A stretch of 64,000 bases of DNA from Oligoflexia bacterium (GTDB taxonomy: Bacteria > Bdellovibrionota_B > Oligoflexia > Oligoflexales > JAGOVF01). The notes under the pieces are model-generated. The model was not told the DNA's origin, ran no database searches, and saw nothing but the letters and a program-made list of their open reading frames with translations. This document shows positions 1 to 64,000 of this stretch, in pieces (positions within the stretch are counted from its first letter, which is position 1; every line of letters starts with the position of its first letter). The position numbers and the translations under genes are program-made. The DNA is taken from contig JAUILP010000001.1 of the NCBI GenBank assembly GCA_030432875.1, positions 103,086 to 167,085 of the forward strand, in the 5' to 3' direction.

Positions 1-171
1 CACGCCACAAAAACGACAGGGAGTCTTTTTCCAGTCTATATTTTCTAGTGTAGGTGTCGCTTGGTCACGGGCAAACAAAATTCCCGGGATTAGGCTACTT
101 GCAGAAACCAGGGCTGCACTGATAGCCAATTCTTTTATAAATTCTCTCCTAGTTTTTTCCGCTATTTGCAT
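1..171 (-). CDS. napA: Periplasmic nitrate reductase catalytic subunit NapA, N-terminal fragment (runs off window)
   Basis: Reverse-strand translation MQIAEKTRREFIKELAISAALVSASSLIPGILFARDQATPTLENIDWKKTPCRFCGV: Tat-type RREFIK signal and NapA-like W-K-x-PCRFCG Fe-S motif; sits directly after a NapD-like ORF. Confidence 0.8.
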   Translation of the reverse strand, partial: MQIAEKTRREFIKELAISAALVSASSLIPGILFARDQATPTLENIDWKKTPCRFCGV

Positions 172-207
172 TGTTGAATCCTATGTTTAAGAATTTAATC
201 TCATAAA

Positions 208-462
208 CTACACAGAAGCCCCAAAGGTCATCATTAAAGACTCGACACCGGGGAGATTTTCTATGGTCGATATTCGTATTTTTTCTGCTTGCGGATCCTC
301 ACTTTCGAGAGTAATTATCAGGACATTTTTATTTGTAGAGGGTAGAACTTCGCAGAAAGAATATTGAGCTAGAGATTTAATGATCTCTTCTTTGTTTTTA
401 GGGAGGAAATAGAGTAAGAAGCTTTTAATTACCATCGGTTGCCAAGATTTAAGGTCAATCAA
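208..462 (-). CDS. napD: NapD-like nitrate reductase maturation chaperone
   Basis: 84-aa ORF with NapD-like pattern (VLIITLESEDPQAEKIRISTIENLPGVESLMMTF), immediately upstream of napA. Start may be the internal ATG at 435. Confidence 0.7.
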   Translation of the reverse strand: MIDLKSWQPMVIKSFLLYFLPKNKEEIIKSLAQYSFCEVLPSTNKNVLIITLESEDPQAEKIRISTIENLPGVESLMMTFGASV

Positions 463-778
463 AACATACTATGTCAATAATTCTATACAAGAAATACTTA
501 CTATTCAATCACCTTTCTAACAACCTACATAGGGTGTATTAAAATTGAATGGAGTTAAGGGTGATTAAAACGCGCAAGAAGTAGAATTATGCATGAGGAA
601 GAGGCATAGTGATGAGGAGGCACATAATAAAAATTCAAAGACGATATTTTTTTTTGATAAATAACACAAAATCCATAATCAAATTATTGACTATGGACTT
701 TATGGATAGTTTAAGTGCTGATAGGGAGAAATTTTATCTGTTCTTTGCCATTTCTTGTCGTTTTTTTCCCAATAGGAA

Positions 779-1414
779 TTACCGCATTTTGCCTTTTCCT
801 GGCTTCATTTCTTTTTTTCCAGGTCCCATCTTTCCCATGTCTTTCTCTTGGCACGCCGCATCTTTACCGGCCATGGGGCAGGCATCAAGCATCTGGGTGC
901 ATTCTCCAGCAGGTTTTCCCGCTTTTAGGCAAGTTGCAACCTTGCCGTGAACTTCGGCCATTTTTGTATGCATTTCCTGTGTGAAATGCTCATGAGAATG
1001 GTCTTTTTTATTTTTACCCATACCGGCTTCTGGGGGCATTACCATAGGGCATTCCTTGGCAGATTTGCCTGATTTTAAACAGTTTGCTGCGTCCAGGTGG
1101 GCTTTAGCAAGCTTTTCATGAAGGGCGGGGTCTTTCATCTTAGCGTGGGCGCCGTGCATCCCTTTGGATTTCATGCCGTGGTGCCGCATGCCTTTTTTTC
1201 CTTTCATGTTCGCATTCATCGTTTGTTCCGCTTCTGCTTTGTTTTCAGTTGCGGCATTTTTTACAGTAGCCTCAGCGCTGTCTTGAGAAGTGTTGGAGGG
1301 GGTTACTGCAGCAGCCTCACCTTTAGGGGTTGAAGCTGCTTCTTCCGTAGTCGTACAGTTTAAAAAAAACGCAGATGAAAAAAATACAAAACCAAACGCT
1401 AATAATTTTTTCAT
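779..1414 (-). CDS. Met/His/Cys-rich putative lipoprotein, possible metal binding
   Basis: Start placed at MKKLLAFGFVFFSSAFFLNC (lipoprotein signal). KGKKGMRHHGMKSKGMHGAH region plus two ~29-aa repeats ending CLKxGKxxxEC. Confidence 0.75.
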   Translation of the reverse strand: MKKLLAFGFVFFSSAFFLNCTTTEEAASTPKGEAAAVTPSNTSQDSAEATVKNAATENKAEAEQTMNANMKGKKGMRHHGMKSKGMHGAHAKMKDPALHEKLAKAHLDAANCLKSGKSAKECPMVMPPEAGMGKNKKDHSHEHFTQEMHTKMAEVHGKVATCLKAGKPAGECTQMLDACPMAGKDAACQEKDMGKMGPGKKEMKPGKGKMR

Positions 1415-1518
1415 AAATACTTTCCTTTCGTGAAATTTCAAAATAAAGACGCCATGATACTTTAGCGCAAACGGACAAATTTTTATAGATAAATGAAGTT
1501 TAGCGTTTAAAGTTTGCG

Positions 1519-2802
1519 TCACACTTGGGCAATAATTTCTTCGAGGGCTTTGATAACAAGTTCGACGTGTTTCTGTGTTGTCGTGAAAGATGGGGTAAAC
1601 ATGATGCACTCACCTGTCTCTCCGGCTGCCAGTCCAATCACCGCTTTTTCGCGGAGTTTATCCATAGCTGTTGCTCCTTTTCCTGAGCTACCGAAATCGA
1701 TGCCCTGCATAAGTCCCTTCCCTCTAACCGTAACAGAGTGAGGTGCTTTTTTTGCAACCGCTACCAGCCCGGCATGGAAATTGTTTCCAAGGGTAAGTAT
1801 ATGCTCCATAAAATTTGGTTGGCTAATGCGCTTTAAAACATTTACCGCACACGAAGCACTTAGGGGATGCCCAAAAAAAGTTCCCGTATGGCGAGCTTCG
1901 CCTGTATTGGGGGGCCAAGCAGCCATTACTTTTTCCGTCCCGACAACTGCAGAAATTGGCATACCTGCTCCCAGGGCTTTTCCAAAACAGACGATATCCG
2001 CTTCAAACTCATCAGCGTAAGTTATACGCCCCGTTCTCCCCATGCCGCAGTATATTTCATCAAAAATAAGCGGAAGATCATTCTCTTTGGCTAGGCTAAC
2101 CAGATTGTGTAACCACGCTGGCTGTGCAATGTGGATGCCCGCACGACCTTGAACGGGTTCGATAATAATACCGGCTAATTTTCTTGCTGTTTTTTGCTGA
2201 CTTGCCCAAATAATTTCTTTTATATCGTCGATATTGCAGTTTAGGGGGAGCCAGTGGGAGAGGCCTGTGCCAGAACTTGAGCACCAAGACTCAAAGCCCT
2301 GCTTGAAAAACGAGCTTTCGGTTACGCGCAGGGCGCCAAAATCAACACCATGGTAAGCCCCCTTAAAAGCTAAAAATACACTGCCTCCTGTATAAAGAAG
2401 GGCTGTTTTGAGCGCGGTTTCAGCGGCCTGGGCGCCAGTTACTGCCAGTGATACGCGGCTAAAACGGGGAGGTAATGCCCTAAGAAGAAGCTCTTCCAAA
2501 AGGATTTTGGCTGTACTGGGGTAAAGATCTCCTAGGCCATGGAGAATTGGCGGAGGGTTTTTATGGTTTCCTACGGAATAAGCCTCAAAAAGCGTTTGCA
2601 CAAATTCAGGGGCGTGACCAAAAGAGAGAGCACCAAATCCCCCGCAAAAATCTAAATACTGTTTTCCGGTGACATCATAAATAAAATCACCATAGGCTTT
2701 TTCCATCACAATAGGATGGGTGGCTGGGATATAAGTCGCGTCGGAAACTTCACTTTTTTTAAGGCGTGCCAGCCAGGATTCATTAGAAGGGGTATTTTTC
2801 AT
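1519..2802 (-). CDS. Class III PLP-dependent aminotransferase (4-aminobutyrate/diaminobutyrate aminotransferase-like)
   Basis: Motifs LIFDEIYCGMGRTG, FGKALGAGMPISAVVG, GTFFGHPLSASCAVNVL typical of class III aminotransferases. Confidence 0.85.
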   Translation of the reverse strand: MKNTPSNESWLARLKKSEVSDATYIPATHPIVMEKAYGDFIYDVTGKQYLDFCGGFGALSFGHAPEFVQTLFEAYSVGNHKNPPPILHGLGDLYPSTAKILLEELLLRALPPRFSRVSLAVTGAQAAETALKTALLYTGGSVFLAFKGAYHGVDFGALRVTESSFFKQGFESWCSSSGTGLSHWLPLNCNIDDIKEIIWASQQKTARKLAGIIIEPVQGRAGIHIAQPAWLHNLVSLAKENDLPLIFDEIYCGMGRTGRITYADEFEADIVCFGKALGAGMPISAVVGTEKVMAAWPPNTGEARHTGTFFGHPLSASCAVNVLKRISQPNFMEHILTLGNNFHAGLVAVAKKAPHSVTVRGKGLMQGIDFGSSGKGATAMDKLREKAVIGLAAGETGECIMFTPSFTTTQKHVELVIKALEEIIAQV

Positions 2803-2805
2803 GCC

Positions 2806-3465
2806 TTAAACTCCGCGTTTCGTCGGTTTCCAAATATATTTGTGCATTTGTAACTGCATGCGTATATTTTTTAATTTTACGGATAGAACCCATTCAGCAA
2901 GAGCATCGGGCTTGACGAGGCCAAAGGCTGGGGAAAAAAGAATATGAGCTTTTTGTTCAAGATTGCGATTTTTGATGAGCTCTAGCGACCAGTCAAAGTC
3001 GGCGCGATCTGTAATAACAAATTTAACCTCATCAGTAGCTTTTAGAGCATCGATATTGGTATAAAGATTTTTTTCCATCATACCACTCCCTGGTGTCTTC
3101 ATATCTAATATGATGCGGACTCTCGGATCAATGGACTCAATGGGCAGAGCTCCGCTGGTTTCTATGAGGACGGTATAGTTTAAATCAGCGAGGGACCGTA
3201 GCAGAGAGATTGAACCGGGCTGCGCTAATGGTTCGCCACCCGTGAGTTCAACAAGATTGACGCCAAATTGGGCGACCTGAGCCATGATTTCTTCGTGAGT
3301 AAGTTTGGTTCCAGAGTGGAAGGCGTAGGCTGTATCACAATAACGGCAGCGCAGGGGGCATCCCGTCAATCTGATAAAAACACACGGAATTCCTGCGAAG
3401 GACGATTCGCCTTGGAGGCTCAAATAAATTTCATTAACGATAAGCTGATTTTCTTCATTTTTCAT
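2806..3465 (-). CDS. queE: 7-carboxy-7-deazaguanine synthase (radical SAM)
   Basis: NEIYLSLQGESSFAGIPCVFIRLTGCPLRCRYCDTAYAF with CxxxCxxC cluster, ELTGGEPLAQ. Confidence 0.9.
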   Translation of the reverse strand: MKNEENQLIVNEIYLSLQGESSFAGIPCVFIRLTGCPLRCRYCDTAYAFHSGTKLTHEEIMAQVAQFGVNLVELTGGEPLAQPGSISLLRSLADLNYTVLIETSGALPIESIDPRVRIILDMKTPGSGMMEKNLYTNIDALKATDEVKFVITDRADFDWSLELIKNRNLEQKAHILFSPAFGLVKPDALAEWVLSVKLKNIRMQLQMHKYIWKPTKRGV

Positions 3466-3570
3466 ATTGATTGACCGCCATGCAAAGGTCTGGATATTGA
3501 TTAGGAGTATGTTAAAAGCATTTTTCTGTAAAGTAACTTTTATCGATTGTCTTGCGGCAAGTCGCGGTAG

Positions 3571-3593
3571 ACCCTAGGTGCGCAGGGTTTTTT
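3571..3593 (+). terminator. Possible rho-independent terminator
   Basis: ACCCT-aggtgcgc-AGGGT followed by TTTTTT; short stem. Confidence 0.3.
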
Positions 3594-3626
3594 CTGGATA
3601 AGTATTTATTATTGTGTTTAAAATGA

Positions 3627-3733
3627 GCGTGCCACCCCCTGTTCGAGCGCTATTCTTACGAGAGGAGCAATATGGGCTCTTTTTTTCGGGATCAGGTGAT
3701 GGTACCCTACTTAGGGTTTGAACCGGCACCCGC
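3627..3733 (+). ncRNA. Candidate structured RNA (6S-like architecture possible, unproven)
   Basis: Nested long-range pairings GTGCC/GGCAC (3629-3633 with 3725-3729) and GTTCGAGC/GTTTGAAC (3641-3648 with 3716-3723), an apical GAGC/GCTC hairpin and an alternative ACCCTA-CT-TAGGGT hairpin in the 3' arm. Confidence 0.25.
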
Positions 3734-3842
3734 GTTACCGTTGGTTCTCGTTAAAAGTAGATAGTTTAAACGATAAAGGAGTTCTCCAATTTACTTACAT
3801 GATAAATTTCCATCTGATTTTTTAAGCAAAGGCCCATTTCAA

Positions 3843-4778
3843 ATGACGATTGTTCAGCTGGGTGTTTCTTGGAAACTCCTGCAGACATATTACTTGGGAC
3901 TGGGTTTGCCTCTTATAACATTGAGTGTCTGGGGTATTTGGTATTTTGTGGCCCAAAAATCGAGAATGGCTGTAGAGATTGTTAGGGAAATCTTTAATAA
4001 GGCTGACGTAAATGGCATCATTAATACCCAGGGCCTATTTCAGCAAGTTTTGTCTTATTTATGGAGTTACATCTCTGTTTCATTGGTAGCCGTCGTTTTC
4101 TTTATTTTTCTTTACGAAATTCTTATCGCCTTAACTTTGTCGGTCTTAAAGGAACATAAAGCGCCAAATCTAAAAAAATCTGTAAAAAGCGCGCTAAGAG
4201 CGACGCCTTGGGCTTTGTTGGGCCTTGTGATCCTTGGACTATTTATTTTGGTATGGTTTAATGTCAATCAGTTTATTCTTGGGCCTTTAGCTGCACTAAC
4301 GGTACCGCTGGGAATGATGTTGGCTATGGCTATTTTTTTGATGGTCAATGTCATCATGCAAGACGACAATCTCCGCCTATTTGAAGCGACGGCTTATGCT
4401 GCAAAGCTTTGGTGGGCCCGCCAACAGCGCTACACAAAAACGACTATAGTTTTATATGTTATCAATTGTATTTTAATTGCCTATTTTTTCCTTGGTATTA
4501 TTCAGAGTGGAACTGAATACCTTAGCATCATTAACCTTCATTCTTTGGGCCTTGGTGAAAGTTTGGGTCAAACTTTCCCGTCCATTTTCGACCATATTTC
4601 GGTTATCATTGAGGGTTTTGCTGTTTCAATAGCGCTTATTTTCTTAGTCTTTTGTTCGGTCCATATTTATTTGCTTCTCGCCAAAATTAGGCTGTTTTAT
4701 AGCTTTAGCCGGGTCTATCATGATTTGGGAGCGAAGAAAATGCGAGACGAAGTCGAGCGTTTTCTTGATGAAAAATAA
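3843..4778 (+). CDS. Multi-pass membrane protein of unknown function
   Basis: 311-aa ORF with many hydrophobic segments; no family recognised. Confidence 0.7.
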   Translation: MTIVQLGVSWKLLQTYYLGLGLPLITLSVWGIWYFVAQKSRMAVEIVREIFNKADVNGIINTQGLFQQVLSYLWSYISVSLVAVVFFIFLYEILIALTLSVLKEHKAPNLKKSVKSALRATPWALLGLVILGLFILVWFNVNQFILGPLAALTVPLGMMLAMAIFLMVNVIMQDDNLRLFEATAYAAKLWWARQQRYTKTTIVLYVINCILIAYFFLGIIQSGTEYLSIINLHSLGLGESLGQTFPSIFDHISVIIEGFAVSIALIFLVFCSVHIYLLLAKIRLFYSFSRVYHDLGAKKMRDEVERFLDEK

Positions 4779-4813
4779 AAGATAAATATTAGTTTTTATT
4801 TAGGGGAAAAATT

Positions 4814-5158
4814 ATGGGTATGACGATATTTCTCTTAATTATTTCTAACCTGTTTATGACTTACGCTTGGTACGGGCATTTAAAAGATTTCGGTACCAAG
4901 CCGCTTATTTTTGTAATCCTATTGAGCTGGGTTGTGGCTTTTTTTGAATATTGTTTTCAGGTTCCCGCGAATAGAATTGGCTACAAGTACTTTACTGTTT
5001 ATCAATTGAAGCTTGTCCAGGAAGTGATTACACTTTCGGTCTTTACTCTGTTCGCTACTTTTTATTTTGGGGTGAAGCCAACAATAAATTTTTTGTGGGC
5101 CGGAATGTGCTTGATTGGTGCGGTATTTTTTATATTTCGTGATATCCCTAAAATTTAA
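4814..5158 (+). CDS. DMT-family small membrane protein (DUF486)
   Basis: FMTYAWYGHLKDF...SWVVAFFEYCFQVPANRIGY...YQLKLVQEVITLSVF matches the DUF486 signature from memory. Confidence 0.85.
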   Translation: MGMTIFLLIISNLFMTYAWYGHLKDFGTKPLIFVILLSWVVAFFEYCFQVPANRIGYKYFTVYQLKLVQEVITLSVFTLFATFYFGVKPTINFLWAGMCLIGAVFFIFRDIPKI

Positions 5159-5231
5159 AAACCTTACTTGCCCTGATTTCCCGCGAGTGAAAACACTTTA
5201 ACACCGCAGAGAAATTTTCTGTCGAAGTGAG

Positions 5232-5933
5232 TCATTCGTTTGTAAAAATGGTGTTATTTTTTTGAGCTCTTGCATAAAGGTTGGGGAGCTGATCTTTCTC
5301 AGGTTCAATAAGAAGGTCTCTGAGTTCGGTGCGTAAAAAATGGCTTGCTTTTTTTTGCATCTGTACGACAAACTCTTCCGGTCTAGTGGTGACAAGGCCC
5401 GCATCAATAAGGCCAGTAAGAAATTTTTCATGTGATTTTCCGGCTCTATATGCAGGCTCCCTTGAGGGGTGAGGCAAGACGTTTTTAATCAACGTTTGAT
5501 CTACCGTTAGCAGTATAGAAGCTTGATAAAGTAAATAATTGCGGCTGCGAAAAATGGAAGTTCCTGCAATTTTTTTTCCTTGCCAAACAATATCGCTGAT
5601 TCCATCTTGACTAAGTTCCGCACACTTGCTTTCAAGAGCAGAAAGAAAATTTATTAGTGACGTGTTAATGCGACTAAAATATTTGCTATTATTAAAATGG
5701 TCTTGAACCCATGTTCCGAGACTAAATACAATACATCCCGGATAGAGAATTACAGCGCCCCCACCGCCTGCGCGCCGCGCCACCGGGATGTTGTGGCTCT
5801 TGCAGTACTCTAGGTTGACTTCTCTCTCGGGATCATTACTCGCGCCCACAACAGCAATGGGGGTGACGGGGAGGAATATATTTGTAGCAAACGCCTCATG
5901 GCTGCGAAACAGAATTTGATTGTCTATCCACAT
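5232..5933 (-). CDS. Lipoate-protein ligase family protein (BPL/LPL fold)
   Basis: VARRAGGGGAVILYPGCIVFSLG and DIVWQGKKIAGTSIFRSRNYLLYQASIL motifs. Confidence 0.85.
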   Translation of the reverse strand: MWIDNQILFRSHEAFATNIFLPVTPIAVVGASNDPEREVNLEYCKSHNIPVARRAGGGGAVILYPGCIVFSLGTWVQDHFNNSKYFSRINTSLINFLSALESKCAELSQDGISDIVWQGKKIAGTSIFRSRNYLLYQASILLTVDQTLIKNVLPHPSREPAYRAGKSHEKFLTGLIDAGLVTTRPEEFVVQMQKKASHFLRTELRDLLIEPEKDQLPNLYARAQKNNTIFTNE

Positions 5934-5954
5934 ACCCAGGAAACCTTTTTGTGT

Positions 5955-7337
5955 CTAATTCTTGATAAACGCGTTAATCCATATGGCGACATTCACAAAG
6001 ATTAGCACCCCAATTAAATCCACTAAGGAGGCAATGAACGGAGATGAACTAATCGCAGGATCGAGTTTGATTTTTTTAAAGAGAAAGGGTAATAAGCCGC
6101 CAAGGAGAGCCCCACATAAAACAACGCCAACAAGCGTAAAGAATACGATAAACATCACATGAGTTTCATAGCCCCAGGTATAGCTTCGAATCATCCCTAA
6201 AATGCCCAAAATAAGCCCAAGGCCGAGTCCTGATACCAATTCCCTGAAAGCAACCCTTTGCCAATCAGCTAAATCCATCTCCCTAATCGCAAATCCCCGA
6301 ATAACGAGTGACGCTGACTGAGTACCGGAATTGCCCCCCGAAGAGATAATCAGGGGTAAAAAATAGATGAGATAGCTCAAATCACTGATGGTTTTATCAT
6401 AATGCTTCAGCGCCGCACCAGTTAAAAGTTCTCCCAAAAACAACACGCTGAGCCATCCCGCTCGTTTTCTGAGAAGGGTTAAAATTGGTGTGGCAAAATA
6501 GGAGTCTTCAAGATTTGCTTGTCCACCAAACTGCTGAATATCTTCGGTTGCTTCCTCTTCAGCAATATCAAAAACGTCATCTGAAGTTACGTAGCCCACC
6601 AAAATATTGTCATCATCTAAAACCGGAAAATGACTTTGGTCATATTTTCTAAAATAATCAACAGCCTTTATCTGTGGGTCGTCCGCATTTAAAGTGACAA
6701 CATCAGTAAACATGACCTCTTTAAGGAATTTTGAAGGGGGGTCTGTGGTGATTAAAATAGCGGGATGCACTTCCCCTAACAGGCGTCCCTGTTTATCCGT
6801 GACAAAGAAAAAATCAATATCCTGAATATCGGTATGATTATAACGCCACCTAATAAAGGAAAGTGCTTCATTGACGGTCATCGTTTCAAAAAGAGTCAGA
6901 AACTCGGTGTTGGATAAGCGCCCGACAGAATCTTCCGGGTAACTAAGCAGGCGCCAAGCGATGCGGCTTTGGTCGGGATCGAGCTTAGCTAGAATTTTGT
7001 CGCGAATGTCGGCGTCTAGTTCTTCAAGGAGTTTGGTGCGATCATCCGGCTCCATGTCATTTATGATAGCGCCCATAACAACATCAGGGAGTTCGTTGAG
7101 CAATTTTTCTTGAAGATCAATGGATAGGTATGGGAACAGTTCCGGACGACGATCGCGACTTAAGGCTCGGAGGATTATGACCATATCCTGTACCTGAATG
7201 TCTTCACAACTCTCAGCGAGATCCGGGATACGAATGTCTTGAAGAGCTTTTCGCAGAGATTTGAGATCTCTTGCCGCGATAAAGGCAAGCAAGTCTTCAG
7301 GGGAGATTTTTTTTAATTCATCCTTCTGTTCTTGCAT
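5955..7337 (-). CDS. mgtE: Magnesium transporter MgtE
   Basis: N-terminal MgtE_N repeats, tandem CBS domains, C-terminal GGNSGTQSASLVIRGFA transport segment. Confidence 0.92.
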   Translation of the reverse strand: MQEQKDELKKISPEDLLAFIAARDLKSLRKALQDIRIPDLAESCEDIQVQDMVIILRALSRDRRPELFPYLSIDLQEKLLNELPDVVMGAIINDMEPDDRTKLLEELDADIRDKILAKLDPDQSRIAWRLLSYPEDSVGRLSNTEFLTLFETMTVNEALSFIRWRYNHTDIQDIDFFFVTDKQGRLLGEVHPAILITTDPPSKFLKEVMFTDVVTLNADDPQIKAVDYFRKYDQSHFPVLDDDNILVGYVTSDDVFDIAEEEATEDIQQFGGQANLEDSYFATPILTLLRKRAGWLSVLFLGELLTGAALKHYDKTISDLSYLIYFLPLIISSGGNSGTQSASLVIRGFAIREMDLADWQRVAFRELVSGLGLGLILGILGMIRSYTWGYETHVMFIVFFTLVGVVLCGALLGGLLPFLFKKIKLDPAISSSPFIASLVDLIGVLIFVNVAIWINAFIKN

Positions 7338-7406
7338 TATTAACCTTCTTAGACAATTAAAATCCTAAATCACTTTTTAGCGTATTGGCGTCGCTATTCC
7401 TTGTTC

Positions 7407-8441
7407 TTAAAGGCAGAATGACTGGAGTTCCTGCTGCGGACTAGCATGGCTGATTTTTAATTTTTTGTCGAGTAACACCATAAACTCTTTTAAATTTTTG
7501 GATTTGCTACAGGTATAAGCATTTTGCCATTCTTTTTTATTAAATTGATATAACGCTGAAGCCATAATTGAGGCGTTATTCCAGTCATCTCGCTGAGCAT
7601 AATCATAAGTTTTAAATGATGGTTTGAGCGGTGGCTTGAGATGCTCTGCGATTATAGCTGCTTTTTCAGCGAGAATCGCCTTTTTTTCTCTTCCGGATGT
7701 TTTTGCGTAAAGGTTATTCAAAGACTCTTGGAGATGGCGAATCCAATTTGAAAAAATGAGCTCATCTTCATTGCGTGCCTTGAGAGCTTTTATAGAGTCG
7801 GAATCATTTTCTTCGCTCAAATAGGCGGTCGCCATTTGGTAGCCGATAAATTCAGCAAATTGTTCATTGAAGTCAGCGTCGCCACTGATCCACATGGTGC
7901 GATGGGCGAGTTCATGGAAAAGGGTTTCCGCGATTTTATCTCTGTCCTTGTCAATCATCGTGCTGAGGATTGGATCGCTAAACCAGCCCAAACTAGAAAA
8001 CGCGCCAACTCCCCCGATGCTGACATCAAAATCATCTTTCTTTAACCTGAGCGCCTCTTGTCGGGCATCCTCCAAATCATAAAACCCAAGATAAGGAACA
8101 GAACCCACAATAGGAAACCACCAGGTTTTTAGCGTCATAGAGTTCCAGGGAGCTGCCTGGACCACGTAGCTGATTTGTGGCTCCTTGAGCTTTATGTAGT
8201 AGGTATAGGCGTCCCCTATTTTAAAATTCATTTTTTCCGCAAATGACAGCATTTTTTTTACTTCTAACAGTTTTTTCGCTTCGGCAATTTTCTGTGGGTC
8301 TCCGCTGCGAAGGTTGTCGGCAATAACTTGGTCCACTGGGGTGCGAGTGTTGATGAGGGCATTAAAACTGAGACCTTGTTTCAGTAGATAGCAGCCGCTC
8401 AGCAGCGAAGAAAAAATTAAAGCTGTTACGAATTTTAACAT
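7407..8441 (-). CDS. Putative aminopeptidase lipoprotein (Aminopep/PF10023-like)
   Basis: Lipobox LLSGC, DPILSTMI..., ETLFHELAHRTMWISGDADFNEQFAEFIG. Confidence 0.85.
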   Translation of the reverse strand: MLKFVTALIFSSLLSGCYLLKQGLSFNALINTRTPVDQVIADNLRSGDPQKIAEAKKLLEVKKMLSFAEKMNFKIGDAYTYYIKLKEPQISYVVQAAPWNSMTLKTWWFPIVGSVPYLGFYDLEDARQEALRLKKDDFDVSIGGVGAFSSLGWFSDPILSTMIDKDRDKIAETLFHELAHRTMWISGDADFNEQFAEFIGYQMATAYLSEENDSDSIKALKARNEDELIFSNWIRHLQESLNNLYAKTSGREKKAILAEKAAIIAEHLKPPLKPSFKTYDYAQRDDWNNASIMASALYQFNKKEWQNAYTCSKSKNLKEFMVLLDKKLKISHASPQQELQSFCL

Positions 8442-8875
8442 TTAACTCCCGTTTTTTTCTGTAATTTCTCAAAAAAGCAACAGCCTGCAGTGTATCCCCC
8501 TGTGCTCCTCGGCCCATTTACCGAACGTAAGCTGCGTTATGGTGCAGGGCGATGGCTTGCCTCCCAACGGTTTTTTTGAAATTACTCTTTTTTTACCGTC
8601 TCACCACAAAAATCGCTCGGGAATAAGTGGCAAATTATTCGACATGTTGTCCAAAAAAAACAGGCATTCCTACCTATTGGTTTTTTGAAAGTGTAATCAT
8701 TATAGCATATTGAGCTTTGGCAAGAAAATTGCTTCTTTATCGGAAAATCATGATGCCGAAACTTGGTCCTCGTGGCTGAAATTATAATTTGATTTGTCAA
8801 CTTGAGGGTTGTTGAAAATCATTTTTGGGTTGGGCGTCCTGAGTTTAGAGGTTCTATCAATAACGCTTACATAAA

Positions 8876-10090
8876 GTGGAAAAGCTGTGTATGGAAATGG
8901 TTTTCTTGAAAATTTGCCATAACGAAAAAGCCTTCAATTTTTTGAAACCGGACTTGCTGATAAAACTCAGTCTGAGTCTTGTTTTTTCAATGATGATAGG
9001 TCTACAGAGTGCTGACGGCAATACTCAAGGGGATCAGGGAAATGCTGAGCTAATTAATCAGCTCAAAAGCCAGAAAGCCCCCAAAGGTAATACTGAAATT
9101 CATCCATTAGTCAAAGTACATGATCAATTTTGGCACAGACTTCGCGGCCATCAAACGGGAGGTAACGGTGCGCTCAGAAAATTAAGAGCTTCTACGCAGC
9201 AACAGATTTCTGACAAAGCATTTAGCGCCTATATAGGCAATTTAAGGGATTTGCCGGAGCCTCCAGAAAAAAAAGGGCCGCTAATGTCCTATTTGCGCGG
9301 TGAAAGTCAGTATGTTGTACAGGCTATGGTGATTGACAGTATTCCTTATTATCAGGAGCTAAAAAAAGGCTTTGATTTTAAGTTAGACCTTGGCGCAGTG
9401 TTTACAAAAGCCATTACCTTGGCGAGTAATCCAACTTCTTTGGGGGATTCACTAATGTCTCCTACCCCTTCTCAACGAATATTCAGGGGAAAGAAATATG
9501 GACTGATCCTTCAAGATATTTCACCTCCCAGTAAATTTAACGAATACCAATTTGTGAGTGCCTATAATGATGAGGCTTGGCAGTACTTTGATACGGTAGC
9601 AAACAAAGCCGATGTTCAGTACACTATTGGCCCAGAAGTGGAGGATTTTTATAAACCTTACTCTAGCAATGGTCCGATTCCCTTTGCTCCGGTTTGCCGT
9701 AGTCCAGTAATTTGCAATTTTCAGGATGTTTTTCTCGACACACGGCTAGATATAAAGGCCTTACCCAATTTTGGCGGCGTTGAAGGTTCGCTGCAGCAAA
9801 GCACCCCAAAAGGGGTCAAAAATATGCCTTTGAGTTATATCGTAAGGCAGCAAAGTGGATTTTTAGAGGCAAGAGCAAATGAAGTTAATTATAAGCTGCA
9901 ATGGCAATACTTTTTAACGTGGCCGCTGTATCAGGATATTGTTTTGAGTCAGCAAGTCGATAAAGACCGAAAATTCGTCAAATCAAATCTAAATTTTGGC
10001 CTTAGCCCCCTGCATCTCTCAGGAAATTTTAGGGTGAATTTTGAGCACGTTTCCAAAAAGATCCAAGTTGAATGGAGAAATGTTTTTTGA
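8876..10090 (+). CDS. Secreted/outer-membrane-associated protein of unknown function
   Basis: 404-aa ORF with hydrophobic N-terminal segment, C-terminus ends in aromatic F; no family recognised. Start uncertain (GTG/ATG choices). Confidence 0.6.
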   Translation: MEKLCMEMVFLKICHNEKAFNFLKPDLLIKLSLSLVFSMMIGLQSADGNTQGDQGNAELINQLKSQKAPKGNTEIHPLVKVHDQFWHRLRGHQTGGNGALRKLRASTQQQISDKAFSAYIGNLRDLPEPPEKKGPLMSYLRGESQYVVQAMVIDSIPYYQELKKGFDFKLDLGAVFTKAITLASNPTSLGDSLMSPTPSQRIFRGKKYGLILQDISPPSKFNEYQFVSAYNDEAWQYFDTVANKADVQYTIGPEVEDFYKPYSSNGPIPFAPVCRSPVICNFQDVFLDTRLDIKALPNFGGVEGSLQQSTPKGVKNMPLSYIVRQQSGFLEARANEVNYKLQWQYFLTWPLYQDIVLSQQVDKDRKFVKSNLNFGLSPLHLSGNFRVNFEHVSKKIQVEWRNVF

Positions 10091-10278
10091 CGAAGCTTTA
10101 AAAGGCTATGAATAAATGATTTTTTTAAGAATTTACTGCAATTTTTTGCTTATCCCAAAATTAAAATCTCGCTCAAGAAGTGTTTTACCTAAATACAGTA
10201 TGTTAGACTTATAGAAGGTCACGCTTTCATGAGCAGGGTAACATAAATTGATTCTCCATTTACTTTACGGATGGCAAC

Positions 10279-10656
10279 ATGTCTTCCACAGAAATTGTTA
10301 GTGATTCGCAGCAGAGAGATGCTCGCTTTATATCTCATGCTCTGGTAGAAATTAAAAAAAATAAATTGTGGCCCTTTGGGACCATGAGCGCTGTGCTGCT
10401 GGATATTAGCGTCAATGGTTGTAAGGTCGAATTAACCCAGGACGTAAGACTTAAAGTCGGCGAACAATACTGGATTAGCATTCCCCTTATTCCTCTAAAA
10501 ATTTTTGCGCCCGATTATCTCATTTTAAAAATGGAGTGCCGTTGGTTTGATGAAGAAAAATACCGTTTTGGCTGTGTATTTATGCAGTTAGAATTAGAGC
10601 ATAAAGATATTATCATTAGAATTATCAATAACGCTAAAAAAATTAATATCGCCTAA
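10279..10656 (+). CDS. PilZ-domain protein
   Basis: RDARFISHALVEI...AVLLDISVNGCKVEL...KMECRWFDEEKYRFGCVFMQL: PilZ-like RxxxR and DxSxxG pattern. Confidence 0.75.
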   Translation: MSSTEIVSDSQQRDARFISHALVEIKKNKLWPFGTMSAVLLDISVNGCKVELTQDVRLKVGEQYWISIPLIPLKIFAPDYLILKMECRWFDEEKYRFGCVFMQLELEHKDIIIRIINNAKKINIA

Positions 10657-10891
10657 ACTAAATCTCTGTCTTTCTGCTTTCCTACTAAAATCAATTCTTG
10701 ATTCAAAATCTATTTGTTAAGTCAAAAAAATATTTGAAGCTCGTTAGGTCTCTGTATTTAAATTCAGATGCAGCTCCAGTTTTCCTAAAAACTTTAAGCT
10801 TGTTTCAACCTAGCTTTGCACTCATAATGGCAAAGATGTTGGTCTAAGAGCGCATTACAAAACTATAATGTTTTAAAAGAAGGATACAATT

Positions 10892-12217
10892 ATGAGCATG
10901 CGCAAATTTTATACAAAGGCCCATAAGGGCAATGGTAAACCCGTCTTGATCGATGGGGCGCGAACGGGCTTCGTCAAGGCGTTTGGTGCTTTTCAAAAAT
11001 CTGATGTCCTTGAGCTATTTTCACGAGTTGTCGATGGTCTTATCCGTAAATCTGGCATTGATCCCTTTGAAATAAACGAAATAAGTGCGGGCGTTGTGGC
11101 TCCTCAGTCCAAAAATGGCAATGTTGCGCGCGATGCGATTATCAATTTGGGATTACCGAATCATATTCATGGGTATACCGTCAATAGAGCGTGTACGTCG
11201 AGTTTACAGTCAATTGCCGAAGCTCAGCGATCAATTATTTCTGGCAATCCTCATGTTATTATTGCTGGAGGTGCTGAGTGCATTAGCGATGTCCCTATTG
11301 TGTTTTCCCGGAAAGCGCGGGAGTTTTTGGCTTCACTTAACTTTGCCAAATCTCCGACGGATAAACTTAAGCTTCTCAAAACCTTCAATCTTAAATCATG
11401 GCTACCCGAACAACCCGCTATAAAAGAACCACTCACGGGGTTTACTATGGGTGAACATGCAGAGATGATGGCGAAAGAAAATGAAATATCCCGAGAAGAG
11501 CAGGACCGGTTTGCCTTGGCTTCTCATCTCAATGCGGCCAAAGCCCAAAAATCGGGTTATTTCTTAGAAGAGATTCTCCCTATATGGGTCTCCCCAAAGT
11601 TTGGCGAGTGTGTTGAAGCTGATAACATGGTGAGAGAGACGACTTCTTTGGAAAAACTTTCGACTCTTAAGCCCGCATTTGACAAAAAGTACGGGACCCT
11701 AACAGCGGGCAATTCTTCGGCGTTAACTGATGGCGCTAGTGCGGTTATTATTGCTGATGAGGGTAGAGCGATAGAGCTTGGTTTAAAGCCAAAAACGCGG
11801 ATTGTTGATACGGTTTTTGTGGGTATCGATCCCAATGATCAGCTGTTGATAGGACCTGCAGTCGCGATTCCTCTACTTCTTAAACGAAATGGCCTTACAA
11901 TAGAAAATATCGATTTGTTCGAAATTCATGAGGCTTTTGCTGCCCAGGTGCTCAGCTGTGTTAAGGCTATGGGGAGTGCTGCTTTTTGCGAAAAAAACTT
12001 TGGCGATAGCAAAGCGTTTGGCGAAATACCAGGTGAAAAACTTAATGTCAATGGGGGAGCTATTGCGATAGGCCATCCTTTTGGTGCTACTGGCGCTAGG
12101 CTTGTGATGACCCAGGCCAATGAACTGAAGCGACGAAAAGCGCAATATGGAGTCGTTGCTATTTGTGCGGCGGGGGGTATGGCTGGGGCTATGCTTCTTG
12201 AAAACATAATCGATTAA
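10892..12217 (+). CDS. fadI: Acetyl-CoA C-acyltransferase (thiolase)
   Basis: Thiolase motifs: [12 protein letters not shown] (catalytic Cys), [47 protein letters not shown]; followed by fadJ-like gene. Confidence 0.88.
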
Positions 12218-12241
12218 AAATTCTCATAAGTGGAGTTTACC

Positions 12242-14401
12242 ATGGGAAAAAATATATCCTTGGAATACAAAAAAAACATCGCCGTTCTGACCTTTAATAA
12301 TGAGAGCGGCGAAATGAATGTTCTTTCAGAAGTTGTCCTTAGGGAGTTCTCTACTCACCTGGCTGAAATTAAAGACAACAGTTCGTGCAAGGGGTTAGTG
12401 ATTATCAGTGGTAAGAAGGATTTCATTGTTGGGGCCGACATAAAAGAAATTGAAAAGTTAAAATCGGAACAAGAAACCAAGGAGGCGTGTTTACTTATTC
12501 AGGAGATGTTTACGGACGTGAGTAAGCTAAAAATTCCTACGGTGGCAGCCATAAACGGCAATTGCCTCGGCGGTGGACTTGAACTTGCTTTAGCATGTAC
12601 CTGGCGCATTGGCACCAATAATAAAAACACAGTGCTGGCACTCCCGGAAATTCAGTTGGGATTATTGCCTGGTGCCGGTGGGACGCAAAGACTTCCTCGT
12701 TTGATAGGCATTCAGAGCGCTTTTGATATGATTTTAACGGGAAAACGCGTTCGTGCGGACAAAGCTCTGAAGCTTGGTTTATTAGATGCAAAAGTACCAG
12801 AAAAAGAACTTCTCGAATATGCGCTACAGTTTGCCTCTAAGAAAAAAAATATTACTGATAATCAAAGCTACAAGAAAAAAACGCAGCCCATGGAAGAAAT
12901 TAGCCACTGGGCTCTTGAGGGCAACTTTTTAGGCCGTCGTCTAATCGAGAAAAAAGTCAAAGAGATGGTTGATAAAACAACAAAGGGGTTTTATCCAGCG
13001 CCCTACAAAGCAATAAAAGCAGTTCTTCGGGGAATGGAGATGTCTTTAGAGGAAGGCTTAAAGCTTGAGGCTCAGTTATTTGCTGAACTCAGTACAACCA
13101 AAGAAAGTAAGAGCCTAATTCACCTCTTTCATAGCGTCACGGAAGCGAAAAAACATGATTATAAAGATGAGGCGAAGAAAGTCCTTGGTGACAACCTTGT
13201 TCCTCAGGACATCGGTATTCTCGGTGCGGGATTTATGGGAACGGGGATAGGCACGGTGCTGGCGGATAAGAATATTCGCGTGATGTACTCGGAATCAAGC
13301 CAAGAAATGATGGGCAAATCATTAAAATATTCCTATGACTATTTTGCCGGAAAATTACGCAAAAAAAGAATCAAACCATTTGAACTCGGCAAAAAAATGG
13401 CCTTTTTATCTCCCGGACTCAGTCCTAAGGGCTTTCACCGGGCTCCCTTGGTAATTGAGGCCGTGAATGAAGACTTGGGCTTAAAGCAAAAGCTTCTCGC
13501 GGCATATGAGAAAAATGCTCCCGAAAACTGGATCTTTGCCACTAATACATCGGCCATTCCGATTTCTCAAATTGCTTCAGGATGTGAGCATCCCGAACAA
13601 GTTCTGGGTATGCATTTTTTCTCACCTGTAGAAAAAATGCCTCTTTTAGAGATTGTTATTACAGATAAAACTGCTGGTTGGGCCACGGCGCGAGCGGTTG
13701 CGGTGGGGCATAAAATGGGAAAACAGGTTATAATCGTCAAAGATAGCCCTGGATTTTATACTACGCGAGCTTTGTCCTTTTATATTGCGGAAGCAGCACA
13801 GATGTTGATGGAAGGGGTGCCTATGGATCACATTGACAAGGCACTGTTAGACGCGGGTTTTGCGGTTGGTGCGATTACATTAATTGATGAAGTTGGTATT
13901 GATGTTGGCTCCCATGTGCTTAAAACCATGACCGAAGCATTTGGAGACCGTATTTCCACCCCGGCTAACCTAAAAGCAGTTTTAGATTCAGGGCGAAAGG
14001 GGCGCAAAAATCAAAAGGGCTTTTATCTTTATGAAGATGGTAAAAAAACAACTCCGGATAACGAAGTTTATAAATTATCTGGGGTGACACCCAATAACAT
14101 GCTGGATACAAAAGTCATTGTTGACCGCTGTATTTTGGCATTTGTGAACGAAGCAGCCCGGTGCCTAGAAGAGGGTATTTTACGGCATGGTTATGATGGC
14201 GACATCGGGGCCGTTTTTGGTCTTGGTTTCCCAGCTTTTTGGGGAGGGCCATTCCGTTATGTCGATCATTTGGGAGCTAAGGAAATTGTCGAACGCTTAG
14301 AGGGATTAACGGATAAGTATGGCAAACGATTTACACCGGCAAAAATTCTTAAGGACTACGCTAAAGGCAATAAAAAATTCTTCCCAGAGGAGTCTAATTA
14401 G
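12242..14401 (+). CDS. fadJ: 3-hydroxyacyl-CoA dehydrogenase/enoyl-CoA hydratase, fatty-acid oxidation alpha subunit
   Basis: Crotonase segment (GADIKEIEKL; GGGLELALAC; LLPGAGGTQRLPRLIG) plus HAD segment (GILGAGFMGTGIG; HFFSPVEKMPLLEI). ATG at 12242 preferred over GTG at 12230. Confidence 0.92.
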   Translation: MGKNISLEYKKNIAVLTFNNESGEMNVLSEVVLREFSTHLAEIKDNSSCKGLVIISGKKDFIVGADIKEIEKLKSEQETKEACLLIQEMFTDVSKLKIPTVAAINGNCLGGGLELALACTWRIGTNNKNTVLALPEIQLGLLPGAGGTQRLPRLIGIQSAFDMILTGKRVRADKALKLGLLDAKVPEKELLEYALQFASKKKNITDNQSYKKKTQPMEEISHWALEGNFLGRRLIEKKVKEMVDKTTKGFYPAPYKAIKAVLRGMEMSLEEGLKLEAQLFAELSTTKESKSLIHLFHSVTEAKKHDYKDEAKKVLGDNLVPQDIGILGAGFMGTGIGTVLADKNIRVMYSESSQEMMGKSLKYSYDYFAGKLRKKRIKPFELGKKMAFLSPGLSPKGFHRAPLVIEAVNEDLGLKQKLLAAYEKNAPENWIFATNTSAIPISQIASGCEHPEQVLGMHFFSPVEKMPLLEIVITDKTAGWATARAVAVGHKMGKQVIIVKDSPGFYTTRALSFYIAEAAQMLMEGVPMDHIDKALLDAGFAVGAITLIDEVGIDVGSHVLKTMTEAFGDRISTPANLKAVLDSGRKGRKNQKGFYLYEDGKKTTPDNEVYKLSGVTPNNMLDTKVIVDRCILAFVNEAARCLEEGILRHGYDGDIGAVFGLGFPAFWGGPFRYVDHLGAKEIVERLEGLTDKYGKRFTPAKILKDYAKGNKKFFPEESN

Positions 14402-14446
14402 TCTCCGGCCTCAATTGGCAAAATTTTTCAAGAGGGCTCGTGAACC

Positions 14447-17209
14447 GTGGTGATCTTAAGGGACTGTGTTTTTTGGCATAAAAGACATCACGGTAGCTGC
14501 TTTTTGTGGTTATTGGTTCTAGCCCTTATAGCGAAGGGCGGCGCGGCCTTTGCACAGGTCAATATCGATTTTTCCTATTTAAAAATTTCTGAAAATCAAG
14601 AAGCACAGCCACAAACGATTGAAGGGCAAATTAAAATATCCGGATGGTCATCGCCGAATGGATTTTGCCTTTATTTGCCTTATAACGACCCCCAGTACGG
14701 CCAAAAAAGGCTGTTTGCGCGCCGATTTGAATCTTCCGCGCAGTACCAAAAAAACAGATTTCAAGGCGGAAAAATTGATCTGGTGGGTATGTATCCCTTG
14801 GATAACGATGTTCAGAAACTCACCGATTACCTAGTGTTTATCAACCCCGCAGCAGGCGGAAATTTACTCAATGAAATTAATTTAGAGTTTAAGGCCACCG
14901 TTCCAAGGCTTGTGAGTAGCTCAGATCAGATTTGGTTTTATGACCTGTTTTATCCCGTTCCGCTATCGCAGTGCCCTAAAGATATTCTTGATTCTAGCTA
15001 TTATTCTCTCTATTCCCGCAACAACATAACCGCAAACTTAGAAATCCCTAAGGGCTGGAGTTTTGCTGGGCCGGAAAGTGACTTTAGTGAAGTAGATAAA
15101 ATGGCACTGCGCTGGCAGGGTAACCATTTAGCATTTGCTTTAACAAAAGTTCACAAGTTGGAGGTGATAAAAATAAATGATATCAATATTCGCCTTTTTT
15201 ATTTTTCCGAAAACTTCCGGGATATCATTCCCACTATTGAGTCGGCACTGCTGTCGCATACAAATTGGCTTGGCGATTTCCCGTTTCCCTCTCTAACGAT
15301 TATTGAAACGAGTGAACTCGAACGCGTAGATATTCAGGGAATGGTGCTTATTAATACCCCGCATCAAAGTTTGTTTAAATCTTTGCAAAAAAACTGGCTA
15401 AACTGGTCGGACTGGGTGATGACCTATTTACTCGCGACGCAGTGGTTGGGGGCTTCTGTTCAAGTAGAGTCTCAAGATGATTGGTGGCTGCTTGCGGGAC
15501 TTGCTGATTTTGTTACAGAGGAATCTCTAAATTCTGAGCCCCTTAAAAGTAAAAAAACCTTTTTTAAAAATAACTCCAAGTTGGATTTCATTACTACAGA
15601 TTATAAAGAGATGAATGATATTTTATCTGCGACGTTAAAGCGACGTTCTCCAAAGGAGTTTTTGGTCAATAAGGATTTAACGTCGCGACCACTTAAGAAA
15701 CAAAGCCCCTTAAATTATTTAAAGCACGTAGCAGCCTTACATCAAATTAAAAACATAGGCGGTTCTGAGAAATTCTCAAAATTTTTAAAGGCCTTTACTC
15801 GGCGTCACCAGACATCTTTTGTTCGGCCAAAAGATTTTATTCAACAATTTTTTCTTGAACCGGTCATTTATGAACCTAAAGACATGAACTTTCTATCTGA
15901 ACACACGGTTGATTGGTGGGAATCTAAAACCTGGCCTGATTTGTCCCTCAATCAATTTTCCAGTATTCAGACAAAAGATGGGCACTGGCTAACGCGCTGC
16001 GAGGTCGGTTTTAATACGACGTTCCAAGTGCCTTTTATGCTTAGGATAGAGGGTATGACAGGAGAGCGAAGCGACTTTTTTTTCGAAGAACCATCATGGG
16101 ATAGACGCGATAAGGTTTTGATAGAAGTTACTACCGATTTTCAGCCTAAAGAGGCAATTATAGATCCTGACTATTATTTTTATGATTCCAATCGTTTTAA
16201 TAACTCAAAAAAGCTTCCAAATTTTTATTTTTTGCCTGGCAATTTTAAACATTTATCTGATCAAAATTATTCCGTTATTTGGCTGCCTTATGCCTTTAGG
16301 CGTCCGGGGGAGCCTTTTTCCCTATCGGTAGAAGCGGCAACTTTTAAATTCATTGATCATGTGTTTGCCTCTAAAGTTGACTTTGCTCCCTCAGAAGATG
16401 TCATCGCCTGGGAGTTTATGATAAACCGAAAATATCCCCATCTAAATTTTAATACAATAACATCTGCCTCACGCGACTTTTATGGCCTCACGCGTTACAC
16501 CGTTGGAGTGGAAAGTCCACTAATAAACGCGGATGCCTATGATCTTTCTCTCGATACCAAGATTAATCACCTTGTCATCCTTGGAAAGACCTCTTTGAGT
16601 CATGAGACGTTTGAGCTGGGCCTGCGTTTGACACCTGCTCTGGGTGAGCAAATGTGTAAGATTCCGGTGGTCTTTGGTAGCGAGCAGTCCTTTTCTATGT
16701 TGCCGCAAGACTTTAGATACCAAAAAGCTAGACTCAGTGCCATGTTAGCCTGTTCATTTTCGCCTTATTTGGATACTGCGCTGAGAGGGTTCTGGGGTAA
16801 AATAAATTTTGCCGGAGAGTTACCAACAAATATCGCTTTTAACGTGGAAAACTTAGAAGAAGCGCGCGTTCGCTTAGATGCGCCGCGGGATTATCTGGCA
16901 AATGATATTACGTCCCTTGGTTTTGATTTGTTCTTCCCGTTTAATTTTGCCCTGCCCATGAACACGCCAATATTGACCCGTATGCTAAAGTGGCGAGCTT
17001 ACTATGACCAAGGTCTTTCCACTTCACCTATAAACCGGAGATTTTCGGCTGCTGGTGGGGGTCTATTGCTCCCCATTGGCGGGCAGCTATCAGGCGTTAA
17101 TCCGATATCGATTACGCAGTTATCGCTTTTGGCGGTGCTATATAAAAAAATAAATGAGGAAGAATCGCGGCAGATTTCTGTTATATTTGACTTCGCCGCA
17201 GATTTATAA
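14447..17209 (+). CDS. M1-peptidase-like pseudoenzyme with beta-barrel-like C-terminal half
   Basis: 920 aa. TYLLATQWLGASVQVESQDDWWLLAGLADFVTEE aligns by eye with M1 HELAHQWFGN...WLNEGFA, but the HExxH and downstream Glu are absent. C-terminal region rich in amphipathic beta-type segments. Confidence 0.55.
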   Translation: MVILRDCVFWHKRHHGSCFLWLLVLALIAKGGAAFAQVNIDFSYLKISENQEAQPQTIEGQIKISGWSSPNGFCLYLPYNDPQYGQKRLFARRFESSAQYQKNRFQGGKIDLVGMYPLDNDVQKLTDYLVFINPAAGGNLLNEINLEFKATVPRLVSSSDQIWFYDLFYPVPLSQCPKDILDSSYYSLYSRNNITANLEIPKGWSFAGPESDFSEVDKMALRWQGNHLAFALTKVHKLEVIKINDINIRLFYFSENFRDIIPTIESALLSHTNWLGDFPFPSLTIIETSELERVDIQGMVLINTPHQSLFKSLQKNWLNWSDWVMTYLLATQWLGASVQVESQDDWWLLAGLADFVTEESLNSEPLKSKKTFFKNNSKLDFITTDYKEMNDILSATLKRRSPKEFLVNKDLTSRPLKKQSPLNYLKHVAALHQIKNIGGSEKFSKFLKAFTRRHQTSFVRPKDFIQQFFLEPVIYEPKDMNFLSEHTVDWWESKTWPDLSLNQFSSIQTKDGHWLTRCEVGFNTTFQVPFMLRIEGMTGERSDFFFEEPSWDRRDKVLIEVTTDFQPKEAIIDPDYYFYDSNRFNNSKKLPNFYFLPGNFKHLSDQNYSVIWLPYAFRRPGEPFSLSVEAATFKFIDHVFASKVDFAPSEDVIAWEFMINRKYPHLNFNTITSASRDFYGLTRYTVGVESPLINADAYDLSLDTKINHLVILGKTSLSHETFELGLRLTPALGEQMCKIPVVFGSEQSFSMLPQDFRYQKARLSAMLACSFSPYLDTALRGFWGKINFAGELPTNIAFNVENLEEARVRLDAPRDYLANDITSLGFDLFFPFNFALPMNTPILTRMLKWRAYYDQGLSTSPINRRFSAAGGGLLLPIGGQLSGVNPISITQLSLLAVLYKKINEEESRQISVIFDFAADL

Positions 17210-17236
17210 CCTTCGATAAAGGTAGTCCAATCAGAC

Positions 17237-18067
17237 ATGGTGCCAACCGAATTTTTTAATAAACACGTAGTCATTTCTGATCTTCATATAAAAAACGCGA
17301 CTGATCAGAGGTATCGACTTCTGCTCAGGCTTATTGACGATTTATGCTCGCCTAAAAATCGGCCAAAAACCTTAATACTTCTTGGTGACGTGTTTGATTT
17401 CTGTTTTGGCTATAGCAAAAGTTTTAGAAAGGAATTTTCCCATTTAGGGGAGAAACTAAGTGCCCTTGCGCTGTCAGGGGTGCGCGTTTTTTTTTTAGAA
17501 GGAAACCATGAGTTTGCTCTCAAAAATTTAGGGTGGCCTGAAATTGATTTTGTGACCCAAGATGTCTTTTTTATAGAAACAAGTGCAAAACAGGTTCAAA
17601 AAATAGGTTTATGCCATGGCGATCTCATCAATGCCCCCTGGCATTATTATATTTTTCGTCGGTTCATAAAGTCAACGACGGTGATTTGGGCAGCAAGGCT
17701 TTTGCCCGATAAAATATTTAACGCTCTTTGCAATAGACTAGCGGACAGCTCGCGGGCTATGGAAAAATACCGAAGCATTAATCACCAAAAGCTGCTTTCC
17801 GAAGCGGCAAAATGGCTTGAGCGGGAAGAAGTGCTTTTGGGGATAATGGGCCACTTTCATGTTCCCTATGCAGAAACAGTTACCCTTGGGCGATCAGGGA
17901 AAGACGGGCAGATATTTTGTTTGCCGAGTTGGACGCTTCCGAATGCCCTGGTTTTTGATGATGAGCACAATTTTTACCGAGTTTATATCACAGAAGAGGG
18001 TTACAACTCGGAGCCTGTTTCAAAATATTTGTCAGAAGAAAAACCTAGGTCTACACCGATCGGTTAA
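17237..18067 (+). CDS. UDP-2,3-diacylglucosamine diphosphatase-like metallophosphoesterase
   Basis: VISDLHI...LGDVFDF...EGNHEF...LCHGD...MGHFHVP calcineurin-like phosphoesterase motifs with LpxH-like spacing. Confidence 0.8.
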   Translation: MVPTEFFNKHVVISDLHIKNATDQRYRLLLRLIDDLCSPKNRPKTLILLGDVFDFCFGYSKSFRKEFSHLGEKLSALALSGVRVFFLEGNHEFALKNLGWPEIDFVTQDVFFIETSAKQVQKIGLCHGDLINAPWHYYIFRRFIKSTTVIWAARLLPDKIFNALCNRLADSSRAMEKYRSINHQKLLSEAAKWLEREEVLLGIMGHFHVPYAETVTLGRSGKDGQIFCLPSWTLPNALVFDDEHNFYRVYITEEGYNSEPVSKYLSEEKPRSTPIG

Positions 18068-18242
18068 CAAATTAAGGAGGATTGTCATCTTTTAGCCATC
18101 TTAGATAATCGGTGTGTAGAAAAAATTTGATAGAGATTTGCGAGACAACAAGAAAATACTTTGAATGCTTTGCTGAATCCGATTAAAGTATTGCTTCGAT
18201 ATAGATATTTAAAATGAAATTCACTCAGCTTCGCGTTAGCGG

Positions 18243-18650
18243 GTGCTTTCTTTGATGATGAATAAGGCGGTGGCGATGAACTGGATTATTTGGTTTCGTA
18301 TGGGTGCTTTAAGCGGATTTTTGGGGGTACTCCTTGGGGCGTTTGGGGCGCATGCCGCAAAAAAATATCTTGGCGATCATGAATTAGAGATTTATAAACT
18401 CGCGTGTAGCTACATCCTTTGGCATACGGCAGCCTTGCTCGCGCTCGGCGCTTTAGCCACTAGAATTGATTCTCGCTGGGTTACGGCTAGTGGAATTTGC
18501 TTCAGTTTGGGTTTACTACTGTTTTCTGGTTCTCTTTTTTTGCTGTCTTTTTCTTGGCTCCCAAGATCATATGGGTTTATAACTCCAATAGGAGGGGCAT
18601 TGCTTCTTGCCGGGTGGATTCTCATGGTGTGTGCGACTATTTTTACGTAA
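18243..18650 (+). CDS. DUF423 family membrane protein
   Basis: GALSGFLGVLLGAFGAHAAKKYLGDHELEIYKLACSYILWHTAALLALG; SGSLFLLSF; ITPIGGALLLAGW. Confidence 0.9.
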   Translation: MLSLMMNKAVAMNWIIWFRMGALSGFLGVLLGAFGAHAAKKYLGDHELEIYKLACSYILWHTAALLALGALATRIDSRWVTASGICFSLGLLLFSGSLFLLSFSWLPRSYGFITPIGGALLLAGWILMVCATIFT

Positions 18651-18734
18651 TGGAGAAGGCCTAAGCTTAGAAAAATACTCGGTATAATATCGCCAAAATT
18701 TAGGGTCAAACGTCTAAAATAGAATGCTAGCGGG

Positions 18735-19634
18735 TTAGTGAGACTCTAAAAGATTTAGCGGATGGTCATCAGGTGTCGTACCACCGACTTCAGTCTCACC
18801 GTTATATGCCTGATCCAGCTCATTATTTGCCGAGAAAACAATGTCTTCATAGACTTTTTCTACATCACAAGAAGAACCTTCACAGCCGTATATGCTTTGA
18901 AGATGCCGAATGTCATTCTGAGAAACGCGGCGGTTGGTGAGGCCTTCACCAATATAAAGACTTGGAACCATGATAGAGCCTGGGTCTTCACTTTCACTCA
19001 CATGGGTTAAACCAAGCAGGTGGCCGAGTTCATGAATGGCAAGCGAAGTCATATCAACGACCTCGAGATTGTCGCGCGCTTTCATTTTAAAAGCATCACC
19101 CAGGAGATAAAAATTTGAATTAAACCTAATATCAGCGGTTTCAATGGTGTTAGCATCACTTAATAGGTAATTCCAAATTGTTGTTGCTAAAACAAAATTT
19201 TCTTTTCCGGTTTTACCCCAGTTGTAATCAAGATAGTGCCCATTTACACGGTCATTTAGGGAACTATATAGGTCTTTAAAGGAATCTCCATGAACGCCAT
19301 CATGTACACCAACATAATTAAACAATTTTTTACCAACGACTTTTTCCCAAAGCGCCATGGCATTGCCGAGACCTTTGCGCTGATCAGCTGTTAAGCTAGG
19401 GTCGACACGAAAATTAATCGGAATTTTTTGCCAACCATTGCGTGCATGAATTCCACTAGTTAAAGCTGTTTTTATTTCGGAATTGCTAGCAGTCGTGCCC
19501 GGCTTTAGGCGAGAATCCTGAGTATCATCTTCGAGAGATGCTTTATAAAGCTGCGCACCGCAGGATACAAATTGAGAAAAAAGACCCAAAATTGCACATA
19601 ACGCTACCAAATATTTTATGCCAGGGTTTTTCAT
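18735..19634 (-). CDS. Matrixin-family metalloprotease lipoprotein
   Basis: Lipobox FSQFVSC; MTSLAIHELGHLLGLTHVSE (HExxHxxGxxH) and downstream SIMVPSLY Met-turn. Confidence 0.9.
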   Translation of the reverse strand: MKNPGIKYLVALCAILGLFSQFVSCGAQLYKASLEDDTQDSRLKPGTTASNSEIKTALTSGIHARNGWQKIPINFRVDPSLTADQRKGLGNAMALWEKVVGKKLFNYVGVHDGVHGDSFKDLYSSLNDRVNGHYLDYNWGKTGKENFVLATTIWNYLLSDANTIETADIRFNSNFYLLGDAFKMKARDNLEVVDMTSLAIHELGHLLGLTHVSESEDPGSIMVPSLYIGEGLTNRRVSQNDIRHLQSIYGCEGSSCDVEKVYEDIVFSANNELDQAYNGETEVGGTTPDDHPLNLLESH

Positions 19635-19746
19635 AGAGTACTCACGTTAAAGGTCGAAAAATATATTCTACTTATCGACACGGCGGAGTGAAACTTAAGA
19701 AAAACCCAAATAAACATGAAAAATTGAGTAATAACAATATGCTACG

Positions 19747-20283
19747 CTACTTGTTTTCGACGTTTTCGACGCCCAACAACTCGACATCAAAGATAAGGGT
19801 AGCGTTAGGAGGGATAACACTACCAGCACCAGATTCCCCGTATGCTAAAGATGCGGGAATTGTTAAGGTTCTTTTTCCGCCAATTTTCATGCCTTGAACC
19901 CCTAAGTCCCAACCCTTAATGACAGAACCTGCGCCGAGGACAAATTTAAAGGGGTCATTTCTATCCACTGAGCTGTCAAACTTTGTCCCATCTAAGAGTT
20001 TTCCTGTATAGTGTACGGTCACGAGCGATCCCGCCGTTGCTTCTTCACCTGTTCCGACTACGATATCTTCGGTTTTTAATTCTTGGGTATCTGCACTAGG
20101 CTCACCACTTGGTGTAGCATTATCGCTCATATCTCCCTCGACTTCTTGCGTTTCATTACCGGAGGTCATAGCATTTTCTGTTGTTTCGGCTTTTGGTTTA
20201 AACATGAAAAACACAACGCCAGCAACGATAATGATGACACCGATCGCGATAATGTAGTAATTTTTGTTATTCTGGGTTTCCAT
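19747..20283 (-). CDS. FKBP-type peptidyl-prolyl isomerase, membrane anchored
   Basis: N-terminal TM helix; [65 protein letters not shown]. Confidence 0.95.
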
Positions 20284-20342
20284 AATAGCCTTTCAAAAAA
20301 ATATGGTTATAAATCAAAAAATAAAAAGGGCAGATATATAAT

Positions 20343-21260
20343 ATGCAAAAGGCTTTTGGAGTTAGCAACGAAGATTTATTATTATTGCATGGTGGGGCTG
20401 GACCCGCAGATCCAAAAGGTAAAAAACTAATCGCCGCAACCCGCGCGCTACAGGACTTTGGTCTACAGTTAGCCGCCTTGTATCATAGAAGAAAAAAAAC
20501 TTCAGGGGTCACTTTTGTTGTGGAAGGACTCAAGGCGATGGAGCGGTCGCGACTATTTAATGCGGGCATTGGCTCATGTATACAAGCTGACGGTGTCGTT
20601 CGTGTAACCGCCGCTATAATGGATGGTGAGAAACAAAGACTGTCGGGGGTAGTAAATGCCGAATCTATTCTACATCCAAGTGTTGTCGCCCAAAATTTAC
20701 AGACTCATCCAGATAGAGTTCTTGTAGGCTTTGGGGCAGAAAGATATGCCCGTTATTTAGGTCTTCCGGTGACGAACCTTTATACCGAGGCCGTTTTAAA
20801 AAATTGGCTTAAGATGAGATCCAAAGCTGTGTCTGATGAGATCTTAGATACGGTTGGCTGTGTCGTGCGACTAGGTAATAAGTTATATTCTGGCACCAGC
20901 ACAGGAGGTCGCATGAATGTAGAACCAGGAAGAATGAGCGATGCCGCAACATGTGCGGGGACTTATGCCTCTAAATACGCCGCGATCAGCATGACCGGTA
21001 TTGGCGAAGAAATCAGTGATGATGGGGTTGCATGCCGCCTAGAAACACGTATTCGAGATGGTTTAAGTGCCCGAGAAGCGGCTGAAAAAACCTTTGCCGA
21101 AGCCTTAAAGCGTAAACGACAGTATGGGTGGATTTCGGTCGCTCGGGAGACGGCATCCAGGGGCAAAAAAGAGGCACAGTGGAGTGTGTGCTTTACAACT
21201 GATGCCATGAGTTTTGTCGTCGTTGATTTAAAACATAAAAAGATTGTTTGCCATTCTTAA
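20343..21260 (+). CDS. Isoaspartyl peptidase / type III L-asparaginase (Ntn hydrolase)
   Basis: LLLHGGAG; LDTVGCVVRLGNKLYSGTSTGGRMNVEPGRMSDA contains the catalytic DTVG site. Confidence 0.9.
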   Translation: MQKAFGVSNEDLLLLHGGAGPADPKGKKLIAATRALQDFGLQLAALYHRRKKTSGVTFVVEGLKAMERSRLFNAGIGSCIQADGVVRVTAAIMDGEKQRLSGVVNAESILHPSVVAQNLQTHPDRVLVGFGAERYARYLGLPVTNLYTEAVLKNWLKMRSKAVSDEILDTVGCVVRLGNKLYSGTSTGGRMNVEPGRMSDAATCAGTYASKYAAISMTGIGEEISDDGVACRLETRIRDGLSAREAAEKTFAEALKRKRQYGWISVARETASRGKKEAQWSVCFTTDAMSFVVVDLKHKKIVCHS

Positions 21261-21335
21261 TGGCTGTCACAATGTTTAAATCTCAATTTCTTTTAGCGAT
21301 ACACAGTGAAAGCAATGCTTTTCTGCGTGCTCCTT

Positions 21336-22292
21336 TCAATGTACGTAGCTTTCAAGAAATTTAAGATATAGATCCGTTAATTCTGCAAAAGCTTTATTTT
21401 CTTGTTCTTTATCTGGGGTTAACAGTCTTGGGCTCGTAATATTTATTTCCGTGATGAGTCCATTGATCATGTCCATTCCACAAAACATCACGCCATTTTT
21501 GGCGAGTTCTTTAGCAACCTTGCTTACTAAAATATGTTCCTCTGCTTTGGGTTGATAAGGGAGAAGCGTTGCTCCTTGACCGGTGTTGGCGAGAAAATTC
21601 CCTGGCTCGGGTTTCTTTAAACACCAAGATACAGGTTGCCCAAATGCAGTAAAGACTCTAACTTCACCCTCAAAAATCTCAGGCATAAAGGGTTGGATGA
21701 GAACATATTTACTTCCATTTTCACACGCCTCACCAATGGCTTTTCGTGCGTCCTCTTCGCCGGATTTACTACCGACTTGCAAGCGCATCACGCCCCTCCC
21801 CCCGTACAAATTTAATGGTTTTAAGACGGCATCTTGGCCTGGGAGCGTTTTGATATAGCTTAATATTTGATCTGGATTACAGGAAACATAGCTTGGTGCA
21901 GAGGCTTCGGGAAAGAAAAATAGAGCCAGTTTTTCATTGTAAGTACGTAGGGCTTCAGGATCATTCAAGGTCAGGGTCCTGCTGTGGTTTAGGAGCCAGG
22001 TTAGACCGATATAATTTAAGTCAAATGGCGGGTCTATGCGGACATGAATGGCGGAAAAAGCGGAGCTTGGTAAAAAACTAGGGGGGGCAATATTGATATG
22101 CTGCGGAGAGTCCCCAAAATTTACTGGCGATACATTGGCCATAAGGCTGTTTGGAAAAGTGAGAGAAAAATTCTGTCTTTCAGTAAAAAAAACCTGATGG
22201 TTATTTGCCTGCAGCTTAAACGCAAATTTAAGTGTTGTATCCATTTCTTTGTTCAGTTTGGTTATGGGGTCAATGATAAAAAGGTGCTTCAT
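21336..22292 (-). CDS. gshB: Glutathione synthetase
   Basis: RIDPPFDLNY; AVLKPLNLYGGRGVMRL; GEVRVFTAFGQPV; MDMINGLITEINITSPR. Confidence 0.9.
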   Translation of the reverse strand: MKHLFIIDPITKLNKEMDTTLKFAFKLQANNHQVFFTERQNFSLTFPNSLMANVSPVNFGDSPQHINIAPPSFLPSSAFSAIHVRIDPPFDLNYIGLTWLLNHSRTLTLNDPEALRTYNEKLALFFFPEASAPSYVSCNPDQILSYIKTLPGQDAVLKPLNLYGGRGVMRLQVGSKSGEEDARKAIGEACENGSKYVLIQPFMPEIFEGEVRVFTAFGQPVSWCLKKPEPGNFLANTGQGATLLPYQPKAEEHILVSKVAKELAKNGVMFCGMDMINGLITEINITSPRLLTPDKEQENKAFAELTDLYLKFLESYVH

Positions 22293-22403
22293 ACGACGCT
22301 CTCTTTGATAAAGATTTTTTGAAATCGTTCATTGCTATTTCGTCAATTTACTTTTTGTTGTAACCTGAGGCAAGGTCTAACCTTCAGACAATAGGTGGAG
22401 TAT

Positions 22404-23594
22404 ATGATGAAAATAAGAAGTATCACTGATTTAGATTTGACAAATAAAAAAGTTTTTTTGCGTCTAGACTTAAATGTTCCTATTAAAGATGGCGTGATTT
22501 CCGATGATACAAGGATTAGAGCGGCATTGCCGACAATTATGTATATTTTAAAACACACCTCGACTTTGGTGATTTGTAGCCATCTGGGTCGCCCAAAGCC
22601 AGAGAACAAAGCTATATATAGTTTAGAGCCCGTAGGGGCCCGTTTGGCGGAGCTTATTAACAAAGAGGTGGTGCTTGTTAATGATTATGGTGAGGGAGAG
22701 CTGGGTACGGCCTTAATCGCCAAAAAGGATGATCAAGTTCTTCTCCTCGAAAATTTGAGATTTTATCCCGGGGAGACCAAAAATGAAGCGGAATTTTCTC
22801 AGCATCTGGCCCGATTTTTTGACACTTATATCAATGATGCCTTTGGCTCGGCTCATAGGGCTCACGCCTCAATCGTGGGCGTCGCAGAATTAATACCCCC
22901 GAAGAGCCGCGCAGCTGGTTTTTTGATAGCTAAAGAAGTTCAGGCTTTAACTCCGCTTCTCGAAACCCCCAAATCTCCTTTCTTGGTTATTATGGGAGGA
23001 GCCAAAGTTTCCGATAAAATCGGCGTCATTTTAAATTTACTCAATAAGTGTCACCACATGCTTATTGGTGGTGCTATGTCATACACATTTTTACATTATT
23101 TGGGCCACAAGGTAGGAAGCTCATTAGTTGAAATGGATCAACTCAAACTGATTGATTCGATATATAAGACCGCCAAGGCCCGCAATGTCATTATTGATGT
23201 CCCCGTAGATCATATGGTCGCCTCTGAATTTAAGGAGGGAAGCCCAGCAACCTTAATTGATGGGCCAGATATACCGGCAGGTCTCATGGGACTTGATATC
23301 GGGCCAAAAACCATTGAGCGCTATGTGGGGGCTATCAAAGCATCCGCGACGATATTATGGAATGGACCCATGGGAGTGTTTGAGTGGGCTGAATTTTCTC
23401 AGGGTACAATGGCTATTGCGCAGGCTGTGGCAGCATCGACCGGTTATACCGTTGTTGGTGGAGGAGATTCAGTGTCAGCCGTTAATAAAGCAAAAGTTGC
23501 CGATAAAATAACCCATATTTCTACTGGTGGCGGAGCCTCATTGGAATTTCTTGAAGGGATTGCTCTCCCAGGTATAAAAGTTCTTCAGAGCTAA
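22404..23594 (+). CDS. pgk: Phosphoglycerate kinase
   Basis: VFLRLDLNVPIKDGVISDDTRIRAALPTI; CSHLGRPKPE; GGAKVSDKIGVI; WNGPMGVFEWAEFSQGT; GGGDSVSAV. Confidence 0.97.
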   Translation: MMKIRSITDLDLTNKKVFLRLDLNVPIKDGVISDDTRIRAALPTIMYILKHTSTLVICSHLGRPKPENKAIYSLEPVGARLAELINKEVVLVNDYGEGELGTALIAKKDDQVLLLENLRFYPGETKNEAEFSQHLARFFDTYINDAFGSAHRAHASIVGVAELIPPKSRAAGFLIAKEVQALTPLLETPKSPFLVIMGGAKVSDKIGVILNLLNKCHHMLIGGAMSYTFLHYLGHKVGSSLVEMDQLKLIDSIYKTAKARNVIIDVPVDHMVASEFKEGSPATLIDGPDIPAGLMGLDIGPKTIERYVGAIKASATILWNGPMGVFEWAEFSQGTMAIAQAVAASTGYTVVGGGDSVSAVNKAKVADKITHISTGGGASLEFLEGIALPGIKVLQS

Positions 23595-23653
23595 GGCAAA
23601 CAAAGAAAACTTTTTCTACTAACCTTTTTCACCAAATGAGAAGGAAAAAAGAG

Positions 23654-24433
23654 ATGCGTAAACGTATTTTAGCGGCCAACTGGAAAATGAACGGCTCTAA
23701 AGCAATGCTTAAACCATTTTTCGATCAATTTTTCAAAATTATCGACATGAGCTCGCTTTCATCTCCACAGCACAAGCTTTATTTTGGTATGCCATACCTC
23801 TATTTAGAGGGGGCAAGGTCTTATATTTTGAATGGGAAAATTACCTTGTCTGCGCAGAATTGCCACTGGGCAGAATCTGGAGCTTTTACAGGAGAAATTT
23901 CCCCTGTGATGCTGCAAGATTTTGGCATTAATACGGTGATTATTGGTCATAGCGAACGGCGTCAGTTTTTTAATGAGACAGAAGAAACATTAGACAAAAA
24001 ACTGCATATTCTTAAAAAATTAAATATGCAGGTAATATACTGTATCGGCGAATCCTTAGAACAAAAAGAAGCCAAAGAGACGCTAAAAGTTCTTCAGATG
24101 CAGCTAAAAACCTTGTTTACAGCATTACCAAACAAATCTGATTTAGAGCGGGTAGTCCTCGCCTATGAACCTATCTGGGCCATAGGGACAGGACTTGCGG
24201 CAACGCCAGAGCAGGCGCAGGAAGTTCATCGCTTTATTCGCGGAACGATTGCCGAGGCCTATGATATTGATAGCGCAGAGAAAATTTCTCTTTTATATGG
24301 CGGTAGCTCTAATGCGAGCAACATAGTTTCATTGTTGGTACAGCCCGATATAGATGGCTTTCTTGTTGGTGGTGCCGCTTTAAAGCCAGAAGAGTTTGGT
24401 CGTATGTGGCGAGACCTTAGCCAAACGCCATAA
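23654..24433 (+). CDS. tpiA: Triosephosphate isomerase
   Basis: LAANWKMNGS; TVIIGHSERRQFF; VVLAYEPIWAIGTGLAAT; LLYGGSSNASN. Confidence 0.97.
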   Translation: MRKRILAANWKMNGSKAMLKPFFDQFFKIIDMSSLSSPQHKLYFGMPYLYLEGARSYILNGKITLSAQNCHWAESGAFTGEISPVMLQDFGINTVIIGHSERRQFFNETEETLDKKLHILKKLNMQVIYCIGESLEQKEAKETLKVLQMQLKTLFTALPNKSDLERVVLAYEPIWAIGTGLAATPEQAQEVHRFIRGTIAEAYDIDSAEKISLLYGGSSNASNIVSLLVQPDIDGFLVGGAALKPEEFGRMWRDLSQTP

Positions 24434-24448
24434 CAAGATAAAAGTAAA

Positions 24449-24475
24449 ATGGCTCGAATTATAAATTCGAGCCAT
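24449..24475. terminator. Perfect 12-bp inverted repeat downstream of tpiA
   Basis: ATGGCTCGAATT-ATA-AATTCGAGCCAT; no T-run follows, so intrinsic termination is uncertain. Confidence 0.45.
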
Positions 24476-24704
24476 GTATACAAGGGAGGGTCATCACTAC
24501 TTCCTTTATAGTACCAAATTTTTATGAGAAATGGGTAAGGAATAATCTCCCTCGGCGTCTTGTTAACGCTAGTGTACGCTTATCTACTTAAGATCAATAA
24601 TTAATATTGTGTTTTTTGCTTTTTTTGCCTATATTTTCCTAGATTTATCAAAATATACCATATAAAACAATTGATTAAAGTTGTTGGTTCAAGGGGGTTG
24701 CCGC

Positions 24705-26138
24705 ATGTGGCAAAAATTTAGGGGCTTATTTTTTAATAGTTTGCTTTTTTTTATTCTTTTAGCTCCTTTTTGGGGTTGCGGTAAAAAAACTGAGATATCC
24801 CCGGAAAAAAATGAAGCGCATTTAAAAATTATTGGCGGCAACGATGTCGGAGCAGATGAAGTTATAGCAAAAACTACGGTAGCTTTGGTCAATGTACGCC
24901 CCAACAAAGACGAATCGTTTTGTTCAGGTACGCTCATCGCCGACAACGTAGTTCTCACAGCGGGCCACTGTGTTGAAGAGATCGTGCGTCCCATAGACAT
25001 TCCTGCTGAGTCGAAAAAAGCCTGTCCCGAAAACTTTGACCCCATTGAACTCCGTGTTGGCTTTGGCAATAAATCTTTAATTGGCGAAGCAATTATAGAA
25101 GATCCGTTTGAATCCGCAGATCCTCGGCGCAAATACCGTGTGAATCCTGAACTAAAGCTTAGAAAAGTTAAAAAAATAGAAATGCATGCGAGATATAGCT
25201 TTAACCCCCTAGGTGATCAGGGAGAGGCAGAGCGCGTTATCAATGATATCGCTTTAGTCTTTCTCGCAGAAAAAGCTCCTGGAGACGCTATTGTTATGCC
25301 TATTTTAAAAAACCGCAATGTCTTGAAGAGCGGTACTCGTGTCACTGTTGCTGGGTTTGGGGTGACCTATGCTCAGATGCGTTATTATAATGACGGAACA
25401 AAATGCGCAGCACCACTAGGAATCGTGAAATACGCCAAAGGACAGGGGACGCTTCGCAAAAAAAACATCAATTTGCGCAGCGTTAGAAGCGGTGGCGCAG
25501 ATGGTGGAGCTGAGCTTATTTTAGATGAGGGTACTTGCTGGGGAGATTCTGGTGGGCCCACCTTTATAACTGTAGGTAATCAATCTTATGTTACTGGTGT
25601 AAGCTCACGCAGCGAAGGTATAGCAGCTGAAGATGATGCTGCATTTAAAAAAATAGGCGAGGGCGTCTATAAAGTGGTTCAGCGAGGATGTGTCGGAAAT
25701 AATATCTATACTGATGCTTCGAGTTTTACCCATTGGATAAATGAAAAGCTTAGAGCTAACATTGGAAAAACACTTTCCCAGATAAAGATAGGTCGAGTTG
25801 AACCGCTGCCGGTAGAAAAAAAGACAGATTCTACCGATTCTAGTGTTAGTGGCGAGCAGGATAAAAAGGTTGAACCAACAACGTCATCGAGTGAAAGTTC
25901 CGTGGTAGTAACTGACGGAAAATGTCCTACCGTTATTCCATCTTCATTCACCTGCGCCGACTCTTCAGGGTGCGCTGCATTTGCCAATCTAGGAAAAGAT
26001 TCTATTGGCAAACTAAAACCTGGGATCTCTTTTGATGTGAAAAAGCTGTCCTGTCAAATAAGTACCGGTGATATTTGGTTGCAGGTCTCTTCTTCTAAGG
26101 GTGATATTTGGATTGTCTCCGGCCAAAAATACAAATAA
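24705..26138 (+). CDS. Trypsin-like serine protease lipoprotein with C-terminal extension
   Basis: Lipobox LLAPFWGC; IIGGNDVGADE; SGTLIADNVVLTAGHCVE (His); INDIALVFL (Asp); DEGTCWGDSGGPTF (Ser). Confidence 0.93.
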   Translation: MWQKFRGLFFNSLLFFILLAPFWGCGKKTEISPEKNEAHLKIIGGNDVGADEVIAKTTVALVNVRPNKDESFCSGTLIADNVVLTAGHCVEEIVRPIDIPAESKKACPENFDPIELRVGFGNKSLIGEAIIEDPFESADPRRKYRVNPELKLRKVKKIEMHARYSFNPLGDQGEAERVINDIALVFLAEKAPGDAIVMPILKNRNVLKSGTRVTVAGFGVTYAQMRYYNDGTKCAAPLGIVKYAKGQGTLRKKNINLRSVRSGGADGGAELILDEGTCWGDSGGPTFITVGNQSYVTGVSSRSEGIAAEDDAAFKKIGEGVYKVVQRGCVGNNIYTDASSFTHWINEKLRANIGKTLSQIKIGRVEPLPVEKKTDSTDSSVSGEQDKKVEPTTSSSESSVVVTDGKCPTVIPSSFTCADSSGCAAFANLGKDSIGKLKPGISFDVKKLSCQISTGDIWLQVSSSKGDIWIVSGQKYK

Positions 26139-26321
26139 ATTTTGGGAGTATTTACGCTCTCTCGAGTCGAGCACCGTAGTATATACTAGGCAAATGAGCT
26201 GCGGAGCACGGGCGGCAACGCAGCTCTGACTTGTGCATTTAAAGAAGTTGATTTTTTTTCTTACCAGCCTAGCCATTATTCAGTAGACTCTAAGGCAGAT
26301 TATACTTACTAAGGACTAGTC

Positions 26322-27308
26322 ATGATGCAAAAAGAGATTTTAGTCACTGGGGGGTGCGGGTATATTGGTAGCCATGTCGTGCGTCAATTATCTCAAGCGG
26401 GCTACCGTGTTGTTGTTATCGACAACTTGTCCACAGGCTTTGCTGATGCTCTACTCAATAAGGAGCTTTTGTATCGAGAGGATATTGCTAATGAACAGGC
26501 TCTAAAAGACATATTTTCTCAACACCAATTTAGCGCTGTGCTCCATTTTGCTGCGTCTATTTCTGTTCCCCAGTCAGTGCAGCAACCTTTAAAATATTAT
26601 GAGAATAATACAGCCAACACCTTGAAGCTTCTCAAAAACTGTGTTGAATTTGGGGTGCCTCGTTTTGTTTTTTCTTCAACTGCCGCTGTGTATGGGGAAA
26701 AATACTTGGAACCTGTGCGTGAAGACTTTCCCCCGGCCCCCACGAATCCTTACGGAATGTCCAAATTGATGGATGAATATATTTTGAGTGATGTCGCAAA
26801 AGCCCATAATCTAAATTATGTCATCCTGCGATATTTTAATGTGGCCGGAGCCAATGTCGATGGTCTCCTAGGACAGCGCACACCTGAGGCGACTCATCTC
26901 ATCAAAGTCGCCTGCCAGTTTGAACTAAAAAAGAGAAACGCTCTATTTGTGTTTGGAAGTGATTATAATACCGAAGATGGCACGGGGGTGCGTGATTATA
27001 TTCATGTCGAAGATTTGGCCCAAGCTCACCTTGAATCTTTGAAATACCTAGAGCTTGGTGGAGATAGCACCATCCTAAACTGTGGCTATGGAACGGGATA
27101 TTCTGTGCTCGCCATTATAAAAGCATTAAGCAAAATTGTTGGGCATGAAATCAAAGTTACCATGGGGCCGCGCCGCGCGGGAGATGTCGATTCGCTAACC
27201 GCAAATATCGCAAAAATCAAACAAATCCTGCCGAATTGGCAGCCCCAATATGACAATTTGGAAATTATTTTAAGGTCAGCCTATCAATTTGAGAAACAGT
27301 TGTGCTAA
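26322..27308 (+). CDS. galE: UDP-glucose 4-epimerase
   Basis: VTGGCGYIGSHVVRQL; FSSTAAVYGE; NPYGMSKLMDE; RYFNVAGA; GVRDYIHVEDLAQAH. Confidence 0.95.
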   Translation: MMQKEILVTGGCGYIGSHVVRQLSQAGYRVVVIDNLSTGFADALLNKELLYREDIANEQALKDIFSQHQFSAVLHFAASISVPQSVQQPLKYYENNTANTLKLLKNCVEFGVPRFVFSSTAAVYGEKYLEPVREDFPPAPTNPYGMSKLMDEYILSDVAKAHNLNYVILRYFNVAGANVDGLLGQRTPEATHLIKVACQFELKKRNALFVFGSDYNTEDGTGVRDYIHVEDLAQAHLESLKYLELGGDSTILNCGYGTGYSVLAIIKALSKIVGHEIKVTMGPRRAGDVDSLTANIAKIKQILPNWQPQYDNLEIILRSAYQFEKQLC

Positions 27309-28611
27309 TTTCAATGATGGTACACCTAATTCCAAATTTTTAAGAGCCACCTGGTTGCGCCGCCTATACTTTAAAATTCAGCTGCCGAGTTATTTAGATG
27401 GGGCCTTTTACTGCCTCATGGTCGGACTTGGTGAAATATATTTTGTTTCTGCGGCTCTTGATGCAGGCTTAAATGAAAAATTCGCAGCCAGCTTGGCTGT
27501 TACGCCAATTCTTATCGCCTCCATTTTACAAATGTTCACACCCCTTGTGGTTAAAATACTAGGAGGATTAAAGCGAGCGATTGTAGGCGCAGCATTGCTG
27601 CAAGCCTGCACTATGTTTTATCTAGGAGTGCTCATCGTTAGTGGCTTTCCCCCATCTCTTTTAAAGGGGTTATACCTCCTCGGGTGCGTGCTCTATTATG
27701 TTTTCGATCGTTTTGCTGGGACACTGTGGAATGCATGGATAGCACAAATTATACCCCTAAAAAAACGTACTGATTTTTTCACTAAACGCACGGCGTCACA
27801 TTTTGTCGTGGAACTGTTGGCATTGGTGGGTGCTGGAAAAATACTTTATGGGCAAAACATAGAAGAAACAAGTCAGCGGTATTTTTTTGCCATGTTTATC
27901 GCAGCGGGTCTTTTTCGTTTTATTTCGTCTTATTATTTGTGGCTTCAACCAGAGGGTAAACAAAAACGTGAATCTTTAAAAAACCATCCCGTTTTTAAAA
28001 GAGGGACGAGTTTTTCGCGGCAAAATCATCCTCAAAAAAAATTTTGGCCGATGCTGGTGTTCCTTTTTTTGGTCAATTTCACGACATTCATTTCCGCTCC
28101 ATTTTTTAATCCCTTTCTTCTTAGCCAATTAAAAATGCACTATGAGGATTTTACCTTACTCACCATTGCCCTTTTTGTGAGTCGAATTGTTACCAGCTAT
28201 TTGTGCGGCTTTTTTGTTAAGAAGTGGCGAGAAAATTCACTTATGATCATAGCGGCACTGCTGCTAACGCCGATGCCTTACTTGTGGACTTTGAGTGAGC
28301 ATCTCTACTGGTTTGTTCTTTGTCAGATAGTTGCTGGTGCTGCCCTCATGTGTTATGAGCTTGGAGTTATGTTAGGGCTCATGGACCGCGTTAATCATCT
28401 GCAGCGGGTCCATTTTTTGAACTGGTCAAATTTTATCAATGCTTTGGGTATGGTGCTTGGGCTCGTTTTAGGATCCTATCTCCTTGGCACAGGAGAACTG
28501 ACAAAGGATTCTTATTATTCAGTTTTTATCATAGCAGCCTGGCTACGCTTTTTGATCATTTTGGTGCTGCCCCTCTGGACTCGGGGGAGCAAAATTGCCA
28601 GGAGCGCCTGA
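27289..28611 (+). CDS. MFS-type transporter
   Basis: 440-aa polytopic protein with ~12 hydrophobic segments; overlaps the galE 3' end. Confidence 0.7.
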   Translation: MRNSCANFNDGTPNSKFLRATWLRRLYFKIQLPSYLDGAFYCLMVGLGEIYFVSAALDAGLNEKFAASLAVTPILIASILQMFTPLVVKILGGLKRAIVGAALLQACTMFYLGVLIVSGFPPSLLKGLYLLGCVLYYVFDRFAGTLWNAWIAQIIPLKKRTDFFTKRTASHFVVELLALVGAGKILYGQNIEETSQRYFFAMFIAAGLFRFISSYYLWLQPEGKQKRESLKNHPVFKRGTSFSRQNHPQKKFWPMLVFLFLVNFTTFISAPFFNPFLLSQLKMHYEDFTLLTIALFVSRIVTSYLCGFFVKKWRENSLMIIAALLLTPMPYLWTLSEHLYWFVLCQIVAGAALMCYELGVMLGLMDRVNHLQRVHFLNWSNFINALGMVLGLVLGSYLLGTGELTKDSYYSVFIIAAWLRFLIILVLPLWTRGSKIARSA

Positions 28612-29976
28612 ACTCGTGTCTAAAAACGAAGTAAATGCATTGCGAGCAACAGCGCACATTAATTCTTTACGCTCATGCTTGCGGTGTCGCCCTAAAGTGA
28701 TGTGGTTTCCTAAAACGCCGAAGTTGGTATTCATCGGCTGAAAGTCTTTACCACCATGCTGGGTAACATAATGAAGAAGAGCTCCACTCATAGTATTCGG
28801 AGGTGGCAGTACTTTGTCTGTTTTCAATATGCACGCTTTGTGGGCTAGGCTTCGCGCAGCAAGGAGCCCCATAGAGGCGGACTCTAAATATCCCTCAACT
28901 CCCGTGATTTGCCCCGCAGCAAAAACATGAGGGGCAACTTTAAGGGATAAATCTGGGTTAAAGACCTGAGGTCCATGGAAATAAGTATTGCGATGGATCG
29001 AACCATAGCGGTAAAATTCAACGTTTTTTAAAGCGGGAAGCAGCGAAAAAACTCTCTTTTGTTCCGGCCATTTCATTTTTGTTTGAAATCCCACCATGCT
29101 GTACATGCTACCCGCCATATTTTCTTGGCGAAGCTGTATAACGGCATAGGGAATCGCATTGGTCGTTGGGTCAATAAGCCCAACAGGTTTCATCGGGCCA
29201 AAGCGCAGGGTCTCATCACCACGCTCAACCATAACTTCAATGGGAAGGCAACTCTCGAAATATTTGACGTCTTCGAACTGATGGAGCGGTATTTTTTCTG
29301 CCTGTTTAATTTCTGAAATAAATTGGTAGTACAGCTCTTTATTCAAAGGAATATTGAGGTAAGCATCATCATCACCTTTATCGTAGCGATTTGCTTTATA
29401 AGCGTGCTTAAAATCGATGCTTTCCGTAGCCAAAGTGGGCGCTATCGCATCAAAGAAGTATAGCCGATTGTCAGAGCCAACACGGGAAACAATGTGCTGA
29501 AACAAAGCATTTGAAGTTAAAGGTCCCGTGGCAATAACCCAGTACTCATTGTGGGCACTTAAGGTATCATTATCTGGAATTTCACTAACTTCTTCATCCA
29601 TACGTGAAAAGTTAGAAAACGCACTGAGGTAACCAGAAATTGCTGCGGAAAATGCCTTGCGATCTACAGCGAGGGCTCCTCCGGCAGGCACACGCGACTC
29701 CATCGCTGCTTTTAGTACCAAAGAATTAAGCTGGGCCAGCTCAGATTTTAGGAGGCCCGAGGCACTCATGGGGTCAAGGCTTTTAAGGGAGTTTGAGCAA
29801 ACGAGCTCTGCCAAATCGCCAGTAGTATGGGCAGGCGTTAGTGTTTTCGGCCTCATTTCATGGAGGATGACTTTAAGCCCAAAGCTCAGTAGTTGAAAGG
29901 CGCACTCAGATCCTGCTAAGCCGCCGCCAATAACATGGACAGTAGGTGGTAGGTTGCGATGATTAATCTTGAGCAC
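28543..29976 (-). CDS. trmFO: Methylenetetrahydrofolate-tRNA-(uracil-5-)-methyltransferase
   Basis: VIGGGLAGSECAFQL; LHEMRP; LVCSNSLKS; GQITGVEGYLESASMGLLAA. Confidence 0.95.
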   Translation of the reverse strand: MLKINHRNLPPTVHVIGGGLAGSECAFQLLSFGLKVILHEMRPKTLTPAHTTGDLAELVCSNSLKSLDPMSASGLLKSELAQLNSLVLKAAMESRVPAGGALAVDRKAFSAAISGYLSAFSNFSRMDEEVSEIPDNDTLSAHNEYWVIATGPLTSNALFQHIVSRVGSDNRLYFFDAIAPTLATESIDFKHAYKANRYDKGDDDAYLNIPLNKELYYQFISEIKQAEKIPLHQFEDVKYFESCLPIEVMVERGDETLRFGPMKPVGLIDPTTNAIPYAVIQLRQENMAGSMYSMVGFQTKMKWPEQKRVFSLLPALKNVEFYRYGSIHRNTYFHGPQVFNPDLSLKVAPHVFAAGQITGVEGYLESASMGLLAARSLAHKACILKTDKVLPPPNTMSGALLHYVTQHGGKDFQPMNTNFGVLGNHITLGRHRKHERKELMCAVARNAFTSFLDTSSGAPGNFAPPSPEGQHQNDQKA

Positions 29977-30172
29977 TATCTTTGAGTTCTAAAGTCACAA
30001 GAGAAAGGAGTTGGCTGGATACGCCAATAATATCTTTGTACTGACAGCCTTCATCTTGAAGCTGCTTATAAATAGAGGTGGCCAGTGCCTTTACGGCCTT
30101 ATCGTGCATAGTGCTTGAGGCCGCTGCCCTAGAACTAACAGGTTGCTTGACAGCTTGAGAATCAACTTCCAT
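29963..30172 (-). CDS. Small hypothetical protein upstream of trmFO
   Basis: Starts MEVDSQAVKQP with RBS GAAAGGAAAG upstream; overlaps trmFO start by 14 nt. Confidence 0.6.
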   Translation of the reverse strand: MEVDSQAVKQPVSSRAAASSTMHDKAVKALATSIYKQLQDEGCQYKDIIGVSSQLLSLVTLELKDSAQD

Positions 30173-30388
30173 ATTAGTCTTTCCTTTCAAAATTCAAAAA
30201 CAACACGAAATCGTGTGGATTAATTTTTATACTAATTCTAGTCTAAGCCCATAACGTGTAAAAATAGAGCTAATAGCAAATTTTTACCTAAAAGTAAGGC
30301 TTTATTCTAGCAAATAATGATTAAGTGTGCGAGTTTAATGATAAGTATTTAATATGATAGTGATAAAATTAGATTATAGGGGGTGAGC

Positions 30389-31267
30389 ATGGAAGTGGTT
30401 GTGTTTCTGGTAAAATGGATACCCAAAAATCTGGTCAGTTATATAATAGGCCTTTTTTTTCGACTATTTGTTCCCTACCCCTTGAATTATCCTTACCTTC
30501 GAATTTTGGCTTTTTTATTTCGTGTGGATTTGAGTGAAGCCGATAAGCCGCTGATTATGTATCACAGTTTTGAAGAACTTTTTACAAGAAAACTTAAACC
30601 AGGGTCAAGGCCCTTGGCTACGGGACAAGAAATAATCAGTCCCGTCGATGGTACTTTAATACATCTGCATACCATTAAAGAAGATACCGTCGGGACGATG
30701 CTCAATGTAAAGGGCGTAAAATACGATCTTGCAACCCTGATTTATGGGACCCATCCATTACCTCCCGCGGGAGGGTTTAAGCCAAAAGGCTTCTTTACAA
30801 TATATTTAGCCCCACATAATTATCACCGGGTACATGCTCCTGTTAAGGGAAAGCTGGTTTCAATTTTATACCATCCTGGCACATTATGGCCAGTAAACGC
30901 CCCTTTCGTGAGCAGGGTTCCCCATTTATTTAGCCATAACGAGCGAGTAACCTTTAGCATTAGTACAAAACAAGGTCTTTTTCATGTTATAATGGTGGGA
31001 GCTCTAAATGTTGGAAGGATTTCATCACCATATTTCCCTACATTTATAAGCAATAGTTTGCTGCGCCAAGTAAACTTAAGTAAGATGAGCCTAGATATCG
31101 ATGTCAAGGAAGAGAGTTTAGAGCAGGGAGATGAGCTGGGGACATTTATGCTTGGCTCAACAGTCGTGGTCGTGTGGGAAAATAAAGAGATTTTTGAAAA
31201 CCCAGAGACTTTGCCTTCTTTGCCCCACAAAATTAAGATGGGTGAAGGGATGCTCTCGGAAACGTGA
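30389..31267 (+). CDS. psd: Phosphatidylserine decarboxylase
   Basis: FTRKLKPGSRPL; SPVDGTL; LAPHNYHRVHAPVKG; FMLGSTVVVVWE (LGST autocatalytic pyruvoyl site). Confidence 0.93.
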   Translation: MEVVVFLVKWIPKNLVSYIIGLFFRLFVPYPLNYPYLRILAFLFRVDLSEADKPLIMYHSFEELFTRKLKPGSRPLATGQEIISPVDGTLIHLHTIKEDTVGTMLNVKGVKYDLATLIYGTHPLPPAGGFKPKGFFTIYLAPHNYHRVHAPVKGKLVSILYHPGTLWPVNAPFVSRVPHLFSHNERVTFSISTKQGLFHVIMVGALNVGRISSPYFPTFISNSLLRQVNLSKMSLDIDVKEESLEQGDELGTFMLGSTVVVVWENKEIFENPETLPSLPHKIKMGEGMLSET

Positions 31268-31365
31268 GTAAAGGTACTTAAAACCTGTCCGTCCTGACTA
31301 TTCATTTGTGGATGTGATGCCTTAAAACCAGAAATTAATGTTTTTTATGAAGATTGGAGCAGGAC

Positions 31366-32796
31366 ATGCAAGAGATAATAGAAAAAAAGACTAAACTCAT
31401 TTGGTCACTTGATTGTCGCGTATTTTCTCCTGTTTTAGTTCATGACATACTTGAGGAAAAGTGGGATGGCGTCCGACTTGTTTATGATAAAAAGAGCGCG
31501 TCATTTTTGCTGGATTTTCTACAAAATCTCAAGGGACAAAAGCCGCAAGATAGAACCCCATTTTCCATGCTATTAGATATCGCACAAAATGTTCGTGCAA
31601 ATATTGGCGAGTCTTCACCGACGCTAGAGGTTAAATATGGTGAAGAAGTCATGCTTTATAAAAAAGAACAGAAAAACAAAGATGGCATTTTTATTAATAC
31701 TGAGGATTGGGATTCTCTTTTTTCACAGGATGCCGCAATCTATCTTGGTTACGGTGATGTTATTTTAACGCCTAAGAAATTAAATAATGACGGGATTTTG
31801 TGTGAAGTTAAACAAGGTGGCACTATAAAAAGCAATCAAGAAATCCATGTACCGCTGACGCGAAAAAATCAGGAAATTGAGCCACTACTCAAAATTAATT
31901 TGAAGGAGTTTTTAAGCCTTGGTTGCAACTATCTCATTATTCCTGGGGGGCTAGGGGTTAGTGACATCAATAAATTAAAGAGTCATGTGCAAAAACTTAC
32001 CGATAAACCGGTTTGGTTTCTTCTTAAAGTCGATAGCATTGAAGTGCGTAATCATCTAGCAGATTTGATAGATTCTGTGCATGGGGTTTATATATCACGT
32101 AAAGAAATTTCTCTTACAGCCTCCCCCGCAATCGTGCCAATTCTCACGAAGGAAATCATCCAGTTTTGTTCCAATAGAGGAAAATTGGTTATTACGGCAA
32201 GCGACATGCTTGCCTCAATGAGAGATAAAGCAAGCCCGACAAGAGCCGAAGTTTCGGATATTGCCAATTCAGTTTCTGATGGTACGGACGCTGTCGTTTT
32301 GTCTGAGGAGCTAAGCTATGGCAACCACCATGTTGCGGCACTTCGTTTAATGCATACAATTGTCACCAATGCGGAGGCTGATATTTTTAGTGAAGCGAAT
32401 TGGCAGCGCCAGACGCCGCCTGTAAACACAGAAATAGATGCGATTGCTCTAGCGGCCTTTCAAACGGCAAAACGCATAAACGCCAAAGCGCTTGTGTGTA
32501 TAACGATAAATGGCAACACGGCGCTTCATCTCTCAAGTTTTCGTCCCCCTATTCCTATCATAGCTGTGACCTTTAAAAAGGAGGTTGCCCGGGTTTTATC
32601 GATGGTGCGAGGCGTGTCCTGTTTATGCCTTGATATTAATCCGACCATCGATGAGGTTTTACCCAAAGTAAATGAGATCTTAAAAAAAGAAGAAGCTTGG
32701 TTGCGGGTGGGTGATTCTATTGTTTTTGTAGCCTTATCGCTTTCGCCGCTAGGTACCGAATCCAGCAATTTAGTTACGATTCAAAAAATCACCTAA
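31366..32796 (+). CDS. Divergent pyruvate kinase-like protein, possibly non-canonical or catalytically altered
   Basis: PK-like B-domain segment (IYLGYGDVILTPKKL...EVKQGGTIKSNQEIHVP) and MLASMRDKASPTRAEVSDIANSVSDGTDAVVLSEE, but several canonical active-site residues are replaced. Confidence 0.7.
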   Translation: MQEIIEKKTKLIWSLDCRVFSPVLVHDILEEKWDGVRLVYDKKSASFLLDFLQNLKGQKPQDRTPFSMLLDIAQNVRANIGESSPTLEVKYGEEVMLYKKEQKNKDGIFINTEDWDSLFSQDAAIYLGYGDVILTPKKLNNDGILCEVKQGGTIKSNQEIHVPLTRKNQEIEPLLKINLKEFLSLGCNYLIIPGGLGVSDINKLKSHVQKLTDKPVWFLLKVDSIEVRNHLADLIDSVHGVYISRKEISLTASPAIVPILTKEIIQFCSNRGKLVITASDMLASMRDKASPTRAEVSDIANSVSDGTDAVVLSEELSYGNHHVAALRLMHTIVTNAEADIFSEANWQRQTPPVNTEIDAIALAAFQTAKRINAKALVCITINGNTALHLSSFRPPIPIIAVTFKKEVARVLSMVRGVSCLCLDINPTIDEVLPKVNEILKKEEAWLRVGDSIVFVALSLSPLGTESSNLVTIQKIT

Positions 32797-32808
32797 AGTA
32801 CTTAAAAA

Positions 32809-33390
32809 ATGGAAAAAGATTTAAAGTTTATTGAAATTGAGCATAAATTCCTGGTGGATAGCTCCTTTGATCGCCTACTATTTGAAAAAAAAATCCTAGC
32901 CTTAAATTTTTTAGAAAAAAAGACCAAAATTACTGTTGATGACACTTATATCGTGACCGCGGCCTACCCCCGCTATATTTATCGGCATCGCATTGATGCG
33001 GAGTTACAGCAGTTGAGCCTTAAATCAATGGGCGAGGATAGTGAAACTCGGGTTGAAGTGAACCTCAATTTACTGCCTCAAAGTACAGGCAATCAACTTG
33101 AGAATGCCCTTGCCTTTTTACAAGGACAACAGATTAGGGGTGTTTATCCTCTGCGGAAAAAAGTGTGGGCTTACTATTTTCCTGATATGGAAATCGTATA
33201 CTATGAGGCATCCTATAAAGAAAAAACGCTGAATTGCGTCGAGTTTGAGAGCAAATATCAGGGCACACAGCGGGAGTCTATAAACGCTATAGAACGGTAT
33301 GAGAAACTGTTGGATTTTCATCCGACTTCTAGGTCTCATAAATCATTATTTGATCTGTTGGTTTTGCCGGAATTAAGCGATTTTCTCTAG
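32809..33390 (+). CDS. CYTH-domain (triphosphate tunnel) protein
   Basis: N-terminal IEIEHKFLV (ExExK), alternating charged beta-strand pattern (RYIYRHRIDAELQQLSLKS, ETRVEVNLNL). Confidence 0.75.
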   Translation: MEKDLKFIEIEHKFLVDSSFDRLLFEKKILALNFLEKKTKITVDDTYIVTAAYPRYIYRHRIDAELQQLSLKSMGEDSETRVEVNLNLLPQSTGNQLENALAFLQGQQIRGVYPLRKKVWAYYFPDMEIVYYEASYKEKTLNCVEFESKYQGTQRESINAIERYEKLLDFHPTSRSHKSLFDLLVLPELSDFL

Positions 33391-33632
33391 AGGTTTTTGC
33401 ATCTAGCTGGTCTGCTGCTTTCTAAAACCCTTTTCAACTTTCCAGGGCTACCAAAGCAAATGCTCTGTCACCGTATTTGGAACATTTTGTCTAACAAAGC
33501 CTTGAAAATAGCAAAGGTGCCGAGCTTTTTCTTTAAAGTTACATTGCCCATAAATACCTGTTTATAAAAGTGTTAGGTATATTATCTTAAGATTAATGGC
33601 ATGAAATTTCCGCCCTCCGAGTCTAAAATATA

Positions 33633-33685
33633 GTTTACAAAAATGTAAATAAAACAGTTATCATTTTTCAAACTAGATCTATATT
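33633..33685 (+). promoter_or_regulatory. 53-bp promoter-like module, copy A
   Basis: GTTTACAAAAATGTAAATAAAACAGTTATCATTTTTCAAACTAGATCTATATT; 43/53 ungapped identity to 38068..38016(-); contains TTTACA-AAAA-TGTAAA and TTATCA-16-TATATT. Confidence 0.6.
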
Positions 33686-33826
33686 CCATTTCCGTATTGT
33701 CCTATTTTGAAAAGGTTAGGCAATTAACCGCAAAACTGAAAGGATATCAAAATGTACGGTCAATTATTAGCGAAGTTAACTTATTACGACTTATTGTTAC
33801 CCAGATTACTCAAGAAAGGAATGAGC

Positions 33827-34408
33827 ATGAAAAATACATTTAAATATTTAGGCGGAATTATTTTGGCATCAACGCTATTATTTTCAAATCTCTATGCAGG
33901 AGCCCCTATCCCTATTCTTACATGCCCAACAACAGAACGACCGTTGGGGCAACAGAAATTGGATGTTGGAGAGCAACTAAAAAACTTTATCAGTGAAGAT
34001 ATTCTAGAAGGTTTTTTAGAAAGAATGGACGGAGAATTTTCCATCGAACTTAGGTCCTCTCTCATTACAGGGTCAGGTACTGGCTGTAGTAGTACGAGGC
34101 ATATTGCTTTAGAATTTTCCATTGATGCTAATAAAATTGAGGCGTTAGTTTCTCCTAAGTCCAGTGAAGTTTCCGCGTTAGTTGTTATTAATTGGCTGGA
34201 AAATACCAAAATAAGGACAATGATTAAGCAATTAAAGATAACTCGTCCCTTTAGTGCTTCTTGGTATAGCAATTTTTACATAGAGCCTTCAAGTTCTTTA
34301 TATACCCACCTCCTTGAAGGTCAATTCATTACAATAACCATTAAAGATCTACCTCTGTGGTTTGCTCATGGGCAACAGTTTGAGTTTAATGATAGGAGTT
34401 TTGAATAG
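33827..34408 (+). CDS. Secreted protein of unknown function
   Basis: Signal peptide MKNTFKYLGGIILASTLLFSNLYAGA with RBS AAAGGA; an in-frame upstream ATG at 33752 also has an RBS. Confidence 0.65.
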   Translation: MKNTFKYLGGIILASTLLFSNLYAGAPIPILTCPTTERPLGQQKLDVGEQLKNFISEDILEGFLERMDGEFSIELRSSLITGSGTGCSSTRHIALEFSIDANKIEALVSPKSSEVSALVVINWLENTKIRTMIKQLKITRPFSASWYSNFYIEPSSSLYTHLLEGQFITITIKDLPLWFAHGQQFEFNDRSFE

Positions 34409-34435
34409 TCCAAGGAAAGATAATTCCGTTATGAT

Positions 34436-34474
34436 TGTTACTGAAGTTACACTTCTCCTGTAGCTTCAGTAACA
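34436..34474 (+). terminator. Long hairpin downstream of secreted-protein gene
   Basis: TGTTACTGAAG / CTTCAGTAACA perfect 11-bp stem, inner TACA/TGTA pairing; only a weak T-tract follows. Confidence 0.5.
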
Positions 34475-34719
34475 GCGTTTAATCTCTCATGATAAGTTGA
34501 GTAAATAGATCCAAGTTTATCAATTCAATTCAATTTAATGTGAATCAGCTCAGCTTCAAATTAAACTAACCTTTTTACATCAATTAATTTTGTCGCCAGT
34601 AATTTTGGGTCTTTTTAGCTAAAATAAAGTTCATGAATTGATTTTTAGCAATTTTTCAACCGTAAATTAAAGACTCTACTGACTGAAGAAACAGGCGAAA
34701 CAAAATCGTGAGGAGGGGT

Positions 34720-34791
34720 ATGACCAAATTGGCATCATTTTTTGAGATGATTTCTTCAAAGTTTAAAATATTAGGAATTTTTAACACCTAG
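34720..34791 (+). CDS. Candidate 23-aa amphipathic peptide ORF
   Basis: ATG...TAG encoding MTKLASFFEMISSKFKILGIFNT, purine-rich GTGAGGAGGGGT directly upstream; not in the supplied ORF list because of its length. Confidence 0.35.
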   Translation: MTKLASFFEMISSKFKILGIFNT

Positions 34792-35591
34792 ATGCCAAAC
34801 CAATCAATATTAAGACAGTATAATACGCTTGGCTTAGACTTTCCGACGCTTTTGGATAGATCTTCAATAAATTGTGTTAGCTCTCTCTTTATTCTTTTCG
34901 CATCTGCTGAAGAAATGCACATCGGGGCGGTGAAGAAAAGGTTGGAATTATCTGCTAGCTCCATTTTATTAAACCCTTTGAGGCGCCATTGAATTTGACG
35001 CCACCTTATATGATGGGAAGTCGCCTCTAAGTGAAAGCGTTGGGTAGTTGGTAATATGCGTCCAGCTTGCATAATGACAAAACCATTTTCAGAGAGAAAG
35101 TCACAAATATCACTGGCTTTCGCAATGCTTAGTTTAAAATATTTTGCTAAGGCATCTAGGGTCTGGAGGTCTTTTATTCCTACCGCGATTCTAAACGCGG
35201 CGTAGAGGCAGTCGGAGTAGTAGCGATTTTTGACACTCTCACTTAGGTGTATATTTTGGGGTAAGCGGTGCTGCAATTGCTGCATTTGTAGCTGATAGCC
35301 TTCCAGTTCTTTTTGATAGTATTGGGCGAGTTTATAGGATCCTGCGCGAGCCTTACGTAGCATCAGTAGAAAAAACTGAGATTCCTTCGGTGTTAACGCT
35401 AGGTATTCTGTTAAATCAAGGCCCTGTTCTTCTGTTAAATTTCGTTCTCCTTTAAAAACTAAACTGATTGCAACAGTACTCATGTTTAAGGCTAGAGCTA
35501 TTTTCCGAAATTGCCCGTAGCCTTTTTTAGGCATCGAATCAATTTTTTTTTTAACAAATTCTTTATAATCGTCGAAGTCAAAAATATTCAT
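34788..35591 (-). CDS. TIGR02147/DUF4423-type protein with N-terminal HTH-like region
   Basis: FDFDDYKEFVKKKIDSMPKKGYGQFRKIALALNMSTVAISLVFKGERNLTEEQGLDLTEYLALTPKESQFFLLMLRKARAGS is the family pattern. Confidence 0.85.
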   Translation of the reverse strand: MNIFDFDDYKEFVKKKIDSMPKKGYGQFRKIALALNMSTVAISLVFKGERNLTEEQGLDLTEYLALTPKESQFFLLMLRKARAGSYKLAQYYQKELEGYQLQMQQLQHRLPQNIHLSESVKNRYYSDCLYAAFRIAVGIKDLQTLDALAKYFKLSIAKASDICDFLSENGFVIMQAGRILPTTQRFHLEATSHHIRWRQIQWRLKGFNKMELADNSNLFFTAPMCISSADAKRIKRELTQFIEDLSKSVGKSKPSVLYCLNIDWFGI

Positions 35592-37285
35592 TTAACAGAG
35601 TTCTCATTGATTTTTTCATCGAGTTCACAATGAACATAGATTTTATCTTTTAGCTCCCCTTGTGGCTCTAAGGAGCTGTCCTTAATTAAATAGGTAAACG
35701 ATGGATGAAGGGAGTCAATTAACAGTATCTGATATTGGTGTTCACCTGTTTTAAATGTGTACTCATCCTGACGCATTCCAATTAATGTCCGCGAAGCAGT
35801 GGGAGAATTAGCATTAACTTCAACTGAGAGGAGAGTAAGGGGCGAAGGATATTGTCGTTCTATTTCTTCGAGCTTAATCTCAATTTCACCAAGTTTTAAA
35901 AATTTCGGCTTATTTTCTAACACTATGTCGGCTGCAATCTCCATGAAACCATCTTTTCCTCCCAAATGAAGGAGCTGGCAGCTAGTCATTTTTCTGGTTG
36001 CAGAATTTATTTTTAGCCGAATGAAACTATTGGAGAAGTTTTTAGACTCTAGAAAAGTGATGTAAGAAGATTTTTTCATTGAATAAATACTATTAGGCAT
36101 TTCTTGCTCTCCCAATAATTGTAGCACCTGATCCTTCAGGAGCCGTAATCGTAGGTATATGCTCGGCAAATCTTGTAATACTAATTGGTATTCATGAGGC
36201 GTTAAAGAACGTCGGTTTATTCCTGCACTAAAACACTCTATGAAATTGAAAATTTTTAACTGATTAAGGGTATGGTTAAGAGAAGAAGGAAAGAAGAGCG
36301 AGTCACCAAGAATGATTTCCTTATCGTGGATTACTTCAGGAACTTTTAATAATAGTGGACACAATGTCTGACGAGATGTCGACCAATCGGCTAAACTTAA
36401 AAATAATTCATTGATCATGACATCAGGCTGTTGATATAGCTGAACCAAAGTATTCTTTATGTTATCGTCAAGAATAAATATCTTCTGTTCGATAAACATA
36501 TTTTGCACAGACTGTGATGTAGGTTCATCATAATCGTAAAAGTGGGCGATTTCATGTACGACAAGGCTAAGGAGTTGTTTAGGTAAACTTTCAGCTGAAA
36601 GTTGCGTCAGTCGTTGTAGGCTTAAACAAATATGACCTTGTTGATTAATACTGGCGGTTTTTTCAGCTAAACCGTCTAAACAGGCAGAGCTTTGCAGGTG
36701 AAAGCTTAGTTGTTCACTGGATAAAACGGTAAAAATATTCTCGTACCGATATTTATTGCCATAAATGAAGGCTTGAAGAACCTTAAAGTTGCCGGGATAT
36801 ATAGGGCCGATAGCTTTGGGATTATGAGGATCAAGGTCATTTAGTAGAACATCAAGCCGACGAAATATTTTCAACAGCTCCTCTGGTAAGGTAGCCATCA
36901 AAATACGCACTTGCTCTTCTGTGGCAAAAATAGGATCGCCACCTGATGTGTCGATCATTCCGCCCCCCTCGTTATTCTCGGTATTCTTACTTGCTATAGT
37001 CAGGTTTGTATTGCCTCGAGTATGACCAGGTAATGAAAAAAGGTCTGACGCCTCATCTGGGCCCTCAGAAATGGGGGTTGGAACAATGATTAAGTTATCG
37101 TTTTGGGATGGTGTATGAGGACTCTTATTTTCATTATAAACTGTGGGCGGTGGCTGTCGTTGTGGTCTCAGACAAGAACATGCTAACAGCATCATTAATC
37201 CCGCGAGAAAATAATTAACCCATTTAGAGTGCGAGCATTTTTTTGAGGTCACGTGAAATCTCGAGTGTTGAATTTGTGTAATCAT
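35588..37285 (-). CDS. Putative lipoprotein with HEIAH metalloprotease-like motif
   Basis: LMMLLACSC lipobox; LLSLVVHEIAHFYDYDEPTSQ. ATGA overlap with the downstream regulator gene. Start set at MITQIQ; ORF extends to 37324. Confidence 0.65.
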   Translation of the reverse strand: MITQIQHSRFHVTSKKCSHSKWVNYFLAGLMMLLACSCLRPQRQPPPTVYNENKSPHTPSQNDNLIIVPTPISEGPDEASDLFSLPGHTRGNTNLTIASKNTENNEGGGMIDTSGGDPIFATEEQVRILMATLPEELLKIFRRLDVLLNDLDPHNPKAIGPIYPGNFKVLQAFIYGNKYRYENIFTVLSSEQLSFHLQSSACLDGLAEKTASINQQGHICLSLQRLTQLSAESLPKQLLSLVVHEIAHFYDYDEPTSQSVQNMFIEQKIFILDDNIKNTLVQLYQQPDVMINELFLSLADWSTSRQTLCPLLLKVPEVIHDKEIILGDSLFFPSSLNHTLNQLKIFNFIECFSAGINRRSLTPHEYQLVLQDLPSIYLRLRLLKDQVLQLLGEQEMPNSIYSMKKSSYITFLESKNFSNSFIRLKINSATRKMTSCQLLHLGGKDGFMEIAADIVLENKPKFLKLGEIEIKLEEIERQYPSPLTLLSVEVNANSPTASRTLIGMRQDEYTFKTGEHQYQILLIDSLHPSFTYLIKDSSLEPQGELKDKIYVHCELDEKINENSVK

Positions 37286-37949
37286 CTTGGCAGACGCCGT
37301 ACCATTTCCCCTGGGTCTGCTCAATAAAATCTATAATTACGTCACTAGCCGAAGCAAAAGGGGGGCAGTTAACGTCGGTATGAGCAACAAAGCCGTAGGC
37401 ACGCACATCTTTGCCAATTCTGTATTGATAAAACTCAAGCAATTTTATCAAGCTTGCCGCAGTAGTTTGAGAATCGGTATATTCATCTTCATCGGTAATA
37501 TATATTATCGCCATTTTCGATGCTTCACAATTGCCTGAAGAAGGTTTGCAAAGTTTTTCATCTAACATATCATCCAGAAGCATTTGCGTTTTTTTTAGGC
37601 CTCTTTCATAGGCGTCTCCGACTTTATTTTGTAGGACATTTTGTTCAAATGAGGTGTCATAATTAGAGGAAGCCGCTGAAATTCGTGGGCTAGATAGATC
37701 TTTGGTATCTGTCGTAATAAAGGTGATGTGCCAATCACTTTTGCCAATGTAAGCCAGTAGCGGATGGAGCTGCGAAGCCATGTTTAGTTGCCACTTACCC
37801 ATCGAATAGGAATTATCCACTACTATAACGATTTCAAGGCTATTACGGGGCAGAAGATTTTCGATTCCTGTTTGGCTCATAGCTAGATTGAAAGTCGCAA
37901 GAGGCAAAAAACCGCATAAAGTTAACTGTGCTAATAATCGACGGGACAT
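37224..37949 (-). CDS. Secreted von Willebrand factor A domain protein
   Basis: Signal MSRRLLAQLTLCGFLPLATFNLAMS with RBS AAAGG; LEIVIVVDNSYSMGKW (DxSxS MIDAS) and MAIIYITDEDEYTD. Confidence 0.85.
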   Translation of the reverse strand: MSRRLLAQLTLCGFLPLATFNLAMSQTGIENLLPRNSLEIVIVVDNSYSMGKWQLNMASQLHPLLAYIGKSDWHITFITTDTKDLSSPRISAASSNYDTSFEQNVLQNKVGDAYERGLKKTQMLLDDMLDEKLCKPSSGNCEASKMAIIYITDEDEYTDSQTTAASLIKLLEFYQYRIGKDVRAYGFVAHTDVNCPPFASASDVIIDFIEQTQGKWYGVCQDDYTNSTLEISRDLKKMLAL

Positions 37950-37974
37950 TGTAGTGACCTTTCTTCTTTGGGGG

Positions 37975-38004
37975 GTTATATCCAATATTCGCAGGATATG
38001 TCAA
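37975..38004 (-). promoter_or_regulatory. Second sigma70-like promoter upstream of VWA gene
   Basis: TTGACA-18-TATAAC on the minus strand. Confidence 0.4.
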
Positions 38005-38015
38005 GACGAAAGAAA

Positions 38016-38068
38016 AATATAGATCTGGCATGAAAATTGTTAACGACTTGATTAACATTTTTGTAAAC
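38016..38068 (-). promoter_or_regulatory. 53-bp promoter-like module, copy B
   Basis: GTTTACAAAAATGTTAATCAAGTCGTTAACAATTTTCATGCCAGATCTATATT; TTAACA-16-TATATT; ~65 bp upstream of the VWA operon start. Confidence 0.6.
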
Positions 38069-38184
38069 AAAAATTACTATTTTACAGCGCTTTGGGTTGA
38101 GAAAAACAGTGGCAAAAAAATTAAAATTATCTCTCTCAATGCGAACCCCTGAATCGCGATGTGTTTTCCCAAGGGCAACATCTC

Positions 38185-38988
38185 CTAGCAAATAAAATCA
38201 GGTGTGTTGCTTAAGTCAACATCTTCTATCGCATAAAAACCAGGTTTTTGCTGTATAAGCCAAGAGCATAAGGTCAGGGCCCCGCGGGCAAAGAGTGTGC
38301 GAGAATAGGCGCGGTGCGTAATAATGATTTCTTCTTCTTCTCCCATCAGGCGTAACGTATGCTCTCCAAAAACACCCCCCCCACGGAGGGCGTGCATGGG
38401 TTTTTGAGGGACCGGGATCTTTTTCTTTTCGCCAGCTTTAACTAAGGCCTCTTGTAAAATAAGAGCTGTTCCACTGGGGGCATCTTTTTTTAGTCTGTGA
38501 TGTGTTTCGATGATTTCGTAATCAAAACCCTGTTTTATGAGGGCTAAGGCTAAAGGAATGCCAAGACTTAGCATGAGAGAAATTCCTTGTGAAGTATTTG
38601 CTGCTACCAAAACTCGGTGATTTTCCTTGGCGCTAAAATCACGCCAGGCTTTTATGGCGCTTTTGTCTAAGCCAGTTGTTGCGATGAGAATTGTTTTTTC
38701 TTCTATTGAGCGAGAAGCCAGAGCTGACAACAGTTGGGCGTTGCCGACTGGCAAACTCACGTCAATAATGATCTCAGATTCAAGTAATTTTTCGCCAAAA
38801 GCAATTTCATTGAAGGGCGTTTTTTCAGCCAGATGTTCCTTGCCGGTAAATAAAAACCGAGAAGAGTTTCCGCCGAGCACAGAAATTTTTGATGTCCAGG
38901 CTGGGTCTTTAAGGAGCTCCACGATATTTTGGCCTAAACGCCCAGTAAAGCCACTTATCCAGAGTTTTTGGGGTTTTGTATTTTTCAT
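38185..38988 (-). CDS. dapB: 4-hydroxy-tetrahydrodipicolinate reductase
   Basis: GFTGRLGQNIVELL; EIIETHHRLKKDAPSGTALIL. Confidence 0.93.
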   Translation of the reverse strand: MKNTKPQKLWISGFTGRLGQNIVELLKDPAWTSKISVLGGNSSRFLFTGKEHLAEKTPFNEIAFGEKLLESEIIIDVSLPVGNAQLLSALASRSIEEKTILIATTGLDKSAIKAWRDFSAKENHRVLVAANTSQGISLMLSLGIPLALALIKQGFDYEIIETHHRLKKDAPSGTALILQEALVKAGEKKKIPVPQKPMHALRGGGVFGEHTLRLMGEEEEIIITHRAYSRTLFARGALTLCSWLIQQKPGFYAIEDVDLSNTPDFIC

Positions 38989-39020
38989 AATCGGAACTCA
39001 TTTATCTCATTTTAGAAACA

Positions 39021-39983
39021 TTAAACATTGGAGGAAATTTCAGTATCGTCGCTAAAATTATGCCTGGAACTTCTTTGCTGCATGGCCGTAACTTTCAAAA
39101 GTTCCTCAGTGTCTTGCAAAATTTTTAAGAGCTTTGGGGCTGACTCAGCAGAAACCTGGCATAATGGAAGCCTAAGATTGGCCTCACATAGCTTTAGTAA
39201 TGACAGTAAAAACTTAATGGGTCCCGGATTAGACTCGATAAACATCGCCTCAGCCATGGGCAGAAGTGTTTGGTGATATTTTTGTACAACGTCAATATTC
39301 TGAGAGCACCAAGCCTTATGGGCAGAGACATATTCGCCAGGATAAAAATTCGATAAGACACTGATAAGTCCATGGCAGCCTGCAATTAGGCTAGGAAAAT
39401 ATAGGAGATCATCACCTGACAAGATTTGTGCTTTGGTTAATCGAGTTAAGTGAGAAATATAATTTACTTCCCCACTCGCTTCCTTTATCGCCTCAAGGCC
39501 GAGCTCATTAATGATTTGAGCCAAATCGTGTACAGGAAGTTTTTGGCCGGTTCGTGACGGAACATGATAAAGACAAATAGGGACGGAAACTGCTTTTTTG
39601 ATACTTTCAAAATGTTTTAAATGTCCTTCCTTACTGGGTTTATTGTAAGGGGGGGTGACGATTAAGAGAGAATCCGCTCCTGCATCACAAGATAATTTAG
39701 AAAGCTCAATTGATTGCTGGGTATTGCTTGACCCGCTACCAGCCATAATGGCCATCGTGCTTCCCACTAAAGCACGGGCTTTTTTAATGAGGCTTAGTTT
39801 TTCTTGGACGCTGAGTGTTGGCGATTCTCCGGTCGTGCCTGCTATAACGATGCCATCGATTCCGGCATCGCGCTGCCGGAGCACTAGCCGTTCAAAGGCA
39901 GGCATATCAAGGGAAAAATCCTCATTAAAGGGGGTGACAATCGCGGTCCAAATTCCTTGAATTTTTGCTGCGTGATGTTTCAT
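39021..39983 (-). CDS. dapA: 4-hydroxy-tetrahydrodipicolinate synthase
   Basis: GIWTAIVTPF; GTTGESPTLS; LLIVTPPYNKPSKEGHLKHF; LYHVPSRTG; AIKEASGEV. Confidence 0.95.
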   Translation of the reverse strand: MKHHAAKIQGIWTAIVTPFNEDFSLDMPAFERLVLRQRDAGIDGIVIAGTTGESPTLSVQEKLSLIKKARALVGSTMAIMAGSGSSNTQQSIELSKLSCDAGADSLLIVTPPYNKPSKEGHLKHFESIKKAVSVPICLYHVPSRTGQKLPVHDLAQIINELGLEAIKEASGEVNYISHLTRLTKAQILSGDDLLYFPSLIAGCHGLISVLSNFYPGEYVSAHKAWCSQNIDVVQKYHQTLLPMAEAMFIESNPGPIKFLLSLLKLCEANLRLPLCQVSAESAPKLLKILQDTEELLKVTAMQQRSSRHNFSDDTEISSNV

Positions 39984-40148
39984 TAAAAAATCCTAATCAA
40001 GCGATGGTATTTTATTAAAATTAAATGCTAACAGTTAGAAATTCGTGTCTTTAGTGACTTAAAAACAAACGCACATCCATTTAAAAATTAATACTTGTCT
40101 GTCAGTTTCACGTTTTTTACATCTATTATTTATCTTCGATTGCATATG

Positions 40149-40367
40149 TTAAGCGGTTTTAGGGGCGTCGGGAAGCTTTTTTTCTGGAGTAGCAGGAATT
40201 TCCCTCTCAGGGCGTGGTATCCAATCTGGTTCTTCAAAGGGCAAATAAGGGCGAAGTTCGGGGTGCTTACTAAAGGGAGCTGTTTTGAGGCCACAGCTTG
40301 CAAGGCATAGGAGACCTATACTGGATAGGATAAAGGCTAGCTGTTTGGAACAAAAAAATTTATGCAT
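40149..40367 (-). CDS. Small LptM/YifL-like lipoprotein
   Basis: MHKFFCSKQLAFILSSIGLLCLASCGLKTAPF (lipobox followed by CGLK), proline-rich tail; lies upstream of dapA. Confidence 0.7.
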   Translation of the reverse strand: MHKFFCSKQLAFILSSIGLLCLASCGLKTAPFSKHPELRPYLPFEEPDWIPRPEREIPATPEKKLPDAPKTA

Positions 40368-40579
40368 AAACATAAAAAACCGAAGGGTAAACACTTTGAA
40401 ACATTATTTTGTGGGCAATTCGTCGCCCTAAAAACCCTGTCATATACCGGCTAATCATAGAAGTCCCGTGCGCACCTAAAATATAACACCCGCTCAGTCG
40501 TTACAAAAAGGCAACATTCTGCTGATGTCAATTTTCCTGGCTTTATGACAAACAAGGACAACGGTATCCTGTCATAAAT

Positions 40580-41836
40580 TTAGGGTTTTGGATAGGCCTG
40601 CGCAAATTTATCCATAAGTTTTTTAATGATTTCTAGGTTCTTGGCTTTCTTCGAAGTATATAAGGCGTTAATGGTATCGACTTTACCATAATCTGATAAT
40701 GTTCTTAGGCTTTCTGCACTAAGATGAGGGCTGATTTTGACAAGCTCTCCCGAAATAAGAGCATCTGGGGTGATGTTATTGACCTGGCAATAATTTTCAA
40801 CCGCGTTTGCCGCATGCTGCGCTTTTTTTATACTGATTTGTTTATTAAACATCTGCATTGCGACTCGTCTTTTTAAAGATTCGGGAAGTTTATTTTGTGG
40901 CGAGGGCTGTTTAAACTGACTAAATTGTCGGCACAAGGATTTCATATTTTCTTTTATATGAGTCGTGACATCGATGAGGGTAAATAAAATGATATTGTAG
41001 TGTAGACGCTTTTGCTCCAAGGCATTTAGATCGCGACTAAACATATCCCGAACACCAATGAGTCTATGAACCTCGCTGTGGGCAAGCTGCAATAGTACTT
41101 CTATTTCTGCTAAGTGCTGTGGCGTAGCGGTGAGGTTGCGACCGATCTGGTGGAGCATTTCAGCCAGTGATTCGCCAAGAATTGTGAAAACAGAAAAAAT
41201 ATCTAGTCGGCTTAACGTGGCGCGTTCATTTGCTTCTTCAAGGCTAACTAATTGAGAAAATCCCAGCGACCGGGAAACTTCCTTATCAAATATTTCATCG
41301 TCTTCAGAGTGTATGACCATTTGATGCCAGGTAAAACATTCGGTATTTTTAGCGCATTCTTCCAGGCGGTCATGAAGAGCAGCAAGCCCTTGGGCTTTAC
41401 CGAGTAAAAAATCAGAAAGTAGGGTGCGGTTCTCACAGGACTCATTGTGATAAATATAAAAAAACCTGTTGAAGTGCAGACGCGAAGTTTCTAGTAGAGA
41501 TGCGCTCATCTCAGCAAATACCGCGGCAAGTTCTCTAATCAAGGGTCTTAAGCTATAGCAGGTCATATTATTGTGTAAGCCCAGGGAACCGTATCTGGTT
41601 TGAAGTAAGGCAATGAGATCATTTTGCTTTTCAAGTAGGTAGTGGCTTAAAAAGGTTGGAGACCGAGCATTCATAAGGTTGAAGGAGTTTAATTCTAGGC
41701 GCAAGTCATCGCTATTTTTTTGGGTAATTTGCCCTGTAGACATCAAGTGATCTGCAAAAGCGAGTAGCATTTCACTCGTTTTTTGGTTGTCATATTTAAT
41801 GAGATTTTCGTACGAATGGGCATTTGAAAAAAGCAT
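40580..41836 (-). CDS. Argininosuccinate lyase-like protein lacking the signature catalytic motifs
   Basis: FDKEVSRSLGFSQLVSLEEANERATLSRLDIFSVFTILGESLAEMLHQIGRNL and MFNKQISIKKAQHAANAVENYCQVNNITPDALISGELVKISPHLSAESLRTLSDYGKVDTINA resemble ArgH segments; LHTGRSRND and SSxMPQKxNP are absent. Confidence 0.6.
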   Translation of the reverse strand: MLFSNAHSYENLIKYDNQKTSEMLLAFADHLMSTGQITQKNSDDLRLELNSFNLMNARSPTFLSHYLLEKQNDLIALLQTRYGSLGLHNNMTCYSLRPLIRELAAVFAEMSASLLETSRLHFNRFFYIYHNESCENRTLLSDFLLGKAQGLAALHDRLEECAKNTECFTWHQMVIHSEDDEIFDKEVSRSLGFSQLVSLEEANERATLSRLDIFSVFTILGESLAEMLHQIGRNLTATPQHLAEIEVLLQLAHSEVHRLIGVRDMFSRDLNALEQKRLHYNIILFTLIDVTTHIKENMKSLCRQFSQFKQPSPQNKLPESLKRRVAMQMFNKQISIKKAQHAANAVENYCQVNNITPDALISGELVKISPHLSAESLRTLSDYGKVDTINALYTSKKAKNLEIIKKLMDKFAQAYPKP

Positions 41837-42130
41837 ATTTCTTCCTAACGTTTAGAAATGATCCTATGTCTGGAATGCATAGTGCACAGTGACAGATAAC
41901 CCGGTTCAAAGAGCCGATTGACTTTTTCGCAACTGGGCTCGGTTATAATCCCTTGGCCTTAAAGACTAGCCAAGAATTATAAAATCAGCTTCATAATGCT
42001 ACCCATCGATACTGTGCCCGTTTTACCTTTAGCTTCTATTTTAACGCATGCCAATACAAAAAGCCAAAAACCCCTTAGTGAAAAGCGGCAGCTCATCGGG
42101 GCAACGTTTTAGGAGACAGTTGATCTTAGT

Positions 42131-43252
42131 CTAGTTGCTTTTAGTCAGCAGTTTTTCCGTGGCATCCATAACCTCTTCGACACTCACTTGGCGGAAGCAT
42201 TTAAGAGGCTTATCGCAAGATTTTTGCCAGCAGGGAGAGCAGGCGACTTTTGCTAAAATTTTAATGCCATTGTCATATAAATCAACTTCTTGGGCACAGC
42301 TTACGCCAAACCAGGCAATCACCGGCTTTTTTAAGGCAATGGCAATATGCATTCCCAAAGAACATCCAGAAAACACGAGGTCTGCCGCAGCTATCCATTG
42401 CACCCCTGAGCGCAGTCCTTGATCTGTTGGGGTATTGATAACGCCATCATCATCGAGAAAGGCAGATTTAATTTCGTTTTGCCTTTGCTGATCTTCTTTG
42501 CCTCCAAGTAAGGCCACGCAGTGGTTCGGGAATTTCGCGCGCCATGCTGAGACTAGGTTGATGGCATCAGGCACTTCAAGTTTTTTGTAAGGAAATAAAA
42601 CGGAACAGCCGGTATTATATCCAATTATTCCTTGAGTATTACCAATAAGCGCTTTTCTACGCGACTCTACCTCCTCTTTCTCTGAGGGGGTGAGTTCCAA
42701 AATATATGGGTCCCTCTGCCAAGTTAGGGACATGGATTCCGTAATTTGTTGGGTCTCTGGTTTTTGATTTTGAAAAAACTTCATGTCATTGTTTAGGCCC
42801 AACTCATATTGGTAGTCAGCTTCTGGATTGAGTGGCTTTATTACGCCCGTTGGCGTTAGTCCAAACCCAAATTTTTTAGAAGCCTTGCAGGTCTCAGCCA
42901 AAGCCCCCGCGGCCAGGGACTTATCAACAGCATAAAGGAGATCAAACTCGAGATATTGCAGTGTGGCAACCTCTTCACTAGAATAGAGGATTAAGCGGTC
43001 AATAAGGGGGTTGTTTATTAGTAAAGCTTTGGTACTTGGCATGGTGACCCATGTAATGTGGCTCTGAGGGTATTTTCTTTTTAAGGCGGGTAAAAGACAG
43101 GTACTTCGGAGGACGGCTCCCATGGCTTCTAGGCTAATAATTAAAATGCGCTCTTTTACCGGGTCATGGTGGGGGCAGCTAAGGCAGCTTGGGAGTTTAT
43201 AGCGGCAGGGTTTATAACCCGTAAACAAGCGGCAATCAAACTTATACTTCAT
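42131..43252 (-). CDS. Glycosyltransferase family 9 (heptosyltransferase-like)
   Basis: ILIISLEAMGAVLRSTCLLPALKRKYPQSHITWVT; LLGGKEDQ; AADLVFSGCSLGMHIAIALKKPVIAWFG. Confidence 0.85.
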   Translation of the reverse strand: MKYKFDCRLFTGYKPCRYKLPSCLSCPHHDPVKERILIISLEAMGAVLRSTCLLPALKRKYPQSHITWVTMPSTKALLINNPLIDRLILYSSEEVATLQYLEFDLLYAVDKSLAAGALAETCKASKKFGFGLTPTGVIKPLNPEADYQYELGLNNDMKFFQNQKPETQQITESMSLTWQRDPYILELTPSEKEEVESRRKALIGNTQGIIGYNTGCSVLFPYKKLEVPDAINLVSAWRAKFPNHCVALLGGKEDQQRQNEIKSAFLDDDGVINTPTDQGLRSGVQWIAAADLVFSGCSLGMHIAIALKKPVIAWFGVSCAQEVDLYDNGIKILAKVACSPCWQKSCDKPLKCFRQVSVEEVMDATEKLLTKSN

Positions 43253-43312
43253 ACATTTTCTCTAAATAAGGTAAGATATCAAAACAACGAAACCATCAGT
43301 CCTGAGAAGAAT

Positions 43313-44233
43313 ATGTCTTCAACATTAGCGATCCTGTTCCCCGGAAGTCAAGAGTGTAGCTATGATTTTGCAATAATCCAGCATTTTGTGCAAAAGCAAG
43401 GTATTGATCTTATTCAATTCGCACCAAGTCCGCCTGTAAAAAATCTTGATTTATGTCAAACGATTCCTGTGTCTCAGCGCTTAAATTACTTACTTGAGGC
43501 GCTTTTTTACACGGATGTATCAATGGTATGGTCTGGTCGCGGGGGATATGGCGTGAGCGATTTATTGCCCATGATCCCGTGGGCTAAGTTAAAAAAAATA
43601 CCCCCTAAGAAAATTATCGGGTTTTCTGATATCAGCGCCCTACATTCGGCTTTTTACGCAAAACTAGGTTGGCCTGGAATCCATGGGCCAATGGCCTTTA
43701 CGCCTTACTGGGACAAAAGTAGCCTAAAGTCAAAAAAAGATTTTTTAAAATATCTAACAGGCTTTTATGATCAGATAAGCCTTCCTCTGCAGTATATTCA
43801 GGGTGGACAACGCAAAATTTTCCCTAAAAAAAAAATGAAGGGAAACTTATTTGGTGGTTGTTTCAGCGTCTTGACTAATTTAATTGGGACCCCCTATTTT
43901 CCCAAATCCTTGGCAGGGAATATTCTCTTTTTTGAAGATATAGGAGAATCGCCACCCCGCATATTGAGGTATCTCAATCAGTGGTGCCAGGCGGGGGTGT
44001 TTAAAGGCGTGTCAGCAGTTATTTTGGGGCGCTTTGTTGGTTTAACCCAGGATCACGAACAAAACGCAAAAATGGAAAAATCTTTGATTTCTGAAATTGC
44101 TTTGCGGTTATTTCCTCTCCCAGTTTTTAGATCAAAACAGTTCGGCCATATGGCATCACAAAAATTTATTCCGATAGGTCAAGAGGGTGTTATAGATTTT
44201 GAAAAAACATTTCAGCTAACTTTTAAGGGATAA
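43313..44233 (+). CDS. ldcA: LD-carboxypeptidase (S66 family)
   Basis: VWSGRGGYGVSDLLP; IGFSDISALHSAFYAKLGWPGIHGPM; GGCFSVLTNLIGTPYFP; LFFEDIGE. Confidence 0.88.
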   Translation: MSSTLAILFPGSQECSYDFAIIQHFVQKQGIDLIQFAPSPPVKNLDLCQTIPVSQRLNYLLEALFYTDVSMVWSGRGGYGVSDLLPMIPWAKLKKIPPKKIIGFSDISALHSAFYAKLGWPGIHGPMAFTPYWDKSSLKSKKDFLKYLTGFYDQISLPLQYIQGGQRKIFPKKKMKGNLFGGCFSVLTNLIGTPYFPKSLAGNILFFEDIGESPPRILRYLNQWCQAGVFKGVSAVILGRFVGLTQDHEQNAKMEKSLISEIALRLFPLPVFRSKQFGHMASQKFIPIGQEGVIDFEKTFQLTFKG

Positions 44234-44289
44234 TCAGCTACAATTGTCAGCGAAAGCATTCGTAAAATTATAGGCTAAAAGGGATTTTT

Positions 44290-45738
44290 ATGACGGTAAA
44301 AAAACGCTTGTTTTTTTCTGGTATAGCGGGAACAGGAATGGGTTCAGTTGCAGGTCTTTTTCAGGCCCTGGGTTATTTTGTCGCGGGTAGCGATAACGCA
44401 ATTTATCCACCAATGTCGACTATGCTTGAAAAGCTGGGGATCAGAGTTTTTAGCCCCTACTCTGAAAAAAATATAGATGAATTTAAGCCTGATTTAGTGA
44501 TAGTGGGCAACGCGCTTTCGCGAGGGCATCCGGAGGCTGATTATGTCATGCGCAAACAAATACCCTTTACGAGTTTCCCAGCTTTATTGGGCGAAGAAAT
44601 ATTGAGTAAAAAAGAAACAATCGTTGTCAGCGGTACGCACGGTAAAACAACAACGACAGCCTTGATTTGTCATTTGCTTGAAGGTCTTGGTCTAAACCCA
44701 TCCTATCTTATAGGCGGAGTGCCCAAAGATAAGGAACATAGTTTTCATGTGGGTGATGGCCCCCTGTTTGCTATTGAGGGAGATGAATACGATACGGCCT
44801 TTTTTGATAAAGGGCCAAAATTTTTGCATTACCGGCCTAAGTACTTAATCGTCAATAACATTGAGTATGATCACGCTGATATATATGCCAATATCGAAGA
44901 AATATATACACAGTTTATTAAGCTAATGCGCTTGGTAGATGAGCCAAAAAATATCATTGCCAATATAGATAATCCAGGCGTCAGGGAAGTTCTGACGCGT
45001 ATGGACTATTGGGACAAAGTGACAAGCGTTGCAACTTTAGGCGAACAGGGAGCTGCGACATTCACATTCAAAAGGCGTTTGGATACTGATGCTGATGAGC
45101 GGTGGAGCGGTACTATCCATCACGAAAATCATGGTTCAGCTGCACTCAATTTGTCCATCCCTGGAGAGCACAATTTAGCTAACGCTGCCATGGCCTATTC
45201 GTTGCTCATGAGGTTGAAAGAAGCGGGAAGCCTTAACATTAGCAAAGAAGCAGATCATAAATTGGGGGATCTATTTAAGAGCTTTGCCGGCGTAAAAAGG
45301 CGGATTGAGTTGGTTGCAAAAAATTCTGGAATTTTTATCTATGAGGATTTTGCTCATCACCCGACGGCAGTTGCCGAGGGGCTTAAGTCCCTTAGATTTG
45401 CTCACCCACAAAAACGGTTGCTGGTCGCTTTTGAACCCAAAAATGCGACGAGCCGACGAAATGTTTTTACGCATGAGCTGGCAAAAAGCTTGGGTTTGGC
45501 AGATGGCATATATATTGGAGCATGTCCTCTTGATTTGCGTATTCCAGAAGAGCAGAGAATGGACACCAAAGTTCTCGGCGATTTAATCGGATCTAAAGCA
45601 AAAATATTTGACGACAACCAACATTTGTGGAACTCTTTAAGGCTGGATATCAAAAAAGAGGATATAATTGTGTTCATGTCGTCCTCAAGTTTTGATGGAA
45701 TGCAAAAAAATGCAGCTGAGTATATTCAGGCCCTTTAA
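44290..45738 (+). CDS. mpl: UDP-N-acetylmuramate:L-Ala-gamma-D-Glu-meso-DAP ligase
   Basis: FSGIAGTGMGSVAGLF; VVSGTHGKTTTTALI; FAIEGDEYDTAFFDKGPKFLHYRP; IYEDFAHHPTAV. Confidence 0.93.
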   Translation: MTVKKRLFFSGIAGTGMGSVAGLFQALGYFVAGSDNAIYPPMSTMLEKLGIRVFSPYSEKNIDEFKPDLVIVGNALSRGHPEADYVMRKQIPFTSFPALLGEEILSKKETIVVSGTHGKTTTTALICHLLEGLGLNPSYLIGGVPKDKEHSFHVGDGPLFAIEGDEYDTAFFDKGPKFLHYRPKYLIVNNIEYDHADIYANIEEIYTQFIKLMRLVDEPKNIIANIDNPGVREVLTRMDYWDKVTSVATLGEQGAATFTFKRRLDTDADERWSGTIHHENHGSAALNLSIPGEHNLANAAMAYSLLMRLKEAGSLNISKEADHKLGDLFKSFAGVKRRIELVAKNSGIFIYEDFAHHPTAVAEGLKSLRFAHPQKRLLVAFEPKNATSRRNVFTHELAKSLGLADGIYIGACPLDLRIPEEQRMDTKVLGDLIGSKAKIFDDNQHLWNSLRLDIKKEDIIVFMSSSSFDGMQKNAAEYIQAL

Positions 45739-45863
45739 CGAATTCTCATTGGGCGTTAATTAAATTTGTTGCTTTTTTTAAAATTTCCTTTTATCGTCAC
45801 GAGTCATACGTATATTTGTTTTTTAGTTTCTACTTTATATGGATAAACAAAGGAGTGAGTTTT

Positions 45864-46373
45864 ATGGTACTTTTTAAAAAAATTTCCCTTACTGCATTGG
45901 CTTTAGGTCTGACCGTCTCTATGGGTGCCTGTACTGACGATGAAAAGAAACCTGAAGAGCCTGTTCAAGCAAGTGCTGCCGAAGATGCTGCTCAAGTCAT
46001 TGATGAAGAGCCTGCACCTGCTGCTTTTGTGGCTGAGGCTGTTTATTTCGATTTTGATGATTATAGCTTGAGAGCTGATACCCAGGAAAACCTCAATTCA
46101 TTAGGCGCTCATTTAAAAGAGGCCGCTGGAACATCTGTTCAAATTGAAGGCCATTGCGACGAGCGTGGTTCTAATGAATATAATTTGGCCCTTGGTGAGC
46201 GTCGTGCTAACTCAGTGAAAAACTACTTAGTGCAACTTGGTGTAGAAGCTGGTAGCTTGAATACTATTAGTTATGGTGAGGAAAGACCTGCTGCTGAAGG
46301 TCATGATGAGTCAGCATGGAGTAAAAACCGTAGAGCAGAGTTCATCTTAAATATGAGCGCTCCCGGTTCCTAA
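45864..46373 (+). CDS. pal: Peptidoglycan-associated lipoprotein (OmpA C-terminal domain)
   Basis: Lipobox LTVSMGAC; VYFDFDDYSLR; IEGHCDERGSNEYNLALGERRANSVKNYL. Confidence 0.93.
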   Translation: MVLFKKISLTALALGLTVSMGACTDDEKKPEEPVQASAAEDAAQVIDEEPAPAAFVAEAVYFDFDDYSLRADTQENLNSLGAHLKEAAGTSVQIEGHCDERGSNEYNLALGERRANSVKNYLVQLGVEAGSLNTISYGEERPAAEGHDESAWSKNRRAEFILNMSAPGS

Positions 46374-46394
46374 TCTTTTTGTTTTTGTTTATAT

Positions 46395-46428
46395 AAGGCG
46401 TAGATTTTATCTGCGCCTTTTTTGTTTT
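46395..46428 (+). terminator. Rho-independent terminator after pal
   Basis: AAGGCGTAGAT-TTT-ATCTGCGCCTT followed by a T-run. Confidence 0.8.
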
Positions 46429-46841
46429 GCCTCAAATTATTGCAAATTTAATAAAATGCTTATAAAGTTAAAGCATATGGGTGGGGTGTGGTGAAATTTT
46501 GTATAGAGGTTTTTCCTCCCTACCATAGGAAAACAGAGTGCTGTTGGAGCGTGGTTCGGGTAGTTCGCTTTGTGTTGTAAAAAAAATATGAAGTTTGTGC
46601 CTATGCGCTACGTATTCATGTCATAAAAACGGATGTGCTTGGGATTTTGACGTTTATAATATTTTATGTATAAAGTTAAATTTATCAGACATAAGTTGGT
46701 GCGTGGTCTTAAAAATAAACAATTTTGTTGATGTTTTTGGTCTGCGATAGATCGTTCTGATATATCCTTGTCCCGCATCTTTTTTTATGGCTCTTTTGAA
46801 ACTATAAGAGTTCATAAAACTCAGAAAAGGGATTTCTAGTT

Positions 46842-48419
46842 ATGTTTACCGCTGAAAGCTTAGGGATTGTTGCTCTCATTTTAATGGGCCTTTTTATAGG
46901 TCTTTTTATTTTTGGTGTCTACGCTAATAAAAAGCGCTTGGCAGCGACGTTTGAAGCAGCGCAAAAAGAATCAGCGCGGCTGATGGAAGAAGCGCGAAAA
47001 GAGTCCGATCGGATTGTCCGAAACGCAATTAGAGAAGCAAAAGAAGAAAACCAAAATAGGCGTAAGCGTCTTGATCAAGAGCATCGTCAAAAGCAAACCG
47101 ACATTCAAAAAATAGAACAAAAATTGAAAGCAAGGGAAGGTGCTCTTGAAAAGAAACTCCTTCATATAGAGAAAAAAGAAAAAGAAATAGAAAAAATAGA
47201 AGAAAACTTAGAAAGTGAAGAGGCTAAATATAGAGGGCTGATGAAGCAAGCTGAGCAAACGATCAACGAGACTCGGCATGTTTTAGAGGCAACAGCAAAT
47301 ATGTCCAGTGATGAGGCTAAAAAGCATCTCTTAAAAATCATGGAAGAAAAAGCGCGTGAGGAAATTAAAGAAAAGCTCACCAATATTGAAGAAGAGATGA
47401 AAAAAGAAGCCGAAATTAAGGCTCAGTCTATAGTGAGCTTAGCCGCGCAACGTGTTGCAAGTGAGTACGTAAATGATTCAACAATATCTGTAGTATCTCT
47501 CCCTAGTGAGGATATGAAGGGACGTATAATTGGGCGGGAAGGTCGCAATATAAGAGCGATTGAACAGGCAACTGGTGTCGATTTGATTATTGATGATACC
47601 CCGGAAGCGGTCATTATTTCCTGCTTCAATCCTATCCGCAGAGAAATCGCAAAAATTGCCTTAGAAAAACTAATCGCAGATGGCCGTATTCACCCGGCGA
47701 GAATTGAAGAAACGGTGCAAAGGGTGACGGAGGATTTTGATGTTACGATTAGGGAGGCCGGTGAGCAAGCGGCACTCGATTTAGGAATCACTGATTTGGC
47801 TCCGGATCTTATTTTTCAACTAGGCAAATTGCGCTTTAAGGTAACTGGAGGTCACTCCGTGTTACAGCATTCAGTAGAGACGGCGCGTATTTGTTCTATT
47901 ATGGCAGCAGAGCTCGGTATGCCTCAACGTAAAGCTAAAAGGGCTGGCTTACTCCATGATATCGGTAAGGCTGTAGAACATGATGTCGAGGGGCATCATG
48001 CAGATATTGGGGCAAATCTCTGCGAAAAAATAGGCGAAGACCCCCAGATCGTAAAAGCAATTAGGGCCCATCATAGTGAAGAAACGGCAGAGCTTGACTC
48101 GTTGTCTGTTATTCTTCATGCCGCAAACTATTTGTCTGAACAAAGACCCGGAGCCCGAAAAGATGCTCTCGAAAGCTATATTAAGCGCCTAGATGATATG
48201 GAGAGCCTGGTAAAGCAAAATGATAAAATTGATCAGGTATTTGTGATGCAATCTGGTAAGGAAATCAGGGCAATCGTCACATCCACCAACGCCCGGGATG
48301 ATGATATTATTCATTTGGCAAACGATGTCGCCTCTAGATTGCGCAAAGAAATGTCCTTTCCTGGACAAATTCGAGTTTCTGTAACTCGGGACAATAAGTT
48401 TATGGATTTTGCCAAGTGA
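46842..48419 (+). CDS. rny: Ribonuclease Y
   Basis: N-terminal TM plus coiled coil; KH segment GRIIGREGRNIRAIEQATGVDLIIDDTPEAV; HD segment GLLHDIGKAVEHDVEGHHADIGA. Confidence 0.96.
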   Translation: MFTAESLGIVALILMGLFIGLFIFGVYANKKRLAATFEAAQKESARLMEEARKESDRIVRNAIREAKEENQNRRKRLDQEHRQKQTDIQKIEQKLKAREGALEKKLLHIEKKEKEIEKIEENLESEEAKYRGLMKQAEQTINETRHVLEATANMSSDEAKKHLLKIMEEKAREEIKEKLTNIEEEMKKEAEIKAQSIVSLAAQRVASEYVNDSTISVVSLPSEDMKGRIIGREGRNIRAIEQATGVDLIIDDTPEAVIISCFNPIRREIAKIALEKLIADGRIHPARIEETVQRVTEDFDVTIREAGEQAALDLGITDLAPDLIFQLGKLRFKVTGGHSVLQHSVETARICSIMAAELGMPQRKAKRAGLLHDIGKAVEHDVEGHHADIGANLCEKIGEDPQIVKAIRAHHSEETAELDSLSVILHAANYLSEQRPGARKDALESYIKRLDDMESLVKQNDKIDQVFVMQSGKEIRAIVTSTNARDDDIIHLANDVASRLRKEMSFPGQIRVSVTRDNKFMDFAK

Positions 48420-49222
48420 CACGGGGCGTTTTTTTCGGAGATATTGTCGGGAGGACGGGACGTAAAGCCTTAGCCCACTATATGCCGATGCTTATAAAAA
48501 AATATAAGCAGGATTTTACCGTGATAAATGGTGAAAATAGTGCGGGTGGTTTTGGCTTAACCCGCAAGGTCTATGATGAATTCATGGCCATGGGAGTGAC
48601 GGCCCTTACAATGGGAAATCACTGGGCCGATAAAAAAGAAATTTATGAATTTATTAGAAATGTAAGTAATATAGCACTTCCTGCAAATATGGGGAACATC
48701 CCTCCAGATTATCCCAAAATAGTCTCACTCAAACTTAAAAACAACAAAACCATTAATATCATAAATTTAATCGGCAGAGTTTTTATGGGAACAGGAAGTT
48801 CCAGTCCTTTTTTGATGGCAGATCAGGTGCTCATGGAGCTCCCAAGAGACGGCATAAATCTCATAGACATGCACGCCGAAACTACGAGTGAGAAAAATGC
48901 GTTACTCCATTATGTAGCGGGGCGGGTAAGTTTTCTTTGGGGTACTCATACGCACATACAAACGGCAGACGAGCGAATATCAATGGGTCATACTGGGTAT
49001 ATTACTGATATTGGTATGACCGGGGCCTATGATTCCGTCATAGGCATTAAAAAAGAGCAATCTTTGGCGCGATTTTTAGGCAGCTCAGGAAGCAAGTCTT
49101 TTAGTGCTGCGGAAAAAGATCCGTGGGTCTGTGGTGTTGTCGTTGATTTTAATGACCAATCTGGAGCCTGTTGCGACATTCAGCGCTTTCGCTTGCGTAT
49201 GGATGAGGATTTAACTTGCTAA
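48416..49222 (+). CDS. ymdB: YmdB-family metallophosphoesterase (TIGR00282-like)
   Basis: FFGDIVGRTGRKAL; NGENSAGGFGLTRK; TMGNHWADKKE; DMHAETTSEK; WGTHTHIQTADERI. GTG start overlaps rny stop. Confidence 0.9.
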   Translation: MTRGVFFGDIVGRTGRKALAHYMPMLIKKYKQDFTVINGENSAGGFGLTRKVYDEFMAMGVTALTMGNHWADKKEIYEFIRNVSNIALPANMGNIPPDYPKIVSLKLKNNKTINIINLIGRVFMGTGSSSPFLMADQVLMELPRDGINLIDMHAETTSEKNALLHYVAGRVSFLWGTHTHIQTADERISMGHTGYITDIGMTGAYDSVIGIKKEQSLARFLGSSGSKSFSAAEKDPWVCGVVVDFNDQSGACCDIQRFRLRMDEDLTC

Positions 49223-49315
49223 AATGATTTTTTACCGTCAGTTTATTGGGTACCCGAGTTTTTAGAGTGTAAGTTTCTGTTTGATTGGTCTTTTTAAGGA
49301 AATTTTGAGGAAAAA

Positions 49316-51001
49316 ATGAAAATGAGACTACAGGTTTTTAGCAAAAGAAGTCAGAATCTCCTCCTAAGTTGTTTTGTTATGGTGATTTTTTTAATATCTC
49401 AGCGTGGACACGCCTTTTATTTAGATGGCAAAGGCCACTATGCGATCCGAGGTGAAACCCTTACCAATCCGGGTTTTTCTAAGTCTAGAGGTATGCATCA
49501 AGGCTTTAACCAGAGTTTTTCGCTTGATGGTGAAGCGCGATTTAATGACCAATCAAGCTTTTTTCTTGATCTCGGCCTCTTTGATAAGGATGAGAGTTCT
49601 TATTTAGGTGATACTGCAAAACCCAGTGACTGTGCGCCAAGGCGCGATCCAATCACGGGAGAAATAATCTCAAATTGTGACGGACGTGTTCAGGATCAGG
49701 ATATGCCTGGGTATAAAAATCGCTACCCATTTGCGCGAGGTGCCTATATTCGTTATGCTTTTGACTATTGTATCTTAGAGGCCGGTCGTAGGCCGCGCAA
49801 CTGGGGGATGGGCATATTGCACAGTAGCGGCAAAAAACCCTTTACCAATAATCCTTCTTATTTTGATGGCGCTAGCTGTATTTTAAATCCCCAAAAATCG
49901 CAAACGATCGGTTTTTCCGTTGGGTACGATAAGCTTCAGGAAACTGGCGAGAGTTTTACCAATCCTTATGATTATCCCATACCAGACATAGCGGCCCAAA
50001 ATGAATATCAGCCGGGTTCATATGGTACCGGGCGTTCAAGTGATGACATAGATCAAATATATTTTAGTTTAGAATATGATGATCGTTCAGAAAAAAGCTC
50101 AAGTTCATTTGCCAAAAATATCGGTATTTATTTTTCTAATTCATGGTCGAGCAAAAGCGCAAATTCTGTCGCTTCAGATGTAAAGTTTTTAGATTTATTC
50201 ACCGCATTATATTTCCCGTCCTTTACCTTCCGCAATGAGTTTGTCTTTCGCATGGGGCGTTCTGGCGCACCACAATATGTTGAACTAGGGGGCGCACGGC
50301 TTGATGAGGACTTATTGCCGACGCGCAACAATGTTGATACCCTGGCTTTCGCCGGTGATTTGGTATGGACTATGAGCCAAAATGGTGCTTATGTTGGACC
50401 AAAGGAATTTCGCCAAGGAAATTATTCTGAACATCTTTTAAAGTTTGAATATGCATTTGCTCCAGGGGATGCAGACTCTTATTATGTCGATGAATATAAT
50501 AAGGCAGACCCCACCCAAAGTCAGGCCTATGTTAGCAAGCGTGATAAAAAAGCTACAGCATTTCAGTTTCATCCAAATTATAAACCAGCGCTCATTCTCT
50601 TTAATGGCATGGAGAGTACTTCTGACCTCAACTTTACTAAAGGAGGCTTTTATGATGATCGTTTAGTCAACGTTATGGTCTATACGTTGGGTTATCATTA
50701 TAATAGCGTGGCTTCCGGTGATTTTGGCGTAAAACTTATTTCTGCAAAGTTACTCAACACAGCTCCCGCAGAAATGAAAGATGTTTATCTAGCTAATGCT
50801 TGGATGAAGCGCCCCGTAGGATATGGTAGTAATAACTTAGGTCATGAACTTGATTTAATGTACAAATACCACTGGGGTAGAGATGTTAATTTAGGGGTGG
50901 CGATCGCTTATGCGATGGCTGGAGATGCTTGGGATGTTGAAATAGACAAATCTCCATCAGATAGTTTTTTACTTCAATCTCAAATAAGTTTTTCTTTTTA
51001 A
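49316..51001 (+). CDS. Outer-membrane porin-like protein
   Basis: Signal peptide, alternating aromatic beta-strand pattern, C-terminal QISFSF. Confidence 0.7.
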   Translation: MKMRLQVFSKRSQNLLLSCFVMVIFLISQRGHAFYLDGKGHYAIRGETLTNPGFSKSRGMHQGFNQSFSLDGEARFNDQSSFFLDLGLFDKDESSYLGDTAKPSDCAPRRDPITGEIISNCDGRVQDQDMPGYKNRYPFARGAYIRYAFDYCILEAGRRPRNWGMGILHSSGKKPFTNNPSYFDGASCILNPQKSQTIGFSVGYDKLQETGESFTNPYDYPIPDIAAQNEYQPGSYGTGRSSDDIDQIYFSLEYDDRSEKSSSSFAKNIGIYFSNSWSSKSANSVASDVKFLDLFTALYFPSFTFRNEFVFRMGRSGAPQYVELGGARLDEDLLPTRNNVDTLAFAGDLVWTMSQNGAYVGPKEFRQGNYSEHLLKFEYAFAPGDADSYYVDEYNKADPTQSQAYVSKRDKKATAFQFHPNYKPALILFNGMESTSDLNFTKGGFYDDRLVNVMVYTLGYHYNSVASGDFGVKLISAKLLNTAPAEMKDVYLANAWMKRPVGYGSNNLGHELDLMYKYHWGRDVNLGVAIAYAMAGDAWDVEIDKSPSDSFLLQSQISFSF

Positions 51002-51006
51002 TATGG

Positions 51007-52941
51007 TTATTTATTTTCTTCAGCATGGTTTTGGTCGTGGATAAAAAATCGATGTTGAAGGAAATATTCTTCTAAATTTTCCTGCCCTTTAATATCGCGA
51101 AAAAACGTTTTGTGCGCGAGCTCTGGACAATAGAGTCGACTCTCAAGGTCGCTATATACCTTTAGGCGAGCAGGCTCAGCAAACAAGGGGTCCGCTTTTA
51201 CGTCAGTTTGCAAATCAAGAATATATGCCATAAATGAAAATATACTGCCGTGGCTCACAAAGGCAGTAACTTGATGCTTATTAATCTTCATTGCCGCGCT
51301 TTCTCCAATGCCTCCCGAGACGATAAGCGGTACATGAGATAATAATTCTTCTTCATAATTTGGGTTAGATGGCGATATAAGATCATTGCGATAAGGCTCG
51401 GCTAAATGTCCGTGGTCTCCAGAAACGATGAGCAAAGTTTTTTCCCAAAGCTGTTTATTTTTTAAGTCATTTACAAATTCACCAAGAGCAAAATCCGCGT
51501 AACGCGCGGAAGCATAACTCGGATGCCCGGAAATTCGACCACTTAAATCCTCTAAGCTAGCCGGGCGATCATCCGGAACAGTCCAAGGAATATGATTGCT
51601 GATGCTGAGTATTAGTCCTACGAAATATTTTATGCTGCCATCAAGCGTGGAAAGCCTTTCAAGCTCCCGAGCTGAACGTGAAAATAAAACGCGGTCGCTT
51701 ACCCCCCAGCCGGTTCTGCTTTCTTGATCAGAAAAATCATCGCCACTAAGAAATTTTTCCAAACCTTGATTTTTCCAAAATTTAACTTGGGAATCAAATT
51801 TTGGTTCGCCTCCGTGGAACCAAAAAGAGAACCCTCCCTGACTTTTTATGAGCTTAGGAATGCAGGCAACGCTTTGGTTTGCTAATTGTGAGGTGCCTCG
51901 CATCAGGGAATAATACTCACCGCCGATATGGCTGCAAAAAGTTGCCTCCTGCGCCGCCCGCGTTATTTTTGCGGTAGAGTACGCGCGAGTAAAAAAGATG
52001 CCTTTTTCACCTAATGCGTCGAGGGTTGGTGTGAGGGATATTTGGGTAGGAGATTTACCGACATCATAAAATCGTTGCGATTCCAAAAGTAAGACAATAA
52101 TCAGAGGCCTTTTATTGGTCCTTATGCTTTCCTCGAATCCAATTTTTAGCTGTTTGCCAAGCGGGGTGAGGGTGAAGCTTTGCGGGGTAAGCGCTTCCTG
52201 CATAATACTCGCAGGTGATGAAGGCTCCTTGGGCGAAAATCTTTTACCAATTATTTGGCTCAATGTGGACAGCTCTTTAAAATTCAGGGGTTTTAAGCGC
52301 GAAATGGGGTTGGCCAAGTCTACAGCAAAGGATTCAATAACATTAGATCTCAGCTTTTCAGGGACGAACCAGCGCCAACGGTAAATTAGATTGAAGCTGT
52401 GACTACCTAGGCTAATTAAAAAACTCGCGACAAAGCCAAGTATGTAAAACGGTAAGTGGCTCGATTTGACGGCTAGACTCCATCTTCTTAAGATTAATAC
52501 CCAAAAAAATGCCATGGCAAAAAAAGAAATGGTGGCACTGGTTAAGGCAGACGAGCCGTTGGCGCGAATAAAATCGGTGTCAATTAAATATTCAAGATGA
52601 GCGGGTATAAATTGGTGATGAAAGAATTCGACATAATTTAGGTGAAATCCAAGCATAGTCGTGACGAGGATTATCCAGGCCCAAAATAAAAAAAACGCCA
52701 ACTTTTTTTTGGGTTTTTTGTGAAATAATTGAAAGAGGCTTAAAAGAATACATATAAAAATGCTTAGTAAACACGAAATCCACAAATCGCTTGCTAAGCC
52801 GACAATGATACTTGACATACCGGAAAACGAGGGAAAAAGAGGTTCTTCGCTCAGGGTTTTAAATACTAAGAAGCGATGCGTCATGAAAATCGCAAAAAAG
52901 TATAAATAGCTAAAGAAAAAATACCTAAAAAACAGTATCAT
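51007..52941 (-). CDS. LtaS/OpgB-like membrane sulfatase-fold phosphotransferase
   Basis: Five N-terminal hydrophobic segments; PLIIVLLLESQRFYD..., FTRAYSTAKITRAAQEATFCSH, SFWFHGGEPKFD, LIVSGDHGHLAEP. Confidence 0.85.
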   Translation of the reverse strand: MILFFRYFFFSYLYFFAIFMTHRFLVFKTLSEEPLFPSFSGMSSIIVGLASDLWISCLLSIFICILLSLFQLFHKKPKKKLAFFLFWAWIILVTTMLGFHLNYVEFFHHQFIPAHLEYLIDTDFIRANGSSALTSATISFFAMAFFWVLILRRWSLAVKSSHLPFYILGFVASFLISLGSHSFNLIYRWRWFVPEKLRSNVIESFAVDLANPISRLKPLNFKELSTLSQIIGKRFSPKEPSSPASIMQEALTPQSFTLTPLGKQLKIGFEESIRTNKRPLIIVLLLESQRFYDVGKSPTQISLTPTLDALGEKGIFFTRAYSTAKITRAAQEATFCSHIGGEYYSLMRGTSQLANQSVACIPKLIKSQGGFSFWFHGGEPKFDSQVKFWKNQGLEKFLSGDDFSDQESRTGWGVSDRVLFSRSARELERLSTLDGSIKYFVGLILSISNHIPWTVPDDRPASLEDLSGRISGHPSYASARYADFALGEFVNDLKNKQLWEKTLLIVSGDHGHLAEPYRNDLISPSNPNYEEELLSHVPLIVSGGIGESAAMKINKHQVTAFVSHGSIFSFMAYILDLQTDVKADPLFAEPARLKVYSDLESRLYCPELAHKTFFRDIKGQENLEEYFLQHRFFIHDQNHAEENK

Positions 52942-53059
52942 AGCTTTTCAATTATATGGGTTAATGGTGTCATGACTACGGATTATATCCGAAATAGTTG
53001 ATCTACAGTGCCATTAATTTTTACTTTTTAGAAGAATAAAACTTTTTGAGGGAGGGGGC

Positions 53060-54364
53060 GTGATGGAGGAAATTGCGCAGGACATCATTGCGGATATTGA
53101 GGTTTGGGCCACGGTTTTTTTTGCTTTGGCGATAGTGCATACATTTTCTGTTAAATTTTTCAATAATTTGGCATCTAAAGCCCGGCATGGAAGTATTTCT
53201 GAAAATTTATACCACCTTCTTGGCGAAGTAGAGGTGGTCTTTGGTATTTGGGCCGGAATTTTCATTACGGCTTTTTGTATCCGGCATGGCTCGAAGACGG
53301 GACTTCTCTATCTGGAAAATCTTCATTTTGCTGAGCCTATTTTTGTATTTATTGTCATGTGCATTGCGAGCACAAGGCCAGTTTTAGTGGTTGCAGAAAA
53401 AATGCTAAAGGCAATTTCATCGCTTCTCCCCCTACCAAGTCAGCATTCTTTTTACCTCACAACGCTAGTTATCGGTCCAATGCTAGGGTCTTTTATTACC
53501 GAACCTGCAGCAATGACGGTCACTGCGTTAGTGCTTAAAGACTCTTTTTTTAAATCAAAAAAAATGTCCAATAAGTTTAAATATGTCACGCTGGCCTTGC
53601 TGTTTGTTAGCGTATCCATTGGCGGGGTTTTAACCCATTATGCGGCCCCCCCGGTGGTTATGGTTGCGTCAAAATTTGGCTGGGATACCCAGTATATGTT
53701 CACCCACTTTGGCTGGCGAGCTCTCATCTCTGTATTTGTCGCCGCATCGCTAACCGTCGCTTTTTTTTGGAAGGAGCTTGGGCAATTGCCAAGCCCAAAG
53801 ACGGCTTTAAAAGCACATGCCGCGACAAAGGAGAGCAACCCTCTGTGGGTCGCCATAGTCCATTTCCTCTTTTTAGCTTTGGTGGTGACGTATCATAAAT
53901 ATGTTCATTTTATCGCGCCGCTATTTTTGTTTTTTATTGGTTGGCACAAGGTTACAGAAGAACACCAAAGTGCTTTGAAGATAAGAGAGTCATTGCTTGT
54001 TGGTTATTTTTTAGGGGGGCTTATCATACTCGGCTCTTTGCAGGCCTGGTGGATAAAGCCTGTCATTAGTGGACTGGATCACCTCGCCTTATTTTGGGGA
54101 GCAACAGGATTAACAGGAATAACGGACAATGCCGCTTTAACCTATTTAGGTTCCTTGGTGCCAAACTTAAGCGAAGCGACGAAATATGCGCTTGTTTCCG
54201 GTGCGGTAACAGGAGGTGGCTTAACGGTTATTGCTAATGCTCCTAATCCAGCGGGATATAGTATTTTGAATGAAGAATTTGGTAAGGGTGGTATCAATCC
54301 GCTGTGGCTTTTTTTATGTGCCGTACCCTTTACGCTTTTGGCGGGATTTATGTTTTTACTGTAG
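53060..54364 (+). CDS. Putative Na+/H+ antiporter (DUF1504/Na_H_antiport_3-like)
   Basis: Polytopic; GPMLGSFITEPAAMTVTALVLKD; GGVLTHYAAPPVVMVA; GITDNAALTYLGSLVPNLS. Confidence 0.8.
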   Translation: MMEEIAQDIIADIEVWATVFFALAIVHTFSVKFFNNLASKARHGSISENLYHLLGEVEVVFGIWAGIFITAFCIRHGSKTGLLYLENLHFAEPIFVFIVMCIASTRPVLVVAEKMLKAISSLLPLPSQHSFYLTTLVIGPMLGSFITEPAAMTVTALVLKDSFFKSKKMSNKFKYVTLALLFVSVSIGGVLTHYAAPPVVMVASKFGWDTQYMFTHFGWRALISVFVAASLTVAFFWKELGQLPSPKTALKAHAATKESNPLWVAIVHFLFLALVVTYHKYVHFIAPLFLFFIGWHKVTEEHQSALKIRESLLVGYFLGGLIILGSLQAWWIKPVISGLDHLALFWGATGLTGITDNAALTYLGSLVPNLSEATKYALVSGAVTGGGLTVIANAPNPAGYSILNEEFGKGGINPLWLFLCAVPFTLLAGFMFLL

Positions 54365-54425
54365 AATAAATTGATAGAGGAAACGTAAGTCGTACTAGGG
54401 CATTTTGGCTTTGGGATATGTGGAG

Positions 54426-55526
54426 ATGAAAAAACAAAAATTAGTCGTACTTTATGGTGGGAGATCGACTGAGCACGAGGTCTCTTGCCGCAGTGCTGCG
54501 ACAGTTTTGCGGCATGTAAATTTTGCTAAATATGATGTTTTTTTCTTTGGCATCGACAAGCTCGGCGTATGGCACTGGCTGCCTCATCAGCCCATTATGG
54601 CAAACGTTCCAATTTCTTTACCTATCAAAGCTGATGACTTGACTCAAACAGAAAAAATTCTCTCTGAGATAGGATTATTTGCCCATCGTGGTGTTCAGCA
54701 AACTCCTGACAAACCCGTTGTATTTTCGCTTATTCATGGCAATGGCGGAGAAGATGGCAAAATGCAAGGATTTCTTGAGCTTTTAGAGGTTCCTTATGTT
54801 GGGCCCGACGTCATGGGTTCGGCAATGGCCATGGATAAACATGTGGCCAAGATTCTTGTGGAAAAGCAAGGGGTAAGAGTTGGACCTTATTTAGCGGTTC
54901 GTCTTGAGGAATGGGAAGCACATAAAACAGCGATAAAAAACACGATAACAGAAAAGCTAACTTTTCCGCTTTTTATAAAACCTGCACGTGGAGGGAGTTC
55001 GGTAGGCATTAGCAAAGTTGCCGCCATTACTCAGTTAGACGAAGCAATGGCCCTCGGCTTTACTTTTGACGATAAGCTCATTATTGAAACAGGTTTGTCC
55101 GCAAGAGAAATTGAATGTGCTGCCCTGGGTGGTTATTTTCCTAGTGTTTCCTCGCCCGGTGAGGTTGTGCCTAAGCTTGATTTTTATACCTATGAGGCAA
55201 AATACCTTGATCCTGAAGGGGCTGTTGTCAAAGTTCCTGCAGATGATCTTTCTGAGGCCGAAATTAAAAGGCTAAAAGAGATGACGCTGACTTGTTTTAA
55301 TGCCTTAAATTTGTTTGGTATGGCACGGATTGATTTTTTTGTTGATAAAAAATCACGTGAAATATTCTTTAACGAAGCAAACACAATTCCTGGATTTACT
55401 TCTATCTCACAGTATCCTATGCTTTGGGCTGCCGAGGGAGTGAAGCCTCCCGATCTTATTGATCGACTCATAGAGACTGCTATGAATCGTGCCCAGCGCC
55501 GCGTTGGGATGCATGTTTTTATTTGA
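54426..55526 (+). CDS. ddl: D-alanine--D-alanine ligase
   Basis: VLYGGRSTEHEVSCRSAATV; FSLIHGNGGEDGKMQGFLELL; FIKPARGGSSVGISKV; FNEANTIPGFTSISQYP. Confidence 0.95.
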   Translation: MKKQKLVVLYGGRSTEHEVSCRSAATVLRHVNFAKYDVFFFGIDKLGVWHWLPHQPIMANVPISLPIKADDLTQTEKILSEIGLFAHRGVQQTPDKPVVFSLIHGNGGEDGKMQGFLELLEVPYVGPDVMGSAMAMDKHVAKILVEKQGVRVGPYLAVRLEEWEAHKTAIKNTITEKLTFPLFIKPARGGSSVGISKVAAITQLDEAMALGFTFDDKLIIETGLSAREIECAALGGYFPSVSSPGEVVPKLDFYTYEAKYLDPEGAVVKVPADDLSEAEIKRLKEMTLTCFNALNLFGMARIDFFVDKKSREIFFNEANTIPGFTSISQYPMLWAAEGVKPPDLIDRLIETAMNRAQRRVGMHVFI

Positions 55527-55654
55527 GGGGAAAAGGATTCCATAGCCCGAGGTTGAGCCGAAAATTATGCATTGAATGCAGAAAAATAATATACACACCC
55601 CCAACATTGGTTGAGGGTTACCTTGAATTTTTTTTGTTAAGAAATGTAAGGTCT

Positions 55655-56323
55655 ATGGTCGCAAAAGTTCGTGCCATTATACTTGATTTTGATGGAGTCA
55701 TCGTTGATAGCCACAGCGCCCATATGGCCGCGTGGCACAAAGCCTATTTAGATTTATTTGGAGCGCAACTGCCAAGTTCTGACCAGATAATCGGACGAGC
55801 GGGAGTAGATATCGCCGCATTTTTAGCAGAAAAAATGCAAGCGCCCGAGCGTTCGCGTGAATTGTACCAATATAAATCCCGCCTTGTTTTTGAGGCATAT
55901 ACTCGCATAAACCTACTTCCAGGGGTTCGGGAGTTTATGGGCGAAAGCATGCGCGTCGGCCTGCCCTATGCCATTGGTAGCAATGCAAGAAGTGCTTTTA
56001 TAGATAGTCTTCTTAAGCGGCATTCTCTAAGCTCTTCCATAATAGTAGGTTTTGACCAGGTAAAACGCCCCAAACCAGATCCAGAGCCTTTTGTTAAGTG
56101 TGCCCAAGGCATGAAGATAGAAAAAGAGTTTTATCATGAAATTGCTGTTTTTGATGATAGCCCTATAGGGCTTAGAGCAGCATATCAAGCAGGTATGATT
56201 CCCGTTGGTGTCGAGGGGCAGTTTAATTCTGAGCAGCTTATTGATCACGGGGCTAAGTATACCGTAACAAATCTCCTTGACGCTCTAAATAAAGGCTGGA
56301 TCAAGGCTTTGCCTCAATCATAA
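55655..56323 (+). CDS. HAD-superfamily hydrolase (beta-phosphoglucomutase-like)
   Basis: ILDFDGVIVDSHSAHMAAWHKAY; LPYAIGSNA; VKRPKPDPEPFVKCA; AVFDDSPIGLRAAYQAGM. Start moved from 55523 to MVAKVRA. Confidence 0.88.
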   Translation: MVAKVRAIILDFDGVIVDSHSAHMAAWHKAYLDLFGAQLPSSDQIIGRAGVDIAAFLAEKMQAPERSRELYQYKSRLVFEAYTRINLLPGVREFMGESMRVGLPYAIGSNARSAFIDSLLKRHSLSSSIIVGFDQVKRPKPDPEPFVKCAQGMKIEKEFYHEIAVFDDSPIGLRAAYQAGMIPVGVEGQFNSEQLIDHGAKYTVTNLLDALNKGWIKALPQS

Positions 56324-56357
56324 AATTTAATCCTTCACAAAAAGAAAAGAGTAAATC

Positions 56358-57014
56358 ATGAATCAAAAAATACAGCTCTATTCCCTAGCAACACCCAATG
56401 GACAAAAAGTTTCTATTGCCTTAGAAATGATGGGTATTCAGTATGATGCTCATACAATAGATATCCGAAAGGGAGAGCAGTTTAGCGAAGATTTTTTAAA
56501 AATTAATCCCAATGGAAAAATTCCAGCCATTGTTGATCCTATAGGCGATGCGGGCAATCCTTTAGCGATAATGGAATCAGGGGCAATTCTTCTTTATTTG
56601 GCAGAAAAAACAGGCCAGTTTTTGCCGAAAGCTATAGGTTCAAGAAGTCGCGTGCTTCAGTGGCTTTTTTTTCAAGTCGGTGGTGTCGGCCCGATGTTTG
56701 GACAGTTTGGTCATTTTACCGTTTACGCAAAAGATAAAGGCGATCTATCTTATCCGATTGAACGCTACACCAACGAAGTTAAGAGACTTTTAAAAGTTCT
56801 GGATAACCAGCTTGCTAAGACCGCGTTTTTAGCAGGTGATGAGATTTCTATTGCGGACTTTGCTACTATGCCCTGGGTTCTTGGATTAGATAAATTTTAC
56901 AAAGCGAAAGCCATCCTGGGACTAGATGAACATTCCCATATTACGCGCTGGCTCGCGGCGAATTTGGCATTTCCTGGGGTTGAAAAAGGTCTTGGCGTAT
57001 GTGGTATGCAATAA
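56358..57014 (+). CDS. Glutathione S-transferase family protein
   Basis: LYSLATPNGQKVSIALEMMGIQYDAHTIDIRKGEQ...INPNGKIPAIVDP; ESGAILLYLAEKTGQFLP; SIADFATMPW. Confidence 0.92.
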   Translation: MNQKIQLYSLATPNGQKVSIALEMMGIQYDAHTIDIRKGEQFSEDFLKINPNGKIPAIVDPIGDAGNPLAIMESGAILLYLAEKTGQFLPKAIGSRSRVLQWLFFQVGGVGPMFGQFGHFTVYAKDKGDLSYPIERYTNEVKRLLKVLDNQLAKTAFLAGDEISIADFATMPWVLGLDKFYKAKAILGLDEHSHITRWLAANLAFPGVEKGLGVCGMQ

Positions 57015-57598
57015 TTTACCTAAATTTTGAGTTGCCTGAAGATTTTCAAATACCTTTGGTTTGGTCCATTTCTGTTCTAGCAAGCGCTACTTTTAGGGGG
57101 AGGCCGTTTGGATTTTTTCTGTTGTGAAAATGACTTCGCGGAGAATTTGTGCGTACAATCACTAAAGCTTTAATTATTTTGGGTGATTTTACCTGTGTTT
57201 AGGCTTGGTGCCGCTCTGGTATAAAACCACCTAAAGATCCTTCTTAATTTTTACCGCCCCGCTATGCTGCCAAAATATTTAGGTGTTTCCTGCTGCCGTC
57301 CTCTGTCTTCGGGCAGCCTCCAATCGATAAACTTTTAATACAACAATTTGCTTAGTGCTATGCGTGAATTTAACGCATAATGCCTTATAATTGTTGATAT
57401 TATTTCCAGGTCAGTCTTATTCGACCCAATGTCAAAATATATATTGAGGCGATAATTTTCTAATGATTATTGTCTTTTCCTATGATATTAGGGGGACTGA
57501 AAGTAAGGTGGTGGTTCTTTTTCCCGGTTATTTTGTCATTTTTTTAATCGTTGATAAAAAAAATGTGATTTTCTATTTTTTTTAAGGGGGCAGCAATT

Positions 57599-59278
57599 AT
57601 GGTTTTTGTGCGTAAAAAACTTCAATTTGAATTTAGTCAGATCCTTGTGATGAGCCTCTTAATTGGTGCCATCTCCTTGTTGCTTCCAAACACTTTATTG
57701 TTTGCTCAGAGTGAGGATTTTTCTGGCGTTGTCGATAGAGATTGTCAGCAAGCAGTGGTGAGCAATTTAAGTAATGATCTCACTGTAAATGTTCGGACTG
57801 GTCCTGGCATCTCATTTACTAAAGTCGATGCGAACAAAGGTATGCTCCCTGATGGTCATGTTGTTTTCATAAAAGATATTGTTGACGGTGATGTGGTTGT
57901 TGATAAAGATCTTAAGCAAACTTCTAAGCTTTGGGTTTTAATAGAGTCAGCCACCTACAAAGATAATAATGGCCGACCTATGGCAGGTTTTGTAAGTCAG
58001 CTTTATCTCACCTGTGTTCAGAAAAATGTGGTGGAAACTTATGAGGTCTGCCTTGATGTTGAGCAGAGCGAAGGCAATTTGGTGCAAGCTCTTAAAGACT
58101 TAACGGGACAGGCTGAATGCCATTTTGCCATAGAAAATGCTCTGGATCTTGAAGAGTTGGATTTGTCTTATCGTCAAATAACAGATATCAGGCCACTTGC
58201 TTATCTCACTGGACTCAAACGACTCAATCTTGGTGGCAATCCCATCGAGGATTTGTCGCCCTTAACCATGTTAACTGATTTGCAGTCATTAGATATTAGT
58301 GGGTGCCGACTACCTTCGATTGAGGGGGTTCAGTTCTTATTTGGGTTGATTGAATTAAAGGCTGGAGCCTTTGTGGCACCAGATGGCTTCATTGATTTAA
58401 ACTATTTAACCGATATTAGTTTATTAGCACAATTGCCCCAATTAGAAGTGCTTGATTTAGGCTATAATAATTTAACGGATATCACGAGTTTAAGGGCTCT
58501 AACTCATTTAACACATTTAGTGCTCAAGCATAACTATGGATTAAAAGATATTAGTGCTCTATCGGAACTCACCCAAATACAAGTTTTGGATTTGTCTTAT
58601 GCCTATTCTATTTCGTCCTTAAGGGCTCTGGATAGACTTAGGAAATTAAGTACGCTGCATGCTGATGGCCTCGTTATAAAGGATGAACGCCAGCTTTCTG
58701 GTCTTGTCTCGTTGAAAGAACTTCATTTAGAATCTGCGACTATTAATGACCGCGTTCTGATGTATTTACCTCCAAACTTACGTGTTATTGATTTGTCCTG
58801 GACAAACCTAGGCATTATTACTAGCCTCAGTCGTTTGAAAAATCTTGAGGTATTAAAGCTGCAGGGCTTAGATGAACAAACTCTTTTAAGTCTACCAATG
58901 CTGCCAAAATTGCGGGGTTTGGACCTAAGTTATAGCTTTATATCTACTTCACAGGTACTTCGCCGCATCGCTACCAATACAAACTTGAGCATGCTGAGCT
59001 TGGAGACTAATGAAATTACAGGTGTTGCTGAACTTAAGGGTCTAAACCATCTTGAGCATTTAAATTTGGAAAACAATTTGATGGTTTCTACTGATAGTCT
59101 AAGAGGTGGCTTTAAGTCTCTTCAAAATGTTTGGCTGAATGACAACCCACTTAAAGTCATGAGTTGTCCTTTTGCTGATCGATCAATATGCCATTTTGAA
59201 CCTCGAAGGGATGCTGAATCGTGTCCGTCTGAGTTTTATTGTCAAAATGCTTGGGAAAATGCTTGGAAGGAGCTTTAA
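57599..59278 (+). CDS. Secreted SH3b-like plus SDS22-type leucine-rich-repeat protein
   Basis: Signal segment; LTVNVRTGPGISF (SH3b-like); tandem LRRs such as LEELDLSYRQITDIRPLAYLTGLKRLNLGGNPIEDLSPL and LEVLDLGYNNLTDITSLRALTHL. Confidence 0.85.
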   Translation: MVFVRKKLQFEFSQILVMSLLIGAISLLLPNTLLFAQSEDFSGVVDRDCQQAVVSNLSNDLTVNVRTGPGISFTKVDANKGMLPDGHVVFIKDIVDGDVVVDKDLKQTSKLWVLIESATYKDNNGRPMAGFVSQLYLTCVQKNVVETYEVCLDVEQSEGNLVQALKDLTGQAECHFAIENALDLEELDLSYRQITDIRPLAYLTGLKRLNLGGNPIEDLSPLTMLTDLQSLDISGCRLPSIEGVQFLFGLIELKAGAFVAPDGFIDLNYLTDISLLAQLPQLEVLDLGYNNLTDITSLRALTHLTHLVLKHNYGLKDISALSELTQIQVLDLSYAYSISSLRALDRLRKLSTLHADGLVIKDERQLSGLVSLKELHLESATINDRVLMYLPPNLRVIDLSWTNLGIITSLSRLKNLEVLKLQGLDEQTLLSLPMLPKLRGLDLSYSFISTSQVLRRIATNTNLSMLSLETNEITGVAELKGLNHLEHLNLENNLMVSTDSLRGGFKSLQNVWLNDNPLKVMSCPFADRSICHFEPRRDAESCPSEFYCQNAWENAWKEL

Positions 59279-59323
59279 TAGGGGCTTAGCCAAAAGGCTG
59301 TTGCCCATAATACAGACGTCTAG

Positions 59324-59355
59324 GAATGTTAAATATTAATTACGATTTAACATTC
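59324..59355. repeat. Perfect 11-bp inverted repeat
   Basis: GAATGTTAAAT-attaattacg-ATTTAACATTC, between convergent genes. Confidence 0.6.
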
Positions 59356-59482
59356 GGAGTTTATAAGAAGATGTCGTAAAAGTTAGGCCTAGATGCCATG
59401 CGGAAAAGTATAGAATAAAAAAATCCAGTTTACCGTTAAGCACCACTGGTTATTTGATAAAGCTCAAATTTTTGCCTGCGAG

Positions 59483-60346
59483 TTAATCTAACGGCAAATC
59501 TATTAAAATATTCTCTATAATAGCTCGTTGCTGGGGGGTTATGGGTTCTCGGACCTTTGTTTCATAAGTCCCTTTTGCATTTGGTTTATACTTAATGCCA
59601 TAAACCCAGTCCGACACCGCCTCGGGCCAGTATTCTTGGAAGCCTCCCGTTATGGCGTATTCTGAAAGATAAGGTCCTCTAGGTAGAGCAGAGGAAGGAA
59701 ATATTGGGTTAATGCGGGCGGGTTTGCTTAAATAGCTGAGCCGAGCCAAGTTAAAGTCAATGGCATGGGCAATTTCATGTACTACCGTGCCACGAATAAA
59801 ATCATCTGTGATCAGTGGATTATCTGAAAACAATTCATCATAAAATTCGATACCCAATCCGATAAAGGTACAGGCGGCAAATTGCGGACATTTCCACAAA
59901 TAGCCTTTACTCTTGCGAGTAATGCGTTGCCTACCCATCAATGCTTTTAAGCGCGCCAGTCCGCCAACTTTTTCGGCCAAATCTACCGCTCCTTGTCCAA
60001 TATACTGTAGATCATGAAAAGACCATAAACCGGTGGGATATAATCCTGCCTCACCCAGTACCGCAACTAAAATCGCAGGATCGTAAAACTGAGCAGTAAT
60101 ACGCGTTAGCTCGTTAAAATCGCCCGTAGCGTAGCCATGTGCCGCATTATTACGAGCCCTACAGCAGCCTTCGGATTTGCATTCAGTAATAAGTCCCTCA
60201 AAACCAGTAATCGTTAATCCTATTGCACGAGCCATTTCAGGGTTAAGGCTTTGGTCACTACAACTTAGGGGGGCTTGGGCAAAGGTCGCAAATGTGGGTA
60301 AAAAAAATCCAGTAAGAATGCTAAGCCATATATTGGTTAAATTCAT
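59483..60346 (-). CDS. Secreted putative metallopeptidase with HEIAH motif
   Basis: Signal MNLTNIWLSILTGFFLPTFATFAQA; RGTVVHEIAHAIDFNLARLSYL with downstream EYWPEAVSDWVYG. Confidence 0.7.
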   Translation of the reverse strand: MNLTNIWLSILTGFFLPTFATFAQAPLSCSDQSLNPEMARAIGLTITGFEGLITECKSEGCCRARNNAAHGYATGDFNELTRITAQFYDPAILVAVLGEAGLYPTGLWSFHDLQYIGQGAVDLAEKVGGLARLKALMGRQRITRKSKGYLWKCPQFAACTFIGLGIEFYDELFSDNPLITDDFIRGTVVHEIAHAIDFNLARLSYLSKPARINPIFPSSALPRGPYLSEYAITGGFQEYWPEAVSDWVYGIKYKPNAKGTYETKVREPITPQQRAIIENILIDLPLD

Positions 60347-60508
60347 CCGCATGCAGGTTCTCACATTAATAGTTGATGGTTTGGCTGACTTTGGAAGAAA
60401 AACCGTTTTATACGAGATGCAGCCCTCATACTAAAAACGACCCCAAAAAGCAAATTGTATAAGTAAAGCTGTTTAATATCATATAGTTATATTGTGGTCG
60501 AGAAAATT

Positions 60509-60534
60509 ACTGCGGTGGTTTTTTACACCGCAGT
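60509..60534. terminator. Terminator-like hairpin
   Basis: ACTGCGGTG-gtttttta-CACCGCAGT followed by TTTGTTT on the + strand. Confidence 0.55.
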
Positions 60535-60650
60535 TTGTTTCAGTTGCTTTAATGTAAAAAAGGTAAATTAAAGGGACAAACGGAAAAAAAAATTAGCTTC
60601 GCCAGAATATGAGTCCGGAATGGAGGGATCTATCCTATGCTTTGTCAAAC

Positions 60651-60680
60651 AAAAAAAGCTCTGATTTTGAAATCAGAGCC
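60651..60680 (-). terminator. Rho-independent terminator of the tRNA gene
   Basis: Minus strand GGCTCTGATTTCAAAATCAGAGCTTTTTTT: strong stem followed by a T-run. Confidence 0.85.
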
Positions 60681-60692
60681 AGTATTTAGATT

Positions 60693-60769
60693 TGGTAGCG
60701 GGGGTAGGATTTGAACCTACGATCTTCGGGTTATGAGCCCGACGAGATACCAAGCTTCTCCACCCCGCG
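60693..60769 (-). tRNA. Initiator tRNA-fMet (anticodon CAT)
   Basis: CGCGGGGTGGAGAAGCTTGGTATCTCGTCGGGCTCATAACCCGAAGATCGTAGGTTCAAATCCTACCCCCGCTACCA; unpaired 1:72, GGG/CCC anticodon stem, encoded CCA. Confidence 0.97.
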
Positions 60770-60835
60770 TCAATAATAAACAAAATAAGTGGATAAAGGA
60801 CTTTATAGGTGCGAATTAAGTTATTGTCAATGCTT

Positions 60836-61456
60836 TTATGGGTTCTTCTCTTTAATTAGCTTTAGCTTTGCATAAATTTCTTTGTAGTATTCATCGGCTT
60901 CATCGACCCAACCGTCTGGTAGAGGTGATTTAGAAAGAATGGCATCGAGCGAGCGGTCAAATTCTTCAATCATTTGTTGATCCAACTCTCTGCGCGAAAG
61001 CCTCTCGCCGATTTCATTTAATTTTAGCGCGAGCTCTTTAAATTGGTCGCTTTCTCTCAGCTGCAAAGGGACCGGTTTTTTATTTTGGAGAAGAGTATCG
61101 AGGAACCTGTGAATAGATACCAAGGGTCCATAAATCTGGTGAGTATAATGTATAGATGTGTAAAGAGTTGATAAGATAAACGCAATTAAAACGATGATGC
61201 CAGCCCCGATGGGGAAGGAAAACTTCATGAGCATCGATCGATTTTCTTCTGGCTGAAGCGAAAAGTAATACGACATGGCTTGATAAATATCAACAATGTA
61301 GTATCCGAAGATGCCCAGTATAAGAAGGGCAAAAAGAATATTTATCCCCAAAAAGATGACCCCGATTTTAACTTGCTTATAGGGCTCAACTAAAAGAGAT
61401 TTTACGCCATATCTACGGCTCATCGCGGTCATGTTCCAAGAAGATTTTTTTTTCAT
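60836..61456 (-). CDS. Membrane protein with two TM helices and HAMP-like segment
   Basis: Two hydrophobic segments followed by YGPLVSIHRFLDTLLQNKKPVPLQLRESDQFKELALKLNEIGERL. Confidence 0.6.
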   Translation of the reverse strand: MKKKSSWNMTAMSRRYGVKSLLVEPYKQVKIGVIFLGINILFALLILGIFGYYIVDIYQAMSYYFSLQPEENRSMLMKFSFPIGAGIIVLIAFILSTLYTSIHYTHQIYGPLVSIHRFLDTLLQNKKPVPLQLRESDQFKELALKLNEIGERLSRRELDQQMIEEFDRSLDAILSKSPLPDGWVDEADEYYKEIYAKLKLIKEKNP

Positions 61457-61519
61457 AAGTGGTTATATCTTAAAACAGACGGGAGAAAATATCCAGAATT
61501 TAGTGCAAAACAATTAACC

Positions 61520-62245
61520 CTATCTAAGGATTAGGGTTAGAGCAGCTAGGGCTACAGTAGCAGTTTGGGCTCTTAGGATGTGTTGTCCAAGGGACAGGCC
61601 TGTGAAGTTTTTAGAGAGCAATAAGTCCACTTCCTGTCCATGGAGCCCTCTTTCGCTTCCGATGACAAATACAAATTTTTCGGACTTTTTTAAGGAAGGG
61701 AATTTTTCAAGACTCCCCTCAGAGTCTAAAAAAAACTTGTTTTCAGTGAGTGTAGGCTCTAAGGATGCTAAAAATGAGGATAAGTCTGGAAAAAGATTGA
61801 GCTTCGGAGCTCGGGAGCGTTTGCATTGCTTGATGGCAGCCATGATTATGCGTTCCCAGCGCTCCTGGGTTTTCTTTTCTTTCATGTGTTTAACGGGCGT
61901 GTCTTTTTGATTAAAAATAGAGATCCTATCGATTGAAAGTTCTACAAGCGAAGCGAGAATTTCGTCAATTTGTCCGGGCTTAAGGGCGCCGATAGCAATG
62001 TGGATATTATTTGAGGGTTCCGGGGTGGAAATTAGCTCGATGGGCTTTATGAGGCATATTTTTTCACTGGGGATGTACTCACTGTATGTTCCCACAATGT
62101 GCTGACCATTTAAATCAGTAACTTCAAGAGTGCTGCCTAGTGGAAGCTTTAAAACCTTGCAAAGATGAAATACCTCATTCTCGTCACCGATTTGCCACAA
62201 ATTTGTCTTTAAGGGTTTTCCCAAAAAACGGTAAGTGTGTTTCAT
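61520..62245 (-). CDS. rsmE: 16S rRNA (uracil1498-N3)-methyltransferase
   Basis: ALKPGQIDEILASLVELSIDRISIF; ERWERIIMAAIKQCKRSRAPKL; VIGSERGLHGQEVDLL; LSLGQHILRAQTATVAALAL-like C-terminal knot motif. Confidence 0.92.
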   Translation of the reverse strand: MKHTYRFLGKPLKTNLWQIGDENEVFHLCKVLKLPLGSTLEVTDLNGQHIVGTYSEYIPSEKICLIKPIELISTPEPSNNIHIAIGALKPGQIDEILASLVELSIDRISIFNQKDTPVKHMKEKKTQERWERIIMAAIKQCKRSRAPKLNLFPDLSSFLASLEPTLTENKFFLDSEGSLEKFPSLKKSEKFVFVIGSERGLHGQEVDLLLSKNFTGLSLGQHILRAQTATVALAALTLILR

Positions 62246-62246
62246 T

Positions 62247-63206
62247 TTAGTTTTTTGGTTTAAGCACTAATGCTAACCAGTCTCCCTCTTCATTGCGTTC
62301 ATGCAGAAAAAAGCTGTGTTTTTGGGCTAAAGCAAGGACGTCATTTTCCTGTTCAACAATAATCCCAGAAACAATGAGAGCGCCTTGGGGGCTAACTTTT
62401 TTAACGAGTTGCGAAAAAAGCTCCGAAATAACTGGCAACAGAATATTAGCAAATACAATATCAAAGGTTTTAGGGGCGGGTTTGATACTATCGACTTCTT
62501 TAACGCTGCCCAGGGTGACAAAAAGTTCAGCGTCGTTTGCTTTGGCATTTTCTTGAGCAGCTAAAATGGAATCTGGATCAATATCAGTGCCGACAACTGT
62601 TGATGCTCCTTTTAATTTGCTTGCAATGGCAAGGACCCCAGTGCCTGTTCCCACATCGAGCACATGAAAGGGCTGGGTAGGGGAATTTATTTTATGCTCA
62701 GCATACCAGTGGGAAAAACTTTTTAAACAGAGCTTAGTTGTCGCGTGTGATCCAGTTCCAAAAGCCATGCCTGGGTTTATCATGATGGACAAATCTTCAG
62801 TGTGTGGACTCTTACTTTCCCAGGGAGGGTAGATAAAGAACTCGTTAATCCTGAGGGGCTTAAAGCTATCTTTCCAGCCCTCCTGCCAGTCCTGGGTTTT
62901 GATTGTAGAGAGTCGACCAGAAACCTTCCCTTGAAAAGTTTCTTCAATACCTTTCTTGAGCAGTAAGAGTTCTTTCTCGTCATAGCGGTACAAGGTGATA
63001 TTAGGGGCGGTCTGGAGGGCACCCAAATAGGTTACCAAGTTTTCATCATGTCCCCAGTCATAATCTATTTCGATGTCACTGATATCCCCCTCGACAAAGC
63101 TTTCAAAACCGTGAGACACGAGATATTTTTTAACTTCCTCTCGCAGATTCGCGGGTCTTTCTGTGCCAAGAATGAGGTCAAGTTGATAAGTAAGTGGGTG
63201 CGACAT
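62247..63206 (-). CDS. prmA: Ribosomal protein L11 methyltransferase
   Basis: PGMAFGTGSHATTKLCL; VLDVGTGTGVLAIASKLKGASTVVGTDIDPDS; FDIVFANILLPVI. Confidence 0.93.
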   Translation of the reverse strand: MSHPLTYQLDLILGTERPANLREEVKKYLVSHGFESFVEGDISDIEIDYDWGHDENLVTYLGALQTAPNITLYRYDEKELLLLKKGIEETFQGKVSGRLSTIKTQDWQEGWKDSFKPLRINEFFIYPPWESKSPHTEDLSIMINPGMAFGTGSHATTKLCLKSFSHWYAEHKINSPTQPFHVLDVGTGTGVLAIASKLKGASTVVGTDIDPDSILAAQENAKANDAELFVTLGSVKEVDSIKPAPKTFDIVFANILLPVISELFSQLVKKVSPQGALIVSGIIVEQENDVLALAQKHSFFLHERNEEGDWLALVLKPKN

Positions 63207-63682
63207 TATTTCTTTCCTTTAAAAACAAAAACGACTTCAAAATACCCACGAAGCGGGATTCCGTCAAGGGCTGTCTCCCAGGGGGGATCATCAATTGTTT
63301 TAATAAAAGAAGAAAACCGTGAATTTATGAAAACAAATATGTCGCGAAACAGGACGCCCCGTCCCTCGGGACTATGCAGCCCTTTCCCGGTAATAATGCG
63401 CACTTTTATTTCGGAATGCTTAAGTTTGATACCGGAGATGAAATTCACTATCACTTCTCGGGCTTCAGAAACACTGAAGCCGTGAAGATCTATTTCCGTG
63501 TAATTGGGCGACGAGGCTTTACTGGGGTGCTTTTTATGCTTACGGGACTGTTCTCGCCCTACAAAGCGACCTTTGATTTCCTTTTTGACATCTTCAGGAG
63601 TAATAGTGGCCACGGCATCCAAAAAAGTGTCGATTTCAGATTGGTCTAGATCATTTTTTTTTGTTTTTCTGGGGCGTGACAT
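63206..63682 (-). CDS. Smr-domain protein
   Basis: TEIDLHGFSVSEAREVIVNFI; VRIITGKGLHSPEGRGVL (LDLHGxxxxEA...TGxGxHS). Confidence 0.9.
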   Translation of the reverse strand: MSRPRKTKKNDLDQSEIDTFLDAVATITPEDVKKEIKGRFVGREQSRKHKKHPSKASSPNYTEIDLHGFSVSEAREVIVNFISGIKLKHSEIKVRIITGKGLHSPEGRGVLFRDIFVFINSRFSSFIKTIDDPPWETALDGIPLRGYFEVVFVFKGKK

Positions 63683-63833
63683 TGGGTAACCGTCTAATAA
63701 TAATAATTTAAAAAAAATATCGTTTTTTTTATTCCTGCTCTTGACAAGCACACTCAAATTCGCGATTATTGTTAGTCCATAAGCCCATCATCTAAAAACT
63801 GCATTTGCAAGAGTCATGCTACTTAGGGGTTGT

Positions 63834-63905
63834 CTGTCCACAGGTTGTACACAAAAAACTGATTATAACTTATTGGAGTTTAAGGGAAATGTCAAATTAT
63901 CCACA
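63834..63905. promoter_or_regulatory. Cluster of DnaA-box-like 9-mers
   Basis: TTATCCACA (63897-63905, matches the TTATNCACA consensus), TTGTACACA (63845-63853, one mismatch), CTGTCCACA (63834-63842, two mismatches). Confidence 0.4.
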
Positions 63906-64000
63906 AGTTGACCCTGTGGTTTTCCGCCAATTGACGGATTTGTCTATGAGCAAGTCGTTTCTTGTTCCTGAGTTTCTCCTTTGGTACTGGTTTAAGAGCG
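63889..64000 (+). CDS. Hypothetical protein, N-terminal fragment (runs off window)
   Basis: ATG after TTGGAGTTTAAGGGAA; MSNYPQVDPVVFRQLTDLSMSKSFLVPEFLLWYWFKS... Confidence 0.55.
   Translation, partial: MSNYPQVDPVVFRQLTDLSMSKSFLVPEFLLWYWFKS

Follow-up and report, generated by a model that had tools for sequence, protein, structure and literature searches.

The region described here lies on contig JAUILP010000001.1 of an Oligoflexia bacterium, within a stretch of 64,000 nucleotides that was analysed as a whole and is referred to as the window. The reverse strand carries an operon of three genes. The first (37224–37949, ATG at 37949) encodes a VWA-domain secreted protein with a DNSYS motif, which scored 18.7 bits against the Pfam VWA family (PF00092, E 0.002), below the cut-off of 23.8. 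It is preceded by a leader of 66 nt (37950–38015, reverse strand) with a GAAAGG sequence before the start codon. The second gene (35588–37285) encodes a putative zinc-peptidase-like lipoprotein, called the HEIAH lipoprotein hereafter, which reached the cut-off of no curated family. The last gene (34788–35591) encodes a protein with an HTH region that exceeded the cut-off for DUF4423 (Pfam PF14394, 40.2 bits, cut-off 30) and matched NCBIfam TIGR02147 over nearly its full length with 49.1 bits, the cut-off being 50. It is the candidate regulator of the promoter module described below. On the forward strand, a gene for a secreted protein of 218 aa occupies positions 33752–34408. This protein matched no family and had no homologue in its own genome or in 36 relatives, and none of the relatives searched carried a recognisable 218-aa gene or the full operon. 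An internal ATG, located about 72–78 nt (24–26 codons) downstream in this ORF, has a ribosome-binding-site-like sequence (AAGAAAGG) before it and an ordinary signal peptide after it. This internal ATG may be the original start of the gene.

Both the 218-aa gene and the operon are preceded by a 53-bp promoter module, which the original prediction had located correctly. Copy A (33633–33685, forward strand) and copy B (38016–38068, reverse strand) align without gaps and agree at 43 of 53 positions. The alignment score of 33 compares with a maximum of 18 among 2000 dinucleotide shuffles, and the next-best 53-mers within the window reach 33/53 to copy A, in coding sequence, and 29/53 to copy B. The palindrome TTTACA-AAAA-TGTAAA, a putative operator, is perfect in copy A (33634–33649, forward strand) and has one mismatch in copy B (TTTACA-AAAA-TGTTAA, 38052–38067, reverse strand). 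Also as predicted, it is followed by a -35-like hexamer (TTATCA in A, TTAACA in B), a 16-bp spacer and a -10-like TATATT (33658–33685, forward strand, and 38016–38043, reverse strand). These hexamers agree with sigma-70 at 10 of 12 positions in copy B and 9 of 12 in the other copy, and the 16-nt spacer falls within the 16–18 nt applied as the sigma-70 criterion, such matches being common in the region (23 versus 15.1 in shuffles).

The palindrome alone was rejected as a genome-wide marker. Allowing up to two mismatches, it had 63 matches in the whole genome and its reversed control had 59, a frequency at chance level, and therefore only the composite module is informative. The palindrome search also brought up a repeat of some 100 bp that is dispersed in the genome and includes CATTTAC(C/G)nnAATGTAAACTC (own-genome loci L005–L030, for example L010:1501 and L028:1501/1611/1721). 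At least a dozen copies were seen, some of them close to contig ends; on contig C86, three follow one another in tandem, spaced by 110 bp. One copy has inverted ends such as GGATAAC...GTTATCC. The repeat may represent a MITE-like element or one resembling a recombination site.

The composite module was searched for in the organism's own genome (4.0 Mb in 191 contigs, 95% complete) using two covariance models, R1, a sequence-only model of copies A and B, and R2, a model of all three copies found, the E-values of both being rough. With R1, copies A and B and one more site were retrieved, copy C at C178:28232–28280 (E 0.0046), followed by a match with an E-value of 1.4. The latter, on contig C74, is a partial match that follows a transposase-like ORF and has no plausible gene downstream; it was treated as background. 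R2 matched copy A with an E-value of 6e-13 and also recovered copy B, and the next match beyond the three copies had an E-value of 0.68; a half-module pattern occurred in A and B only. The genome thus holds just three strong sites, each before these genes, and not many matches devoid of context.

Copy C belongs to a paralogous operon, whose likely ATG follows 119 bp after the start of the module. Gene content and gene order are those of the window operon, and no further complete copy of the VWA/lipoprotein/TIGR02147 set exists in the genome. Pairwise alignments gave identities of 28% for the VWA proteins, 26% for the lipoproteins, which have the motifs HEIAHFYDYDE and GGG.IDTSGGDP in common, and 43% for the TIGR02147 proteins, the paralogous regulator exceeding the TIGR02147 cut-off of 50 with 74.2 bits. 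The distance from module start to ATG is exactly 119 bp in all three copies. Every pair among A, B and C is above shuffles in the module (0/2000), and the leaders of A and C (210/2000) and of B and C (25/2000) are weakly or not above them; the -10 region of copy C is weak. That the module was kept between operons so diverged suggests selection on it. Among the searched genomes of the order, nothing else matched the lipoprotein with comparable strength, and no lipoprotein pair was found in the named genomes searched. Contig C95 of the same genome (G000) carries another paralogue of the lipoprotein, the third and a weaker one (L143, 4091–5761, profile E 3e-5); its HExxH is lost (YREIGRL), and no VWA or TIGR02147 gene was seen alongside.

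A candidate fourth site, D, was found 125 bp before a gene for a 163-aa secreted protein downstream of the paralogous operon. It has GTTTAC half-sites (p 0.055), and its dyad spacing differs, a perfect 8-bp inverted repeat being arranged as GTGTTTAC-N9-GTAAACAC (G000 C178, L073 8329–8353). A transposase-like fragment lies between the paralogous operon and the 163-aa gene (L073, 7924–8235). From the sequence, our reading is one regulon with three sites, or perhaps four.

The two operon regulators are almost identical in their HTH regions (GQFRKxAxALNMSTxxxSLxFKG[ED]R), unlike the aligned paralogues from the same genome, which would fit a common operator. In a profile of 22 relatives, a HigA-like Cro/C1 match appeared at the N-terminus and a MarR/ArsR-like winged helix at profile positions of about 140–200, all of them weak. 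By its best TrmFO matches, at 51–58% identity, the lineage is Oligoflexales-like. The family is numerous in this order, with 16 TIGR02147 members in this genome and 48 in one relative, and 14 control genomes contained none. In one relative, three TIGR02147 genes stand consecutively (G040 C384, L208 3467–6207).

Relatives of the operon's regulator were analysed for comparable sites. In the genomes of relatives, the R2 model had no match below an E-value of 0.02. When a matrix of A, B and C was applied to 24 regions between regulators and divergent genes, the predicted strand showed enrichment (Fisher p 0.005), in contrast to the other strand (p 0.65). Low-p matches lay 119 (L189), 127 (L190), 122 (L192) and 126 bp (L221) from the ATG of the neighbouring gene. 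In L189, the closest relative by profile, which belongs to another family of the order, the match before the divergent secreted gene had a p-value of 0.017, and the dyad, TAACA-TTTT-TGTTA, lies about 10 nt upstream of the start codon of the regulator itself. Perfect dyads of 14–16 bp at 110–136 bp were present in 9 of 23 regions versus 2.4 expected from shuffles, and none of 500 shuffle sets reached 9; this bin was chosen after inspection of the data, and dyads occur in neighbouring bins too (7 in 84–109). A new set of 11 regions from more distant relatives yielded one dyad at this distance versus 0.9 expected, and the matrix gave a Fisher p of 0.09. A dyad rule for the whole TIGR02147 family was dropped because it did not replicate there, and the claim is hence limited to near relatives, in which the sequences are suggestive of a 14–16-bp dyad at a similar distance. 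As the dyads of different regulators differ in sequence, the site cannot be traced by sequence alone outside this genome.

The module may be a real promoter whose dyad is bound by another factor, for instance of CRP/FNR type, and not by the TIGR02147 protein of the operon. TTTACA-N4-TGTAAA does resemble the operators of many dimeric proteins, and the tie to TIGR02147 is an indirect one. However, a genome with so few strong sites, all of them before these genes, would be unusual for a global factor; moreover, the two regulators match each other in the HTH region as the operon modules do, and among related regulators the dyad varies in sequence and sits at a comparable position. We consider binding by another factor rather unlikely. 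As to a specific candidate, the LexA site of Bdellovibrio is TTAC-N3-GTAA, and LexA was set aside because the spacing here is N6/N5.

The original prediction held that the genes behind copies A and B are unrelated. At their 5' ends this is not so. Local alignment revealed homology over 171 bp without net gap, between 33626–33796 (A) and 38075–37905 (B), spanning the module, leaders of equal length (66 nt, 33686–33751, forward strand, in A) and the first 45 nt, or 15 codons, of the VWA gene, which open the 218-aa ORF in frame (33752–33796, forward strand). The leaders are 57% identical (38/67), with a global score above all 2000 shuffles, and the coding starts align with a score of 23 compared with a shuffle maximum of 15 (2000 shuffles). 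Nothing aligned in the 100 bp upstream or in the coding sequence past codon 15. Because homology continues through the leader into 15 VWA codons, copy A is, on the alignment, a partial duplication of the 5' end of the VWA gene, placed before the secreted-protein gene. Its likeness to B is first of all one by descent, which contradicts an independent sharing of the module by unrelated genes. The direction of copying, from the operon to the 218-aa gene, is suggested by the paralogous operon, which has the same module.

Such a history also allows that copy A is a mere residue of a fairly recent partial duplication, has no regulatory meaning and leaves the 218-aa gene outside the regulon. Homology extending past the promoter into leader and codons is what a plain duplication would produce, the 15 codons in copy A differ mostly by amino-acid-changing substitutions, and the similarity of A and B could persist through recency alone. 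On the other hand, the leader has fallen to 57% identity while the module is still at 81%, with a perfect dyad in A, and the leader of A keeps its length and a GAAAGG site in frame with the ORF. We regard a functionless residue as unlikely; since the module is better preserved than the leader, copy A is probably still in use. That the conserved element acts as an RNA or leader (attenuator) and not as a DNA operator is highly improbable, for although the leader length and the 119 bp from module start to ATG are constant in three copies, the leader is less conserved, and the likely start site falls downstream of the conserved part.

Taken together, we favour, with a probability of about 0.6, a reading in which the module is a sigma-70-like promoter with a 15–16-bp dyad operator for the operon's own TIGR02147 regulator, the operon having been duplicated and a piece with its promoter copied to the 218-aa gene. 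We infer from sequence features that the module works as a promoter and that the TIGR02147 protein binds it; the protein may activate or repress. The TIGR02147-type regulator would control its own operon, comprising the VWA protein, the HEIAH lipoprotein and itself, via the dyad. The whole operon would have been duplicated long ago, with the same promoter and operator arrangement kept on contig C178. Separately, promoter, leader and first 15 VWA codons would have been copied before the nearby secreted-protein gene, which would thereby have joined the regulon. A transcription start about 7 nt after TATATT would put the dyad centre near -50, a position that allows activation; in divergent pairs, binding to the dyad could also block the neighbouring promoter. 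Of the one-regulon idea in the original prediction, a rare promoter-like module and a small regulon, plausibly including the TIGR02147 gene, stand, and the sharing by unrelated genes does not. The partial duplication would clearly exemplify how a gene can acquire a regulated promoter from its neighbour.

The neighbourhoods of TIGR02147 genes in other Oligoflexia place this arrangement in a wider setting. A gene with a peptidase signature was found within 1.5 kb of the regulator at 25 of 70 loci, 20 of them divergent, compared with 2 of 100 ORFs further away; the 70 loci share phylogenetic history, and the 100 background ORFs are unmatched. Relatives of the operon's regulator recurrently have secreted neighbours in which an SGGG-type N-terminus is combined with an HExxHxxGxxH site; one of these proteins exceeded the Pfam M10 cut-off. 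Divergent pairs of a TIGR02147 gene and a gene for a secreted protein with HExxHxxGxxH or a similar HExxH were seen across families of the class (L156, L191, L194, L195, L205, L206, L211, L213, L218, L219, L221, L299, L305, L306 and L308). In the window operon, where the regulator follows the HEIAH lipoprotein, this pairing seems to have been rearranged. Tentatively, the TIGR02147 proteins of an Oligoflexia clade might be local regulators, each with a secreted metallopeptidase-like gene and a dyad of its own at a nearly fixed distance, the window being a case in which part of a gene was duplicated and the site thereby spread to a new gene. With a candidate operator in three natural variants and a recurring secreted-peptidase neighbourhood, the function of the family becomes directly testable.

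By HMM, the paralogue on C178 belongs to TIGR02147 (Fsuc_second), and the window regulator, above the DUF4423 cut-off and just under that of TIGR02147, probably belongs to the same TIGR02147/DUF4423 family. The literature searched, which lacked most subscription papers, had no mention of TIGR02147 or its cross-references, and no operator, target or function for the family was found there. The single paper with a mention of DUF4423 only tabulates one such protein, Bd3700, among those of Bdellovibrio that increase while it grows in prey (PMC12546842). Many TIGR02147 relatives stand divergent to secreted HExxHxxGxxH proteins reminiscent of the matrixin-type (M10) metallopeptidases, from which the window lipoprotein differs: its HEIAHFYDYDE lacks the third histidine of the HExxHxxGxxH zinc site of metzincins and M10. 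The window regulator is also distinct from a HigA antitoxin, scoring 15.1 versus 47.7 bits for TIGR02607 and having as its neighbour a 578-aa lipoprotein in place of an adjacent HigB. It differs from HigA-type and other Cro/C1 autoregulators in the second, MarR/ArsR-like winged-helix stretch and in having no toxin partner, and resembles them in the weak N-terminal HTH match; an autoregulated operon with a dyad before its promoter would work alike.
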